Below are positions 1 to 45,040 of a stretch of 45,040 nucleotides of DNA, in pieces; within the stretch, counting starts at the first letter, position 1; every line of letters begins with the position of its first letter. Source of the stretch: Candidatus Desulfatibia vada (GTDB lineage: Bacteria; Desulfobacterota; Desulfobacteria; Desulfobacterales; UBA11574); contig JACNIG010000122.1 in assembly GCA_014383215.1 (NCBI GenBank), forward strand, positions 1-45,040, given 5' to 3'. The notes under the pieces were generated by a model, which was given only the letters and a program-made list of their open reading frames with translations, did no database searches and was not told where the DNA came from. The position numbers were made by a program, and so were the translations under genes.

Positions 1-382
1 TATAGAGCAATGATCACTCAAGTAATTTAGAGGTGTAATATGAAAACTAGCTCACCACAATGATTTACACTCATGTTCTTAATAAGGGCGGCATGGCCGT
101 TCGTATTTCTCTTGAAAAAAATACTTTCCGAACAATAGCTTTACAAAATTATCTCCTGGAGCCGAACAATTACCATCTATCTTGCCGTTGATTAATGCAA
201 CAATTATTCAAATTTATTACGTTTTGTCGGTCAGGCGATCCGCATACCCGCTCCTGAAATCAGGCAAAGCACTGCCCCTGAAAGTGGAGGAGGTATATAT
301 TCTCTTGCATATTCGTATTCCCCAAAGTAAAATTTTCGAAACGGGTTTAATGGCTGTCACAAGATGATCAGGGCGTGAAGAT
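1..382. other. Window edge, no gene recognised
   Basis: No convincing coding region is seen before the first gene. A short frame at 182-367 has no recognisable family resemblance and no good ribosome binding site. The stretch may hold the promoter of the downstream gene, but I could not pick a clear -35/-10 pair. Confidence 0.4.
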
Positions 383-865
383 ATGAAAATTAAAATCTAT
401 ACGGTGGGCGGAACCATCGATAAAATCTATTTTGACGAAAAAAGTGCCTACGAGGTGGGCGAACCGCGGATCGGAGAGATACTTCAAGAGGCGCACGTGA
501 ATCTCGGTTTTGAGATAGCGTCCATTCTGCACAAAGACAGCCTCGATATGACCGACGACGATCGTCAAAAGGTTTACGACACTATCACGGCCGACAAAAA
601 TCGCTATATTGTGATCACCCACGGCACCGACACCATGATTGAAACCGCTTTGAAACTAAAGACCATACCCGATAAAGTCATGGTCCTTACCGGATCCATG
701 GAACCGGCGCGGTTTAAATCCAGCGATGCCGCCTTTAACATCGGCTGTGCCGTGACCGCCGTGCAGATTGCCAAACCCGGTGTTTACATTGCCATGAACG
801 GCCGCATCTTTGAAGCCGACAAGGTCAGGAAGAATCTTGACAAGAACTGGTTCGAACCTAATTGA
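383..865 (+). CDS. Single-domain L-asparaginase-like protein
   Basis: This 160-residue protein matches the N-terminal catalytic domain of bacterial L-asparaginases. It starts with TVGGTIDK (residues 7-14), which carries the first nucleophilic Thr motif, and has the second motif HGTDTM near residue 80 with the expected TDT triad. LTGSMEPARF follows, as in the family. The usual C-terminal domain of two-domain asparaginases (about 330 residues) is absent. Stand-alone domains of this length, ending in a similar FEP tail, are known in Proteobacteria, so this looks complete and not truncated. Hydrolysis of asparagine or a related amide in the cytoplasm is inferred; the substrate is unproven. The ribosome binding site is weak. 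Confidence 0.85.
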   Translation: MKIKIYTVGGTIDKIYFDEKSAYEVGEPRIGEILQEAHVNLGFEIASILHKDSLDMTDDDRQKVYDTITADKNRYIVITHGTDTMIETALKLKTIPDKVMVLTGSMEPARFKSSDAAFNIGCAVTAVQIAKPGVYIAMNGRIFEADKVRKNLDKNWFEPN

Positions 866-895
866 TCGTTTAAAATTGTTACAAATAAATATAAA

Positions 896-1062
896 TTTTT
901 CACCGCAGAGCCGCAAAAAACGCAGAGGTTATATGTTTTATTGTTTTCCGTTGAGAGGACGAAAAACAATAAGAAACATGCCCTGCGGGCATTTAGAGCC
1001 ATAAAATATCGCGTAGCGATTAATTTTTTTCTTTGAGCTCTCTGCGTCTTTGCGGTGAAAAA
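896..1062. repeat. Inverted-repeat element with CACCGCAGAG-type arms
   Basis: The left arm (896-928) begins TTTTTCACCGCAGAG and contains repeated CGCAGAG-like words. The right arm (1038-1062) is its inverted partner ending in TCTTTGCGGTGAAAAA. Between them lie smaller hairpins, including ATGCCCTGCGGGCAT near 978-992 and a TATCGCGTAGCGATTA palindrome near 1007-1022. No protein is encoded. It belongs to the class of intergenic elements seen repeatedly in this window, in which each arm is made of degenerate short tandem words. Confidence 0.7.
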
Positions 1063-1096
1063 CATCCCGGCCGGTTCGGAAATTGGAGGAACAAAT

Positions 1097-1576
1097 ATGG
1101 CGGATGAGTTGAGTTCAAGTGTAAAAAAGGTGCAGGATGCTCTCAAAGGCTTTGGTCTGGCCTGTGAGGTGATTGAAATGCAAGAGACCACCCGCAGCGC
1201 CCAGGACGCCGCGCATGCTCTAAGCTGCGATGTGGGCCAGATAGTTAAATCGCTGCTTTTCAAAGGCACGCGGTCCAAAAAGCCCATTCTGGTTGTTGCC
1301 AGCGGCGCCAACCGCATCAACACCAAAAAGCTCCGCAAGATTCTGGACGAACCAATCAAGATGGCCCACGCTGATTTTGTGCTCGAAATTACCGGCTTTG
1401 CCATTGGCGGCGTTCCGCCCCTGGGGCACGCTCAAAAATCAGAAACGTTCATTGATGAAGACCTTTTACAATACGATGAAATCTGGGCGGCGGCCGGAAC
1501 CCTCAACTCCATGTTCAAACTTACCCCAACGGATCTTCAAACAATAGCCGGCGGCCGGGTCATATCGGTCAAATAA
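1097..1576 (+). CDS. YbaK/EbsC-family aminoacyl-tRNA deacylase
   Basis: The protein belongs to the YbaK/ProX (INS) editing superfamily, which hydrolyses mischarged tRNAs such as Cys- or Ala-tRNA(Pro) in the cytoplasm. Family features visible are QIVKSLLFKG, with the conserved Lys, the block around VVASGANRINTKKL, and EITGFAIGGVPPLGH. The length of about 159 residues is usual. I chose the ATG at 1097 because GGAGGA lies 6-7 bases upstream. An upstream in-frame ATG at 1055 lies inside the right arm of the repeat element and would add 14 unlikely residues. The gene is followed directly by a hairpin at 1576-1596. Which tRNA is edited cannot be told from the sequence. Confidence 0.88.
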   Translation: MADELSSSVKKVQDALKGFGLACEVIEMQETTRSAQDAAHALSCDVGQIVKSLLFKGTRSKKPILVVASGANRINTKKLRKILDEPIKMAHADFVLEITGFAIGGVPPLGHAQKSETFIDEDLLQYDEIWAAAGTLNSMFKLTPTDLQTIAGGRVISVK

Positions 1577-1654
1577 TAAAATCGTATTACGATTTGATGA
1601 CACGCGGCTGCGCCGCTCAACCAGGGTTTTAGTTTATCTTATCAATTGAGCGGC
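1576..1654. other. Two hairpins downstream of the deacylase gene
   Basis: Overlapping the stop codon is a TAAAATCGT-att-ACGATTT hairpin (1576-1596). It is followed by a 9-bp inverted repeat, GCCGCTCAA (1612-1620) and TTGAGCGGC (1646-1654), around a 25-base loop. Neither is followed by a strong T run, so terminator function is uncertain. Copies of the first hairpin recur near 20546 and 33438. Confidence 0.5.
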
Positions 1655-1765
1655 TTTACCATGACCATAACATGAAGTAATCACTGCAATTTACACTCAA
1701 TGCTTTACCTTCAAATCATTTCTTGGTATTCTATCTTTAAGGCATTCGCAAAAAATTAAATTCAT

Positions 1766-1805
1766 CACGAAAGCACGAAAGCACGAAATTACGAAAACAC
1801 GAAAT
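1766..1805. repeat. Short tandem array of CACGAAAG-like words
   Basis: About five degenerate copies of an 8-9 base word (CACGAAAG, CACGAAAT, ACGAAAA) lie head to tail in the gap before the large kinase gene. No inverted partner arm is visible nearby, so this may be a half-element of the intergenic repeat class. The rest of the 1577-1938 gap shows no gene. Confidence 0.6.
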
Positions 1806-1938
1806 CTGGTCATAAGCACGCCTGTGCTTTAAGCGTTTAGTTTGCAACCGGGTGCGGCGGATCCGTCAGAGCTGAAATTTTCAAAAGAAAAAGCAACCCT
1901 GAACCTGTGAACGCTTACGGTAACACAAAGATAAAAAA

Positions 1939-4900
1939 ATGAGAGCAATAATGGGCAAAAAACTGCTTGTCGGCTTTATCATCGTTGTACTGCTGATGGT
2001 TGTGCTGGCCGTATATTTGACGGATGTCAGTCAGCATTCCCTGCAGCAGGCTGTCGGCACAAATTCCATATTGCTGGCAGGAGAGATGCTCGAGCGTATA
2101 AACTCTGCTGTTTATGACAAAATTGAAGAGCTGCAATCACACCTCACAGATGAATCATTGCAAAACATTATACGGCATTCAAACAAAGAATTTGAAAATC
2201 TGGACAGCCTTCAAGAGTATGTTACTCAAAAGGATAGAGAATGGGTGCAGACTCCCAAGGATCAAATTACGCCCTTTATGCAAGTATTGATCCATAACGA
2301 GCTTTCGAATCATCTGAGAAGAGAGTTGGTCGAGTTCTATAATAACAAGTATGGCTACAAGTTTTTTGGGGAGATTATTGTAACCAACAAGTACGGAGCA
2401 AACGTTGCGCAAACCGGGAGAACGTCTGATTACAGGCAAGATGATGAAACGTGGTGGCAGATTGCACGCGATACAGGGTTTTATGTGTCCGATATAGCCT
2501 ATGATGTAAGTGCCGGAATCTATGCTGTCAGTATCAGCGTCAGGATTGAAGACGAAAATGGCGACTTTATTGGAGCAATTAAAGCTATTCTGGCTGTTAA
2601 GGATATTGTCAGAACAGAAGAAATTGCAACCAGAAAACACAAAACAACAGAAATCAAATTAACGACCAAGGATGGAAAACTGATTTATGCCACCAAAGTT
2701 TTCAAAATTCTCGAAGACGTATCCGGCAAAGAATATTTCAAAAATATAAAAGGAGCAAACGGCTCCTTTATTGCCGTGGAAGACGGAATAAAACGGCTGT
2801 ATTCCTATACGCGGTCTACCGGTTATCGAGAATTTGCCGGACTGGGGTGGATTCTTCTGGTGGGGCATGACGTCGCCGAAGTATTGCAACCCGCAATTAT
2901 GTTGAAAAACCACATGATAGCCGCCTCCCTGGTGCTGATTCTTTTGAGCATGGTTATCGCCTCTTTCTTTTATGCTTTTATCTCCAAAGCAGAAGCGCAG
3001 ATCCAACGGCAGAGTGCCATTCTGGATGCCATCAACAAAGTGTTCAGAAAAGCATTGGCGTGCGATAAAGAAGAAGATCTGGCGCTCATATGCCTTGCGA
3101 TCGCCGAGGAATTGACCGCCAGCAAGTTCGGCTTTATAGGCGAGATAACCTCGAAAGGTCGCTATAACTGCCTGGCCTTGAGTGATCCGGGATGGGAAGC
3201 CTGCCGGGTGCCGGAATCCCACGCCCCACTATTAATGAAGAACATGAAAATAAGCGGAATCTGGGGACGGGTACTTCAAGACGAAAAATCCCTGATCTCC
3301 AACGATCCCGCTTCCCACCCCGACCGCGCAGGTCCTCCTCCGGGCCACCCCCCCATAACTTCTTTTCTGGGAGTTCCCTTGAAACACAGCGGCAAGACCA
3401 TCGGCCTGATTGCTTTGGGCAACAAAAAAGGCGGCTATACCCTGCATAACCAGCATGCCGTGGAAACCTTATCCGTTGCCGTGGTGGAGGCGCTGATGCG
3501 CTACCGCGCAAAAGAAGAGCTTAGAGAATACCGCCATCACCTTGAAGATCTGGTGGAATCGCGTACCGCCAAACTTGAAGAATCCAACCAGCGGCTTCAG
3601 GCCGAGATCATCGAGCGGATACAGACCGCAGAGGCCCTCAAGGAAAGCGAGGAGAAGTACCGTTCCATTCTCGACAGTATCGAAGACGGCTACTGGGAAG
3701 TCGATATTGACGGGAACTACACCTTCTTCAATGATGCCATGTGCAGGATACTCAGGTACCCTAAAGATGAATTAGCGGGCATGAATAATCGTAAATACAT
3801 GGACAAAGAAAACGCCAAGAAAGTATTAAAAACCTTTAACAACGTTTACCGTACAGGAATATCTACAAGAGCACTCGACTGGAAGCTCATCAGAAAAGAC
3901 GGTTCTGAATGTTTTATTGAAACGATGGTATCTCTGATGAAGGATCCGGACGGACAGCCGACAGGTTTTCGAGGTGTTGCCCGCGATATCACCGAGCGCA
4001 AGTTAGGAGAAGTGGAAAAAAAGAAGATGGCAGCGCAGCTGCAGCAGGTCGAACGTATGGAGTCTTTAGGCACGCTTGCCGGCGGGGTTGCCCATGACTT
4101 CAACAACCTGCTCATGGGTATCCAGGGGCGCACCTCTTTGATGATGATAGATGAAGATTTTACCCACCGCCATCTCGAACATCTGCGGAGTATCGAAAAA
4201 TATGTTGTAAATGCTACTGACCTTACCAAGCAGCTTTTGGGTTTTGCCAGGGGCGGAAAATACGAAGTCAAGCCGTCAAACCTGAACGAACTGGTTAAAA
4301 ACAACTCTGAAATGTTCGGCCGCACCAAAAAAGAGATTACGATTCACTCGAAATTTCAGGAAAATATCTGGCCGGTCGCGATTGACCGGGGACAGATCGA
4401 GCAGGTTTTGTTGAACCTCTATGTCAATGCCTGGCATTCAATGCCCGGAGGCGGAGATCTATACATTGAAACAGAAAATCTGATGCTGAACAAACAATAT
4501 GTCGAATCCTATCAAAAAGATGTTGGCCGATATGTTAAGATTACGATTACCGATACCGGCATCGGGATGGATAAAGCCACGCAAACAAAAATATTTGAAC
4601 CCTTTTTTACTACCAAAGAAATGGGCCGGGGAACCGGCTTAGGGCTGGCTTCCGTGTACGGAATTATCAACAATCATGATGGCTTTATAAGCGTTTACAG
4701 TGAAAAGGGGATCGGCACAACTTTCAATATTTTCCTGCCGACTTCGGAAAAAGAAGTCGTCGAAGAAAAGAGGCCGTCTGATGATATTTCAAAAGGTACG
4801 GAGACCGTTCTTATTGTTGATGACGAACAGATGATTATTGATGTCAGCAAAGCTCTGCTGGCAAAGATGGGATACAATGTGCTGACTGCCGGAGGAGGAA

Positions 4901-5166
4901 AAGAAGCCCTTGAAATTTATAAAGCGTATAAACTCAAGATAGATCTTGTGATCCTTGATATGATTATGCCGAATATGGGGGGTAGCGAAACCTTTGACCA
5001 ACTCAAAGAGATCAACCCGGATGTTAAGGTTCTGCTTTCAAGCGGCTATAGCATCGATGGTCAGGCCACGGAAATATTGGAGCGAGGTTGCAGCGGCTTT
5101 ATTCAAAAACCTTTCAATTTGAAAAGACTATCCCAAAAATTAAGAAATATTCTGGATAAGAAATGA
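1939..5166 (+). CDS. Membrane hybrid sensor histidine kinase (Cache-GAF-PAS-HK-REC)
   Basis: This 1075-residue protein starts with a membrane segment (residues about 8-27), followed by an extracytoplasmic Cache-like sensor region and a second membrane segment near 324-346. Then come a GAF-like domain (about 370-520), a coiled coil, a PAS domain (about 570-687), a HisKA domain with phosphoacceptor His719 in [11 protein letters not shown], an HATPase domain with GRGTGLGL near 896, and a C-terminal receiver with Asp1007 in VILDMIMP and Lys in IQKPF. It autophosphorylates on His and relays to its own receiver by family rule; the ligand is unknown. The start could be the ATG at 1939 or at 1951; neither has a strong ribosome site. 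Its kinase-receiver half is closely similar to that of the kinase at 30941-33187. Confidence 0.93.
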   Translation: MRAIMGKKLLVGFIIVVLLMVVLAVYLTDVSQHSLQQAVGTNSILLAGEMLERINSAVYDKIEELQSHLTDESLQNIIRHSNKEFENLDSLQEYVTQKDREWVQTPKDQITPFMQVLIHNELSNHLRRELVEFYNNKYGYKFFGEIIVTNKYGANVAQTGRTSDYRQDDETWWQIARDTGFYVSDIAYDVSAGIYAVSISVRIEDENGDFIGAIKAILAVKDIVRTEEIATRKHKTTEIKLTTKDGKLIYATKVFKILEDVSGKEYFKNIKGANGSFIAVEDGIKRLYSYTRSTGYREFAGLGWILLVGHDVAEVLQPAIMLKNHMIAASLVLILLSMVIASFFYAFISKAEAQIQRQSAILDAINKVFRKALACDKEEDLALICLAIAEELTASKFGFIGEITSKGRYNCLALSDPGWEACRVPESHAPLLMKNMKISGIWGRVLQDEKSLISNDPASHPDRAGPPPGHPPITSFLGVPLKHSGKTIGLIALGNKKGGYTLHNQHAVETLSVAVVEALMRYRAKEELREYRHHLEDLVESRTAKLEESNQRLQAEIIERIQTAEALKESEEKYRSILDSIEDGYWEVDIDGNYTFFNDAMCRILRYPKDELAGMNNRKYMDKENAKKVLKTFNNVYRTGISTRALDWKLIRKDGSECFIETMVSLMKDPDGQPTGFRGVARDITERKLGEVEKKKMAAQLQQVERMESLGTLAGGVAHDFNNLLMGIQGRTSLMMIDEDFTHRHLEHLRSIEKYVVNATDLTKQLLGFARGGKYEVKPSNLNELVKNNSEMFGRTKKEITIHSKFQENIWPVAIDRGQIEQVLLNLYVNAWHSMPGGGDLYIETENLMLNKQYVESYQKDVGRYVKITITDTGIGMDKATQTKIFEPFFTTKEMGRGTGLGLASVYGIINNHDGFISVYSEKGIGTTFNIFLPTSEKEVVEEKRPSDDISKGTETVLIVDDEQMIIDVSKALLAKMGYNVLTAGGGKEALEIYKAYKLKIDLVILDMIMPNMGGSETFDQLKEINPDVKVLLSSGYSIDGQATEILERGCSGFIQKPFNLKRLSQKLRNILDKK

Positions 5167-5242
5167 TCTCCAAATATTCTGTATATCCTTTCCATTGACA
5201 CAAAATCATCATTAACCTATACTGCTTTTGCGCTCAATCCTT

Positions 5243-5281
5243 GATGGCGTCGTAAAAACTCACGAATTCAACTATAGAAGG
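5243..5281. repeat. Terminus-like copy of the GTAAAAAGTCACGAATT repeat
   Basis: This stretch reads TTGATGGCGTCGTAAAAA followed by CTCACGAATTCAACTATAG, matching the left end of the element at 28780-28998 and of its partial copy at 8868. Only the end is present here. It lies just upstream of the lipoprotein gene at 5293. Confidence 0.6.
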
Positions 5282-5292
5282 TTTATAACAGA

Positions 5293-5787
5293 GTGATTTC
5301 ATTCCGGCAATACTTAAGCCTGCTTGGTGGTTTATCTCTATTATTGTTCGTTTTATCCGGGTGCGCGGGATTTGGTAAACGGCTGGAGTCTCCCCGAATT
5401 ACGCTTGCCAATATTAAAGTTCAGGAAACAAAGGTTTTAGAGACAGTTTTCCAGATCGAAATCCGTGTATTTAATACCAATGAAGTTGCACTTGAAGTAA
5501 AAGGGATCGAGTGCGATATTGAACTCAACGGCAAGCATTTTGCCACGGGCGTCTCTAAGGCGGAAACAAAAATCCCTTCCTATGAAACCACTTTGATCCC
5601 CATGACGATGTATTCCTCGATTTTGGATATCGTCATGGGGTTAAAAGGTTTATCCAATACAGTCAAACTCAAATATAGAATTACGGGGAAGCTCCGTCTT
5701 GGTAAAGGAGCTGTGCCGGCAATTATCCCATTTCAGTCTCACGGAGAGTTACCTTTGGGAGGGTTGTCGGTTCCCAATAATACCTAA
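5293..5787 (+). CDS. LEA type 2-like lipoprotein
   Basis: The 164-residue product has a lipoprotein signal peptide with the lipobox LSGC (Cys24), so it is probably membrane-anchored in the periplasm. The rest resembles a LEA14/WHy-type beta domain: conserved spacing around ITLANIKVQE, a central FNTNEVALEVKGIECDIELNG, and a late KYRITGKLRL strand. Such proteins are linked with stress or dehydration, but the bacterial lipoprotein versions have no firm function. The start is GTG at 5293, chosen because it gives a complete signal peptide; the upstream GAAGG is somewhat far. The next gene begins 30 bases later on the same strand. Confidence 0.78.
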   Translation: MISFRQYLSLLGGLSLLLFVLSGCAGFGKRLESPRITLANIKVQETKVLETVFQIEIRVFNTNEVALEVKGIECDIELNGKHFATGVSKAETKIPSYETTLIPMTMYSSILDIVMGLKGLSNTVKLKYRITGKLRLGKGAVPAIIPFQSHGELPLGGLSVPNNT

Positions 5788-5817
5788 AACCTGCACAAAC
5801 TGTTTTTGAAAAGAACT

Positions 5818-6642
5818 ATGGTTAAAAAAATAATTTCAGGCGGTCAAACCGGTGCTGACCAGGCTGCCCTCGATGTTGCTATAAAGCTTGGAATTCCCCA
5901 TGGCGGCTGGATACCTAAGGGAAAATTGACGGAAAACGGTCCGCTGGAGGACAAATATCAACTTCAGGAAATGGACAGCACCAATTATAATAAACGGACC
6001 GAACAGAATGTGATCGACTCAGACGGTACCTTGATCATATCCCACGGCATACTCACAGGCGGATCAGAGTTTACGCGGGAGATGGCTATTCAACACAACC
6101 GTCCCTGGCTTCATGTGGATCTGAATAAATCCATTGCTTTTCATGCCGCCCAAGAAATAAGCTCCTGGATCAAGGAATATAAAATTGGAGTTCTGAACGT
6201 TGCCGGACCCAGGGCAAGCAAGAACAAGAAGATATACAAGGCCGCGGCGGATATCTTAGAGACCGCTTGCTACCTGGATATTGTCGGCAGCTCCGGACCG
6301 AACTCCACCGACTTTGCCGCCGGGAGCTTTGCAGGCATGAAAAACGACAATCTGCCGCGGACCGTAGACCAGGCCGTTGGCAAGCTGCTGGCGCAACTCT
6401 CATTGAGAGAGAAAACCATGATCGCGAACATTGCGGAAGAAAATTTACAAAATCTCTATCACTCTCTGGAAGAATACATGCGCAACGAATTTATGTTGTG
6501 GCTTGAAAATAAGGAATTAATGCAATCGTGCCGCTCGCTTTCCGGAAAGCATGATCTTGACGGATATAACGCCGCCCTGGTGATCATCAAAACGTTATGG
6601 ATCAGACTGCAGCAGACCAATGTTTTGCGCATTGTCAAATAG
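5818..6642 (+). CDS. Putative molybdenum-carrier-like protein with C-terminal DUF6794-like domain
   Basis: Residues 1-150 resemble the putative molybdenum carrier family, a Rossmann-like fold related to lysine-decarboxylase-like proteins. Visible motifs are SGGQTGADQAALD (residues 7-19), PHGGWIPKG and LTGGSEFT. The C-terminal part, from about residue 180, is a helical domain (LSLREKTMIANI, LYHSLEEYMRNEF, LMQSCRSLSG) that I associate with DUF6794. It resembles the whole protein encoded at 20030-20335. The fusion is unusual for the carrier family, which normally ends near 150 residues. I chose ATG 5818 over the TTG four codons upstream. Molybdenum binding is a family-level annotation, not shown here. 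Confidence 0.82.
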   Translation: MVKKIISGGQTGADQAALDVAIKLGIPHGGWIPKGKLTENGPLEDKYQLQEMDSTNYNKRTEQNVIDSDGTLIISHGILTGGSEFTREMAIQHNRPWLHVDLNKSIAFHAAQEISSWIKEYKIGVLNVAGPRASKNKKIYKAAADILETACYLDIVGSSGPNSTDFAAGSFAGMKNDNLPRTVDQAVGKLLAQLSLREKTMIANIAEENLQNLYHSLEEYMRNEFMLWLENKELMQSCRSLSGKHDLDGYNAALVIIKTLWIRLQQTNVLRIVK

Positions 6643-6705
6643 TTTCCATCCATAAATGGCCGAAAACTTTAAACACGATGGGTGTCCAATTCAGAAAGGT
6701 GCCAT

Positions 6706-7158
6706 ATGCTAAACGTTATTTTTGTATGTACGGGTAATATCTGCCGTAGTCCCATGGCAGAAGGATTTCTGCGCCACAAGTGGCAGGAGATGGGACGCCA
6801 AGACCTGAATGTCTCATCCATGGGTACTCACGGACTGGATAGCTCTCCGCCCGAGCAATACGCCCAGGCGGTCTGTGAGGAGCACGGTTGTGATATTTCA
6901 TCCCACCGGTCGCGGTCGCTGGTTGGCGATGAGTTGCAAAAGGCCGATTTGATTTTTTGTATGGAATCGGTCCACAAAAAATTCGTGCAGACTTTTTTTC
7001 CTTGGTACCGTCAGAAGGTTTTTCTTTTAGGAGCCTGGCCCGGAAAGGAAACCCGGAAGAGCTCCATCGCGGACCCCATGGGAGGTTCGTACGAAGATTT
7101 CCAGCGGATATTCACTATGATCCGCAATCATATTGAACGTATATTGCCACAACTCTAG
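6706..7158 (+). CDS. Low-molecular-weight protein-tyrosine phosphatase
   Basis: This 150-residue protein carries the C-x5-R phosphate loop as CTGNICRS (Cys8, Arg14) right at the N-terminus and the general-acid Asp123 in IADPMGG, both as required for LMW-PTP catalysis. In bacteria such enzymes dephosphorylate tyrosine kinases of exopolysaccharide export or act as arsenate reductases; no kinase gene is adjacent, so the role is open. The ATG at 6706 has AAAGG about six bases upstream and fits the family N-terminus; an in-frame GTG at 6682 would add eight residues without support. Confidence 0.93.
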   Translation: MLNVIFVCTGNICRSPMAEGFLRHKWQEMGRQDLNVSSMGTHGLDSSPPEQYAQAVCEEHGCDISSHRSRSLVGDELQKADLIFCMESVHKKFVQTFFPWYRQKVFLLGAWPGKETRKSSIADPMGGSYEDFQRIFTMIRNHIERILPQL

Positions 7159-7212
7159 CCTGCATTTCTCATAAAGAATTTGTTTTGGTTTTGAAAACAA
7201 AAAAGAAACTGC

Positions 7213-7830
7213 CTAAAACAAACGGACAATTTTTTTAAGCTCCGACAGGCAAGAGATTCTAAAGTCACTGGCGATTTTGCAGGGTCCCGAGGTTAGCCCG
7301 TTATCGAGGAAGACCGTCATAATGCCGGCAGCTTGACCGGCCTGGATATCAAAGACAAAATCTCCCACCAGCAGAAGCCGGCTGACATCAACTTTCAACC
7401 TTCGCGCTGCCATGAAAACCCCGTCAGGGTGCGGTTTGGGTTTGACGGGTGTATCCCGGGTAATGACCAGATCAAAGTCGGAAATGCTGACGGCTGCAAA
7501 ATTTTGCAGAGTCCGTTTGATGGAACCAAGGCTGTTGCGGCTGATAATTCCAAGAGCGATGCCCTGGGAACGCAGGTATTGAATCAATTCTTCAGCCCCT
7601 TCATTAGGCTCCGAGTTTTCAGCAGCAATACTTTCAAAGCGCTCCGTTAGGGCCAGAGCTTCGGCTCGCTGCCCGGCAGTCGGCCGGTTTTCTATAAATT
7701 CCAAAACAGGAGTGTCAGGGGGACAGCCGATGGTTTGCTTCAGCAGGGAAAAATCAAGAGCGCCGGGTTTTGTCAGGGTGCCGTCAAAATCAAACAGAAC
7801 AGCATCGATGCAGAATGATCTTTCGCTCAA
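7213..7830 (-). CDS. HAD-superfamily phosphatase (phosphoglycolate phosphatase-like)
   Basis: The 205-residue product has all four HAD motifs: DFDGT (Asp14, Asp16), the Ser of GIISRNS, the Lys of TPVKPKPHP, and GDFVFDIQAG. A helical cap sits between motifs one and two, as in the subfamily C1 phosphoglycolate phosphatase/pyrophosphatase group. It probably dephosphorylates a small metabolite in the cytoplasm; the substrate cannot be assigned. It follows the methionine aminopeptidase gene on the same strand with 13 bases between them, so the two are probably cotranscribed. Confidence 0.88.
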   Translation of the reverse strand: MSERSFCIDAVLFDFDGTLTKPGALDFSLLKQTIGCPPDTPVLEFIENRPTAGQRAEALALTERFESIAAENSEPNEGAEELIQYLRSQGIALGIISRNSLGSIKRTLQNFAAVSISDFDLVITRDTPVKPKPHPDGVFMAARRLKVDVSRLLLVGDFVFDIQAGQAAGIMTVFLDNGLTSGPCKIASDFRISCLSELKKIVRLF

Positions 7831-7843
7831 TTAAGGTCACACT

Positions 7844-8731
7844 TTATAAGTCATAGGGGGTCAGACTCTCAAAACCCTGGTCGGTGACCAGAATAGTCTG
7901 TTCAAACTGGGCCGAAAGCGATCCATCCTTGGTGACGGCCGTCCAATTATCTTCCAGGATAGTAAGGTGTCGTGCTCCCAGATTGATCATCGGTTCAATG
8001 GTAAAAACCATGCCCGGAACCAGGGTAACGCCCTCGCCCCGACGTCCGAAATGAGGAACCTGGGGCGCTTCATGAAAATCAAACCCCACTCCGTGGCCCA
8101 CAAACTCCCTGACCACCGAACATCCCTGGCCTTCAGCATACTCTTGAATAGCCCACCCGAGGTCTCCAATGGTGTTTCCGGGCTTTATCACCGACATGCT
8201 GCGTTTGAGACTCTCACGGGCCACCTTCACGATCTTTTGGGCCTCAGGTCCGGGCGTTCCCACAAAGTATGTTTTGTTGGCATCGGCGTAATAGCCTTCC
8301 AAGATCGGAGTTACGTCTACATTCACAATATCCCCGTCTTTTAAAATTCGCTCTCCGGGAATGCCGTGACAAATCACCTCATTCACGGACACACACACAC
8401 TCTTTGGAAAACCCCGATAATTCAAAGGCGCAGGGATGGCACCGTTTTTAAGAGTAAATTTATGAACCAGGGTGTTAATCTCATCCGTGGTCATACCGGG
8501 CCGGATTTCAGCTTCTACCATATCGAGGGTTTCCACGACCAGCTGCCCGGCACTGCGAATGCCTTTGATATCCGCCGGCTCTTTGAGTCGAATCTTGTAT
8601 TTTTTAGCATACAATCTCTTCAGTTCGGCAGGCTCCAGATCAATTTTGCTCAGGCAGCATTTCTTATATTTGCGCCCGCTGCCGCAGGGACAAGGAGCAT
8701 TACGCCCCATTTTGAAAGTTCTGTTTTTCAT
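7844..8731 (-). CDS. map: Type I methionine aminopeptidase with N-terminal SEC-C zinc motif
   Basis: Residues 9-26 form a SEC-C motif (Cys14, Cys16, Cys25, Cys26), a small zinc-binding module also found on SecA and some bacterial MetAPs. The rest, from about residue 45, is a full catalytic domain: CHGIPG, the metal ligands Asp in NVDVTP and in YADANKTY, His in GHGVGFDFHEAP, Glu in FTIEPM and Glu in FEQTIL. It removes initiator methionine from nascent proteins; the SEC-C tag is thought to help ribosome or metal association. The length of 295 fits SEC-C MetAPs. An alternative start is Met8. Confidence 0.95.
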   Translation of the reverse strand: MKNRTFKMGRNAPCPCGSGRKYKKCCLSKIDLEPAELKRLYAKKYKIRLKEPADIKGIRSAGQLVVETLDMVEAEIRPGMTTDEINTLVHKFTLKNGAIPAPLNYRGFPKSVCVSVNEVICHGIPGERILKDGDIVNVDVTPILEGYYADANKTYFVGTPGPEAQKIVKVARESLKRSMSVIKPGNTIGDLGWAIQEYAEGQGCSVVREFVGHGVGFDFHEAPQVPHFGRRGEGVTLVPGMVFTIEPMINLGARHLTILEDNWTAVTKDGSLSAQFEQTILVTDQGFESLTPYDL

Positions 8732-8867
8732 ATTACAGAAAATAATAGGATTCTAGTGCCAGGTCAACAGATTATTGAATCCTCTTGTTTGCAGGTCAAG
8801 TCCTAAGCATCTTAACGTACTGAGATTTAGAACAATTTATTTCTTGTAATTTTCAATGAGATTATTA

Positions 8868-9019
8868 ATGATGATCTCATGAAAAGTCACGAATTCAGCT
8901 ATAGATGGCTAAGCAGTCTTCGCATAGCTACGCCGTGCCAAGGTAAAAAGGTTCATATACCCCCGCCAAACCTCGGCGGGATAAAAAGGCGTAGTATTTT
9001 TTCAGGAACGAGGCCATAC
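8868..9019. repeat. Partial copy of the 219-bp MITE-like element
   Basis: From GATGATCT at 8868 to CATACATGT near 9020 the sequence is nearly identical to 28781-28934, including AAGTCACGAATT, GCATAGCTACGCC, a CCCGCC-aaacct-GGCGGG hairpin and GGCGTAGTATTTTTTC. The right terminal repeat seen in the other copy is missing, so this copy is truncated. The remaining part of the 8732-9120 gap contains no gene. Confidence 0.8.
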
Positions 9020-9120
9020 ATGTAGCACGCCGCAGACGGAAACCCGCGGAGAACGCCGCTCATTGGAAAAATAGCCATTTATGGGTGGAAACTATTTAAT
9101 CTTGCATGGAGGTGTTTATA

Positions 9121-9882
9121 ATGTCCAAACGTTATAATCTTGTCTTTGATGGAAGTATTATGGAAGGGGAAAACATCGAAAAGGTTAAAAAAAACATAGC
9201 CGCCTTGCTAAAAATCGATGAAACCCAAATTGGGCGGTTTTTTACCAAAGAAGCTGTTATGATCAAAAAAGATGTGGATAATGAAACCGCCTTGAAATTT
9301 AACAAAGCATTTGAAAAGGCCGGAGCAATACTGACTCTTGAAGCCGTTGCAAGCACCGCACGGCCGGAAGCGGCAGATGCAGCCGCAGAGTCCATGCCGC
9401 GCGCATCGGATACCACGGCATGTCCCAGTTGTGGGTATGAACAGGAGGAATCAGCCGAATGTATTAAATGCGGCACCAGCTTTGAACAAACTGAAAAGAC
9501 CATTATCATGGACAGCTCCCCGGCATCGCCCGATCAGAAAAAAAACACAAGGACTGCCGAAGGGGCCTTGATCCTTACAAATATCGAATCGATCCCGGGC
9601 AAAAAAATCGTAGAGCATTTCGGTTTAGTATCGGGCAGCACCATCAGAGCCAAACATATCGGCCGGGATTTTATGGCCAGTTTAAAAAACATCGTTGGCG
9701 GTGAACTGAAAGGATATACCGAACTTTTAAACGACTCACGCCGGCAGGCTGTTGACCGCATGATAGATCAGGCGCGACAACTGGGGGCAAACGCCATCGT
9801 CAATATTCGCTTTTCAACATCGTCCGTGGCCCAGGGTGCCGCCGAGCTGTACGCTTACGGGACTGCCGTGCGATTTGAGTAA
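9121..9882 (+). CDS. Zinc-ribbon protein with C-terminal YbjQ/UPF0145 domain
   Basis: The protein has three parts. Residues 1-78 form a small alpha/beta domain (YNLVFDGSIMEGENIEKVKKN) that I have seen as a conserved uncharacterised module in this phylum. Residues 101-117 form a zinc ribbon (CPSC and CIKC). The C-terminal 105 residues are a YbjQ/UPF0145 domain, annotated in the family as heavy-metal binding, with LGANAIVNIRF and YAYGTAVRF. The ATG at 9121 has GGAGGT eight bases upstream; the in-frame ATG at 9106 overlaps that site and is rejected. It leads a three-gene operon with another YbjQ gene and an M48 peptidase. Confidence 0.85.
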   Translation: MSKRYNLVFDGSIMEGENIEKVKKNIAALLKIDETQIGRFFTKEAVMIKKDVDNETALKFNKAFEKAGAILTLEAVASTARPEAADAAAESMPRASDTTACPSCGYEQEESAECIKCGTSFEQTEKTIIMDSSPASPDQKKNTRTAEGALILTNIESIPGKKIVEHFGLVSGSTIRAKHIGRDFMASLKNIVGGELKGYTELLNDSRRQAVDRMIDQARQLGANAIVNIRFSTSSVAQGAAELYAYGTAVRFE

Positions 9883-9894
9883 AAGGAGGGCGCC

Positions 9895-10344
9895 ATGAAT
9901 GATCTTACTATAATTATCACTTTAATTGCCATCGGTTATATTGCCGGGACCTGGGCTGAAAAACGGCATTACCGCTCCATAGAAAAAAGGGAAAAAGAGT
10001 TCCTGGACCTGCCGGCAATAACTATAAAAAATGTCGACATCGATGATGCTAAGGTAAAAAAAGCTGAAATTGTGTACGGGGGTGCCGTAATCTCCGTTGA
10101 CTACTTTAAACGCATACTTGCCGGTCTGAGAAATATTTTTGGCGGTGCCGTTAAATCCTACGAAAGCCTGATTGATCGGGCCCGGCGGGAGGCGCTTCTG
10201 CGTATGAAAGCAATGGCTCCCGATGCAACCATGATCATCAATGTTCGTATAGAAACATCAACCATCGGAAGAAAATCACACAAAAAAAGCGTGACGTGCC
10301 TTGAAGCGTTTGCCTATGGAACCGCTATTTATTTAGAGGAATAG
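9895..10344 (+). CDS. Membrane-anchored YbjQ/UPF0145 protein
   Basis: One N-terminal membrane segment (residues about 4-20) is followed by a UPF0145/YbjQ domain similar to the end of the preceding protein: GGAVISVDYFKRI, FGGAVKSYESLIDRAR, and a final AFAYGTAIYLEE. The domain is reported to form pentameric barrels in YbjQ relatives; the function is unknown. The gene starts 12 bases after its upstream neighbour behind AAAGGAGG, and its stop codon is followed after one base by the ATG of the peptidase gene. Tight coupling suggests the three products work together, perhaps at the membrane. Confidence 0.85.
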   Translation: MNDLTIIITLIAIGYIAGTWAEKRHYRSIEKREKEFLDLPAITIKNVDIDDAKVKKAEIVYGGAVISVDYFKRILAGLRNIFGGAVKSYESLIDRARREALLRMKAMAPDATMIINVRIETSTIGRKSHKKSVTCLEAFAYGTAIYLEE

Positions 10345-10345
10345 C

Positions 10346-11176
10346 ATGAAATATACGGCCAGATTGCCTGAAACCAACGTAAATGTGACGCCGACATCGC
10401 CGCTGAGGGAATTTTTCGTACTTTTGTCAGGGGTCATCGCTATTATTGTGGGTATCTATTTATTGTTGGGTCTGGCCCTAAACATTATCGTGCCACGCAT
10501 CCCCATGACCTTTGAACGCAAGATGGCAGGTCCATTTATCAACTCAATGGCCTCGGTGGATAGATCGTCTGAAAAAGCCCAAACAGTACAAAAGCTCTTG
10601 GATGTAATCCAGGAGCGCTACGCCAAACTTCCGTACACATTTACCGTCTATCTGCATGAGAGTCCCCGGGTCAATGCGGTTGCATTGCCTGGAGGAAATA
10701 TAGTTGTTTTTTCAGGACTTTTAGAAAAAATAGAATCTGAAAATGAATTGTCCTTTATTCTGGCACACGAAATGGGACATTATGTAAACCGGGATCATCT
10801 AAAAGGGGTCGGCCGCGCTTTGGTTTTTATAATGATTTCGGCCATGCTGTTAGGGCCCGACAGCAGTGTCGGCAACTTACTGGCCCAGTCTCTTAATATT
10901 ACTGAAATGGCGTTTTCCCGCAACCAGGAAACACTGGCTGATGAGTTTGCCCTCAATGCATTGCACGGCACCTATGGGCATGTGGGCGGTAGCGCTGACT
11001 TTTTTATAAAATTAAGTCAAGAAGTAGATACCGGCCTTTGGGGGCATTACTTCTCCACCCACCCGGAGAACCTGAAACGGATAGCACATCTGAAAAACTA
11101 CAGCCGCATACACGGATTTGCCGAAAAATTACTCCGGAACATACCGGCGATAATCAATAAAAAAAGACCAGCTTAA
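10346..11176 (+). CDS. M48-family membrane metallopeptidase
   Basis: This is an integral-membrane zinc protease of the M48 (HtpX/Oma1/BepA-like) family. One clear membrane segment lies near residues 24-50. The zinc site is HEMGH (His141, Glu142, His145) with the third ligand Glu200 in LADEFALNAL. HPENLKRI near the end is the typical late M48 motif. At 276 residues it has a single anchor and lacks the TPR tail of BepA. It may degrade misfolded membrane or periplasmic proteins, with the two upstream YbjQ proteins as partners; that link is inferred from operon structure only. Confidence 0.92.
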   Translation: MKYTARLPETNVNVTPTSPLREFFVLLSGVIAIIVGIYLLLGLALNIIVPRIPMTFERKMAGPFINSMASVDRSSEKAQTVQKLLDVIQERYAKLPYTFTVYLHESPRVNAVALPGGNIVVFSGLLEKIESENELSFILAHEMGHYVNRDHLKGVGRALVFIMISAMLLGPDSSVGNLLAQSLNITEMAFSRNQETLADEFALNALHGTYGHVGGSADFFIKLSQEVDTGLWGHYFSTHPENLKRIAHLKNYSRIHGFAEKLLRNIPAIINKKRPA

Positions 11177-11337
11177 GCTGAATGCCGGTGTAAACCATCC
11201 CTGCTAGAAACCTCGACCGAGTCGTCCTTTTTAATCTTGCCGTTATTTTCGGTTTCATTGTTGTCAAGCTGATGCTTCCTTCTCAGCAGCTTCTTCTTGT
11301 CATCGGGGGTACGGGTATCATATTCAATATTCGGCAT
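11173..11337 (-). CDS. Small basic protein of unknown function (54 residues)
   Basis: A 54-residue reading frame starts with an ATG placed directly after the TAA of the upstream minus-strand gene. Its ribosome site AGGAGG lies inside the last codons of that gene, giving a spacing of about eight bases. The product is hydrophilic and charged (MPNIEYDTRTPDDKKKLLRR at the N-terminus, a KIKKDDS stretch later) with no membrane segment. Its stop codon overlaps the end of the convergent M48 gene by four bases. I recognise no family. Translational coupling makes it credible despite its size. Confidence 0.6.
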   Translation of the reverse strand: MPNIEYDTRTPDDKKKLLRRKHQLDNNETENNGKIKKDDSVEVSSRDGLHRHSA

Positions 11338-11820
11338 TTACATTCCTCCTTTGATATAATCCCTGATCATTTCCCTGATTTTTTGAACCGGGGCCTTATC
11401 TTCTCTGCCTTGGCATAATTCTACAAAACTTTGCCATATTTCAGGCTCAATTTCCAGTAACACGATTTCTATGTTTTCTGTTTTCGAGCTTTCAGGTTCC
11501 GCACTTTTGGGCTTCGCAGCTCTCATCGTTGCTTTTTGGGGCTGCTGCGCTTCAGGTTCGGTTTCAGCATCCGGAAATTTAAAATACACGTGCAGTAGGT
11601 CGCCGTACCGGATGAGGTTGCCAATTTCTGACGGATTCATACCGGTGGTATCTCCGTCCAGCAGTTCAATCGTTCCTACTCGGGCCATATCCAGAATCGT
11701 TTTATCAAAGACCTTTCTAATCGTCTGTGTTTTTTCTCTGACTTTATCGATTCTGTAATACTCTAATCTTCCCAACTCTGCAACAGCCTGGTTGATTTTA
11801 TGCTCAACTTTCTTTCTCAC
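11338..11820 (-). CDS. Hypothetical protein, two-domain, unrecognised
   Basis: The 160-residue product has a charged helical N-terminal part (about 1-85) ending in LIRYGDLLHVYFKF, a low-complexity linker rich in Pro, Ala, Glu and Lys (about 87-115), and a C-terminal helical segment with EIVLLEIEPEIW and MIRDYIKGG. There is no signal peptide. The start is GTG with GGGAG five bases upstream. It is immediately followed by the 54-residue gene, so the two form an operon. I cannot assign a function. Confidence 0.65.
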   Translation of the reverse strand: MRKKVEHKINQAVAELGRLEYYRIDKVREKTQTIRKVFDKTILDMARVGTIELLDGDTTGMNPSEIGNLIRYGDLLHVYFKFPDAETEPEAQQPQKATMRAAKPKSAEPESSKTENIEIVLLEIEPEIWQSFVELCQGREDKAPVQKIREMIRDYIKGGM

Positions 11821-11833
11821 CTTGCTCCCTGGG

Positions 11834-12023
11834 GCTGAATTCGTGACTTTTTACGAAATCATCAATATCGTTTAACATACGATAGCTGAAAATTCAACCC
11901 AAACTGAGTGTTTTAAGTGTTAGGGCTTTAAGTATTAAGTATTTGCAAATAATCGTAAAACAATAACTTAAAACCTAACACTTACAACCTAATACGGGAT
12001 GAATTCGACTTTTTACGAATTAA
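11834..12023. repeat. Composite repeat: two AATTCGTGACTTTTTACGAA copies around an inverted-arm element
   Basis: The outer sequences, 11834-11865 (GCTGAATTCGTGACTTTTTA followed by CGAAATCATCAA) and 11999-12023 (GATGAATTCGACTTTTTACG), are related copies in the same orientation. Between them lies an inverted-arm element. The left arm, 11911-11940, contains TTTTAAGTGTTAGGGCTTTA. The right arm, 11966-11995, contains ACTTAAAACCTAACACTTAC. The reverse complement of the outer copies matches the left end of the element at 28780. This explains most of the 11821-12214 gap; the rest holds the promoter listed below. Confidence 0.65.
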
Positions 12024-12108
12024 CCAACTTAGTTTGCAATTGTTGCTGATATATCCTGCCATCATACAACATAGTGTATAATAATTAACTTAACATACAA
12101 AATGTGGT

Positions 12109-12137
12109 TGACAGGCTATTAATGGCAGGGTAAAATC
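12109..12137 (+). promoter_or_regulatory. Sigma-70-type promoter for the lone receiver gene
   Basis: A perfect TTGACA (-35, 12109-12114) is separated by 17 bases from TAAAAT (-10, 12132-12137). Transcription would start near 12144, about 70 bases before the ATG at 12215, which itself has GGAG upstream. The match and spacing are close to consensus, so it is likely a constitutive promoter. Confidence 0.6.
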
Positions 12138-12214
12138 TAAACATAATGAAAAGGGGAATGTGGTTATAAAATTTAAAATGATTTTTTTAACTTGATTATA
12201 CTGGAGAAAATATC

Positions 12215-12586
12215 ATGGGTAAAATCTTGGTCATCGATGATGAAGAACAGATTGTACTTATGCTCACAATGGCGTTATCAAAATTCGGCTTCAATGTTGA
12301 AATAGCAACAAATGGCTTGGAAGGAATCAAGAAGTTTGATGAAGAATGTTTTGATTTGGTAATAACGGATATCTGTATGCCCGTCCTGAGTGGGAATGAT
12401 GTAGTTAAGTACGTGCGCAACTCCGAAAAATATTTTACACCGGTTATCGGTATCACCGGGACCCCCTGGCTACTTGAAAATGATTACTTTGACGCCGTCT
12501 TTACCAAGCCTTTCTCAATCGAGGGTCTGGTTGAGGCTGTCAGCAGTCTGACTGCAGCAACCTTAAGTTCTGTGTCTGTCAGCTAA
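12215..12586 (+). CDS. Stand-alone response regulator receiver (CheY-like)
   Basis: The 123-residue protein is a single receiver domain with all active-site residues: Asp8 and Asp9, phosphoacceptor Asp52 in VITDICMP, Thr81 in GITGTP and Lys98 in FTKPF. There is no output domain, so it must act through protein contact or as a phosphate relay. No kinase gene is adjacent; the two hybrid kinases in the window lie about 7 and 18 kb away. The C-terminal tail is Ser-rich and short. Its own promoter at 12109 suggests separate expression. Confidence 0.9.
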   Translation: MGKILVIDDEEQIVLMLTMALSKFGFNVEIATNGLEGIKKFDEECFDLVITDICMPVLSGNDVVKYVRNSEKYFTPVIGITGTPWLLENDYFDAVFTKPFSIEGLVEAVSSLTAATLSSVSVS

Positions 12587-12608
12587 TGTTTTTTGAAAAG
12601 TCTCGTGA

Positions 12609-12959
12609 TCATACCCATTCACTAATAATACTGTCCTGTTTGTTTGCTGGCGGCTCGTTCCCGGTGTTTTCGTATTCATGGTAACTTTTTTCCTCTTTTT
12701 CAGATTTTTTAGCTTCAACAGTTACAAATTTCGTTCCGGCATCGGAATCAAATAGTTTCGGAAAATTAGATTTCAACCCTTTTTCTGAGCTAAAAACGGT
12801 TTCGTTTTCTACATAAATAGAAACGTTTTTCTGCTCCAAGGTATTGTCCAATTTTTGCCCGTTAGCATGTACGTATGGCCCCTTACCATTTCCGGGCAGC
12901 TTGAACTGACCGTACTGCTGTTGCCTAATATAATTATTAGTATTGTTAGAAGTTTTCAT
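12609..12959 (-). CDS. Orphan small protein, second gene behind the c-di-GMP riboswitch
   Basis: The 116-residue product is hydrophilic, rich in Asn, Lys and Glu, with no signal peptide or membrane segment. The middle part (VSIYVENETVFSSEKG) may form strands; the tail is charged. I recognise no family. A GGTGAG sequence lies five bases before the ATG. It follows the gene at 13005-13295 with a 45-base gap and no terminator, so both are probably under the upstream c-di-GMP-I riboswitch. A surface, adhesion or motility role is only a guess from that control. Confidence 0.55.
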   Translation of the reverse strand: MKTSNNTNNYIRQQQYGQFKLPGNGKGPYVHANGQKLDNTLEQKNVSIYVENETVFSSEKGLKSNFPKLFDSDAGTKFVTVEAKKSEKEEKSYHEYENTGNEPPANKQDSIISEWV

Positions 12960-13004
12960 AAAAACTCACCACGTTTGCATTAAAAAATCTGAAATGCAAA
13001 GTAT

Positions 13005-13295
13005 CTATACAACAAGACTGATAGAATCTTGTGGCTGCCCGGTATCTTGCCGTGAAGACGCCTCGCTTACTAAATAACCTTTGGCATTATATGATTCCAT
13101 TCCACCGCCGCTGTCTTTTGAAACATCCATGCCTGCCAATTGCTTAGCAACATTTCGACTGCTGACGTCAAGATTGGAATCGCCACTTTTACCCGAATCT
13201 TCGACAGCTCTCGGCTCTTCGGTTTCAAGATCCTGTTCTACCTTGATATCCGGGGCTTGTGGTACAGGCAGACTATTTATACCATCGGTAATCAT
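13005..13295 (-). CDS. Orphan small protein, first gene behind the c-di-GMP riboswitch
   Basis: The product of about 96 residues is acidic and low in hydrophobic residues, beginning MITDGINSLPVPQAPDIKVE, and looks largely disordered, with no membrane segment. I chose the second in-frame ATG (13295) because AGGAGG lies eight bases upstream of it but only two bases from the first ATG at 13301. I recognise no family. The leader carries a c-di-GMP-I riboswitch and an intrinsic terminator, so expression should respond to c-di-GMP. Confidence 0.6.
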   Translation of the reverse strand: MITDGINSLPVPQAPDIKVEQDLETEEPRAVEDSGKSGDSNLDVSSRNVAKQLAGMDVSKDSGGGMESYNAKGYLVSEASSRQDTGQPQDSISLVV

Positions 13296-13330
13296 GTCCA
13301 TTCCCTCCTGTTGCGTGTAAAAATTTCAAT

Positions 13331-13365
13331 AAAAAACCCGCTTCCTAAAAGGGGAAGCGGGTTTT
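13331..13365 (-). terminator. Intrinsic terminator of the c-di-GMP riboswitch
   Basis: On the minus strand, AAAACCCGCTTCC pairs with GGAAGCGGGTTTT around a short loop and is followed by a T run. It sits directly after the aptamer and about 35 bases before the coding region. This is the usual expression platform for transcriptional control. Confidence 0.85.
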
Positions 13366-13371
13366 ATTCTT

Positions 13372-13461
13372 TCAACCTGGCAACCCCGCTGTCTTATCCC
13401 ACCCTGCGGGACTTAGACCGGAAGCTTTGCGTCCCTTCCTTTCGGAAGGTTTGCCCTTCAG
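13372..13461 (-). promoter_or_regulatory. Cyclic-di-GMP-I (GEMM) riboswitch
   Basis: Read on the minus strand the segment has the GEMM-I landmarks in order: GGGCAAACC, a stem with a GAAA tetraloop (CTTCC-GAAA-GGAAG), GGGACGCAAAGC, a CCGGTCTAAG stretch, a second variable hairpin with GTCCCGCAGGGTGGGAT, and GGGGTTGCC closing the aptamer. These match the known c-di-GMP-I consensus, including the tetraloop and receptor arrangement. It lies upstream of two orphan minus-strand genes and is joined to an intrinsic terminator. Whether ligand turns expression on or off needs folding of the alternative pairings. Confidence 0.92.
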
Positions 13462-13618
13462 CAAATCAAGTGATACTTGTCTACACTTTACATATCGGCA
13501 CTACACATTGAAAACTTTAATATTTTTTTGGTTCTTCTCCAATTTAGTTGGAGAAGAGGGTTCAAGTGTTTGCTTTCAATCGATTTTATTGTCGTTTTGA
13601 GTATCCTTTCAATTTCTG

Positions 13619-14764
13619 CTATATTTGAATTCCTACCAAAGGAAAGACATTTTCTTTTATCCGGGCGACAACCGATCGGGCCGTTTCCTGTGCGCGGTCG
13701 GCAGCGGCGCCGTTGGTTTTATATGGCGCATCTGAAAGCGTAAGTTTTCCAGCCAGGCTGGACTGATGTTTTTTGACAAAATTTGCGGGCAGGTCGTCGG
13801 GAACTTCGACCCCTTTCATGACAGCCCACGCCATGGTCCAGGCCCGGGCCACATTCATGACATTGTATCCGCCGCCACCCAGAGCCACCCATTTAAGCCC
13901 CCAGGATTTGATTTCCCGCACCAGCCTGATAAAGCCATTGGTAGTCAGATTCAAGGCGGCCAGAGGGTCTGTCGACAAGGTGTCTACTCCCAGTTGGGTA
14001 ACCAGCACATCGGGTTTATAAGCCCGGACAAGCGGAGGCACTACTTCCATAAAGGCCCAAAGATACAAATCGTCATCAGTTGCGGGCGCCAGCGGAACAT
14101 TGACCGCGTATCCCCGGCCGGGCCCTTCGCCCATATCATCAGGAAAGCCGGTGCCGGGGAAAAGAGTGTGTCCGTGCTGGTGAAGAGAAATGGTCAAAAC
14201 CTGATCCGTGTTATAAAACACCGCTTCAACGCCATCGCCGTGATGGACGTCGATGTCCAGATAGATCACCCGCAAACCATCTTGGATCATCCGGGCTATC
14301 CCCACCGCCGGATCATTGATGTAACAGAATCCGGAAGCCTTATCAGGTAGTGCATGGTGCAAACCGCCCGCAATATTGAAGGCAATCTGTTTGTTCTTTT
14401 CCCTTACCTGGCGAAAGCATTCCAGAGTTGCACCGGTTACCAGTAAGGACCAGTCATATAAACCGGCAAATACGGGATTGTCACCACTGCCCACGCCGAA
14501 TTTCCAAGCCTGTGAGGGCGCCTGCCCGGTGTTGGCTTGCTGGAGTATTTCCAGATATTCAACAGAGTGAACAGCTTGAACGTCCTTTTCATCGGCCTCT
14601 TGAGCTTCTACCCAGGGCGTTGCGGAAGTATCAAAAAGTCCATAGGCATCTATCAAATCCATGGTTAACTGCAGCCTCTCAACTTTCAAAGGGTGGTTGG
14701 ATCCGTAACTGTGACGGCCAAACTTTTTGCTGAAAACAAGAACTTCTTTGCGAGTTGCACTCAT
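13619..14764 (-). CDS. Histone deacetylase-like / acetoin utilisation AcuC-family hydrolase
   Basis: This 381-residue protein is a class I HDAC-superfamily member of the AcuC type. Active-site features are the His pair in GGLHHALP, the zinc ligands in YLDIDVHHGDG, the late Asp in QLGVDTLSTDP, and GGGGYN with the catalytic Tyr. In Bacillus, AcuC deacetylates acetyl-CoA synthetase; relatives act on polyamines. The substrate here is unknown. The start at 14764 (MSATRKEV) has GGAGGAG upstream; the longer frame to 14866 would add 34 residues with no family match. It ends about 150 bases from the riboswitch region, which belongs to the other unit. Confidence 0.93.
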   Translation of the reverse strand: MSATRKEVLVFSKKFGRHSYGSNHPLKVERLQLTMDLIDAYGLFDTSATPWVEAQEADEKDVQAVHSVEYLEILQQANTGQAPSQAWKFGVGSGDNPVFAGLYDWSLLVTGATLECFRQVREKNKQIAFNIAGGLHHALPDKASGFCYINDPAVGIARMIQDGLRVIYLDIDVHHGDGVEAVFYNTDQVLTISLHQHGHTLFPGTGFPDDMGEGPGRGYAVNVPLAPATDDDLYLWAFMEVVPPLVRAYKPDVLVTQLGVDTLSTDPLAALNLTTNGFIRLVREIKSWGLKWVALGGGGYNVMNVARAWTMAWAVMKGVEVPDDLPANFVKKHQSSLAGKLTLSDAPYKTNGAAADRAQETARSVVARIKENVFPLVGIQI

Positions 14765-14880
14765 GTCATCTCCTCCTCCTAACCCGGACAGGCCCCAAAA
14801 ACTAGACAGGCAGGTCGTAGGACAACAAAGATCCCGTCTGCATTGAAAATGAAGCGGGTAACCCAAAAATATTTATTCTG

Positions 14881-14943
14881 ACCACGAAGGTCACGAAGAA
14901 GAAAAAATAAAACTCTTCGTGTTTCTTCGTGCACTTCGTGGTG
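14881..14943. repeat. Inverted-repeat element with CACGAAG-type arms
   Basis: The left arm ACCACGAAGGTCACGAAGAA (14881-14900) is mirrored by the right arm at 14914-14943, whose reverse complement begins CACCACGAAGTGCACGAAGA. Each arm is made of repeated CACGAAG words. A further related word (CCACAAAAAACACGAAT) follows to 14972. The element lies in the gap between the HDAC-like and phosphoesterase genes and encodes nothing. Confidence 0.75.
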
Positions 14944-15026
14944 AAATAAAATTTACCACAAAAAACACGAATTTCATAACTGAGAAAAACATCAAGAATA
15001 AATAGAAGGCATCAAGTCGAGCGGCC

Positions 15027-16181
15027 TTATTTGGTTTTGTCTTCATGTACAAGCTCAATCAGCGTCACCTCAGGAGCAGCCAAGAAACGGATCGGCGGTC
15101 CCCATGTACCGGAACCTCTGCTTACATACAGCCGAGAGTTTTTCTCAAGGTGCAGCAATCCGGCAATGTGCGGATAATAGATCATTGTAATCAGGCTGAA
15201 CGGAAAAATCTGCCCTTTATGAGTATGTCCTGAAAGCTGCAAATCAAAAAGACCCGGAGTCTCGTCATCCACCAAAGGCCTGTGTTTCAAAAACAGGGTG
15301 AATTGTCCAGAGGGAAGCTTTGCGAGCAGCGTTTTTTCAGATACATTCTTTGTTTGACCATAGCGCTTTGCGGTCACATCGTCGACACCGGCAATATTCA
15401 GCCAGCCGGAAACGTTCACACTCTCTTGTTGTAAAACAATAAAACCGGCTTTCTCGGCAAAATCGAGGAAGCGGTCGAGCCCGGCATAAAATTCGTGGTT
15501 TCCGGTGATTGCGAATTTCCCATAGGTTGTTGGAATTTCTTTGAGCATACTTGCCAGGCCTGCAAGGCTGTCCATCTGTCCATCGAAGAGATCGCCGGTG
15601 GATACCAAAATATCAGGTTTGGCTGCTCTGACCTTGTTAAGAATTCTTGCCATTCTTTTCTCTTGCACCATCAGCCCGAGATGTACATCAGATATCTGAA
15701 CAATCCTGGTCCGGCCGGCGTGCTTAGGAATTTTTTCGGAACGAATGATTACGTGCTCCGTACGGATAGAAATGGCCTCAAACGCACCGTAGGCGGTGAT
15801 GATGACGGCTAAAAGAATGGCGATATAAAAAGAGTATTGCTGCGAAAGAGTTATCGCGGACAAGTCGACCGCAAGTATCTGCCTGCCGCCATGGATGAGG
15901 AAACGATAGCTATCCAGAACAAAGGCAACGGAGACGAAAACAAATAAAAATCCCATCCAGATGTAACCGATATGGGCCAAAAAACGGGCGCACAGCTCAA
16001 AACCGTGTCGTTCGGCGGTACGAATCAGGATGGGGGCCGCAACCATGAAGGCCATGAACACGGCTATGATGGCACCGGCCCCTAAATGCAAGGACAACGC
16101 CCGCCGCATCTTCAGAAAGGCATAGAGGTGAAAACTGCTGTAAATACTTAAAAAAACTGTCAAAAAAATGATGAGCCTCAT
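15027..16181 (-). CDS. Membrane-anchored metallophosphoesterase
   Basis: The N-terminal about 140 residues contain four likely membrane segments. A calcineurin-type phosphoesterase domain follows, with motifs SDVHLG, GDLFDG, GNHEFY and SGHTHKGQ carrying the two-metal ligands. The arrangement resembles the YkuE/YaeI group, whose members act on lipid A precursors or other phospholipids; the substrate here is unproven. At 384 residues it has the usual length of the multi-membrane form. The end, RGSGTWGPPIR, is a typical family tail. There is no clear operon partner. Confidence 0.92.
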   Translation of the reverse strand: MRLIIFLTVFLSIYSSFHLYAFLKMRRALSLHLGAGAIIAVFMAFMVAAPILIRTAERHGFELCARFLAHIGYIWMGFLFVFVSVAFVLDSYRFLIHGGRQILAVDLSAITLSQQYSFYIAILLAVIITAYGAFEAISIRTEHVIIRSEKIPKHAGRTRIVQISDVHLGLMVQEKRMARILNKVRAAKPDILVSTGDLFDGQMDSLAGLASMLKEIPTTYGKFAITGNHEFYAGLDRFLDFAEKAGFIVLQQESVNVSGWLNIAGVDDVTAKRYGQTKNVSEKTLLAKLPSGQFTLFLKHRPLVDDETPGLFDLQLSGHTHKGQIFPFSLITMIYYPHIAGLLHLEKNSRLYVSRGSGTWGPPIRFLAAPEVTLIELVHEDKTK

Positions 16182-16434
16182 GAGTTTATGACCTTATCAC
16201 GCCAAGAATTACACCTGATTTAACGGAACTTTCCCTCACCGGTAGCGCTTTTATCAATTCTTTATTGTTATAAATCAACTTAGTCGATATCGCTTTCAAA
16301 GTCATTTAGTTTCTTAATTCCACCAGCTGTTTTGAGCACCCTAAAGCCTTTTCAATATTGAAAAGCACTTGATTAAAAGCCCGCTTCAAATTATAATTTG
16401 ATAATCATATTAAATGTAATAAAAGAGGCAAAAC

Positions 16435-16902
16435 ATGAACCCAGCAGAAATTGAACAAGCTTTGGAACACTGCGAGTTTTTCGAGCGGCTGGAAAAAAGT
16501 GATATATCTGAGATCGCCGGACTCTGCCAGGTGAACACATATGAGGGTGGTGAATATGTTTTTCAGCAGGGTGATTATGGAGAGTATATTTATGTTGTAG
16601 TTCAGGGCCGCGTAAACCTTGTAAGGCACCTTGATCTGGGTGCCCGCATGGGAGAAGTGGTTATTGAAGCCCTTGGCAAGGGCAGGGTTTTGGGTTGCTG
16701 GTCAACGCTGCTGGATCTGCCCCACATCCTCATGTCCTCGGCTGCCTGTCAAAAGCCGACAACAACCCTGGCAATAAAGGGAGCTGATTTAAGAAAAATT
16801 ATGAATAGTAACACCGCCCTTGGATTCAATATAATGGAAAGGCTTAGTTTTCTTCTCCGGGACAGAATCCAGGCCGCTTACGGTGCCATGGAAAAAATAT
16901 AG
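16435..16902 (+). CDS. Cyclic nucleotide-binding domain protein without DNA-binding domain
   Basis: The 155-residue product is a single cNMP-binding beta-roll domain. It has YVFQQGDYGEYIYVVVQGRVNLV, typical of the CRP/FNR fold, then GRVLGCWSTLLDLPHI in the place of the phosphate-binding cassette. The usual Arg of the PBC is not evident, so cyclic nucleotide binding is doubtful. It ends in the dimerisation helix with no HTH, so it is not itself a transcription factor. The ATG is preceded by AAGAGG. It converges on the glycosyltransferase gene with 15 bases between the stops. Confidence 0.85.
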   Translation: MNPAEIEQALEHCEFFERLEKSDISEIAGLCQVNTYEGGEYVFQQGDYGEYIYVVVQGRVNLVRHLDLGARMGEVVIEALGKGRVLGCWSTLLDLPHILMSSAACQKPTTTLAIKGADLRKIMNSNTALGFNIMERLSFLLRDRIQAAYGAMEKI

Positions 16903-16917
16903 CCAAACAATCGCAGA

Positions 16918-17646
16918 TTATGGCTTATTGGGTCGCCGGTACCAAACCGAACAAACGTTCCGATACCGTAATGAAAAAGGGAAGACCGTTGTCATCAAAG
17001 CCGTAAGCCCCAATTGCACCGGGGAATACCACTCTAGTTTGCGACTGGAAGTTACAACCCGTGGGGATGTAATCATGTGAAAGGCCTTTTGTTTCCGGTA
17101 GCCCCATGATTGCAGCCGGTTAGAGAACCAAATTTCCTCACTGGCGTAAACCTTCTGACTGAATCCGCCGACAGCTTCGAATCCTTCCCGCAGGCAATAG
17201 ATGAAACATCCGGCCGCAAAACCGAATTGCACAGAAACCCAATTCCACAGATCCAAAGCCTTGCGGGCAAGAGGCTGAAGCGGTTTGTCAAAATCCACCA
17301 AACTCCCTCCGCCGCAGCACCGGCCGCCGGAGAGATTGTCCAGCGCGGTCTGCAGCAAAGCAGACGAAACCATGGTATCAGCATCTATAAAGATAAGATA
17401 GCGGCCTTGCGCAACCCTTGCTCCTGTATTCCGTGCCCTGGAGATCTGGTTGACCGGTTCGAACACGACCTGCGCGTTGTCTTCCCGGGCAATCTGAGGA
17501 GTTCGGTCCGTAGAATTATTATCGACGACAATGACCTCTCCTTGCAGAGACAGAGAGCCCATAGCCTCCCGGAGCGCCGTAAGGGTATTAGGCAACCATT
17601 GTTCTTCGTTATATGCCGGAATAATTACTGAGTAGTGAATCGTCAT
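16918..17646 (-). CDS. Family 2 glycosyltransferase
   Basis: The protein of about 242 residues begins with the GT-A signature YSVIIPAYNEEQWL, then VIVVDNNSTDRT, the DXD-type metal site FIDADT, and a later ASEEIWFSNRL acceptor-side motif. It transfers a sugar from a nucleotide-sugar; the acceptor is unknown. There are no clear membrane helices apart from a hydrophobic stretch near the middle, VQFGFAAGCFIYCL. The ATG at 17646 fits the family N-terminus; a TTG 15 bases upstream is less likely. It stands alone, not in a polysaccharide cluster. Confidence 0.9.
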   Translation of the reverse strand: MTIHYSVIIPAYNEEQWLPNTLTALREAMGSLSLQGEVIVVDNNSTDRTPQIAREDNAQVVFEPVNQISRARNTGARVAQGRYLIFIDADTMVSSALLQTALDNLSGGRCCGGGSLVDFDKPLQPLARKALDLWNWVSVQFGFAAGCFIYCLREGFEAVGGFSQKVYASEEIWFSNRLQSWGYRKQKAFHMITSPRVVTSSRKLEWYSPVQLGLTALMTTVFPFSLRYRNVCSVWYRRPNKP

Positions 17647-17664
17647 ATTATTTTTGATCAATTT

Positions 17665-17752
17665 GTAAAAAGTGAAACGTGAAATGTAAAACGACTACAT
17701 TTAGTACATTAAGAGGCAATATTAAACAACATATAAACTTTTCACTTTTTAC
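17665..17752. repeat. Inverted-repeat element with GTAAAAAGTGAAA arms
   Basis: The left arm GTAAAAAGTGAAACGTGAAA (17665-17684) repeats GTGAAA/GTAAAA words. The right arm (17738-17752) is CTTTTCACTTTTTAC, its inverse over 13-15 bases. It fills the gap between the glycosyltransferase gene and the GlnQ remnant. Confidence 0.65.
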
Positions 17753-17772
17753 GGAACTATCATTTTTAGGTT

Positions 17773-18040
17773 CTAAAGAATCTGGCTTAAAAACAGCTTG
17801 GTTCTGTCATGGGTGGGGTTGGTAAAGAAATGTTCCGGTGTTCCGACTTCCACAATGGCGCCTTCATCCATGAAAATAACGCGATCGGCTACTTCCCGGG
17901 CAAAACCCATTTCATGGCTAACAATCGCCATTGTCATTCCCTCTTTTGCCAGGTTTTTCATTAGAAAGTCAACGATAATGATAGGGTCTTGCTTATTAGG
18001 AGTTAATTGTGTATTAACTCTTTGACCTGCCGAGGGGGCT
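17773..18040 (-). pseudogene. Remnant of a GlnQ-type amino-acid ABC transporter ATPase
   Basis: The last 62 residues read MKNLAKEGMTMAIVSHEMG, followed by FAREVADRVIFMDEG and LFLSQIL, a clear match to the C-terminus of polar amino-acid ABC ATPases, including the switch His. Upstream in frame is a DP like that of the D-loop, then a short unrelated stretch, then GQRV, which could be a trace of the signature LSGGQQQRV. The Walker A and Walker B regions are gone and no permease or binding-protein gene is near. A full ATPase has about 240 residues, so this is a decayed fragment. A palindrome at 18001-18019 (AGTTAAT-tgtgt-ATTAACT) lies inside the deleted region. Confidence 0.8.
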
Positions 18041-18139
18041 ATTGCTACGCAGATTGATGTGAAATAGACTCTATAACTTTCAACTTACGACCCCTGGGTC
18101 GTTTATCGATCACTGCTGTCGAGAGGGAAACAGCCCGAT

Positions 18140-18847
18140 ATGGTATCCAAGCAACACGAAAAACGAAACCTTACGCGGCGGAAGCTCATTGACAAGTACA
18201 TGCCTACCGTTCGCCGAATAGTGTTGCAATACAACCGTAAACTCCCTCCGAAAATCGACATCGACGATTTGGTCAGCGCCGGGGTTTTGGGACTGCTACG
18301 GGCCATGGAAAAGTTCGATCCGGAGAAAGGGGTAAACTTTGCATCTTTCGCCAATTATCATATCAAGGGGTCCATCCTCGATGAACTCCGCCAGTGGGAT
18401 CATTTGACCCGCGGGGAACGGAAAATAGCCAAAAGGATGGAGATGACCTACCTGGAACTGGAACAGAAGCTGAAATACCAACCCACCGACGAGGAAGTTG
18501 CGCAGGCGATGCAACTGCCGCTGGATAAGTTCTACAAGCACAAAGCTCTTGCCAGGTTGGGCTTCCTCAGTTACGAGGATCATTGGGACGGTGAAGGGGC
18601 AGAAGACCTGCTGGAGTTGATTTTTCACAAAGAGTTGAAGCTGAAGCTGACCCGGGCCATATCCCGTCTGCCGAAGAATGAACGGGTGGTGATCGACTTT
18701 TGTTATTTTAAGGGAAAACCCATGAAGGAGGCTGCCAAGTTCCTGGAAGTGTCCGAAGGCCGGGCTTCACAACTTCACAAACAGGCGATGGAACGTCTGG
18801 CAAAAGCTCGACGAAAACTCGAGCACGTTGACCAGCCGGACAGCTAG
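18140..18847 (+). CDS. Sigma-28-type RNA polymerase sigma factor (FliA/WhiG-like)
   Basis: The 235-residue protein is a sigma-70-family factor with regions 2 to 4. Region 2 contains DIDDLVSAGVLGLLRAMEKF and a FASFANYHIKGSILDELR block typical of FliA. Region 3 contains YQPTDEEVAQAMQL. Region 4 contains SRLPKNERVVIDFCYF with a C-terminal helix-turn-helix. FliA controls late flagellar and chemotaxis genes, but no flagellar gene lies in the window, so a regulon elsewhere or another role is possible. The ATG lies behind AGAGGG at moderate distance. A small CGACCC-ctg-GGTCG hairpin at 18086-18099 lies in the leader. Confidence 0.9.
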   Translation: MVSKQHEKRNLTRRKLIDKYMPTVRRIVLQYNRKLPPKIDIDDLVSAGVLGLLRAMEKFDPEKGVNFASFANYHIKGSILDELRQWDHLTRGERKIAKRMEMTYLELEQKLKYQPTDEEVAQAMQLPLDKFYKHKALARLGFLSYEDHWDGEGAEDLLELIFHKELKLKLTRAISRLPKNERVVIDFCYFKGKPMKEAAKFLEVSEGRASQLHKQAMERLAKARRKLEHVDQPDS

Positions 18848-18957
18848 CCCGAACATTTCATATCCATTGCCCTTTTTAGACTATTCTCCTCTCCCTTGTT
18901 TATTAACCTTCCTCGCCATATTTTGCCAGCGTGTAGCCGTTCGATCCTGGTCGAACT

Positions 18958-19344
18958 TCAGTTTTTTTGGTCAGAACGTTGATCAAACGTTTGTTCCTGA
19001 TCCTTTTTTTCATCCTTAAAACCCTCAACGACCCATGTAAAAACACGCCATATAAAAACACGATTTAATCCACGAAGACCGAATAGCGCAACGAAAAAAG
19101 TGGCACCCGAGCCTGTAAGGCCGGCTATGGTGCATTTCCATTTTGGCGGATGTCGAAGGTCTTCGAGGATAGCCATTCTGTATGGTCTAAAAATTTCATC
19201 TTTTTGAGCCCACTCTAACTCTTTCGTCGTAATCTCTTCCTTGGCAAAGTGATCATATACTTTCCACCCCCAAAAGAATCCAGGCAAAATGGATATTACC
19301 GCTATGACCAAAGCTATTCTATCCAAACCCTTAACGATGTTCAC
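18958..19344 (-). CDS. Small membrane protein, unrecognised
   Basis: The 128-residue product has one membrane segment near residues 9-27 (LVIAVISILPGFFWGW) and a second near 71-90 (IAGLTGSGATFFVALFGL), separated by a charged loop with KELEWAQKDEIF. The tail is strongly charged and rich in Gln, Asp and Lys. I do not recognise the family with confidence. It starts with GTG behind AAAGGA. A minus-strand terminator lies about 210 bases upstream. Confidence 0.7.
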   Translation of the reverse strand: MNIVKGLDRIALVIAVISILPGFFWGWKVYDHFAKEEITTKELEWAQKDEIFRPYRMAILEDLRHPPKWKCTIAGLTGSGATFFVALFGLRGLNRVFIWRVFTWVVEGFKDEKKDQEQTFDQRSDQKN

Positions 19345-19551
19345 GGTTGTTATTCCTTTATGTGTTCATCAACCAGACATTTAATAAATAGAAACCGTCC
19401 AAGTATAAAACCCCAATCCTACGTTGAGAAATGTGGTCTTGATATTAATTCCATCGGGGAGAGAAAATTTAGCCTTTCGTCAAGTTGACAACCACCGGTT
19501 TATTAGCTATCGCATCTAACCCGCGTATTTTCAAGATAATTGTCTTTAACT

Positions 19552-19588
19552 AAAGAAAAAGCCCCTGGAGCTACATGTGTCCAGGGGC
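19552..19588 (-). terminator. Intrinsic terminator, minus strand
   Basis: GCCCCTGGA and TCCAGGGGC form a nine-pair stem around a ten-base loop. On the minus strand it is followed by TTTTTCTTT. No clear gene lies just upstream on that strand: a GAAGGAAAGGAG ribosome-like site near 19810 leads only into a 20-codon frame from ATG. It may end a small RNA or leader upstream of the gene at 18958-19344. The rest of 19345-19863 shows nothing else. Confidence 0.7.
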
Positions 19589-19863
19589 TAAGGGGAGGTA
19601 AAATAGGCAGCACCAAAGATTGTACTTGCCTATCACAATGGAATAATAATGCCACATTGTAATATGTCAAATGCTGATAATTCCCCCCCGTATTTTTGAT
19701 ATTTTCCCATATCATAATCACCCAAAACGCCAAGATGATTAAACAAAACAGTATATTGAGCTTAATAATCTCTTGACAAACGCTGTTTTGTTTGTGAACA
19801 TACAACTCCTTTCCTTCAATAATAATTTGCCACTATAACTATTAAGTTAAGAAAGGATTTACT

Positions 19864-20037
19864 ATGACAGAAAAACTAAACCCAAACAAAATAGATGATT
19901 CTGAGCAGCTATTGATTTCGAATACTATACAGCTGGATTCTGTTGTTCAGTTACTTATAGAGAAAGGCATTTTTTCAAAGCAAGAGTATTCTGAAATGGT
20001 GGATAAAGTCCTGAAGGAATATCAGAAGGGTGAATGA
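19864..20037 (+). CDS. Small hypothetical protein (57 residues), coupled to the next gene
   Basis: The frame starts with ATG behind GAAAGG at seven bases and encodes 57 residues. The C-terminal half (QLLIEKGIFSKQEYSEMVDK) looks like a short helical SHOCT-like module. It has no membrane segment. The following gene's GTG start overlaps the end of this frame by eight bases in another reading frame, which supports translational coupling and the reality of both genes. Confidence 0.65.
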   Translation: MTEKLNPNKIDDSEQLLISNTIQLDSVVQLLIEKGIFSKQEYSEMVDKVLKEYQKGE

Positions 20038-20335
20038 TATATCTGAAAAACTTCCCGGAAATATTGACCAGGCCGTTGATAGACTAATTTCTGAATTGTC
20101 ATTATACGACAAATCGATGATAGTAAATATGTCAGAGGAGGAATTGATCGACCTCCAATTTTCCGTGGGGGAATATATAAGAAAAGAATTTCGGTTAGAG
20201 GAAAATCATGACTTAATGGAATCTTGTCGCTCTGTATCCGAAGTTGACGAAATTCATATTGGTCATGCATCGTACACCATAATAATGCAGTTGTGGAAAA
20301 GCTTGCACAAAGTTTTTATATTTAAAGGTGTTTAG
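20030..20335 (+). CDS. Stand-alone DUF6794-like helical protein
   Basis: The 101-residue protein is all-helical by appearance: NIDQAVDRLISELSLYDKS, MSEEELIDLQFSVGEYIRKEF, LMESCRSVSE, IIMQLWKSLHKVF. It is clearly related to the C-terminal 90 residues of the protein at 5818-6642, sharing the LSL.(D/E)K pattern, the EEY/GEYIR.EF block and the SCRS motif. I associate this with DUF6794; no function is known. The start is GTG, overlapping the previous small gene, with AAGGA about 11 bases upstream. Confidence 0.78.
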   Translation: MNDISEKLPGNIDQAVDRLISELSLYDKSMIVNMSEEELIDLQFSVGEYIRKEFRLEENHDLMESCRSVSEVDEIHIGHASYTIIMQLWKSLHKVFIFKGV

Positions 20336-20423
20336 AAAAAGCTTTGAGAAGCATAAATAGGAAGGAATGAAGCTACACCATCACAGATTCAGATACGCTG
20401 CAAGGATCTTAACACAAAAAAAA

Positions 20424-20500
20424 TGGGGTGAGTGACGGGATTTGAACCCGCGGCCACCAGGGCCACAACCTGGTGCTCTACCTCCTGAGCTACACCCACC
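20424..20500 (-). tRNA. tRNA-His (GTG anticodon)
   Basis: On the minus strand the sequence folds as a full cloverleaf: acceptor stem GTGGGTG pairing with CACTCAC, GTAGCTCAGGAGGTAGAGC D-arm, anticodon loop TTGTGGC (anticodon GTG) closed by CCAGG/CCTGG, a GGTTCAAATCC T-arm and encoded CCA. The extra 5-prime G opposite C73, the hallmark of tRNA-His, is present. Confidence 0.97.
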
Positions 20501-20545
20501 ATACGAACGTTAATTAGGTATCAGATTAACTTAACCTTTTCAAGC

Positions 20546-20570
20546 TATAAAATCGCTCTGCGATTTTATA
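20546..20570. repeat. TATAAAATCG hairpin upstream of tRNA-His
   Basis: TATAAAATCGC and GCGATTTTATA form an 11-base inverted repeat around three bases. Near-identical hairpins occur at 1576-1596 and 33438-33461. The remainder of the 20501-20697 gap has no gene. Confidence 0.55.
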
Positions 20571-20697
20571 TAATGTCCGGTTTTGGCGAGCTCTACAATG
20601 GATTAACGATGGTTAATCAGATTTTTATTTTTCCTTACCCATATCGTGGGGAGCAGTGATATAGGTTGAGTTGTCATATCATCAATTTGTCAACTTC

Positions 20698-21093
20698 CTA
20701 CCCTATATCAATAAGCTGCCCATCTAGAATATTGCTGCTGGATGCAAACTTGCTTTCCAGTTCCCTTATTCTATATTGCACTTCACGATACTCTCCCACC
20801 GTAAGAGGACCCCATCGTATCCTTTTTAAATAATCAAGGTTTGTTGATGTTAACGCATACCGAATATCAGGTCCTACCTGAAGATCGGTTGTTTCTTCAA
20901 GCCCTTTTTTGTCTTTGAATTCACCCATCGCCCGTGCATCCTGCACCACGCCCGCGGCAACTTCTTTTAAATCGAGCTTACTGTAAAGATGCTCGGTAGA
21001 CACCTTTGTCTCGGCTACAACCGGCTTGCCTTTCTGCTTGCCTAATGCAAATATGTCATGATTGACTGCAGGTAAGTTGTTGTCGATTACCAT
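20698..21093 (-). CDS. Hypothetical cytoplasmic protein, unrecognised
   Basis: The 131-residue product begins MVIDNNLPAVNHDIFALGKQ, is hydrophilic and mostly helical in appearance (KLDLKEVAAGVVQDARAMGE, EYREVQYRIRELESKF), and lacks a signal peptide. I chose the ATG at 21093 because AAGGAGGA lies six bases upstream; the longer frame to 21120 overlaps this site. No family is recognised. It is separate from the helicase gene upstream by an AT-rich 323-base gap. Confidence 0.68.
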   Translation of the reverse strand: MVIDNNLPAVNHDIFALGKQKGKPVVAETKVSTEHLYSKLDLKEVAAGVVQDARAMGEFKDKKGLEETTDLQVGPDIRYALTSTNLDYLKRIRWGPLTVGEYREVQYRIRELESKFASSSNILDGQLIDIG

Positions 21094-21416
21094 GCCGCTC
21101 CTCCTTGAGCTTGTACACATCTAATGAGTTGAAACCTAAGATTCAACATCCAACTTTTGGGGAAAATCCACTTTTAAATAAAAAATAAATGTTAATATTA
21201 TATCGGTATTTTTCAAAAAAACTTGATTCTATCAACTCACTTTTTTTATTTTCTGAGCTCTCCAAAATTTGATATTTTCTGTATTTTAAGTGATATTAAG
21301 ATGATATGATGTTCATTAATTTAAATTAATCTGAGGCCAAAATTCAAACAATTTGGGCTTAAGCATGAATTCATAAATCTGGATGTCTGTAAAATTTTTA
21401 TATGGTATCTTTAAGC
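21094..21416. other. AT-rich intergenic stretch
   Basis: The stretch between the helicase stop and the hypothetical gene is AT-rich, with runs of T and A but no clear hairpin with a T tract, no gene and no repeat family member that I can see. It presumably holds the promoter of the gene at 20698-21093. Confidence 0.4.
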
Positions 21417-22649
21417 CTAAATGCGACTATTCAGGCGTGATGTCTTTCTGTTTCGACTCTTATTCACCCCAAAACATTTGCGGTGCGGCTTCCGTTGCCG
21501 CTGCGGACTGTCGCCACAAATGGATGCTGGGACGTTGTAGTTAAAAGTTGACAAGGTCCGTCGCTCGATCTTAGAATTAATAATTCGACTGATGGCACGA
21601 ACCATATCCCTATCGTCTTCGGTAACAAGGGTGAAAGCTTCGCCACTGCGAGTGGCCCGACCGGTCCGACCGATGCGGTGAATGTATGCTTCAGGAGTTG
21701 AAGGGATATCGTAGTTGATGACATGCGAAACCCGGGTGACGTCGATTCCGCGCGCGGCGATATCGGTGGCCACCAGGATCTGAAAAGTGCCGTTCCGAAA
21801 GCCATCCAATGCAGCTTGACGTTTTCCCTGGGAAAGGTTTCCCTGCAGCGAAGCCGACCTGTAGCCGGCGACAGCCAACTTTTTCCCCAAGCTCTTGGCT
21901 CGGTGTTTGGTTCGAGTAAACACCAGAACCGACCTGGTATGGGTGTTTCCCAACAGGTTTAACAAAAGCGCCGTTTTCAAATGCTGGGTCACCGGGTAGA
22001 GCGCATGACTAACAGTGTCTGCAGGTGCGGTGGTTCCTATCTGTACGGTAGCTGGATTTCGCAGGATATCCCCGGCCAGACGTCGTATTGCGGTTGGCAT
22101 GGTAGCCGAGAAAAGCAGCGTCTGGCGCTTTTGCGGAAGATGTGTCAAAATTCTTCTAATATCAGGGAGAAAACCCATGTCGAACATCTGGTCAGCCTCG
22201 TCTATTACCAGCACTTCCAGTTGGGAGAGATCGACGGTATGACGGCCGATATGGTCCAAAAGTCTGCCGGGGCAGGCAACAACAATATCGGCATGCTTCA
22301 GTTTCTGAATCTGTGGGTTAATACCCACGCCACCGTAAATTGAAACGCTTTTAAGGCGGGTTTTGCGCCCCAGGATTTCGATAGCCTGGTGAATCTGTTC
22401 GGCCAACTCTCGAGTGGGGGCCATGATCAGAGCACGAATGATACCGTATTTATCCCCCATCAATCGATTCAGGATCGGTAGTACAAAGGCAGCCGTTTTG
22501 CCGGTGCCCGTTTGGGCCAGCCCCATCACATCGCAGCCCTTCAGGATCGGCGGGATTGCCTGAGCCTGAATCGGGGTCGGGATTACATAACCCGCTTCTA
22601 AAACGCCGGCCGCAACATTGGGCTGAAAATTAAATGCTTCAAAGTTCAA
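21417..22649 (-). CDS. DEAD-box ATP-dependent RNA helicase (RhlE-like)
   Basis: The 410-residue protein has every DEAD-box motif: the Q motif region (FEAFNF...PTPIQAQAIP), AQTGTGKTAAF, APTRELAEQ, VIDEADQMFDMGF, FSATMP, ATDIAARGIDV and YIHRIGRTGRATR. The short basic C-terminal tail is like RhlE. It unwinds RNA in ribosome assembly or decay, often induced by cold. The start is TTG at 22649 with AGAAGG about seven bases upstream and no ATG available near the family N-terminus. A terminator hairpin lies in the leader only 26 bases before the start codon, suggesting attenuation. Confidence 0.94.
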   Translation of the reverse strand: MNFEAFNFQPNVAAGVLEAGYVIPTPIQAQAIPPILKGCDVMGLAQTGTGKTAAFVLPILNRLMGDKYGIIRALIMAPTRELAEQIHQAIEILGRKTRLKSVSIYGGVGINPQIQKLKHADIVVACPGRLLDHIGRHTVDLSQLEVLVIDEADQMFDMGFLPDIRRILTHLPQKRQTLLFSATMPTAIRRLAGDILRNPATVQIGTTAPADTVSHALYPVTQHLKTALLLNLLGNTHTRSVLVFTRTKHRAKSLGKKLAVAGYRSASLQGNLSQGKRQAALDGFRNGTFQILVATDIAARGIDVTRVSHVINYDIPSTPEAYIHRIGRTGRATRSGEAFTLVTEDDRDMVRAISRIINSKIERRTLSTFNYNVPASICGDSPQRQRKPHRKCFGVNKSRNRKTSRLNSRI

Positions 22650-22674
22650 TATATACCTTCTTTCTGTGTTCCAA

Positions 22675-22705
22675 TAAAAAAAGCCCCGGAGTTATTCCGG
22701 GGCTT
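22675..22705 (-). terminator. Terminator in the helicase leader
   Basis: AAGCCCCGGA and TCCGGGGCTT form a ten-pair stem with a five-base loop, followed on the minus strand by a run of T. It lies 26 bases upstream of the helicase TTG. No gene is seen upstream on this strand before tRNA-Phe, which has its own terminator, so this hairpin probably attenuates the helicase transcript. Confidence 0.75.
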
Positions 22706-22997
22706 ACGTATGTTATTTGATTGACAACCAGGAACACTAATGTTGGGTGGACAGTATAGTTTGCAGAAGTCTTTGTCAAGCTGTAAAATTGGCAAATCCA
22801 CATTCTCGATTTTTGAGGGTTCTCAGAATGCGACATTGCTTGCCTGAAGTTACACAGGGGACTCAATCGAGTCAATTGAAGATATGGAATCCTAATCAGC
22901 ACATTTGGGGGGGGTCAAACCCTTATAACAATGAGGCAGTGTGCAGGCTTAAAAAATAGGTTTTTGAAACAAGTGGTAGCAAAATGGTAGCAGAAAC

Positions 22998-23030
22998 GAA
23001 AAAAGAGGTTATGGCGTGAGCCGTAACCCC
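22998..23030 (-). terminator. Terminator of tRNA-Phe
   Basis: GGTTATGGC and GCCGTAACC form a nine-pair stem around GTGA. On the minus strand it is followed by a CTCTTTTTTC tract and lies just downstream of the tRNA-Phe 3-prime end. Confidence 0.75.
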
Positions 23031-23040
23031 TTGATTCTAT

Positions 23041-23116
23041 TGGTGCCGAGGGACAGAATTGAACTGCCGACACGGGGATTTTCAGTCCCCTGCTCTACCG
23101 ACTGAGCTACCTCGGC
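23041..23116 (-). tRNA. tRNA-Phe (GAA anticodon)
   Basis: On the minus strand: acceptor stem GCCGAGG/CCTCGGC, D-arm with GCTCAGTCGGTAGAGC, anticodon stem-loop GGGGA-CTGAAAA-TCCCC (anticodon GAA), T-arm GTTCAATTC and encoded CCA. All arms pair normally. Confidence 0.97.
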
Positions 23117-23307
23117 TCATAAAGAAAAAATAGTTATTAGAAGCTCGTGTTTTTGTCAAGATTTTTTTAGATGATCGGTGCACACGTTCATTTTATCGAA
23201 AATGATAGAAAAGTTCAGCAGCGGCACCTTCTCTAACTTGGCGGAACGCTCACCAGATTAGAAATACTTATTTTCCCGTTATCCATCAGATATCCCACAC
23301 CATATTC

Positions 23308-23345
23308 TTGACATATATTTAAATGTTGATATATAGTAGCTATAT
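23308..23345 (+). promoter_or_regulatory. Promoter and operator-like palindrome of the toxin-antitoxin pair
   Basis: TTGACA (23308-23313), a 16-base spacer and TATATA (23330-23335) form a strong promoter. An inverted repeat ATATAG-tag-CTATAT (23331-23345) overlaps the -10 and is the likely binding site for the ribbon-helix-helix antitoxin. The antitoxin ATG lies 26 bases downstream behind GGAGG. Confidence 0.65.
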
Positions 23346-23371
23346 TTATAAATGTTATTTGGAGGATTGCT

Positions 23372-23605
23372 ATGCGTACAATACAAATGACCTTGGATGA
23401 TGACCTCGTCGAAACGGTCGACAAAATAGCCAAGGATCTTAAAACCACCCGATCCGCTTTTACCCGTAACGCTCTGCGGGTAGCAGTCAATCGCATTAAC
23501 ATCCAGCGACTTGAAGAGAAGCACAAGCAAGGATACAAATCTCATCCGGCAAAAAAAGACGAGTTCGGTGTTTGGGAAAAGGAACAGGATTGGGGGGATG
23601 GATGA
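23372..23605 (+). CDS. Ribbon-helix-helix antitoxin (CopG/MazE-like)
   Basis: The 77-residue product has an N-terminal ribbon-helix-helix DNA-binding domain (MRTIQMTLDDDLVETVDKIA, then KTTRSAFTRNALRVAV) and a charged C-terminal tail with WEKEQDW, which would bind and block the toxin. It should also repress its own promoter. The ATG is preceded by GGAGG. Its last codons overlap the toxin start as ATGA, a usual toxin-antitoxin arrangement. Confidence 0.9.
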   Translation: MRTIQMTLDDDLVETVDKIAKDLKTTRSAFTRNALRVAVNRINIQRLEEKHKQGYKSHPAKKDEFGVWEKEQDWGDG

Positions 23606-23913
23606 AGAGAGGCGAAATTCGATGGTATAAATTTAAAGCGCCGGACAAGAAGCGTCCGGTACTGATTTTGACCCGTGATTTTATTTTGGAATACCTTGGC
23701 GAAGTCACAATAGCACCGATTACATCGACAGTCCGCGGTATCCCTAGCGAGGTATTTCTCTCTAAGCAAGATGGTATGCTGATAGATAGTGCCATCAATT
23801 TTGACCATATTCAGACCGTATCAAAAGGAAAAATCGGATCACTTATTACAACACTCTCGGCTGATAAATTAGAACAAGTGCGTGAGGCTATTAAATTTGC
23901 ACTGGATCTATGA
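23602..23913 (+). CDS. MazF/PemK-family mRNA interferase toxin
   Basis: The 103-residue product has the CcdB/MazF fold signature: MKRGEIRWYKF at the start, RPVLILTRD with the conserved Arg and Pro, TIAPITSTVRGIPSEV with the catalytic Thr/Ser, INFDHIQTVSKGKIG, and a C-terminal helix with LEQVREAIKFAL. MazF cleaves RNA at short sequences. I used the ATG at 23602, which overlaps the antitoxin stop as ATGA, and not the in-frame ATG at 23572, which lies in the antitoxin gene. Confidence 0.92.
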   Translation: MKRGEIRWYKFKAPDKKRPVLILTRDFILEYLGEVTIAPITSTVRGIPSEVFLSKQDGMLIDSAINFDHIQTVSKGKIGSLITTLSADKLEQVREAIKFALDL

Positions 23914-23925
23914 GAGATAATCTTA

Positions 23926-24774
23926 ATGAAAAAAATGCCGCAACTGCTTATTATTCTGCTGGCAAGTATTGTCTTGAGCCATTGCGCCTTTTCCGGCAAC
24001 AATAGCTGGGACAGCCAGGTGAGCGGTCCGCTAGGAATGCCGGAGGAGACCCGCAACCTGGTGCAGAAACTCATCACCAACAGTAAAAAGGCCGGAAACA
24101 AAACCGGCCTGACTATCACATATCCCTTTGACGGAACTGTTTTTCCGCCTGAAATCGCAGCACCTGTTATTGTATGGCAGGACGCCGGCTCTGCCTCGAA
24201 GCACTGGCTTATCATAGTTGAATTTCGCAGCCGGCTCAGTCCGATTTACGCGCTTGTTGATAAGCAGCACTGGATGCCGGACCAAACGATCTGGGAAATC
24301 ATCAAAGCCAACTCCGTCCATGGCGCTGCCAAGATAACCGTTTGCGGTTTTGACAACAAACATGCCGGCAACATCACCGCCAAGAACAGCATCAGCATTT
24401 TAACTTCAAAAGATCGGGTTGATGCCGCCATATTTTACCGGCAGGTTCAGCTCCCCTTTAAAGTCGGGAAAAAAAATTTTAAAAAGATTAAGTGGCGTCT
24501 CGGTGACATCTCTGCATATGAAAAACCGGCAGTTGTAATGGAAAATCTTGATGTTTGTGCAAGCTGTCACCTTTTTTCAAAAGACGGCACATTAATCAGC
24601 ATGGAGATGAACTACAAAGATGACAGCGGCGCTCACTTTATCACGCCGGTTGCAGAGAATATTGAATTGTCCGGCAAGGATTTCATGACCTGGAATGATT
24701 TTCCAAAACCGGAACTGCTGCCGAAAACCAGGGGGCTGTTTGCCAAGATATCGCCCACCGAAAATACATGGTAA
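23926..24774 (+). CDS. Haem-binding (CxxCH) lipoprotein-like protein, 5-prime part of a frame-broken gene
   Basis: This 282-residue frame starts with a signal peptide (possible weak lipobox ending at Cys20) and carries one c-type haem motif, CASCH (Cys211, Cys214, His215). It ends at AKISPTENTW, where homologous propeller proteins would continue as SP-x-GKY. Reading one base differently near 24758-24761 joins it to the frame at 24768-25532, giving SPT-GKYMVSTAHEISY. The two therefore look like one gene of about 535 residues, interrupted by a single-base deletion or a sequencing error. The toxin gene ends 13 bases upstream; the fatty acid isomerase lies downstream. Confidence 0.75.
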   Translation: MKKMPQLLIILLASIVLSHCAFSGNNSWDSQVSGPLGMPEETRNLVQKLITNSKKAGNKTGLTITYPFDGTVFPPEIAAPVIVWQDAGSASKHWLIIVEFRSRLSPIYALVDKQHWMPDQTIWEIIKANSVHGAAKITVCGFDNKHAGNITAKNSISILTSKDRVDAAIFYRQVQLPFKVGKKNFKKIKWRLGDISAYEKPAVVMENLDVCASCHLFSKDGTLISMEMNYKDDSGAHFITPVAENIELSGKDFMTWNDFPKPELLPKTRGLFAKISPTENTW

Positions 24775-25532
24775 GTACGGCACATGAGATATCCTATGCG
24801 GCCCTGACCAATGATTTTGCTTTCTGCCAGCTCTTCTTCCCGACTTACGGCGTGCTGGCCTGGTATGCTGTTGACCAAAAAAAGTTTCAGCTTCTTCCCG
24901 GAGCTGATGACTATGACTTTGTACAGACAGACCCGAGCTGGAGCTGGGATGAAAAGTATATCGTATTTGCCAGGGCCCATACAAAAAACGAGTACCACAA
25001 AGATATCACCAACATCCGCACCCATATCGAGAATGCCGATATTCATGAACTGAATCAAAGGTTTCCCATACAGTATGACCTATATAGGATTCCGTTCAAT
25101 CAGGGCCAAGGCGGAACACCTGAGCCCCTGCAAGGTGCCGGCCGTAACGGGATGAGCAACTATTTTCCGAGATATTCACCGGACGGAAAGTGGATCGTTT
25201 TCACACGCAGCAAAACCGGCATCATGCTTCAGCCGGACAGCGAGCTTTTCATTATACCGGCAGCCGGCGGAGTCCCTCGCAGGATGCAATGCAACCGCAA
25301 GCTTTTCAACTCCTGGCACAGCTTTGCACCCAATGGGAAGTGGATGCTGTTCAGTTCCAAGGCTAACACTCCTTTTACCGAAATTTTTCTGACACATATT
25401 GATAAAAACGGACTTGACAGTCCTCCGGTATGCTTATCCCGTTTCAGCGATGACCGCTACGCCGCCAATGTACCGGAGTTCGTGAACATAGAAGCAGGAA
25501 CCATTAAGAGAATAGTTATCAGTGATCAGTAA
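24768..25532 (+). CDS. TolB/PD40-type beta-propeller, 3-prime part of a frame-broken gene
   Basis: The 254-residue frame is made of WD40-like/PD40 blades, seen as DPSWSWDEKYIVFAR, RYSPDGKWIVFTRSKTG and SFAPNGKWMLFSSKANT. It lacks its own signal peptide and its ATG at 24768 has no ribosome site, which fits a continuation of the preceding frame and not a separate gene. The complete product would be a periplasmic haem-plus-propeller protein. The last codons and stop lie inside a degenerate TGATCAGTAAG repeat. Together with the isomerase gene, 87 bases downstream, it may form an operon. Confidence 0.72.
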   Translation: MVSTAHEISYAALTNDFAFCQLFFPTYGVLAWYAVDQKKFQLLPGADDYDFVQTDPSWSWDEKYIVFARAHTKNEYHKDITNIRTHIENADIHELNQRFPIQYDLYRIPFNQGQGGTPEPLQGAGRNGMSNYFPRYSPDGKWIVFTRSKTGIMLQPDSELFIIPAAGGVPRRMQCNRKLFNSWHSFAPNGKWMLFSSKANTPFTEIFLTHIDKNGLDSPPVCLSRFSDDRYAANVPEFVNIEAGTIKRIVISDQ

Positions 25533-25573
25533 GCTGTTATCAGCAAAAAGTGATTGGTAAGCAGTGATCGTTG
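25519..25573. repeat. Degenerate TGATCAGTAAG / TTATCAG tandem words
   Basis: Words such as TTATCAGTGATCAGTAAG, CTGTTATCAG and GTGATTGGTAAGCAGTGATC follow one another across the stop codon of the propeller gene. No inverted partner is visible. It has the same style as the other tandem-word arms in the window. Confidence 0.5.
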
Positions 25574-25619
25574 AACACGCGTAACTTCTTAAAAACTAAG
25601 GACAAGAAGGCTTCATGCT

Positions 25620-28052
25620 ATGGAAAGAAAACGTTTCTACTTAATACCGGTACTTGTAATTCTGGCCGGATGCAGCGCTTACAAGGCTGCACGCAGAGTT
25701 GCAGAGTTTGATAGCAAATACGGGCCTGTGCAAAGCGTGGATCGGCGGGTTGATTTTACTGCACCCGGCCAGGTCTCTTTTTACGATGATGTGCAGCCCA
25801 TCCTGAAGCGTCGCTGTGATGTGTGCCACAGTTGTTATGATGCTCCCTGCCAACTGAAACTGACCTGTTTTGAAGGGCTTGAGCGTGGCGGCAGCAAAAA
25901 ACTGGTTTACGACAGCGCCAGATTAAAGCGGGCAGAGCCGAGACGTCTTTTTATTGATGCTGATTCAGTGGATGAGTGGCGCCGGATGGAATTCCATCCG
26001 GTGCTCAACGAGAGGGAGCAGACCGAACAGGCCAATCTTGAAAACTGCGTACTTAACATGATGCTTAAGCTAAAAAAGGAGCATCCCCTGCCGCAGACGG
26101 AACTGCTGCCGGGCACCTTTGATATCAGCCTTGGCCGCAAGCGGGAATGTACAACCGCAGAATATTTCAGTGAATACAGTAATAAATACCCTCTCTGGGG
26201 CATGCCGTATGCACTACCCGGTCTGACCGATAAAGAGCATCAGACCATAGTTGACTGGCTTAAACAGGGGGCCGTAATTACCACGCGGCCGCAGATATCG
26301 GATCAGGCACAACAGATTATAAACCGGTGGGAGGAATTCTTTAACGGCAGCTCACTGAAGCAGCAGCTTGTGTCACGTTACATTTACGAGCATCTGTTTA
26401 TAGCCCATATCCATTTTGATACTTTGCCGGCCCGGGAATTTTACCGTCTGGTTCGATCTGAAACACCTCCGGGAGAACCGGTGGTTGAAATCAATACGGC
26501 CAGGCCTTATGACGATCCCGGGATTGCAAAATTCTACTATCGGTTTCGTAAAATAGAAACAACCATTGTTGCAAAAAATCACACTGTTTATCTTTTAAAC
26601 AGGTCAAAATTGGACCACTACCGACAACTCTTTTGGCAGGATGATTATGAAGTTGACAAGCTGCCGTCTTATGATCCTGAAACAGCCTCTAATCCGTTAA
26701 AGACTTTTGCGGATCTGCCGGCGCAGGCTCGTTACAGGTTTTTGCTGGATGATGCCCAGTTTATTGTCATGGGGTTTATCAAAGGGCCTGTTTGCCGCGG
26801 ACAGGTTGCCCTCAATGTTATTAATGACCACTTTTTTGTGGCCTTTTTTGATCCGGCAAAGGACGCTATCAGCAATGATACAGATTTTCTGGCTGGTGTT
26901 AGTGATTTTCTGGACTTGCCCGCCGGCAGGGAGAGTACGATGAACATCATGAGCCTTTGGTATGACTATTCCCGTAAACAGAAGAAATATCTGGATGCTA
27001 AGGGAAAATATCTCGTCAAACTGAAGCCGGAGAACAGTGGCAATGATATAAGTTATGTCTGGAACGGCGACGGCTACAATGACAATGCGCTGTTAACGGT
27101 TTTCAGGCACTTTGACAGTGCCAGCGTTGTAAAGGGTTTTGTGGGAGATATACCCAAAACCGGCTGGGTGATTGACTTTCCGCTGCTGGAACGCATCCAT
27201 TATCTGCTGGTCGCCGGTTTCAATGTGTATGACAATGTTGGGCATCAGCTCACAACTCGTCTTTATATGGACTTTCTGCGCATGGAGGGCGAGAACAATT
27301 TTTTGAGCTTTCTTCCCAAGGATAAGCGCGAGGAGATAAGAGCAGGGTGGTATAAGGGCGCAAGGGCCGAATTTAAAAATTACCTGCAGAACCCCTTGTG
27401 GGGACTTGACCGCAACACCGGTATTATCTACAGCACAGACGATCCCAAAAAGGAGTTTATTGAAAAGATGCTTGAGCATGCGGGTCCGGCTGCCAATGCC
27501 GACGACTATTTGAACCGCTGCCCTGAAGAAAGCTGTATAGATAAAAAATCAGGGCTGCTTGAACAGAGAGCAGACCTTGCTCTGCAAAAAATGACTCTGA
27601 TTCGCGGCCCTCAGATACAGATAGTTCCGGATGTGACCTTTATTCATGTTGTTACCGGTAATAGGGATGACGACCTGGCCTATACCGTTATCCGCAACAA
27701 GGCTCTGAGCAATAATTCATTTCTGTTTAGTGAAAAGAGAAGGCGCATAATTGATGACGACACCCTTACCCTTGTAAAAGGTTATGTGGGCAGCTATCCC
27801 AATGCATTATGCCGAGTCAATATAGAAAAGATAGAAGAGTTTGTTGATGATTATCTTAAAATCAAGGATCAACTCAGCTATTACAATTTTGCCAAAACCC
27901 ATGCCGTAAGAAGAACCAGTCCGAATTTCTGGGAGGAGGCCGACTGGCATTACAAAAAATATCTCAAAGATCAGCCCATTGAAGCCGGGCTGTTTGACAT
28001 GTACCGTTTCAACCGGATTGCATTGAAATCGGATGCTCAGTTTAAATGGTAA
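25620..28052 (+). CDS. cti: Fatty acid cis/trans isomerase
   Basis: The 810-residue product matches the Cti family. It has a lipoprotein-type signal with LAGC (Cys18), a c-type haem motif CDVCH (Cys66, Cys69, His70) followed by SCYDAPCQLKLT, the family block ERGGSKKLVYD, YEHLFIAHIHF, and late KGYVGSYPNALCRV. In Pseudomonas and Vibrio the enzyme sits in the periplasm and converts cis-unsaturated to trans-unsaturated acyl chains in membrane phospholipids during solvent or heat stress. Length is normal for the family. It follows a haem/propeller gene and faces a flavin reductase-like gene with 53 bases between stops. Confidence 0.93.
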   Translation: MERKRFYLIPVLVILAGCSAYKAARRVAEFDSKYGPVQSVDRRVDFTAPGQVSFYDDVQPILKRRCDVCHSCYDAPCQLKLTCFEGLERGGSKKLVYDSARLKRAEPRRLFIDADSVDEWRRMEFHPVLNEREQTEQANLENCVLNMMLKLKKEHPLPQTELLPGTFDISLGRKRECTTAEYFSEYSNKYPLWGMPYALPGLTDKEHQTIVDWLKQGAVITTRPQISDQAQQIINRWEEFFNGSSLKQQLVSRYIYEHLFIAHIHFDTLPAREFYRLVRSETPPGEPVVEINTARPYDDPGIAKFYYRFRKIETTIVAKNHTVYLLNRSKLDHYRQLFWQDDYEVDKLPSYDPETASNPLKTFADLPAQARYRFLLDDAQFIVMGFIKGPVCRGQVALNVINDHFFVAFFDPAKDAISNDTDFLAGVSDFLDLPAGRESTMNIMSLWYDYSRKQKKYLDAKGKYLVKLKPENSGNDISYVWNGDGYNDNALLTVFRHFDSASVVKGFVGDIPKTGWVIDFPLLERIHYLLVAGFNVYDNVGHQLTTRLYMDFLRMEGENNFLSFLPKDKREEIRAGWYKGARAEFKNYLQNPLWGLDRNTGIIYSTDDPKKEFIEKMLEHAGPAANADDYLNRCPEESCIDKKSGLLEQRADLALQKMTLIRGPQIQIVPDVTFIHVVTGNRDDDLAYTVIRNKALSNNSFLFSEKRRRIIDDDTLTLVKGYVGSYPNALCRVNIEKIEEFVDDYLKIKDQLSYYNFAKTHAVRRTSPNFWEEADWHYKKYLKDQPIEAGLFDMYRFNRIALKSDAQFKW

Positions 28053-28105
28053 ATGGAAAATTTACTTTGATGATACCGATTCATCGGGGCTGCTTGAAGT
28101 TGGAT

Positions 28106-28603
28106 TTATCCGGTTTCATAACACTCCCGGATTTCACCGAAGTAAAGGGTGTGGTAATCCTTCTCGGGATACAGCTTTTCGTATTCTGCGATCAAATGCA
28201 CCGGATCCATGGCGGTCTTGTAAACGATCTTGCACTCAAAGTGGATGCCGGGAGTGTCGATAATCGGTGAAGCCACCTGCCGGCCGTCGGCGGTTTTCAG
28301 GTTTAATTCCTTGAACTTGTCCACATCCCGTCCGGATTTGGTGCCGCAAAACATAACCGCATCGTGCATGTCCGTCACAGGGACCGACACGGTAAAATCG
28401 GATGCTTTTTCGATGATCCCGAAGGTATGCCTGGAATCTCTGATCACCACCATTAAAATCGGCTTGCGCCACACAAACCCAATGGTGGCCCAGCCGATGG
28501 TCATGGTGTTGAGGTCTTCACCAGATTTTACCGTTAAAAAGGCACCTTTTTTAATTTGTTGCATCGCTTTTTCGGCCACTGCCATGTAGTCAATGTTTCT
28601 CAT
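28106..28603 (-). CDS. Flavin reductase-like FMN-binding protein
   Basis: The 165-residue protein resembles the flavin reductase / FMN-binding split-barrel family: NTMTIGWATIGFVWRKPILMVV in the FMN region, FTVSVPV, a CGTKSGRDVDKF motif and the late LYFGEIRECY. Such proteins reduce flavin or transfer electrons from NAD(P)H or carry FMN in anaerobes. Which electron donor it uses is unknown. It has an AAGGAGGGTTT region just before its ATG. It is convergent with the isomerase gene. Confidence 0.88.
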   Translation of the reverse strand: MRNIDYMAVAEKAMQQIKKGAFLTVKSGEDLNTMTIGWATIGFVWRKPILMVVIRDSRHTFGIIEKASDFTVSVPVTDMHDAVMFCGTKSGRDVDKFKELNLKTADGRQVASPIIDTPGIHFECKIVYKTAMDPVHLIAEYEKLYPEKDYHTLYFGEIRECYETG

Positions 28604-28622
28604 AAACCCTCCTTCTGAGTCT

Positions 28623-28647
28623 CACGCAAAGACGCAAAGACGCTAAG
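28623..28647. repeat. Short CACGCAAAGACG tandem array
   Basis: About three copies of the word ACGCAAAG lie head to tail at the start of the intergenic region, resembling the arm of the element at 896-1062. No inverted partner is seen nearby. Confidence 0.5.
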
Positions 28648-28779
28648 TTTTTATTTTTCAAGACCATTTAAGGATGAACACTAACAAGCGATCTGTAAAG
28701 AGTCCATCACAATTTGACGAATGGCTTCGCAATGATCATTTTCTTAGCTAACAAGCCGGTACTTTTAGGGAACTAAAGC

Positions 28780-28998
28780 TTGATGATCTTGTAAAAAGTC
28801 ACGAATTAAACTATAGATGGTTAAGCCGTCTTCGCATAGCTACGCCGAGCCAAGGTAAAAAGGTTCATATACCCCCGCCAAACCTCGGCGGGATAAAAAG
28901 GCGTAGTATTTTTTCAGGAACGAGGCCATACATGTCGTATGCCGAGTGTCTGCAAAAATACTACAACGCAGTAGATGGGACTTTTTACGACGCATCAA
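28780..28998. mobile_element. MITE-like element with 20-bp terminal inverted repeats
   Basis: The left end TTGATGATCTTGTAAAAAGT (28780-28799) is mirrored by the right end GACTTTTTACGACGCATCAA (28979-28998). The inverted similarity extends a few bases outward through AAGC/GCTT. The 219-bp body has a GGCGG hairpin and no coding capacity. A nearly identical but right-truncated copy is at 8868-9019, and isolated end-like pieces occur at 5243, 11834 and 11999. The right end stops 24 bases before the lipoprotein ATG. Mobilisation by a transposase acting in trans is inferred. Confidence 0.7.
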
Positions 28999-29021
28999 GC
29001 TTAACAGCAGGAGGGGCGCGT

Positions 29022-30011
29022 ATGAAAGCCTTTAAAATTTTTCGAATACTGATTTTGCCGGCACTGCTGATTATTTCTGCATGTGCACACCATCAAAGGG
29101 TCCCAGCCGAAATACCAAACACCCTATACTCGGCTGACGGCGGCGGTGATGAAATCCTGAACCAATTTGCACCCATTTTTATGGTGCATGGCTACTCCGC
29201 TGCTTACAATCGTATCGGGCGACCCGCGGCCAAATACGACAGCCAGGGAAACGAACAGATATATATAGACAGCGAAAACCCGGTTTTCTATTATTTAAAG
29301 CAAAATTTTACCACTGATAAAGGTTTTTATACCAACCTGATATATCGGGTCCACTTTTCTAAAATACCTTTCAGTCTGATTCCGTTTAATTTAACCGCCG
29401 GCGGCAACGTGGGTTTGATGGTGGTTATCACCTTGGATTCACGGGGAAAACCTGTTTTGGTTACCACGGTCCATACTTGCGGCTGCTACCTGGCAATTTT
29501 GCCTACGTCCTTTCTGCCCGGCGATGCTTTGCCGCTGAACTGGCAGGATAAGCCGGTCAGAGCCTATGGTGAGAAACTGCCCTGGCTGCTGGACTATTCC
29601 AGCAGGGATAATCCGGGATTGGTAGTCCATTTAAGACCCGGTGTTCACAGGATAATGGATCTTGAGATTATGGCGGCCGCTGAACTGCAGGATCTGAGGC
29701 GCTTTAGTGTCATAAAAACGCCCCTGCAACCCGTCCGGGAGCTGGAGCAGATTCCTCTGGGCAAAGGGTCCACCAGCTTTTACTATCAAAAGGGATCGCT
29801 CAAAGGCCATGTCAAAGGATCCGTCAAGTTTTTGGAATCGATTTTGCTGAGCCTGCCAAGCCTGGATCTCTTTGTCGGGGCCGATAAGGTTTACGGCGAT
29901 CGGAAGGAAACCGGCAATCCCTTTTACACCAGCCTGAAACCCTGGAACCGCAATGATTCCGACATGGGCAATTTTGCCCGCTTCCTCGAATTTTGGGGCT
30001 GGCGCCTGTGA
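29022..30011 (+). CDS. Lipoprotein of unknown function
   Basis: The 329-residue product has a lipoprotein signal with the lipobox ISAC (Cys21) and is probably outer-membrane attached. Motifs I can see are FMVHGYSAAYNRIG, HTCGCYLAILPTSFLP and a late FLEFWGWRL, but I do not recognise a family. The ATG at 29022 has CAGGAGG upstream and yields a complete signal peptide; a frame extending to 28932 runs through the MITE-like element and is rejected. Insertion of that element may have altered its promoter. Confidence 0.7.
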   Translation: MKAFKIFRILILPALLIISACAHHQRVPAEIPNTLYSADGGGDEILNQFAPIFMVHGYSAAYNRIGRPAAKYDSQGNEQIYIDSENPVFYYLKQNFTTDKGFYTNLIYRVHFSKIPFSLIPFNLTAGGNVGLMVVITLDSRGKPVLVTTVHTCGCYLAILPTSFLPGDALPLNWQDKPVRAYGEKLPWLLDYSSRDNPGLVVHLRPGVHRIMDLEIMAAAELQDLRRFSVIKTPLQPVRELEQIPLGKGSTSFYYQKGSLKGHVKGSVKFLESILLSLPSLDLFVGADKVYGDRKETGNPFYTSLKPWNRNDSDMGNFARFLEFWGWRL

Positions 30012-30178
30012 TGGATATTTACTAACCATTCGAACATATTTATCCGCCTTAAGTGGATACTTTATATCCACCATCTTTTATTTTCTCTGCTCAAAAACAA
30101 TTGGCCTGAAAAAAAAATGACGCCAAATACGTTGTTTTTTCTAGATCTTATATTATTTTTTGATTGTAAGTCTGCTGC

Positions 30179-30194
30179 TGGCACACAGTTTGCT
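30179..30194 (+). promoter_or_regulatory. Sigma-54 (RpoN) promoter upstream of the ZraP-like gene
   Basis: TGGCACACAGTTTGCT has GG at -24 and GC at -12 with exactly ten bases between them, matching the sigma-54 consensus TGGCAC-N5-TTGC. Transcription would start near 30205, about 76 bases before the ATG. A short AAGCC-gcgcg-GGCTT hairpin at 30213-30227 would lie in the leader. No activator binding site was identified. Confidence 0.7.
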
Positions 30195-30280
30195 ATTATA
30201 AAGATTGAGTAGCAAGCCGCGCGGGCTTATTAATAATTTTTTAAATCAATTATCATTTCCAATGTGAAAGGAGAATAAAC

Positions 30281-30826
30281 ATGTATAACAATTTTACCAG
30301 AAAAATAATTGCGGTTTTGGCAGTTGTTGCTCTTGTGGGATTCGGATCCTACGCCTTTGCCGAGCGGGGCGGGGGGTACGGTCAACGTGGCTATGATCAT
30401 CACGGATACGGTATGGACTACGGCCGCCACGGATCCGGTATGGACTACGGCCGCCACGGATCCGGCATGGGATACGGCCATCGAGGATACAGAGACAATA
30501 ACCGCTCAGACAGGGACTATGAGGGTGACCTGACCCGGGATGAAATCCGACAACTCGAAGAAGCACATGAAGCTTTTTATAAAGGCACTAAAGAACTCAG
30601 AGATAACATTTATGATAAAGAAGTGGATTTGGGCAGAGAACTGGCCGGGGAAAATCCGGACAAACAGAAGGCTGCCAAACTGCAAAAAGAGATTTCCGAA
30701 CTAAGAAGCAATTTAGATCAAAAACGGCTTGACCATCAAATCGAGACCCGTAAGATTGCCCCCAACGCCGGACGAGGCTGGATGAGGGGTTACGGTGCTC
30801 GCGGTGGAGAATCCTGCTGGCGTTAG
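30281..30826 (+). CDS. ZraP/Spy/CpxP-like periplasmic protein
   Basis: A cleavable signal peptide (residues 1-27, ending AFA) is followed by a Gly/Tyr/His/Arg-rich repeat region (GYGMDYGRHGSGMDYGRH) and a helical domain with LTRDEIRQLEEAHEAFYKGT and QKAAKLQKEISELRSNLDQ. This fits the heavy-metal-resistance/zinc resistance-associated family, which acts as periplasmic chaperones or metal sensors. The His-rich repeat could bind metals. A ribosome site AAAGGAG lies seven bases before the ATG. The upstream sigma-54 promoter parallels control of E. coli zraP by ZraSR. Confidence 0.82.
   Translation: MYNNFTRKIIAVLAVVALVGFGSYAFAERGGGYGQRGYDHHGYGMDYGRHGSGMDYGRHGSGMGYGHRGYRDNNRSDRDYEGDLTRDEIRQLEEAHEAFYKGTKELRDNIYDKEVDLGRELAGENPDKQKAAKLQKEISELRSNLDQKRLDHQIETRKIAPNAGRGWMRGYGARGGESCWR
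30404..30484 (+). repeat. Three 27-bp tandem repeats inside the ZraP-like gene
   Basis: Units at 30404-30430, 30431-30457 and 30458-30484 encode the repeated peptide G-(Y/S)-G-M-(D/G)-Y-G-(R/H)-(H/R). The first two differ by about two bases; the third is more diverged. The unit keeps the reading frame, so copy number may vary without breaking the gene. Confidence 0.85.
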
Positions 30827-30940
30827 CCGGTGTCCCATCATTTCCTCCTAATAGGGGCGGCCTTTCGGGGCTGCCCCTCTGAACCCCTGACCCCCTTGGC
30901 GCGACGTAGCTTCAGCGTAGGCGGCTGATCCCCATGTTCT

Positions 30941-33187
30941 TCACCTGTTATCCAAAATCTCCCTTATTTTTTGCGACATATTTTGTATATCAAAGGGCTT
31001 TTGGATAAAACCGTCGCAGCCCCGTTCCAATATTTCGGCAGCCTGACCATGGATGCTATATCCACTCGAAAGCAGGACTTTTAGATCCGGATTGACCTTT
31101 TTCAATTTGTCATAAGTCTCACCACCGTCCATTTCCGGCATAATCATGTCAAGGATGACCATATCAATATAGTCCTTATTTTCTTGACAAATTTTGATTG
31201 CATCCGTTCCATTTCTGGCGATTAAAGCCCTGTATCCAAGTATCGCCAGTAGTTCCTTACCCACATCGATTATAATCTCCTCATCATCAACTAAAAGAAC
31301 AGTCTCCGACCCTTTTAGTATTTTTTGTTCCTTTGCCTTCTCTTTGATGACTTCTCCTTTGGAAGCCGGCAGATAAATGTCGAACACCGCCCCTTCACCC
31401 TTTACACTCTTGACATCTATGAAACCACCATGATTCTTGATGATGCCATAAACAGAAGAGAGTCCTAAGCCAGTGCCTCTGCTCATTTCCTTGGTTGTAA
31501 AAAACGGATCAAATATCCTCTTCCGGGTTGCAGCATCCATACCAACGCCTGTATCGGCAACCGAAATTTTTACATAATTACCCGGCTTGACTTCCAAGGG
31601 CTCGGTGCAATTTTCATCAAGGGTGACATTTTCTGTTTGAACATATAAAATTCCACCTCCGGGCATTGACTGCCAGGCATTGATATAAAGATTCAACAGA
31701 ACCTGTTCTATCTGCCCCTGATCGACAACTGCAGGCCAAAGATTGTTTTCATACTTTTCACGAATAGTGATCTCTTTCTTAGTCCGCCCAAACATATGAT
31801 TCTGTTTTTTAACAATTTCGTTTATATCTGCCGGTTTGACTTCATATTTTCCGCCTCTAGCAAAGCCCAGAAGCTGCTTGGTAAGATCCGATGCACTTTT
31901 AACATATTCTTCTATTCCTTTGAGATGTTCAAAATAGGGTTGGGATGAATCCGTATCCGCCGTCATTAAAGAAGCGCGTCCCTGGATTCCCATCAGCAGG
32001 TTGTTAAAGTCGTGTGCAATCCCTCCGGCTAAAGTTCCGATGGCCTCCATCTTCTGCGATTGCCGGACGTGGACTTCAAGTTTCCTGCTCTCTTCCTCAG
32101 CCTGCTTCTTCGAGGTTAAATCAATAACGTTTCCCATGCAGGCACTGTGCCCATTGAAGTCGATTGTTGTAGCAAAAAGGCCGAACCATACTGGTTCGCC
32201 ATTCTTTTGTATGGCGCGAAACTCGTAGTGTGTTATGGCATCAGCTCCGTTGGACCTGGCCAGCTCTCTCTCTTTAACCATATTACGATCTTCATGATGT
32301 ACAAAATCCCAAAGGTTCTTATCTGTCATTTCCCCAAGTGAATAGCTCAGCATCTGTGCCAGACAATCATTTACATATACAATTTTTCCATATAGATGGA
32401 TGAATATTCCGGTTAAGGACTGATCGGTTAAGGCACGATATCGCTCTTCTGATTGCCTGAGGTTATCTATCAGTTGATCTCTTTCTTTAACCGTTTCTTC
32501 ATAATCAGCTATCAAATCTTTGCTGGTGATTCTTAAAATCCATCTAAGCATTTGTTTTAGAAAACCGGGCCCTTTCTTCCATGTCATACGGAGAGAGCAA
32601 TGTTCGCCACCATTAACGACACATTCGATTTCCTCACATTTCACATCCACGGCACCTGTCATTTTGGCTATGCCTATATAGATCCCCATATTCCAGTTAC
32701 AGATATCTTTGGTAACCCGAAAACCGGGATAATAATGGAGTTCGAACACGGCTGAATTATTTGTCAATTCAGAAAGCTTTACCTCTTTCGTTCTGTTAAA
32801 ACGAGCATTGATCTTTGCCGGCTGTGTACAAATAAATTTGGTGCTGACTATTCTGCTGAAAAAAAGGATGGTTTTGGAAAACTGTTCGATGACGGCATCC
32901 TCACCTGCTTTAACCAGGGCATTAGAACCGCCGACAACCTTTTTAGCATTGGCAAAAAAAGTCAGAGAAAATTCATTTGAAACCCAATATGCGGAATCAT
33001 TCAAGTGGTGTTCATGGACTCGTATCAGGTTTGAGGGGTTTTCTTTATCTGCAACAAGATAGCTGTTATTATCAACTAAACCATCGAGTGTCTGCCCCAC
33101 GCCCTCATCGCCATAGTGCTTTGTCAAGTAGCCCAATAACCCACGAAAATTGGAACAATTTACATCCTTGTCCATCAACATTATCAT
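30941..33187 (-). CDS. Cytoplasmic hybrid histidine kinase with V4R-like sensor, PAS and receiver
   Basis: This 748-residue kinase has no membrane segment. Residues 1-215 resemble a 4-vinyl-reductase-like/haem-NO-binding-like sensor module, seen in the [18 protein letters not shown] stretch with its two Cys. A PAS domain follows (about 245-365), then HisKA with phosphoacceptor His392 in [11 protein letters not shown], an HATPase with [13 protein letters not shown], and a receiver with Asp680 in VILDMIMP. It is a paralogue of the kinase at 1939-5166 from HisKA to the end, with a different sensor. V4R domains bind small hydrophobic molecules, so an internal chemical signal is likely. Confidence 0.92.
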
Positions 33188-33706
33188 TGCCTGCAGTTAT
33201 TACTAACTAACAATATGAGAACAAACTGGATCCCCTTAGACTAGTACAGCAAATAATGTGCCAATTAATTTAGCGTATAGCTGTCCAACAGAAAAAACTG
33301 TATGTGATTGCTTTTATTAAGTTAAAAACTGATGGCAGTTGTAAGCCGGGGGGGAAAACAACTATGGCAAATATAAAAGTGCCTCTTGTGTCAGAATTTT
33401 GACATGAATGCAGCAGACTGTGGCATTTCCCTTTTCAGATAAAATCGTGTTACGATTTTATGAAACTCCCGCCCCGCTGAAAGCGGGACGGGATCAGATG
33501 GCGAAAAACCAAAATTCCTATCCCCGTGACAAGCTACGGGGTATTTCGGAATTTTTGCCACAGCCCTTCGGGCTGCGGCACCGCTCCTTCACCTTAATAA
33601 GGTATTTATCTTAGGGGTAAAATGAGATGTTGACATAAAATCACCCCTTCCTGTAACCTTTCCCATATAAAAACAATTAGAAAGATGCAATTAGGGAGAT
33701 GCCAAG
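33188..33706. other. Intergenic region with several hairpins
   Basis: A GATAAAATCGT-gt-TACGATTTTATG hairpin lies at 33438-33461. CCCGCCCCGCT pairs partly with AGCGGGACGGG near 33470-33492. A long imperfect stem runs from AAAATTCC near 33511 to GGAATTTTT near 33549, with an inner CCCCGT/ACGGGG. CAGCCCTTCGGGCTG follows near 33563. No gene is apparent. The group could form a structured RNA or be a repeat cluster. Confidence 0.5.
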
Positions 33707-35431
33707 ATGACCAAAACCGATACTGCGGTCCCCCCCAATTTTATCAGTCATATAATTGAGGAAGACATAAAATCAAACAAGCACGGCGGGAAGGTCGCGA
33801 CCCGTTTTCCGCCGGAACCCAACGGCTATCTGCATATTGGGCATGCCAAGTCCATCTGCCTGAACTTCGGTCTGGCCATCGAATACAACGGCACCTGCAA
33901 CCTGCGGTTCGACGATACCAACCCTGCCAAGGAAGAGGTTGAGTATGTGGAATCGATAAAGGAAGACGTGCGCTGGCTGGGGTTCGACTGGGACGACCGG
34001 CTGTTTTACGCCTCCGACTACTTTGATCAGCTCTGCGATTACGCCGTGCAGCTCATCAAAGACCACAAGGCCTATGTCTGCAGTTTAAGCGCCGACGAAA
34101 TCAGAGAGTACCGGGGCACTCTGACGGAAGCCGGCCGGGACAGCCCTTACCGCACGCGTTCGGTTGAGGAAAATTTGGATCTGTTCCAGCGTATGCAAGC
34201 CGGCGAATTCGCAGACGGCTCCCATGTCCTGCGCGCCAAAATTGATATGGCGGCACCTAATATGGTCATGCGGGATCCGACACTGTTTCGGATTCGCAAA
34301 GTACCTCATCACCGCACGGGTGACAAATGGTGTATCTACCCCATGTACGATTTTACCCACGGCCTTTCAGATTCCATCGAAGACATTACCCATTCGCTCT
34401 GCACCCTGGAATTTGAGAATAACCGTGAACTGTACGACTGGGTGCTGAACACACTCAACGTCGATTGTCATCCACAGCAGATCGAATTCGCACGCCTGAA
34501 TCTCAGTTACACTGTGTTGAGCAAGCGCAGGCTTATACAATTGGTGGATGAGGGGCATGTCAGCGGCTGGGACGACCCCAGAATGCCGACTCTCAGCGGT
34601 TTGCGGCGGCGGGGTTATACGCCGGAAGCCATCCGCGGCTTCTGCGAACGCATCGGCGTGGCACGAAGAAACAGCGTCGTCGACATGGCGCTTTTAGAAT
34701 ACATAATCCGCGAAGATCTGAACAAGCGGGTAGCGCGGGTGATGGCTGTCCTGCACCCGCTGAGGGTAGTGATTGTTAACTATCCTGAAGAACAAACGGA
34801 AGAACTGGAAGCAATCAACAACCCCGAGGATCCGGCCATGGGAACCCGCAGCCTTCCGTTTTCACGGGTACTCTATATCGAGCAGGAAGATTTCCGGGAA
34901 GATCCGCCCAAAAAATTCTTCCGTCTGGCCCCCGGGCGTGAGGTGCGTCTGCGTTATGCCTATTTTATCAAGTGTGTGGATGTGATTAAAAATGAACAAA
35001 CCGGCGAAATCGTCGAGTTGCACTGCACCTATGACCCCGAAACGCAGGGCGGGTCGGCTCCGGACGGGCGTAAAGTCAAGGCAACCCTGCACTGGGTTTC
35101 GGCGGACCACGCTATCAGCGCTCAGATACGCCTGTACGACAATCTCTTCACGGTGCCGAACCCGACAGAAGCAAAAGACGGTCTGGATTTTAAGGACTAT
35201 GTAAATACGAATTCACTGGAAACATTAAGGGACTGCCGCCTGGAACCGACCCTGGCAGGTGCGGCCCCGGGCAGTCGCTACCAGTTCGAAAGAGTCGGCT
35301 ATTTCTGCGTTGATACGGTCGATTCTACGGCTGAATCTTTGGTGTTTAACCGCACGGTAACCCTGCGAGACACCTGGGCCAAAATCCTAAAAGCCCAGCA
35401 GCAGCAAAAAAAGCGGCCCAAACAGCGATAA
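33707..35431 (+). CDS. glnS: Glutaminyl-tRNA synthetase
   Basis: The 574-residue enzyme attaches glutamine to tRNA-Gln. It has the class I HIGH motif in [11 protein letters not shown] near residue 42, the KMSKS equivalent VLSKRRL near residue 270, [10 protein letters not shown], and the GlnRS-type C-terminal beta-barrel anticodon domains ([23 protein letters not shown]). Length is close to the E. coli enzyme. GGGAGA precedes the ATG. Presence of GlnRS does not rule out an indirect amidation route elsewhere. Confidence 0.96.
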
Positions 35432-35512
35432 TAACCTTTTTGCAGAAATCCATGCACCTGATTGAGTTAAGACTCAATTAGAATTTATTTGTTGACATAT
35501 AAAAGAGTAAAC

Positions 35513-36370
35513 ATGAGTAAAAGCGGAAAAATAAAGAACCGTCCACAATGTATTGTACTTCCTTTTCAACCCGACCCTCCCGAGGATTTTAACGGGATAG
35601 GTCTTGCGCTTCATTTTCTTCTGGGAAATGTGATGGCCCTTCACACAGGATTGAAAGAATGCTGGTTCGGCTGGAGGGCAAACAAAATATTTCCGGAAAA
35701 AACGGACCTGAAAGCGTACTGCCGGGAAAAGGAAATTTTGGTCAATTTACATCAGGTCAGCACGGAGCAGAATGTACGCTTTTGGCTGTACGGAAAGGCC
35801 GGCGATCGGTTCGCGACCGTTTTTTTATTTGATGCCGCCGATAATGAACAGAGTCTTTCAAAACGTATCCCCGTTTCTTACTCGGACGGCCTTGTCGAAT
35901 TTCGCCGGATATTTCTGGACCATTTGGCAGCCTGGGGGCACCCTTTTCCTGCCAAGCAGGTACAACCGGCGTTATGGACTGAAACGATATCGATGCATGG
36001 GATGGATATCCTGGGGCGCGCGCTTGAAGCGTTCTATCTACATTCTGTTTATGGCGAAAAGGGGAAAATCGATTCAGGTCTTTTTGAAAAGGCCGCTGCC
36101 GTTGCCCCGAACTCTTTCATGACGCAAGACATTCTGGGCTGGGCATCCTACCGCAACCAGGATTACAGGGCTGCGAAAGAATCGTTTCTGCGGGCGCTGC
36201 GGAGCAATCCCCACGGCATTGGTGCTATGTCGGGGCTGATGTGGTGCGGTGTGTACACAAATGACAGGGAAGAGGCGCAGTTTTGGGCTGCACGAAAAGC
36301 AGAAGTGCGTGGAGAAGACATTAAAGAGGCACGGCAGAAAGCACTCAATAGGATGAAAAAGCTGAGATAA
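35513..36370 (+). CDS. TPR-repeat protein of unknown function
   Basis: The 285-residue product has an N-terminal alpha/beta region starting MSKSGKIKNRPQCIVLPFQP and a C-terminal tetratricopeptide part (DILGWASYRNQDYRAAKESF, LRALRSNPHGIGAMSGLMWC). TPRs usually mediate protein binding. It has no signal peptide. I chose ATG 35513, preceded by AAAAGAG; a TTG 24 bases upstream is possible. It follows glnS at a distance of 81 bases and could be cotranscribed. Confidence 0.75.
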   Translation: MSKSGKIKNRPQCIVLPFQPDPPEDFNGIGLALHFLLGNVMALHTGLKECWFGWRANKIFPEKTDLKAYCREKEILVNLHQVSTEQNVRFWLYGKAGDRFATVFLFDAADNEQSLSKRIPVSYSDGLVEFRRIFLDHLAAWGHPFPAKQVQPALWTETISMHGMDILGRALEAFYLHSVYGEKGKIDSGLFEKAAAVAPNSFMTQDILGWASYRNQDYRAAKESFLRALRSNPHGIGAMSGLMWCGVYTNDREEAQFWAARKAEVRGEDIKEARQKALNRMKKLR

Positions 36371-36429
36371 GCCAGGACATATCGTTATGTATCAACGATC
36401 TTAGTGGATTTTCAGCGCTGTGCAGGTAT

Positions 36430-37695
36430 CTAACCAAAGATGCCTTTCAAGGTGAAAAAGAAAAAAGCAGCCATTAAACCACCTGCGGGCAATGTGACTA
36501 CCCAGGAGATAATAATATTTAAAACTACTCGTAAGTCTAAAGCCCCGACTCCGCGAGCTAAACCGACTCCAAAAACCGCCCCTACTAATATGTGTGTGGT
36601 CGAAACGGGAATTCCGGTTCGAGAGGCAAGCACAACCGTTGCAGCCGCCCCCAATTCTGCACAGAAACCACGAGATGGCGTGAGTTCGGTGATCTTTTTG
36701 CCAACAGTCAGCATTACCTTGTAACCCAAGGTGACTAAGCCCAAGACAATCCCGCCGCCGCCTATTAATAGAATCCAGAGGGGCAGCGGCGCGTGTTGCA
36801 TCACCTCGCCGCCTGAATCAACAATACTAAAAACCGCGGCCAGGGGGCCGATGCCATTGGCCACATCATTTGAACCATGGGCAAAAGCCATGGAACAAGC
36901 GGTAAATAACATCAGGGGAGTAAATACTTTTTCCACACCGGCAAAGTGAGATCTTCTATCAGCATTTTCATCAAATTCAATTCTTCTTATTAATAACCAG
37001 CCCAAAAAAGCAACAAGGCCCCCGATGCAGACAGCAACAAGAAAACTCGCCCAGACAGACAAATCGATTTTCAAATGCATCAGACCTTTGAATAAAGTTA
37101 CCAGGGATATAATAAACCCGACCAGAAAGACATAGCCGGGTGCATATTTTTTTGCATTGCCAAGCGGGTTGTCCGTATTTAAAATTAATTTGCGAATACT
37201 TATGACCAAAAGAAAGCTGATTGTTCCGCCTACAAGCGGTGAGATTATCCAACTGGCGACGACTTTGATAATTTTATCCCAGTTCACCGCATCAATCCCG
37301 ATGCCGACAATTGCAAAACCCACAATCGCGCCGACAATCGAATGCGTTGTGGAGACCGGCCAGCCTTTTGCGGAAGCGATCGTCAACCAGACGGCTGCCG
37401 CCAGCAAAGAAGCAAGCATGCCGTAAACCAGAATTTGAGGCTCGTTAATAATTGCAGAAGGGTCGACAATACCCTTGCGAATCGTTGTGGTCACGTGTCC
37501 CCCGGCTAAAACTGCGCCTAAAAATTCAAAGACAACGGCGATACAAATAGCCTGTTTGACAGTCACCGCGCCTGCTCCTACCGAGGTCCCCATGGCGTTT
37601 GCCAAATCGTTTGCGCCGACGCCCCAGGTCATATAAAGTCCGAAAACAACTGCAATTATAATAAAGATAAAGCCATATGCCGCAATGATTTCCAC
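36430..37695 (-). CDS. PiT-family inorganic phosphate transporter
   Basis: The 421-residue integral membrane protein carries the two inverted PiT signatures, GANDLANAMGTSVGAG near the N-terminus and GSNDVANGIGPLAAVF in the second half, plus GWPVSTTHSIVGA and TGIPVSTTHILVGAV. It imports phosphate (or sulfate in some relatives) with H+ or Na+. It follows a DUF47 gene by 16 bases; DUF47 proteins are PhoU-like partners that regulate PiT transport. No PstSCAB genes are in the window. Confidence 0.95.
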   Translation of the reverse strand: MEIIAAYGFIFIIIAVVFGLYMTWGVGANDLANAMGTSVGAGAVTVKQAICIAVVFEFLGAVLAGGHVTTTIRKGIVDPSAIINEPQILVYGMLASLLAAAVWLTIASAKGWPVSTTHSIVGAIVGFAIVGIGIDAVNWDKIIKVVASWIISPLVGGTISFLLVISIRKLILNTDNPLGNAKKYAPGYVFLVGFIISLVTLFKGLMHLKIDLSVWASFLVAVCIGGLVAFLGWLLIRRIEFDENADRRSHFAGVEKVFTPLMLFTACSMAFAHGSNDVANGIGPLAAVFSIVDSGGEVMQHAPLPLWILLIGGGGIVLGLVTLGYKVMLTVGKKITELTPSRGFCAELGAAATVVLASRTGIPVSTTHILVGAVFGVGLARGVGALDLRVVLNIIISWVVTLPAGGLMAAFFFFTLKGIFG

Positions 37696-37711
37696 TATAA
37701 ATTCCTTTCTT

Positions 37712-38392
37712 TTACTGGGCTAGGAATGACAAGATTCGATCACCAACATTTTCCGAATGATTGGCCACTTCGCCAATCTCTTTAATTAATTTATACCACA
37801 ATATAACTGAGACCGGTTTCAACTGGTCTTCCAGGGAGAATAAAATCCGGTCAAGTTCTTTTGCCAAATCATCAGTAATCTCTTCGGTTTGTTTTAAATC
37901 TACAACCATATCAGTAACAATAGACGAATATTTGCCTCTAAAACCAACTTCCAGCAATTCATCCAGTTCTTCGATTACCTTTAAGGCTTTATTGAATGTG
38001 TCAATTGTCGCTTGAATAAGTTCCATTAGAAGAGCGCGCATTGCTTCCGGAACCTCCATTTCGCGGACGGTCAGGATACCGGCGATGTTTTCGACAGAAT
38101 CTGCAATTGAATCCTGCTCCGATATAAGGACCAACAGATCCGGTCGGGCGACCGGCAAGAAAATGGTTTTGGGCAGATTAAGCCGCAGTCCATTTTTGAT
38201 CGCATCGGCCTCGCTTTCAATCTTATCTATTTTTTCAGCGATTTCTTTAACGCGATTTTGATCTCTTTCAAAGAGTGCCTCAAATAAGGGCATGAATTCA
38301 GCCACACATTTAGCGACAACCCGCATATGCTCCTGAAGCGGTTTGAATGGAGATTGTCGCAGTAATCTGGCAAGAGGATTCGTGGTTTTCAT
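37712..38392 (-). CDS. DUF47/PhoU-like regulatory protein of PiT transporter
   Basis: The 226-residue helical protein belongs to the DUF47 (TIGR00153, PhoU-like) family: FKPLQEHMRVVAKCVAEFMP, EIAEKIDKIESEADAIKNGL, IADSVENIAGIL and IKEIGEVANHSENVGDRIL. The acidic E-x3-D patches of PhoU that bind metals are present. It probably controls the adjacent phosphate transporter. The ATG follows AAGGAGG at about nine bases. Confidence 0.93.
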   Translation of the reverse strand: MKTTNPLARLLRQSPFKPLQEHMRVVAKCVAEFMPLFEALFERDQNRVKEIAEKIDKIESEADAIKNGLRLNLPKTIFLPVARPDLLVLISEQDSIADSVENIAGILTVREMEVPEAMRALLMELIQATIDTFNKALKVIEELDELLEVGFRGKYSSIVTDMVVDLKQTEEITDDLAKELDRILFSLEDQLKPVSVILWYKLIKEIGEVANHSENVGDRILSFLAQ

Positions 38393-38515
38393 TATAAGTT
38401 TACCTCCTTATCTATTACCTCTCATCATAGAAAAAACCCAATATTTTTCTGGAAATGATACGCATATTGTATTAAAAGATACATTGAGTACCTTAAAAAG
38501 TCCAATACAATAATA

Positions 38516-38634
38516 AGGTTCAGGATTCACGGTTCAGAGGTTCAAGGTTAATCCCGATTTTGTCTGGATTCGCCTCAGAATCGAAATCCTCGGTTACCGT
38601 TTTAACCGTGGAACCCTGAACCCTTGAACCTGAG
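38516..38634. repeat. Inverted-repeat element with GGTTCA-type arms
   Basis: The left arm, from 38516 to 38551, strings together GGTTCA, GGATTCAC, GGTTCAGA and GGTTCAAGG. The right arm, 38602-38634, is its inverse with GAACCCTGAACCCTTGAACC. The inner part includes a weak AACGG/CCGTT pairing. It lies upstream of the cytochrome operon. Other features of the 38393-39023 gap are an AGACTT-cgcattt-AAGTCT inverted repeat near 38955-38973 that could be an operator of the cytochrome operon. Confidence 0.75.
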
Positions 38635-39023
38635 TTGTTACCTTTTTTCGAAAACCGGGAAATTGAAAGAACGTAAACATAAAAGGAAAAGTATTGAAGA
38701 GCATCAGCATGTTTTAATCTTAATGAAATATACAGCTTTTTTTTATTAAAAATACAGCCTTTAACCCATATACTTAATAACGGGATTAATAGAATCTTAA
38801 AGCCAAAGGGCCTTGCAGAACCTGATCTCATGATATTCATACTGCCGTTACCCCTCGAACCTGCTGAACACTGCAACCATCGCAAAGGCCTGCTGCATTT
38901 CAAAACCCAACCCGCGAATGCTGTAGTGCTGGTGTTATGTTTTTTTTAAAATTTAGACTTCGCATTTAAGTCTTATAGACAACATATATAACAACCTAAA
39001 CTTAATGAACTGAGGAGGTCGAT

Positions 39024-40289
39024 ATGAAAATCAATTCCTTGGCGAGGGTAGTTTTGTCGTGCCTGATGGCCGTGACATTGGCAGCCTGCGCCGCCGAAAA
39101 ACCGATCGACATTGCAGCGGCCACGTCGCAGCCCAAGGCGTTCGTCGGCTCGGATACGTGTAAGCAGTGTCATCTGGAGCACTATGATTCCTGGCAGATG
39201 ACTTTGCACAGCCGCATGCTGCAGGATGCCAAAGCAAACGAGGACGCCCTTATCGTGCCGATTGAAGAGGAAAGGATTCGCGCAGATCTCGCCAAGCTGG
39301 AGCAAAAGCTCAAGGTGCCGTCGGACAAGGTATACGTTCCCAAAACCGATGAAATCCTTTACACCATCGGCAGCCAGTGGAAACAGCGCTATTTGGTAAA
39401 AAAGGACGGGACCCTTTTCATTTCTCCGATTCAGTACAACGCCGATACCCACCGCTGGGTCAATTACCACGAAAACGACTGGGACAAGCGGCCCTGGCTC
39501 AAAAAATGCGGCGGTTGCCATGCCACCGGAGCCGATCTTGAAAAAGGCACCTTCGTCGAGCCGGGAGTGGCCTGCGAAGCGTGTCACGGCAAGGGTTCCT
39601 GGCATGCGGCCCTGCCTAAGACCGCTGTTTTTGAAAAGCGCCAGACTATTGTTAATCCGGCCAAACTGACCATGGGAGTGGCCGCCCAGATTTGCGGTTC
39701 CTGCCACAATCGCGGCCATGCCACCAAAGTTAAAGGGGCCGGCTGGCCGGTGGGCTATGCGCCCGGCAAGGCTCTGGAGGCGTATTACGAATCCACTTCC
39801 TTTGAAGGCGGTGACGTAAAGCACGTGTATGCCAACGAATTTTCCAAGGGACATCACCAGCAATTTATCGACTGGCAACAGTCGAAACATGCTGCCGAAG
39901 GTGTGACCTGCACGTCCTGCCACTACGTGCATCAGATCGGCATTCCGCCCACCCGCTCTCAGACGCTGGCGGCAGGCTCCAAACAGTGCCTTTCCTGTCA
40001 CGAAATTTTGAACAACAATCTGGCGCACTCCATCCACTCTTTTGCCAACTGCGTGGGTTGCCACATGCCCAGGATCGCCAAGAGTGCCGAATCCGGAGAT
40101 ATACACAGCCACGTATTTGTTACCTTGCTGCCCAGGGACACCCTGGCCAATCCGAAAGTTCCCAATTCGTGCCAGACCTGCCACAAGCACAAGGATGCTG
40201 ATTTGAAGACGCTCCAGGAGGCGTACGATGCCCTGGCCAAACTTCCCAAACCTGTGGCCGTAGCGACTAAAACCGTTATATATGAATAA
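39024..40289 (+). CDS. Octahaem c-type cytochrome lipoprotein
   Basis: The 421-residue product has a lipoprotein signal with LAAC (Cys22) and eight CxxCH haem motifs: CKQCH, CGGCH, CEACH, CGSCH, CTSCH, CLSCH, CVGCH and CQTCH. Spacing and the first block YDSWQMTLHSRML resemble cytochrome c554/c-prime type proteins. It probably carries electrons in the periplasm or on the outer membrane; whether it also reduces a substrate is unknown. GAGGAGG lies seven bases before the ATG. It begins an operon with the trihaem and cytochrome b genes. A long antisense frame opposite it is not coding. Confidence 0.9.
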   Translation: MKINSLARVVLSCLMAVTLAACAAEKPIDIAAATSQPKAFVGSDTCKQCHLEHYDSWQMTLHSRMLQDAKANEDALIVPIEEERIRADLAKLEQKLKVPSDKVYVPKTDEILYTIGSQWKQRYLVKKDGTLFISPIQYNADTHRWVNYHENDWDKRPWLKKCGGCHATGADLEKGTFVEPGVACEACHGKGSWHAALPKTAVFEKRQTIVNPAKLTMGVAAQICGSCHNRGHATKVKGAGWPVGYAPGKALEAYYESTSFEGGDVKHVYANEFSKGHHQQFIDWQQSKHAAEGVTCTSCHYVHQIGIPPTRSQTLAAGSKQCLSCHEILNNNLAHSIHSFANCVGCHMPRIAKSAESGDIHSHVFVTLLPRDTLANPKVPNSCQTCHKHKDADLKTLQEAYDALAKLPKPVAVATKTVIYE

Positions 40290-40311
40290 AAGGCAACCTG
40301 GGAGATGATTC

Positions 40312-41022
40312 ATGAAAAGGAAGCAATGGTATCAAATGCCTCTCCTCTGGATTGCCGGGCTCGTTCTGCTTGTTCTGATGGTACTTCCGAACATGGCCGC
40401 TGCCCAGGGAGAAGAAGTGGCATCGGCCCTGCGACGGTACAAGCAATATGAGGTCAGCACCGGATATTACGAAGAATATGAGGCCCGGCCGCGTCACGAG
40501 CGCCCCCGGGTAACGGTCCCGTCGCGCCGGCGGCGTCTTCTAGGGCTCCCTTACAGCTCGACGGCAGCCTCTGTGAGGATCCGCACGCGTCTGTCGGATT
40601 CTCACCTAGGCATTAAGTTTTACGACAACCGCCGCTGTGAGGACTGCCATGTCGAACAGACCCGGGATATGCATACGACCCGGGCCAATCTGACCTGCCG
40701 CCAGTGTCACGGCGGAGAGCCTGTCGCCAGTATCGATCACTACTTTTCACCCATGAACCCTATCCGGAAGCACGCCTATGTGTGCGCCAAGTGCCACGAA
40801 GGGGCCAATGCTTCCTTTGCTTCCTATGTTATCCATGAACCTTCGGCCGGATCACTGACCGCCAAGACGAGCTTTCCGGTTTTGTATTATACTTACTGGT
40901 TCATGCTCATCCTTTTAGTGGGTACGCTGGCTTTCTTTGTACCGCACAGTTTCTTAGCGGGTTTGCGGGAATTATTTACGAAAAAGGGAAAGGCAACAGA
41001 GGATACCGACGATGTACATTAA
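40312..41022 (+). CDS. Membrane-anchored trihaem c-type cytochrome
   Basis: The 236-residue product has an N-terminal hydrophobic signal or anchor (residues about 8-30), an Arg-rich stretch (VPSRRRRLLGL), three CxxCH motifs (CEDCH, CRQCH, CAKCH) and a C-terminal membrane segment (YTYWFMLILLVGTLAFF). It resembles the haem subunits that link a membrane cytochrome b to periplasmic cytochromes. The stop overlaps the start of the next gene by 11 bases, so it is coupled with the cytochrome b. Confidence 0.88.
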   Translation: MKRKQWYQMPLLWIAGLVLLVLMVLPNMAAAQGEEVASALRRYKQYEVSTGYYEEYEARPRHERPRVTVPSRRRRLLGLPYSSTAASVRIRTRLSDSHLGIKFYDNRRCEDCHVEQTRDMHTTRANLTCRQCHGGEPVASIDHYFSPMNPIRKHAYVCAKCHEGANASFASYVIHEPSAGSLTAKTSFPVLYYTYWFMLILLVGTLAFFVPHSFLAGLRELFTKKGKATEDTDDVH

Positions 41023-41830
41023 ACGATTTAGCATATTAGACCGTGTGTTTCATGTTTTCCTGATGCTGACTTTTCTGACACAGACCGCCACCGGTTTCAG
41101 CCGCCTGTTCATTACTACCGCCTGGGGAAAGCAACTCAGCAGCCTCTTCGGCGGATATGAAAGTTGCGGCCTGATTCACCGGCGGGCAGGTATGATCATG
41201 GTAGCAGGTTTTCTGGTGCACATCATCTACCTGTTGACGAGGATCAACTGGCAAAATCTTGGCCAGAGCCTGTTCGGGCCGGACTCCCTGATTCCCAACC
41301 TTGATGATGTGCGGCATATCTTACAGAGAATCCTCTGGACGTTTGGTATTGGTTCACCGCCTGAATTGAATCGATGGGCCTACTGGGAAAAGTTCGATTA
41401 CTGGGCGGTCTTCTGGGGGATGCCGCTATTGGCCGTCACCGGCCTGATGCTGATTTATCCCATCATATCCAGCCGCTATGTGCCCGGATGGTCCCTCAAC
41501 GTCGCCGCCCTTTTGCACAAGGCTGAAGCCATCCTGGCAGTCACGTACATTTTTATCGTTCATTTTTTTGTCGGGCATCTGCGGCCCACCTGTTTTCCCA
41601 TGAACGAGGTGATGTTTTCAGGGGGGCTGCCACTGGAAGAAGCGCTGGAGGAAAAACCCGCATGGGTGGCGCGGCTGAAGGCTGAGGGGAAGTTGGAATC
41701 CGCAACCGCGGACCCTCCTGCATTGTGGTTCAGGGCGGTATATTTTGTTTTCGGTTACGGCGCTTTGGGATTTGGCCTCTATATGCTGATAAACGGATTG
41801 ATTTACAGCCCATATGTAACCCTGCACTAA
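41012..41830 (+). CDS. Membrane cytochrome b (FdnI/NarI-like, b561-type)
   Basis: The 272-residue protein has four to five membrane helices with His residues placed for two b haems: RVFHVFLMLTF in helix 1, CGLIHRRAGM and GFLVHIIYLL in helix 2, and LLHKAEAILAVTYIFIVHFF. This is the pattern of formate-dehydrogenase gamma / cytochrome b561-type subunits that exchange electrons with the quinone pool. With the tri- and octahaem proteins it makes a quinol:cytochrome module reminiscent of Desulfovibrio Ohc-type complexes. The direction of flow is not determined. Confidence 0.88.
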   Translation: MYIKRFSILDRVFHVFLMLTFLTQTATGFSRLFITTAWGKQLSSLFGGYESCGLIHRRAGMIMVAGFLVHIIYLLTRINWQNLGQSLFGPDSLIPNLDDVRHILQRILWTFGIGSPPELNRWAYWEKFDYWAVFWGMPLLAVTGLMLIYPIISSRYVPGWSLNVAALLHKAEAILAVTYIFIVHFFVGHLRPTCFPMNEVMFSGGLPLEEALEEKPAWVARLKAEGKLESATADPPALWFRAVYFVFGYGALGFGLYMLINGLIYSPYVTLH

Positions 41831-41920
41831 CAGAAATCTTTGCGGAATAAGGCCGGCGGCGGATTCGAGAGTTTGCGCGAGAACCCGGATTGTTTCGTTT
41901 TTTATTGCAAGCGAATTTTA

Positions 41921-41959
41921 GAAAGCTCAAAGTTATACTTTGAGCTTTCTTTTTTTTTG
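41921..41959 (+). terminator. Intrinsic terminator after the cytochrome operon
   Basis: GAAAGCTCAAAG and CTTTGAGCTTTC form a perfect 12-pair stem with a TTATA loop, followed by nine or more T. It separates the cytochrome operon from the copper-protein genes. The rest of the 41831-42130 gap holds only a degenerate GATGCTGGA direct repeat near 42091-42118. Confidence 0.92.
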
Positions 41960-42130
41960 AGTTCAGCAAAAACCATTCATCTTGACTTAAGTCAATGAAT
42001 TGGCTTTGAGAATGGTTTATATTGTAGCAAAACTTAGCCTCACAACGACGAGTTGATGTTTAACATTTTGCAACGTTTCAGGCCCAAGCGATGCTGGAGA
42101 CCGGATGTTGATGCTGGATAAAGGTAAGTC

Positions 42131-42601
42131 ATGAAGATCAGCGGAAAAAAGTCGGAATTTATTTTTCTTATTTTATTAATTTCAATTGTCGTGGGATTGC
42201 CGCTGGGCATCCTGGCCTATGACCGTTACTTATGGCCGCATAAAACAACTTCCGGCGCCAGAGAATTTACCCTCACAGGCAGTGCCCAAAGCGGCTGGCT
42301 GCTGGGTGAAGTTCAGGCCCATGATATTCTCTCTTTCGAAAAAAAGCAGGGGTCTTCCCAAAAGCCGGTGATAGAGGTTTCCAAAGGCGATCTGGTTGTT
42401 ATTAAGTTAAGGAGTAGTGATGTGGCCCACGGTTTCAGCCTTAAAGCCTTCGGGGTCTATCTGACCGAACCAATAAAGCCGGGGAAAACTGCGTTTGTAT
42501 CCTTTAAGGCGGATAAGGTCGGCACCTTTGTCTTTGCGTGCAATGTTTTCTGCGGCGGCATTCATCAGAACATGAAAGGTATATTGGTCGTTAAACCCTA
42601 A
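42131..42601 (+). CDS. Membrane-anchored CuA-type cupredoxin (NosZ/COX2-like domain)
   Basis: The 156-residue product has one N-terminal membrane anchor (about residues 11-31) and a periplasmic cupredoxin. The CuA ligands are complete: His100 in DVAHGF, then CNVFCGGIHQNM with Cys137, Cys141, His145 and Met148. DVxHGF is more like the CuA domain of nitrous oxide reductase than the DVIHSW of cytochrome oxidase subunit II. The rest of NosZ or an oxidase is absent, so it should be an electron carrier or a copper site for a partner. An AAGG site precedes the ATG. Confidence 0.87.
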   Translation: MKISGKKSEFIFLILLISIVVGLPLGILAYDRYLWPHKTTSGAREFTLTGSAQSGWLLGEVQAHDILSFEKKQGSSQKPVIEVSKGDLVVIKLRSSDVAHGFSLKAFGVYLTEPIKPGKTAFVSFKADKVGTFVFACNVFCGGIHQNMKGILVVKP

Positions 42602-42672
42602 GCCGAATATTTCATGCAAAAACCGAAAAGGGTTTCAAATTCTACGAATGCGGACAAACCTTTATTGTCGCT

Positions 42673-44610
42673 ATGCCAAAACATATGAGCAGAAAAAAAA
42701 CATGGCTTGTTATTCTATTAAGCTTTGAACTGGCAGTGCTAATCCCCCTTTCTCTTGCCTTCTTGCCGATAACGCCCCGCACACATACAATCTTATTGGA
42801 AGCCAGAAAATTCGGCTACTCCCCTGCAAGGATTGTCGTCAATAAAGGCGATACAATTGCATTAAGTATGGCTTCTGCGGATGTTCCCCACGGCTTCTTT
42901 CTGGATGGATATCCACTGGAACTCATAAACAAGCAGGGTGTAACATTCCGCAAATATACCTGGCAGGATCATGAAGGCAAACCTATAACCGACTGGGACA
43001 GGGTTTCATCAACCAAATTTGTGGCAAGCAGGCCGGGCAAGTTCACATTCCGATGTATCCAAACCTGCGGAAATCTTCATCCCTTTATGACCGGCGAATT
43101 GATCGTAAGGCCAAACACCTCGTATCATCTCATGGCCTCATTATCCATATGGACGGTATTTTGTGTGTTATTTTTGATACGGTTCGATTCTCCAACTCGT
43201 TTTTCCGGCTTCAAACGAATTAACATTTTAGATCGCCTGCCGGGTCTGAAACGGCTGGTCAAACATCGCAGCTTTCAATTTTTAATTATTTTGCCAAATG
43301 TTGTCGTCTTTTACCTGTTTATACTAAGCAGCCTGTGGGGAAGCCCGGTGGGTAACCGCAATGTCGCCATCATCTTCGTGTGGATTCTCTGGTGGTTTGT
43401 CTTAAAGGCCATTATTGTTCCCCTGGGCGGCAGGATCTGGTGCATGGTTTGTCCGCTGCCGGCACCGGCCGAGTGGCTCAGCCGCAAACGCTTAACGACC
43501 GTTAAGTACTTTCAAAAGCCGTTTAAGCGTCTGCATCACCGGTTTACCGGACTTCAGAAGGACTGGCCCAAAAAGATGGATAATATATGGCTTCAAAATA
43601 TTCTCTTTCTGGTCCTGATTTCATTTGGAATGATACTGATTACACGCCCCATTGCCACGGCGATCATTTTCCTGATTATTTTAGGCCTAACCCTTGTTCT
43701 TGCTCTTATTTTCCGGCAGCGTGTCTTTTGTCTTTATCTGTGCCCCGTAGGCGGATTTTTAGGCACCTATTCCATGGCATCCATGACCGCAGTGCGTGTC
43801 ATAGACCCGGACATCTGCAAAAAGCATCGGGAAAAATCCTGCTTGGCCGGCGGACCCGGCGGCTGGGCCTGCCCCTGGAATCAGTACATCGGCAAGATGA
43901 GTCGAAACAATTACTGCGGGCTGTGTACAGAATGCATCAAGAGTTGCCCCAAGGATAATGTGGGGGTTTTCTTTAGACCCTTTGGCTCGGACCGAATGTT
44001 GCGCGGCTATGACGAGATGTTCAACGTAATGATCATGCTGGTGGTGGCCATTGCCTTCAGCATTACCATGCTGGGACCCTGGGGTTTCATCAAAGATGCG
44101 GCCAATGTGACCGAAAGCGGACAGATTATCCCTTTTCTGATATATCTGGCCTCAATCTGGACCCTTGCATTGCTAATATTCCCCGGTCTCTTTGCGCTTA
44201 CTGCCAAAGGGGCCAACCGTCTGGCCGGAAGACCGGCAGACGATCGTACCGTTACGCTGAAGCTTGCATACACCCTGATTCCGGTCGGCATTTTTGCCTG
44301 GATCGCCTTTAGTCTGCCGGCGGTCATGATCAACTATAATTATATTCTTTCAGTAATATCCGATCCCCTGGGGCTGGGATGGAACCTTTTTGGCACCGCA
44401 GATTATCCCTTCAACCCCCTTTATCCGCAATGGATTCCCTTGATCCAGGGCGGTATTTTGTTGGCCGGGCTCTATTTTGGACTGACCAGAGGTTATCTCG
44501 GGCTTAAAAACCTCGTTCAGGAACCATCCAGGCGCATCCGGATAATGATCCTTCCTTCCCTGTTTGCCCTTTTGGTGGTCAATTTATTACTAAAGCTGTA
44601 TATGGGCTGA
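42673..44610 (+). CDS. CuA cupredoxin fused to NosR/NapH-like polyferredoxin membrane protein
   Basis: This 645-residue protein has an anchor (residues about 10-31) and a periplasmic cupredoxin with a complete CuA set: His73 in DVPHGF and CIQTCGNLHPFM with Cys128, Cys132, His136 and Met139. Multiple membrane helices follow. The Cys motifs are CMVCP (257, 260), CLYLCP (353, 357), extra Cys382, 390 and 400, and a ferredoxin-type CGLCTECIKSCP (415, 418, 421, 425). The second part is like NosR or NapH, which pass electrons from quinol to periplasmic copper or molybdenum reductases. No reductase gene is next to it. The start may be Met1 or Met5. Confidence 0.88.
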   Translation: MPKHMSRKKTWLVILLSFELAVLIPLSLAFLPITPRTHTILLEARKFGYSPARIVVNKGDTIALSMASADVPHGFFLDGYPLELINKQGVTFRKYTWQDHEGKPITDWDRVSSTKFVASRPGKFTFRCIQTCGNLHPFMTGELIVRPNTSYHLMASLSIWTVFCVLFLIRFDSPTRFSGFKRINILDRLPGLKRLVKHRSFQFLIILPNVVVFYLFILSSLWGSPVGNRNVAIIFVWILWWFVLKAIIVPLGGRIWCMVCPLPAPAEWLSRKRLTTVKYFQKPFKRLHHRFTGLQKDWPKKMDNIWLQNILFLVLISFGMILITRPIATAIIFLIILGLTLVLALIFRQRVFCLYLCPVGGFLGTYSMASMTAVRVIDPDICKKHREKSCLAGGPGGWACPWNQYIGKMSRNNYCGLCTECIKSCPKDNVGVFFRPFGSDRMLRGYDEMFNVMIMLVVAIAFSITMLGPWGFIKDAANVTESGQIIPFLIYLASIWTLALLIFPGLFALTAKGANRLAGRPADDRTVTLKLAYTLIPVGIFAWIAFSLPAVMINYNYILSVISDPLGLGWNLFGTADYPFNPLYPQWIPLIQGGILLAGLYFGLTRGYLGLKNLVQEPSRRIRIMILPSLFALLVVNLLLKLYMG

Positions 44611-44699
44611 TACCCTAATTGCAGGGCTACTGACCTATCGTAAATTCAGATTCAACATATTTTAATGAAGAATCCACACCTTGAAGGCATATAAAAGAT

Positions 44700-44861
44700 G
44701 AACGTCGAACATCGAACATCGAACGTTGAACATCGAACGTTGAACATCGAATAATGTATTCTACCATTTATAATAAAGATAAAGCGACACGCGGCGCCTG
44801 CGCTGCGCGAGCGCCTTCCACATTCGACGTTCGACGTTGAACGTTCGATGTTCGATGTTCA
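44700..44861. repeat. Inverted-repeat element with GAACATCGAAC arms
   Basis: The left arm (44700-44751) repeats GAACGTC, GAACATC and GAACGTT words about seven times. The right arm (44820-44861) is its inverse, TTCGACGTTCGACGTTGAAC and TTCGATGTTCGATGTTC. The middle contains a GC-rich GGCGC...GCGCC hairpin near 44793-44815. Without arms that are exact repeats or unique spacers, it is not a CRISPR. It fills most of the 44611-44978 gap. Confidence 0.8.
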
Positions 44862-44978
44862 AATTGTTGCATCTGAAATTACGACTAAACCTTCATATCA
44901 CGTTGAAATTACGTATACAGGTCAGGAGTTCTGAATTGAGAGTAAACAAAATAAAGTTATCCACCTATTACTGATTTA

Positions 44979-45040
44979 TCAGGATAGAATTCCTACTACG
45001 GCCCCGGTCATACAGGTGGCCAGCGTACCGCCGACAATGG
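44979..45040 (-). CDS. C-terminal end of a membrane protein, possibly a CNT nucleoside transporter
   Basis: Only the last 19 codons are in the window, ending at 44979 on the minus strand: IVGGTLATCMTGAVVGILS. The hydrophobic Gly-rich end resembles that of NupC/CNT nucleoside transporters (LAGTLANLMTAAIAGL type), but such a short tail cannot decide the family. The gene continues beyond 45040. Confidence 0.35.
   Translation of the reverse strand, partial: IVGGTLATCMTGAVVGILS

Follow-up and report, generated by a model that had tools for sequence, protein, structure and literature searches.

The window analysed here, a stretch of 45,040 nucleotides from Candidatus Desulfatibia vada, carries near its end two adjacent genes with the hallmarks of CuA proteins, the second of them fused to a membrane polyferredoxin. 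To our knowledge CuA is known almost solely as the site where electrons enter haem-copper oxidases and N2O reductase. No NosZ or haem-copper oxidase is encoded in the window. No published description of this domain pair was found in the open-access literature. Read jointly, the evidence gives slightly better than even confidence that the pair is an electron conduit from membrane to periplasm, induced by an HcpR-type regulator and most likely feeding the reduction or detoxification of periplasmic nitrogen oxides.

The ligand sets of both proteins were complete. In the small protein, CuA-2 (P0001), the ligands are His100 within SDVAHGF and C137-x3-C141-x3-H145-x2-M148. In the fusion, CuA-1 (P0002), they are His73 within ADVPHGF and C128-x3-C132-x3-H136-x2-M139. 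The fusion also has CxxCP (257/260) and CxxxCP (353/357) Fe-S motifs and two cubane-type cysteine sets (382, 390, 400; 415, 418, 421, 425). Neither the CuA ligands nor the Fe-S cysteines varied among 33 fusions, and the CuA ligands were likewise invariant in 23 small homologues, so a chance origin of these motifs is excluded. A distant fusion homologue in genome G048 (L112, 407-1531) had the axial Met of CuA replaced by Glu (CHVYCGLMHGFE). The full ligand set is therefore a trait of the close family and not of every relative.

In Pfam P0001 matched COX2 (PF00116) with 26.1 bits against a cut-off of 22, and P0002 gave no COX2 match. P0002 exceeded the cut-off for Fer4_5, a domain present in all 33 of the fusions. 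The NCBIfam matches of P0001 were the CuA ends of NosZ, nitrosocyanin and CoxB, with the NosZ models scoring best. P0002 matched NapH/MauN and the CuA ends of L-NosZ, CoxB and NosZ. The top family for its membrane part was NapH/MauN (TIGR02163) at 27 bits, far under the cut-off of 213. No FMN-binding domain was found in the fusion (Pfam, E<=0.1) and the CuA domain sits there instead. The AlphaFold models had a pLDDT of 80.7 for P0001 and 72.2 for P0002, with low confidence in the Fe-S loops. By Foldseek both models matched cytochrome ba3 and N2O reductase in their CuA domains. Nitrosocyanin was a further match of P0001, and the matches of the fusion were confined to its CuA part. A sequence search gave no convincing solved homologue of the polyferredoxin part. 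Judged from sequence, P0001 and P0002 carry CuA-type domains, which are presumably loaded with copper. An initial annotation had described complete ligand sets of the DVxHGF form in both proteins and a CuA domain joined to a polyferredoxin membrane protein, and both descriptions held. The two genes were also confirmed at the positions that it gave. It had also considered that close homologues might lack the two Cys, which they all retain. Its NosR/NapH-like label stood as far as NapH/MauN is concerned and failed for NosR, the FMN-binding domain being missing.

Table 1. Features predicted at the CuA locus (positions in the window)
Feature	Position	Strand	Remarks
Octahaem c-type cytochrome lipoprotein (8 CxxCH, lipobox LAAC), OcwA-related (6I5B)	39024..40289	+	Adjoins CuA pair in most type-A loci
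Trihaem cytochrome c, signal sequence and C-terminal TM	40312..41022	+	
Cytochrome b561-type membrane subunit (FdnI-like)	41012..41830	+	PF01292
Intrinsic terminator ending the upstream cytochrome operon	41920..41950	+	Similar hairpin-T stretches in L001, L002, L003, L014, L033
Perfect palindrome TTGACTTAAGTCAA, predicted HcpR/FNR-type operator of CuA pair	41982..41995	.	Kept in type-A loci retaining the region
Likely -10 element TATATT, 22 bp past palindrome (class II activator spacing)	42018..42023	+	From sequence
Small CuA protein (CuA-2, P0001), 156 aa	42131..42601	+	One N-terminal TM helix and CuA cupredoxin
CuA-polyferredoxin fusion (CuA-1, P0002), 645 aa	42673..44610	+	TM; CuA ~37-147; multi-TM NapH-like polyferredoxin ~175-645
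CuA ligand segment of the fusion (H73, C128, C132, H136, M139)	42889..43089	+	Invariant in 33 homologues
Fe-S cysteines of the fusion	43441..43947	+	C257/C260-P, C353/C357-P, C382/C390/C400, C415/C418/C421/C425; invariant in 33 homologues

A single scan of GTDB contigs yielded 66 loci, which belonged to Desulfobacterota and Anaerolineae (Chloroflexota), plus a Planctomycetota fragment. The fusion with both domains was present in four genomes among 296 spread-sampled from the window's phylum. Carriers made up 42 of 200 sampled Anaerolineae genomes, about a fifth (threshold of at least 390 bits). Two copies of the system per genome were found in JABMQM, JAQYVG and JAOZSC. Three gene arrangements were distinguished. 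Type A, that of the window, comprises an octahaem lipoprotein, a trihaem cytochrome, a cytochrome b, CuA-2 and the CuA-polyferredoxin fusion. Type B, the commoner one in Desulfobacterota, comprises a small secreted protein, CuA-2, a pentahaem cytochrome, a type-1 cupredoxin, CcdA, a TlpA-like thioredoxin and the fusion. Type C, found in Anaerolineae, comprises a PCYCGC protein, a CuA-TM protein, a polyferredoxin and a CuA-cytochrome c fusion; its reading frames overlap and a two-component system usually follows. The invariable core of all three is a polyferredoxin with CuA-1 and CuA-2, usually adjoined by a c-type cytochrome. From the operon contents in Desulfobacterota and Anaerolineae, a cytochrome c partner recurs in all three arrangements. 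The conserved neighbours for which the initial annotation had suggested a search do exist, the pair or a split version of it being kept, usually beside c-type cytochrome genes, in both groups. Type A, known from seven or eight loci of which three are closely related, was nested in type B in the tree, with weak support (0.45) for type A as a whole and support of 1.0 and 0.995 for its two sub-clades. The window's type appears to be a derived branch.

Further proteins were seen at these loci. Proteins of the PCYCGC/CYCXC family adjoin the CuA system in both phyla (L044 9478-9951; L026 1587-2093). A second polyferredoxin with an N-terminal Ig-like domain (YtkA/FixH-like by eye) adjoins it at L009 7112-8953 and L026 2134-4140. 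Near the Anaerolineae system lies a third cupredoxin with an altered copper loop, CDICCGGRANPTM (L055, L057, L058, L065 ~16500-17260). At L034 (13206-15476), 1.3 kb from a type-B fusion, lies the gene for a COX1-family protein of 757 aa that resembles quinol-dependent NO reductase and gave no NCBIfam match.

The contig stops 430 bp past the fusion gene, and the initial annotation had named a full NosZ or oxidase operon just outside the window as a possibility. In L001, the closest relative at 95% identity, the fusion is followed by a response regulator and then by unrelated genes, with no nosZ or cox. The NosZ and L-NosZ models TIGR04246 and NF052460 matched only the two CuA domains in the window's own genome, with no CuZ beta-propeller. 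NosZ exceeded its cut-off in none of six tested genomes, and L-NosZ in none of nine. As a NosZ probe PF18764 had no match even in controls and was therefore left out as evidence. One aa3 oxidase operon is present in the genome, on another contig (C410), with its own COX2 and Sco. The search for copper enzymes that the annotation had proposed thus gave no NosZ and one oxidase. Since the genome is without NosZ and the aa3 oxidase has its own COX2, the missing reductase is no artefact of the window's edge. No COX1 was found in G002 and G004 (Leptolinea sp. HRD-7), both recorded as whole chromosomes with the CuA system. The statement that no CuZ or haem-copper catalytic subunit is in view was correct for the window, and the CuA pair occurs independently of NosZ and haem-copper oxidases.

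Two readings would still tie the pair to these enzymes. As the aa3 operon exists and the CuA fold matches oxidase subunit II, the pair could be an accessory or alternative subunit II of that oxidase. Against this stand the operon's own COX2 and Sco, the two chromosomes with the system and no COX1, and an operator common to anaerobic nitrogen-oxide genes. COX1 co-occurrence in Anaerolineae also counts against it, with COX1 in 36/42 carriers and 114/158 non-carriers (Fisher p=0.08, not significant). A role as subunit II is extremely unlikely. The second reading takes the pair for the remnant, or a split form, of a nitrous-oxide reductase system, its catalytic subunit having been lost or having diverged; this is very unlikely. 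It draws on the NosZ models as best match of the small CuA protein, on the N-oxide regulon, and on G037 (L107, 4264-5178), where a YVTN beta-propeller gene adjoins the CuA genes. The likeness of this propeller to that of L-NosZ is weak (~43 bits), and it is a single case, a propeller having been noticed at no other locus. The missing FMN-binding domain of the membrane partner and the fact that neither NosZ nor L-NosZ passed its cut-off in any tested genome argue against a relic, as do the 27/42 Anaerolineae carriers without NosZ (present in 15/42; association Fisher p=0.11, not significant). Neither COX1 nor NosZ was found in 4/42 of these carriers.

A link to copper is seen in many relatives. 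A multicopper oxidase, a copper-type P1B ATPase or a CusA homologue lay within ~10 kb at 22 of the 66 loci, and NCBIfam identified tested neighbours as copper-translocating ATPases, CusA/CzcA, CusB and CopA/CueO-type multicopper oxidases. Most relatives have genes for a pentahaem cytochrome, a blue-copper protein and CcdA/TlpA as neighbours, frequently within islands of copper resistance, and are without the operator described below. The pair could accordingly be a copper-homeostasis module, with the CuA/polyferredoxin chain reducing periplasmic copper from Cu(II) to Cu(I) in the style of CcoG, relaying it, or aiding the loading of cuproproteins. The type-1 cupredoxin, CcdA and TlpA-like thioredoxin of type B are parts that serve CuA assembly elsewhere, and CYCXC/PCYCGC and Met-rich small proteins recur at the loci. 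However, nearby copper genes are a trait of types B and C; none lie near the pair in the window or in its closest relatives, and a multicopper oxidase occurs in type A only at L033. In addition, the CuA proteins gave no match to the CcoG family model (NCBIfam, E<=0.1), the window's branch has its operator in common with hcp, nap and hemerythrin genes, and CuA is an electron carrier in all well-characterised cases that we know of. A copper module is rather unlikely as the function of the pair. The initial annotation had offered copper insertion or sensing, for which the window's branch gave no direct support, and an electron chain to a copper-linked enzyme. The two CuA carriers of the latter stand and the copper linkage is borne out in relatives, but the window's own branch points to nitrogen oxides.

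That indication comes from the promoter. The terminator closes the cytochrome operon, which leaves the CuA pair as a transcription unit of its own. Upstream of the small CuA gene the same 14-bp palindrome is present in the window, L001, L002 and L014, and has one base changed in L003, L015 and L033. Its spacing to the -10 element appears comparable in L003, L033 and the hcp promoter. No shared palindrome was found upstream of type-B operons, the exception being a weaker FNR-like site in L036. The exact 14-mer has five copies in the window's genome (expected 0.03). The general palindrome pattern, whose chance of occurring within 300 bp is ~0.0003, has 11 copies there compared to 3 for the control. 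Besides the one at the CuA pair, the exact copies stand ahead of hcp, of napDA plus two tetrahaem cytochromes (with a divergent CBS-domain gene on the other flank), of a hemerythrin gene and of a polyferredoxin gene. A copy with one base changed separates a frdX-like ferredoxin gene from the gene, on contig C228, for a CRP/FNR (HcpR-type) regulator. In L014 the 14-mer stands ahead of the CuA pair and again ahead of the adjoining napDA on one contig. In L018 it stands ahead of a DMSO-reductase-family molybdoenzyme downstream of the fusion.

In delta-proteobacteria outside Desulfovibrio the HcpR consensus is wyTTGACnnnnGTCAArw, with Arg180 changed to Ser or Pro (Rodionov et al., PMC1274295). TTGACTTAAGTCAA fits this consensus, and the regulator adjacent to frdX has PETLSR (P-E-x3-R) in its recognition helix, which is the reported Pro/Ser-180 change. 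The TTGACnnnnGTCAA palindrome upstream of the CuA pair is common to hcp and frdX, a trait of the HcpR regulon, and resembles other CRP/FNR sites as well. HcpR1 controls nap in D. desulfuricans, and NO induces hcp and hcpR1 (PMC5701242). The genome is a MAG, 92% complete and 6% contaminated, and the other regulon contigs might therefore be from another strain; L014, with both sites on one contig, partly answers this. The type-A CuA pair appears to be co-regulated with nitrate- and nitric-oxide-handling genes, with HcpR as the predicted regulator.

Other features of the window and genome were recorded. Just past the fusion gene (44690-44870) are dense short direct and inverted repeats with GAACATCGAACG-type units, and similar units occur upstream of the CuA gene in L015. 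Two hybrid sensor kinases (1939-5166 and 30941-33187) are closely alike in their kinase-receiver halves. Two overlapping ORFs at 23926-25532 are apparently one frameshifted gene for a beta-propeller-like secreted protein. Contig C347 (L068, 31-2817) encodes a 928-aa protein in which, by eye, a cyclic-nucleotide-binding domain and a sigma-54-type AAA region are joined to a NosR/NapH-like membrane polyferredoxin. This is possibly an unusual redox-sensing regulator.

The cytochrome genes upstream of the pair offer a candidate acceptor. The octahaem lipoprotein is a homologue of OcwA (E=1e-21), which reduces nitrite and hydroxylamine in vitro and is a cell-surface terminal reductase in extracellular electron transfer (PMC6703420). 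No operator was found upstream of the octahaem operon itself, and in L015 the CuA pair has the operator without an octahaem operon directly upstream. The octahaem protein is for these reasons not an obligatory acceptor, just the best candidate. Electrons could alternatively pass through it to an extracellular or outer-membrane acceptor such as metal oxides or partner cells, given the surface role of OcwA and the predicted lipoprotein nature of the octahaem protein. This is improbable: the operon shows no porin or outer-membrane conduit, the operator ties the CuA pair to nap and hcp, and in the related operon type a pentahaem cytochrome takes the place of the octahaem protein. A 446-aa minus-strand ORF across the octahaem gene was discarded as an artefact of overlap. 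Elsewhere in the genome, contig C429 (L127, 4581-5972) encodes an octahaem HAO/HDH-like cytochrome a few genes before the hemerythrin gene bearing the HcpR-type site.

In the favoured reading, a conduit serving nitrogen-oxide reduction, the NapH-like polyferredoxin would draw electrons from menaquinol or from a cytoplasmic low-potential donor. Its 4Fe-4S centres would pass them to the fusion's own CuA domain, from there to the membrane-anchored CuA-2 and then to a c-type cytochrome, the acceptor probably being a multihaem one. CuA has a potential of ~+250 mV and menaquinol of ~-80 mV, so that the outward direction would be downhill. NosR has been proposed to donate electrons to a CuA enzyme (PMC7660919), and a CuA-fused polyferredoxin therefore most likely sends electrons outward. 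In type A an HcpR-type CRP/FNR regulator, acting at the CuA promoter, would induce the conduit under nitrate, nitrite or nitric oxide. The favoured acceptor there would be the adjoining OcwA-like octahaem lipoprotein or NapA. More tentatively, and at somewhat less than even confidence, the two-CuA and polyferredoxin wiring may be a unit independent of haem-copper oxidases and NosZ that, in relatives of sulphate reducers, feeds multihaem cytochromes which reduce nitrite, NO or hydroxylamine in the periplasm, and that has become connected to different cytochromes in Desulfobacterota and in Anaerolineae. If true, CuA would be a general wiring module, found as a pair without oxidase or NosZ and with a NapH-like input in anaerobic bacteria from two phyla. 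Through the link to an HcpR-type operator, a function in nitrogen-oxide respiration or defence of anaerobic sediment bacteria becomes testable, with a possible effect on nitrite, NO and N2O fluxes.

The locus was compared to known systems. PmoD has a CuA-type copper site outside oxidases and NosZ. It is an orphan copper protein (PMC6189053) of methane and ammonia oxidisers, with other enzyme partners and no polyferredoxin partner. CcoG/RdxA cupric reductase is also a membrane polyferredoxin, and the fusion's relatives have a copper context, but the fusion gave no match to a CcoG model and bears CuA. OcwA (6I5B) is related to the octahaem lipoprotein beside the pair, and we know of no CuA partner for it. 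COX2/CoxB has the same layout of N-terminal TM and CuA, and the small protein passes its Pfam cut-off; unlike COX2, the CuA operon is without a COX1 partner, and some carrier genomes are without any COX1. NosZ has a CuA cupredoxin fold and ligand set like those of the small protein and gave its top NCBIfam and Foldseek matches, whereas the small protein stands alone, anchored in the membrane, without a CuZ beta-propeller. NosR is likewise a membrane polyferredoxin with CxxCP-type Fe-S motifs and is the proposed donor to a CuA protein (PMC7660919); the fusion has a CuA domain in place of the FMN-binding periplasmic domain, in a genome without nosZ. The NapH/MauN ferredoxin-type quinol dehydrogenases are the nearest family for the membrane part by Fer4_5 and TIGR02163, and the fusion, far under the family cut-off, differs from them in having both a CuA domain and a multi-TM C-terminal extension.
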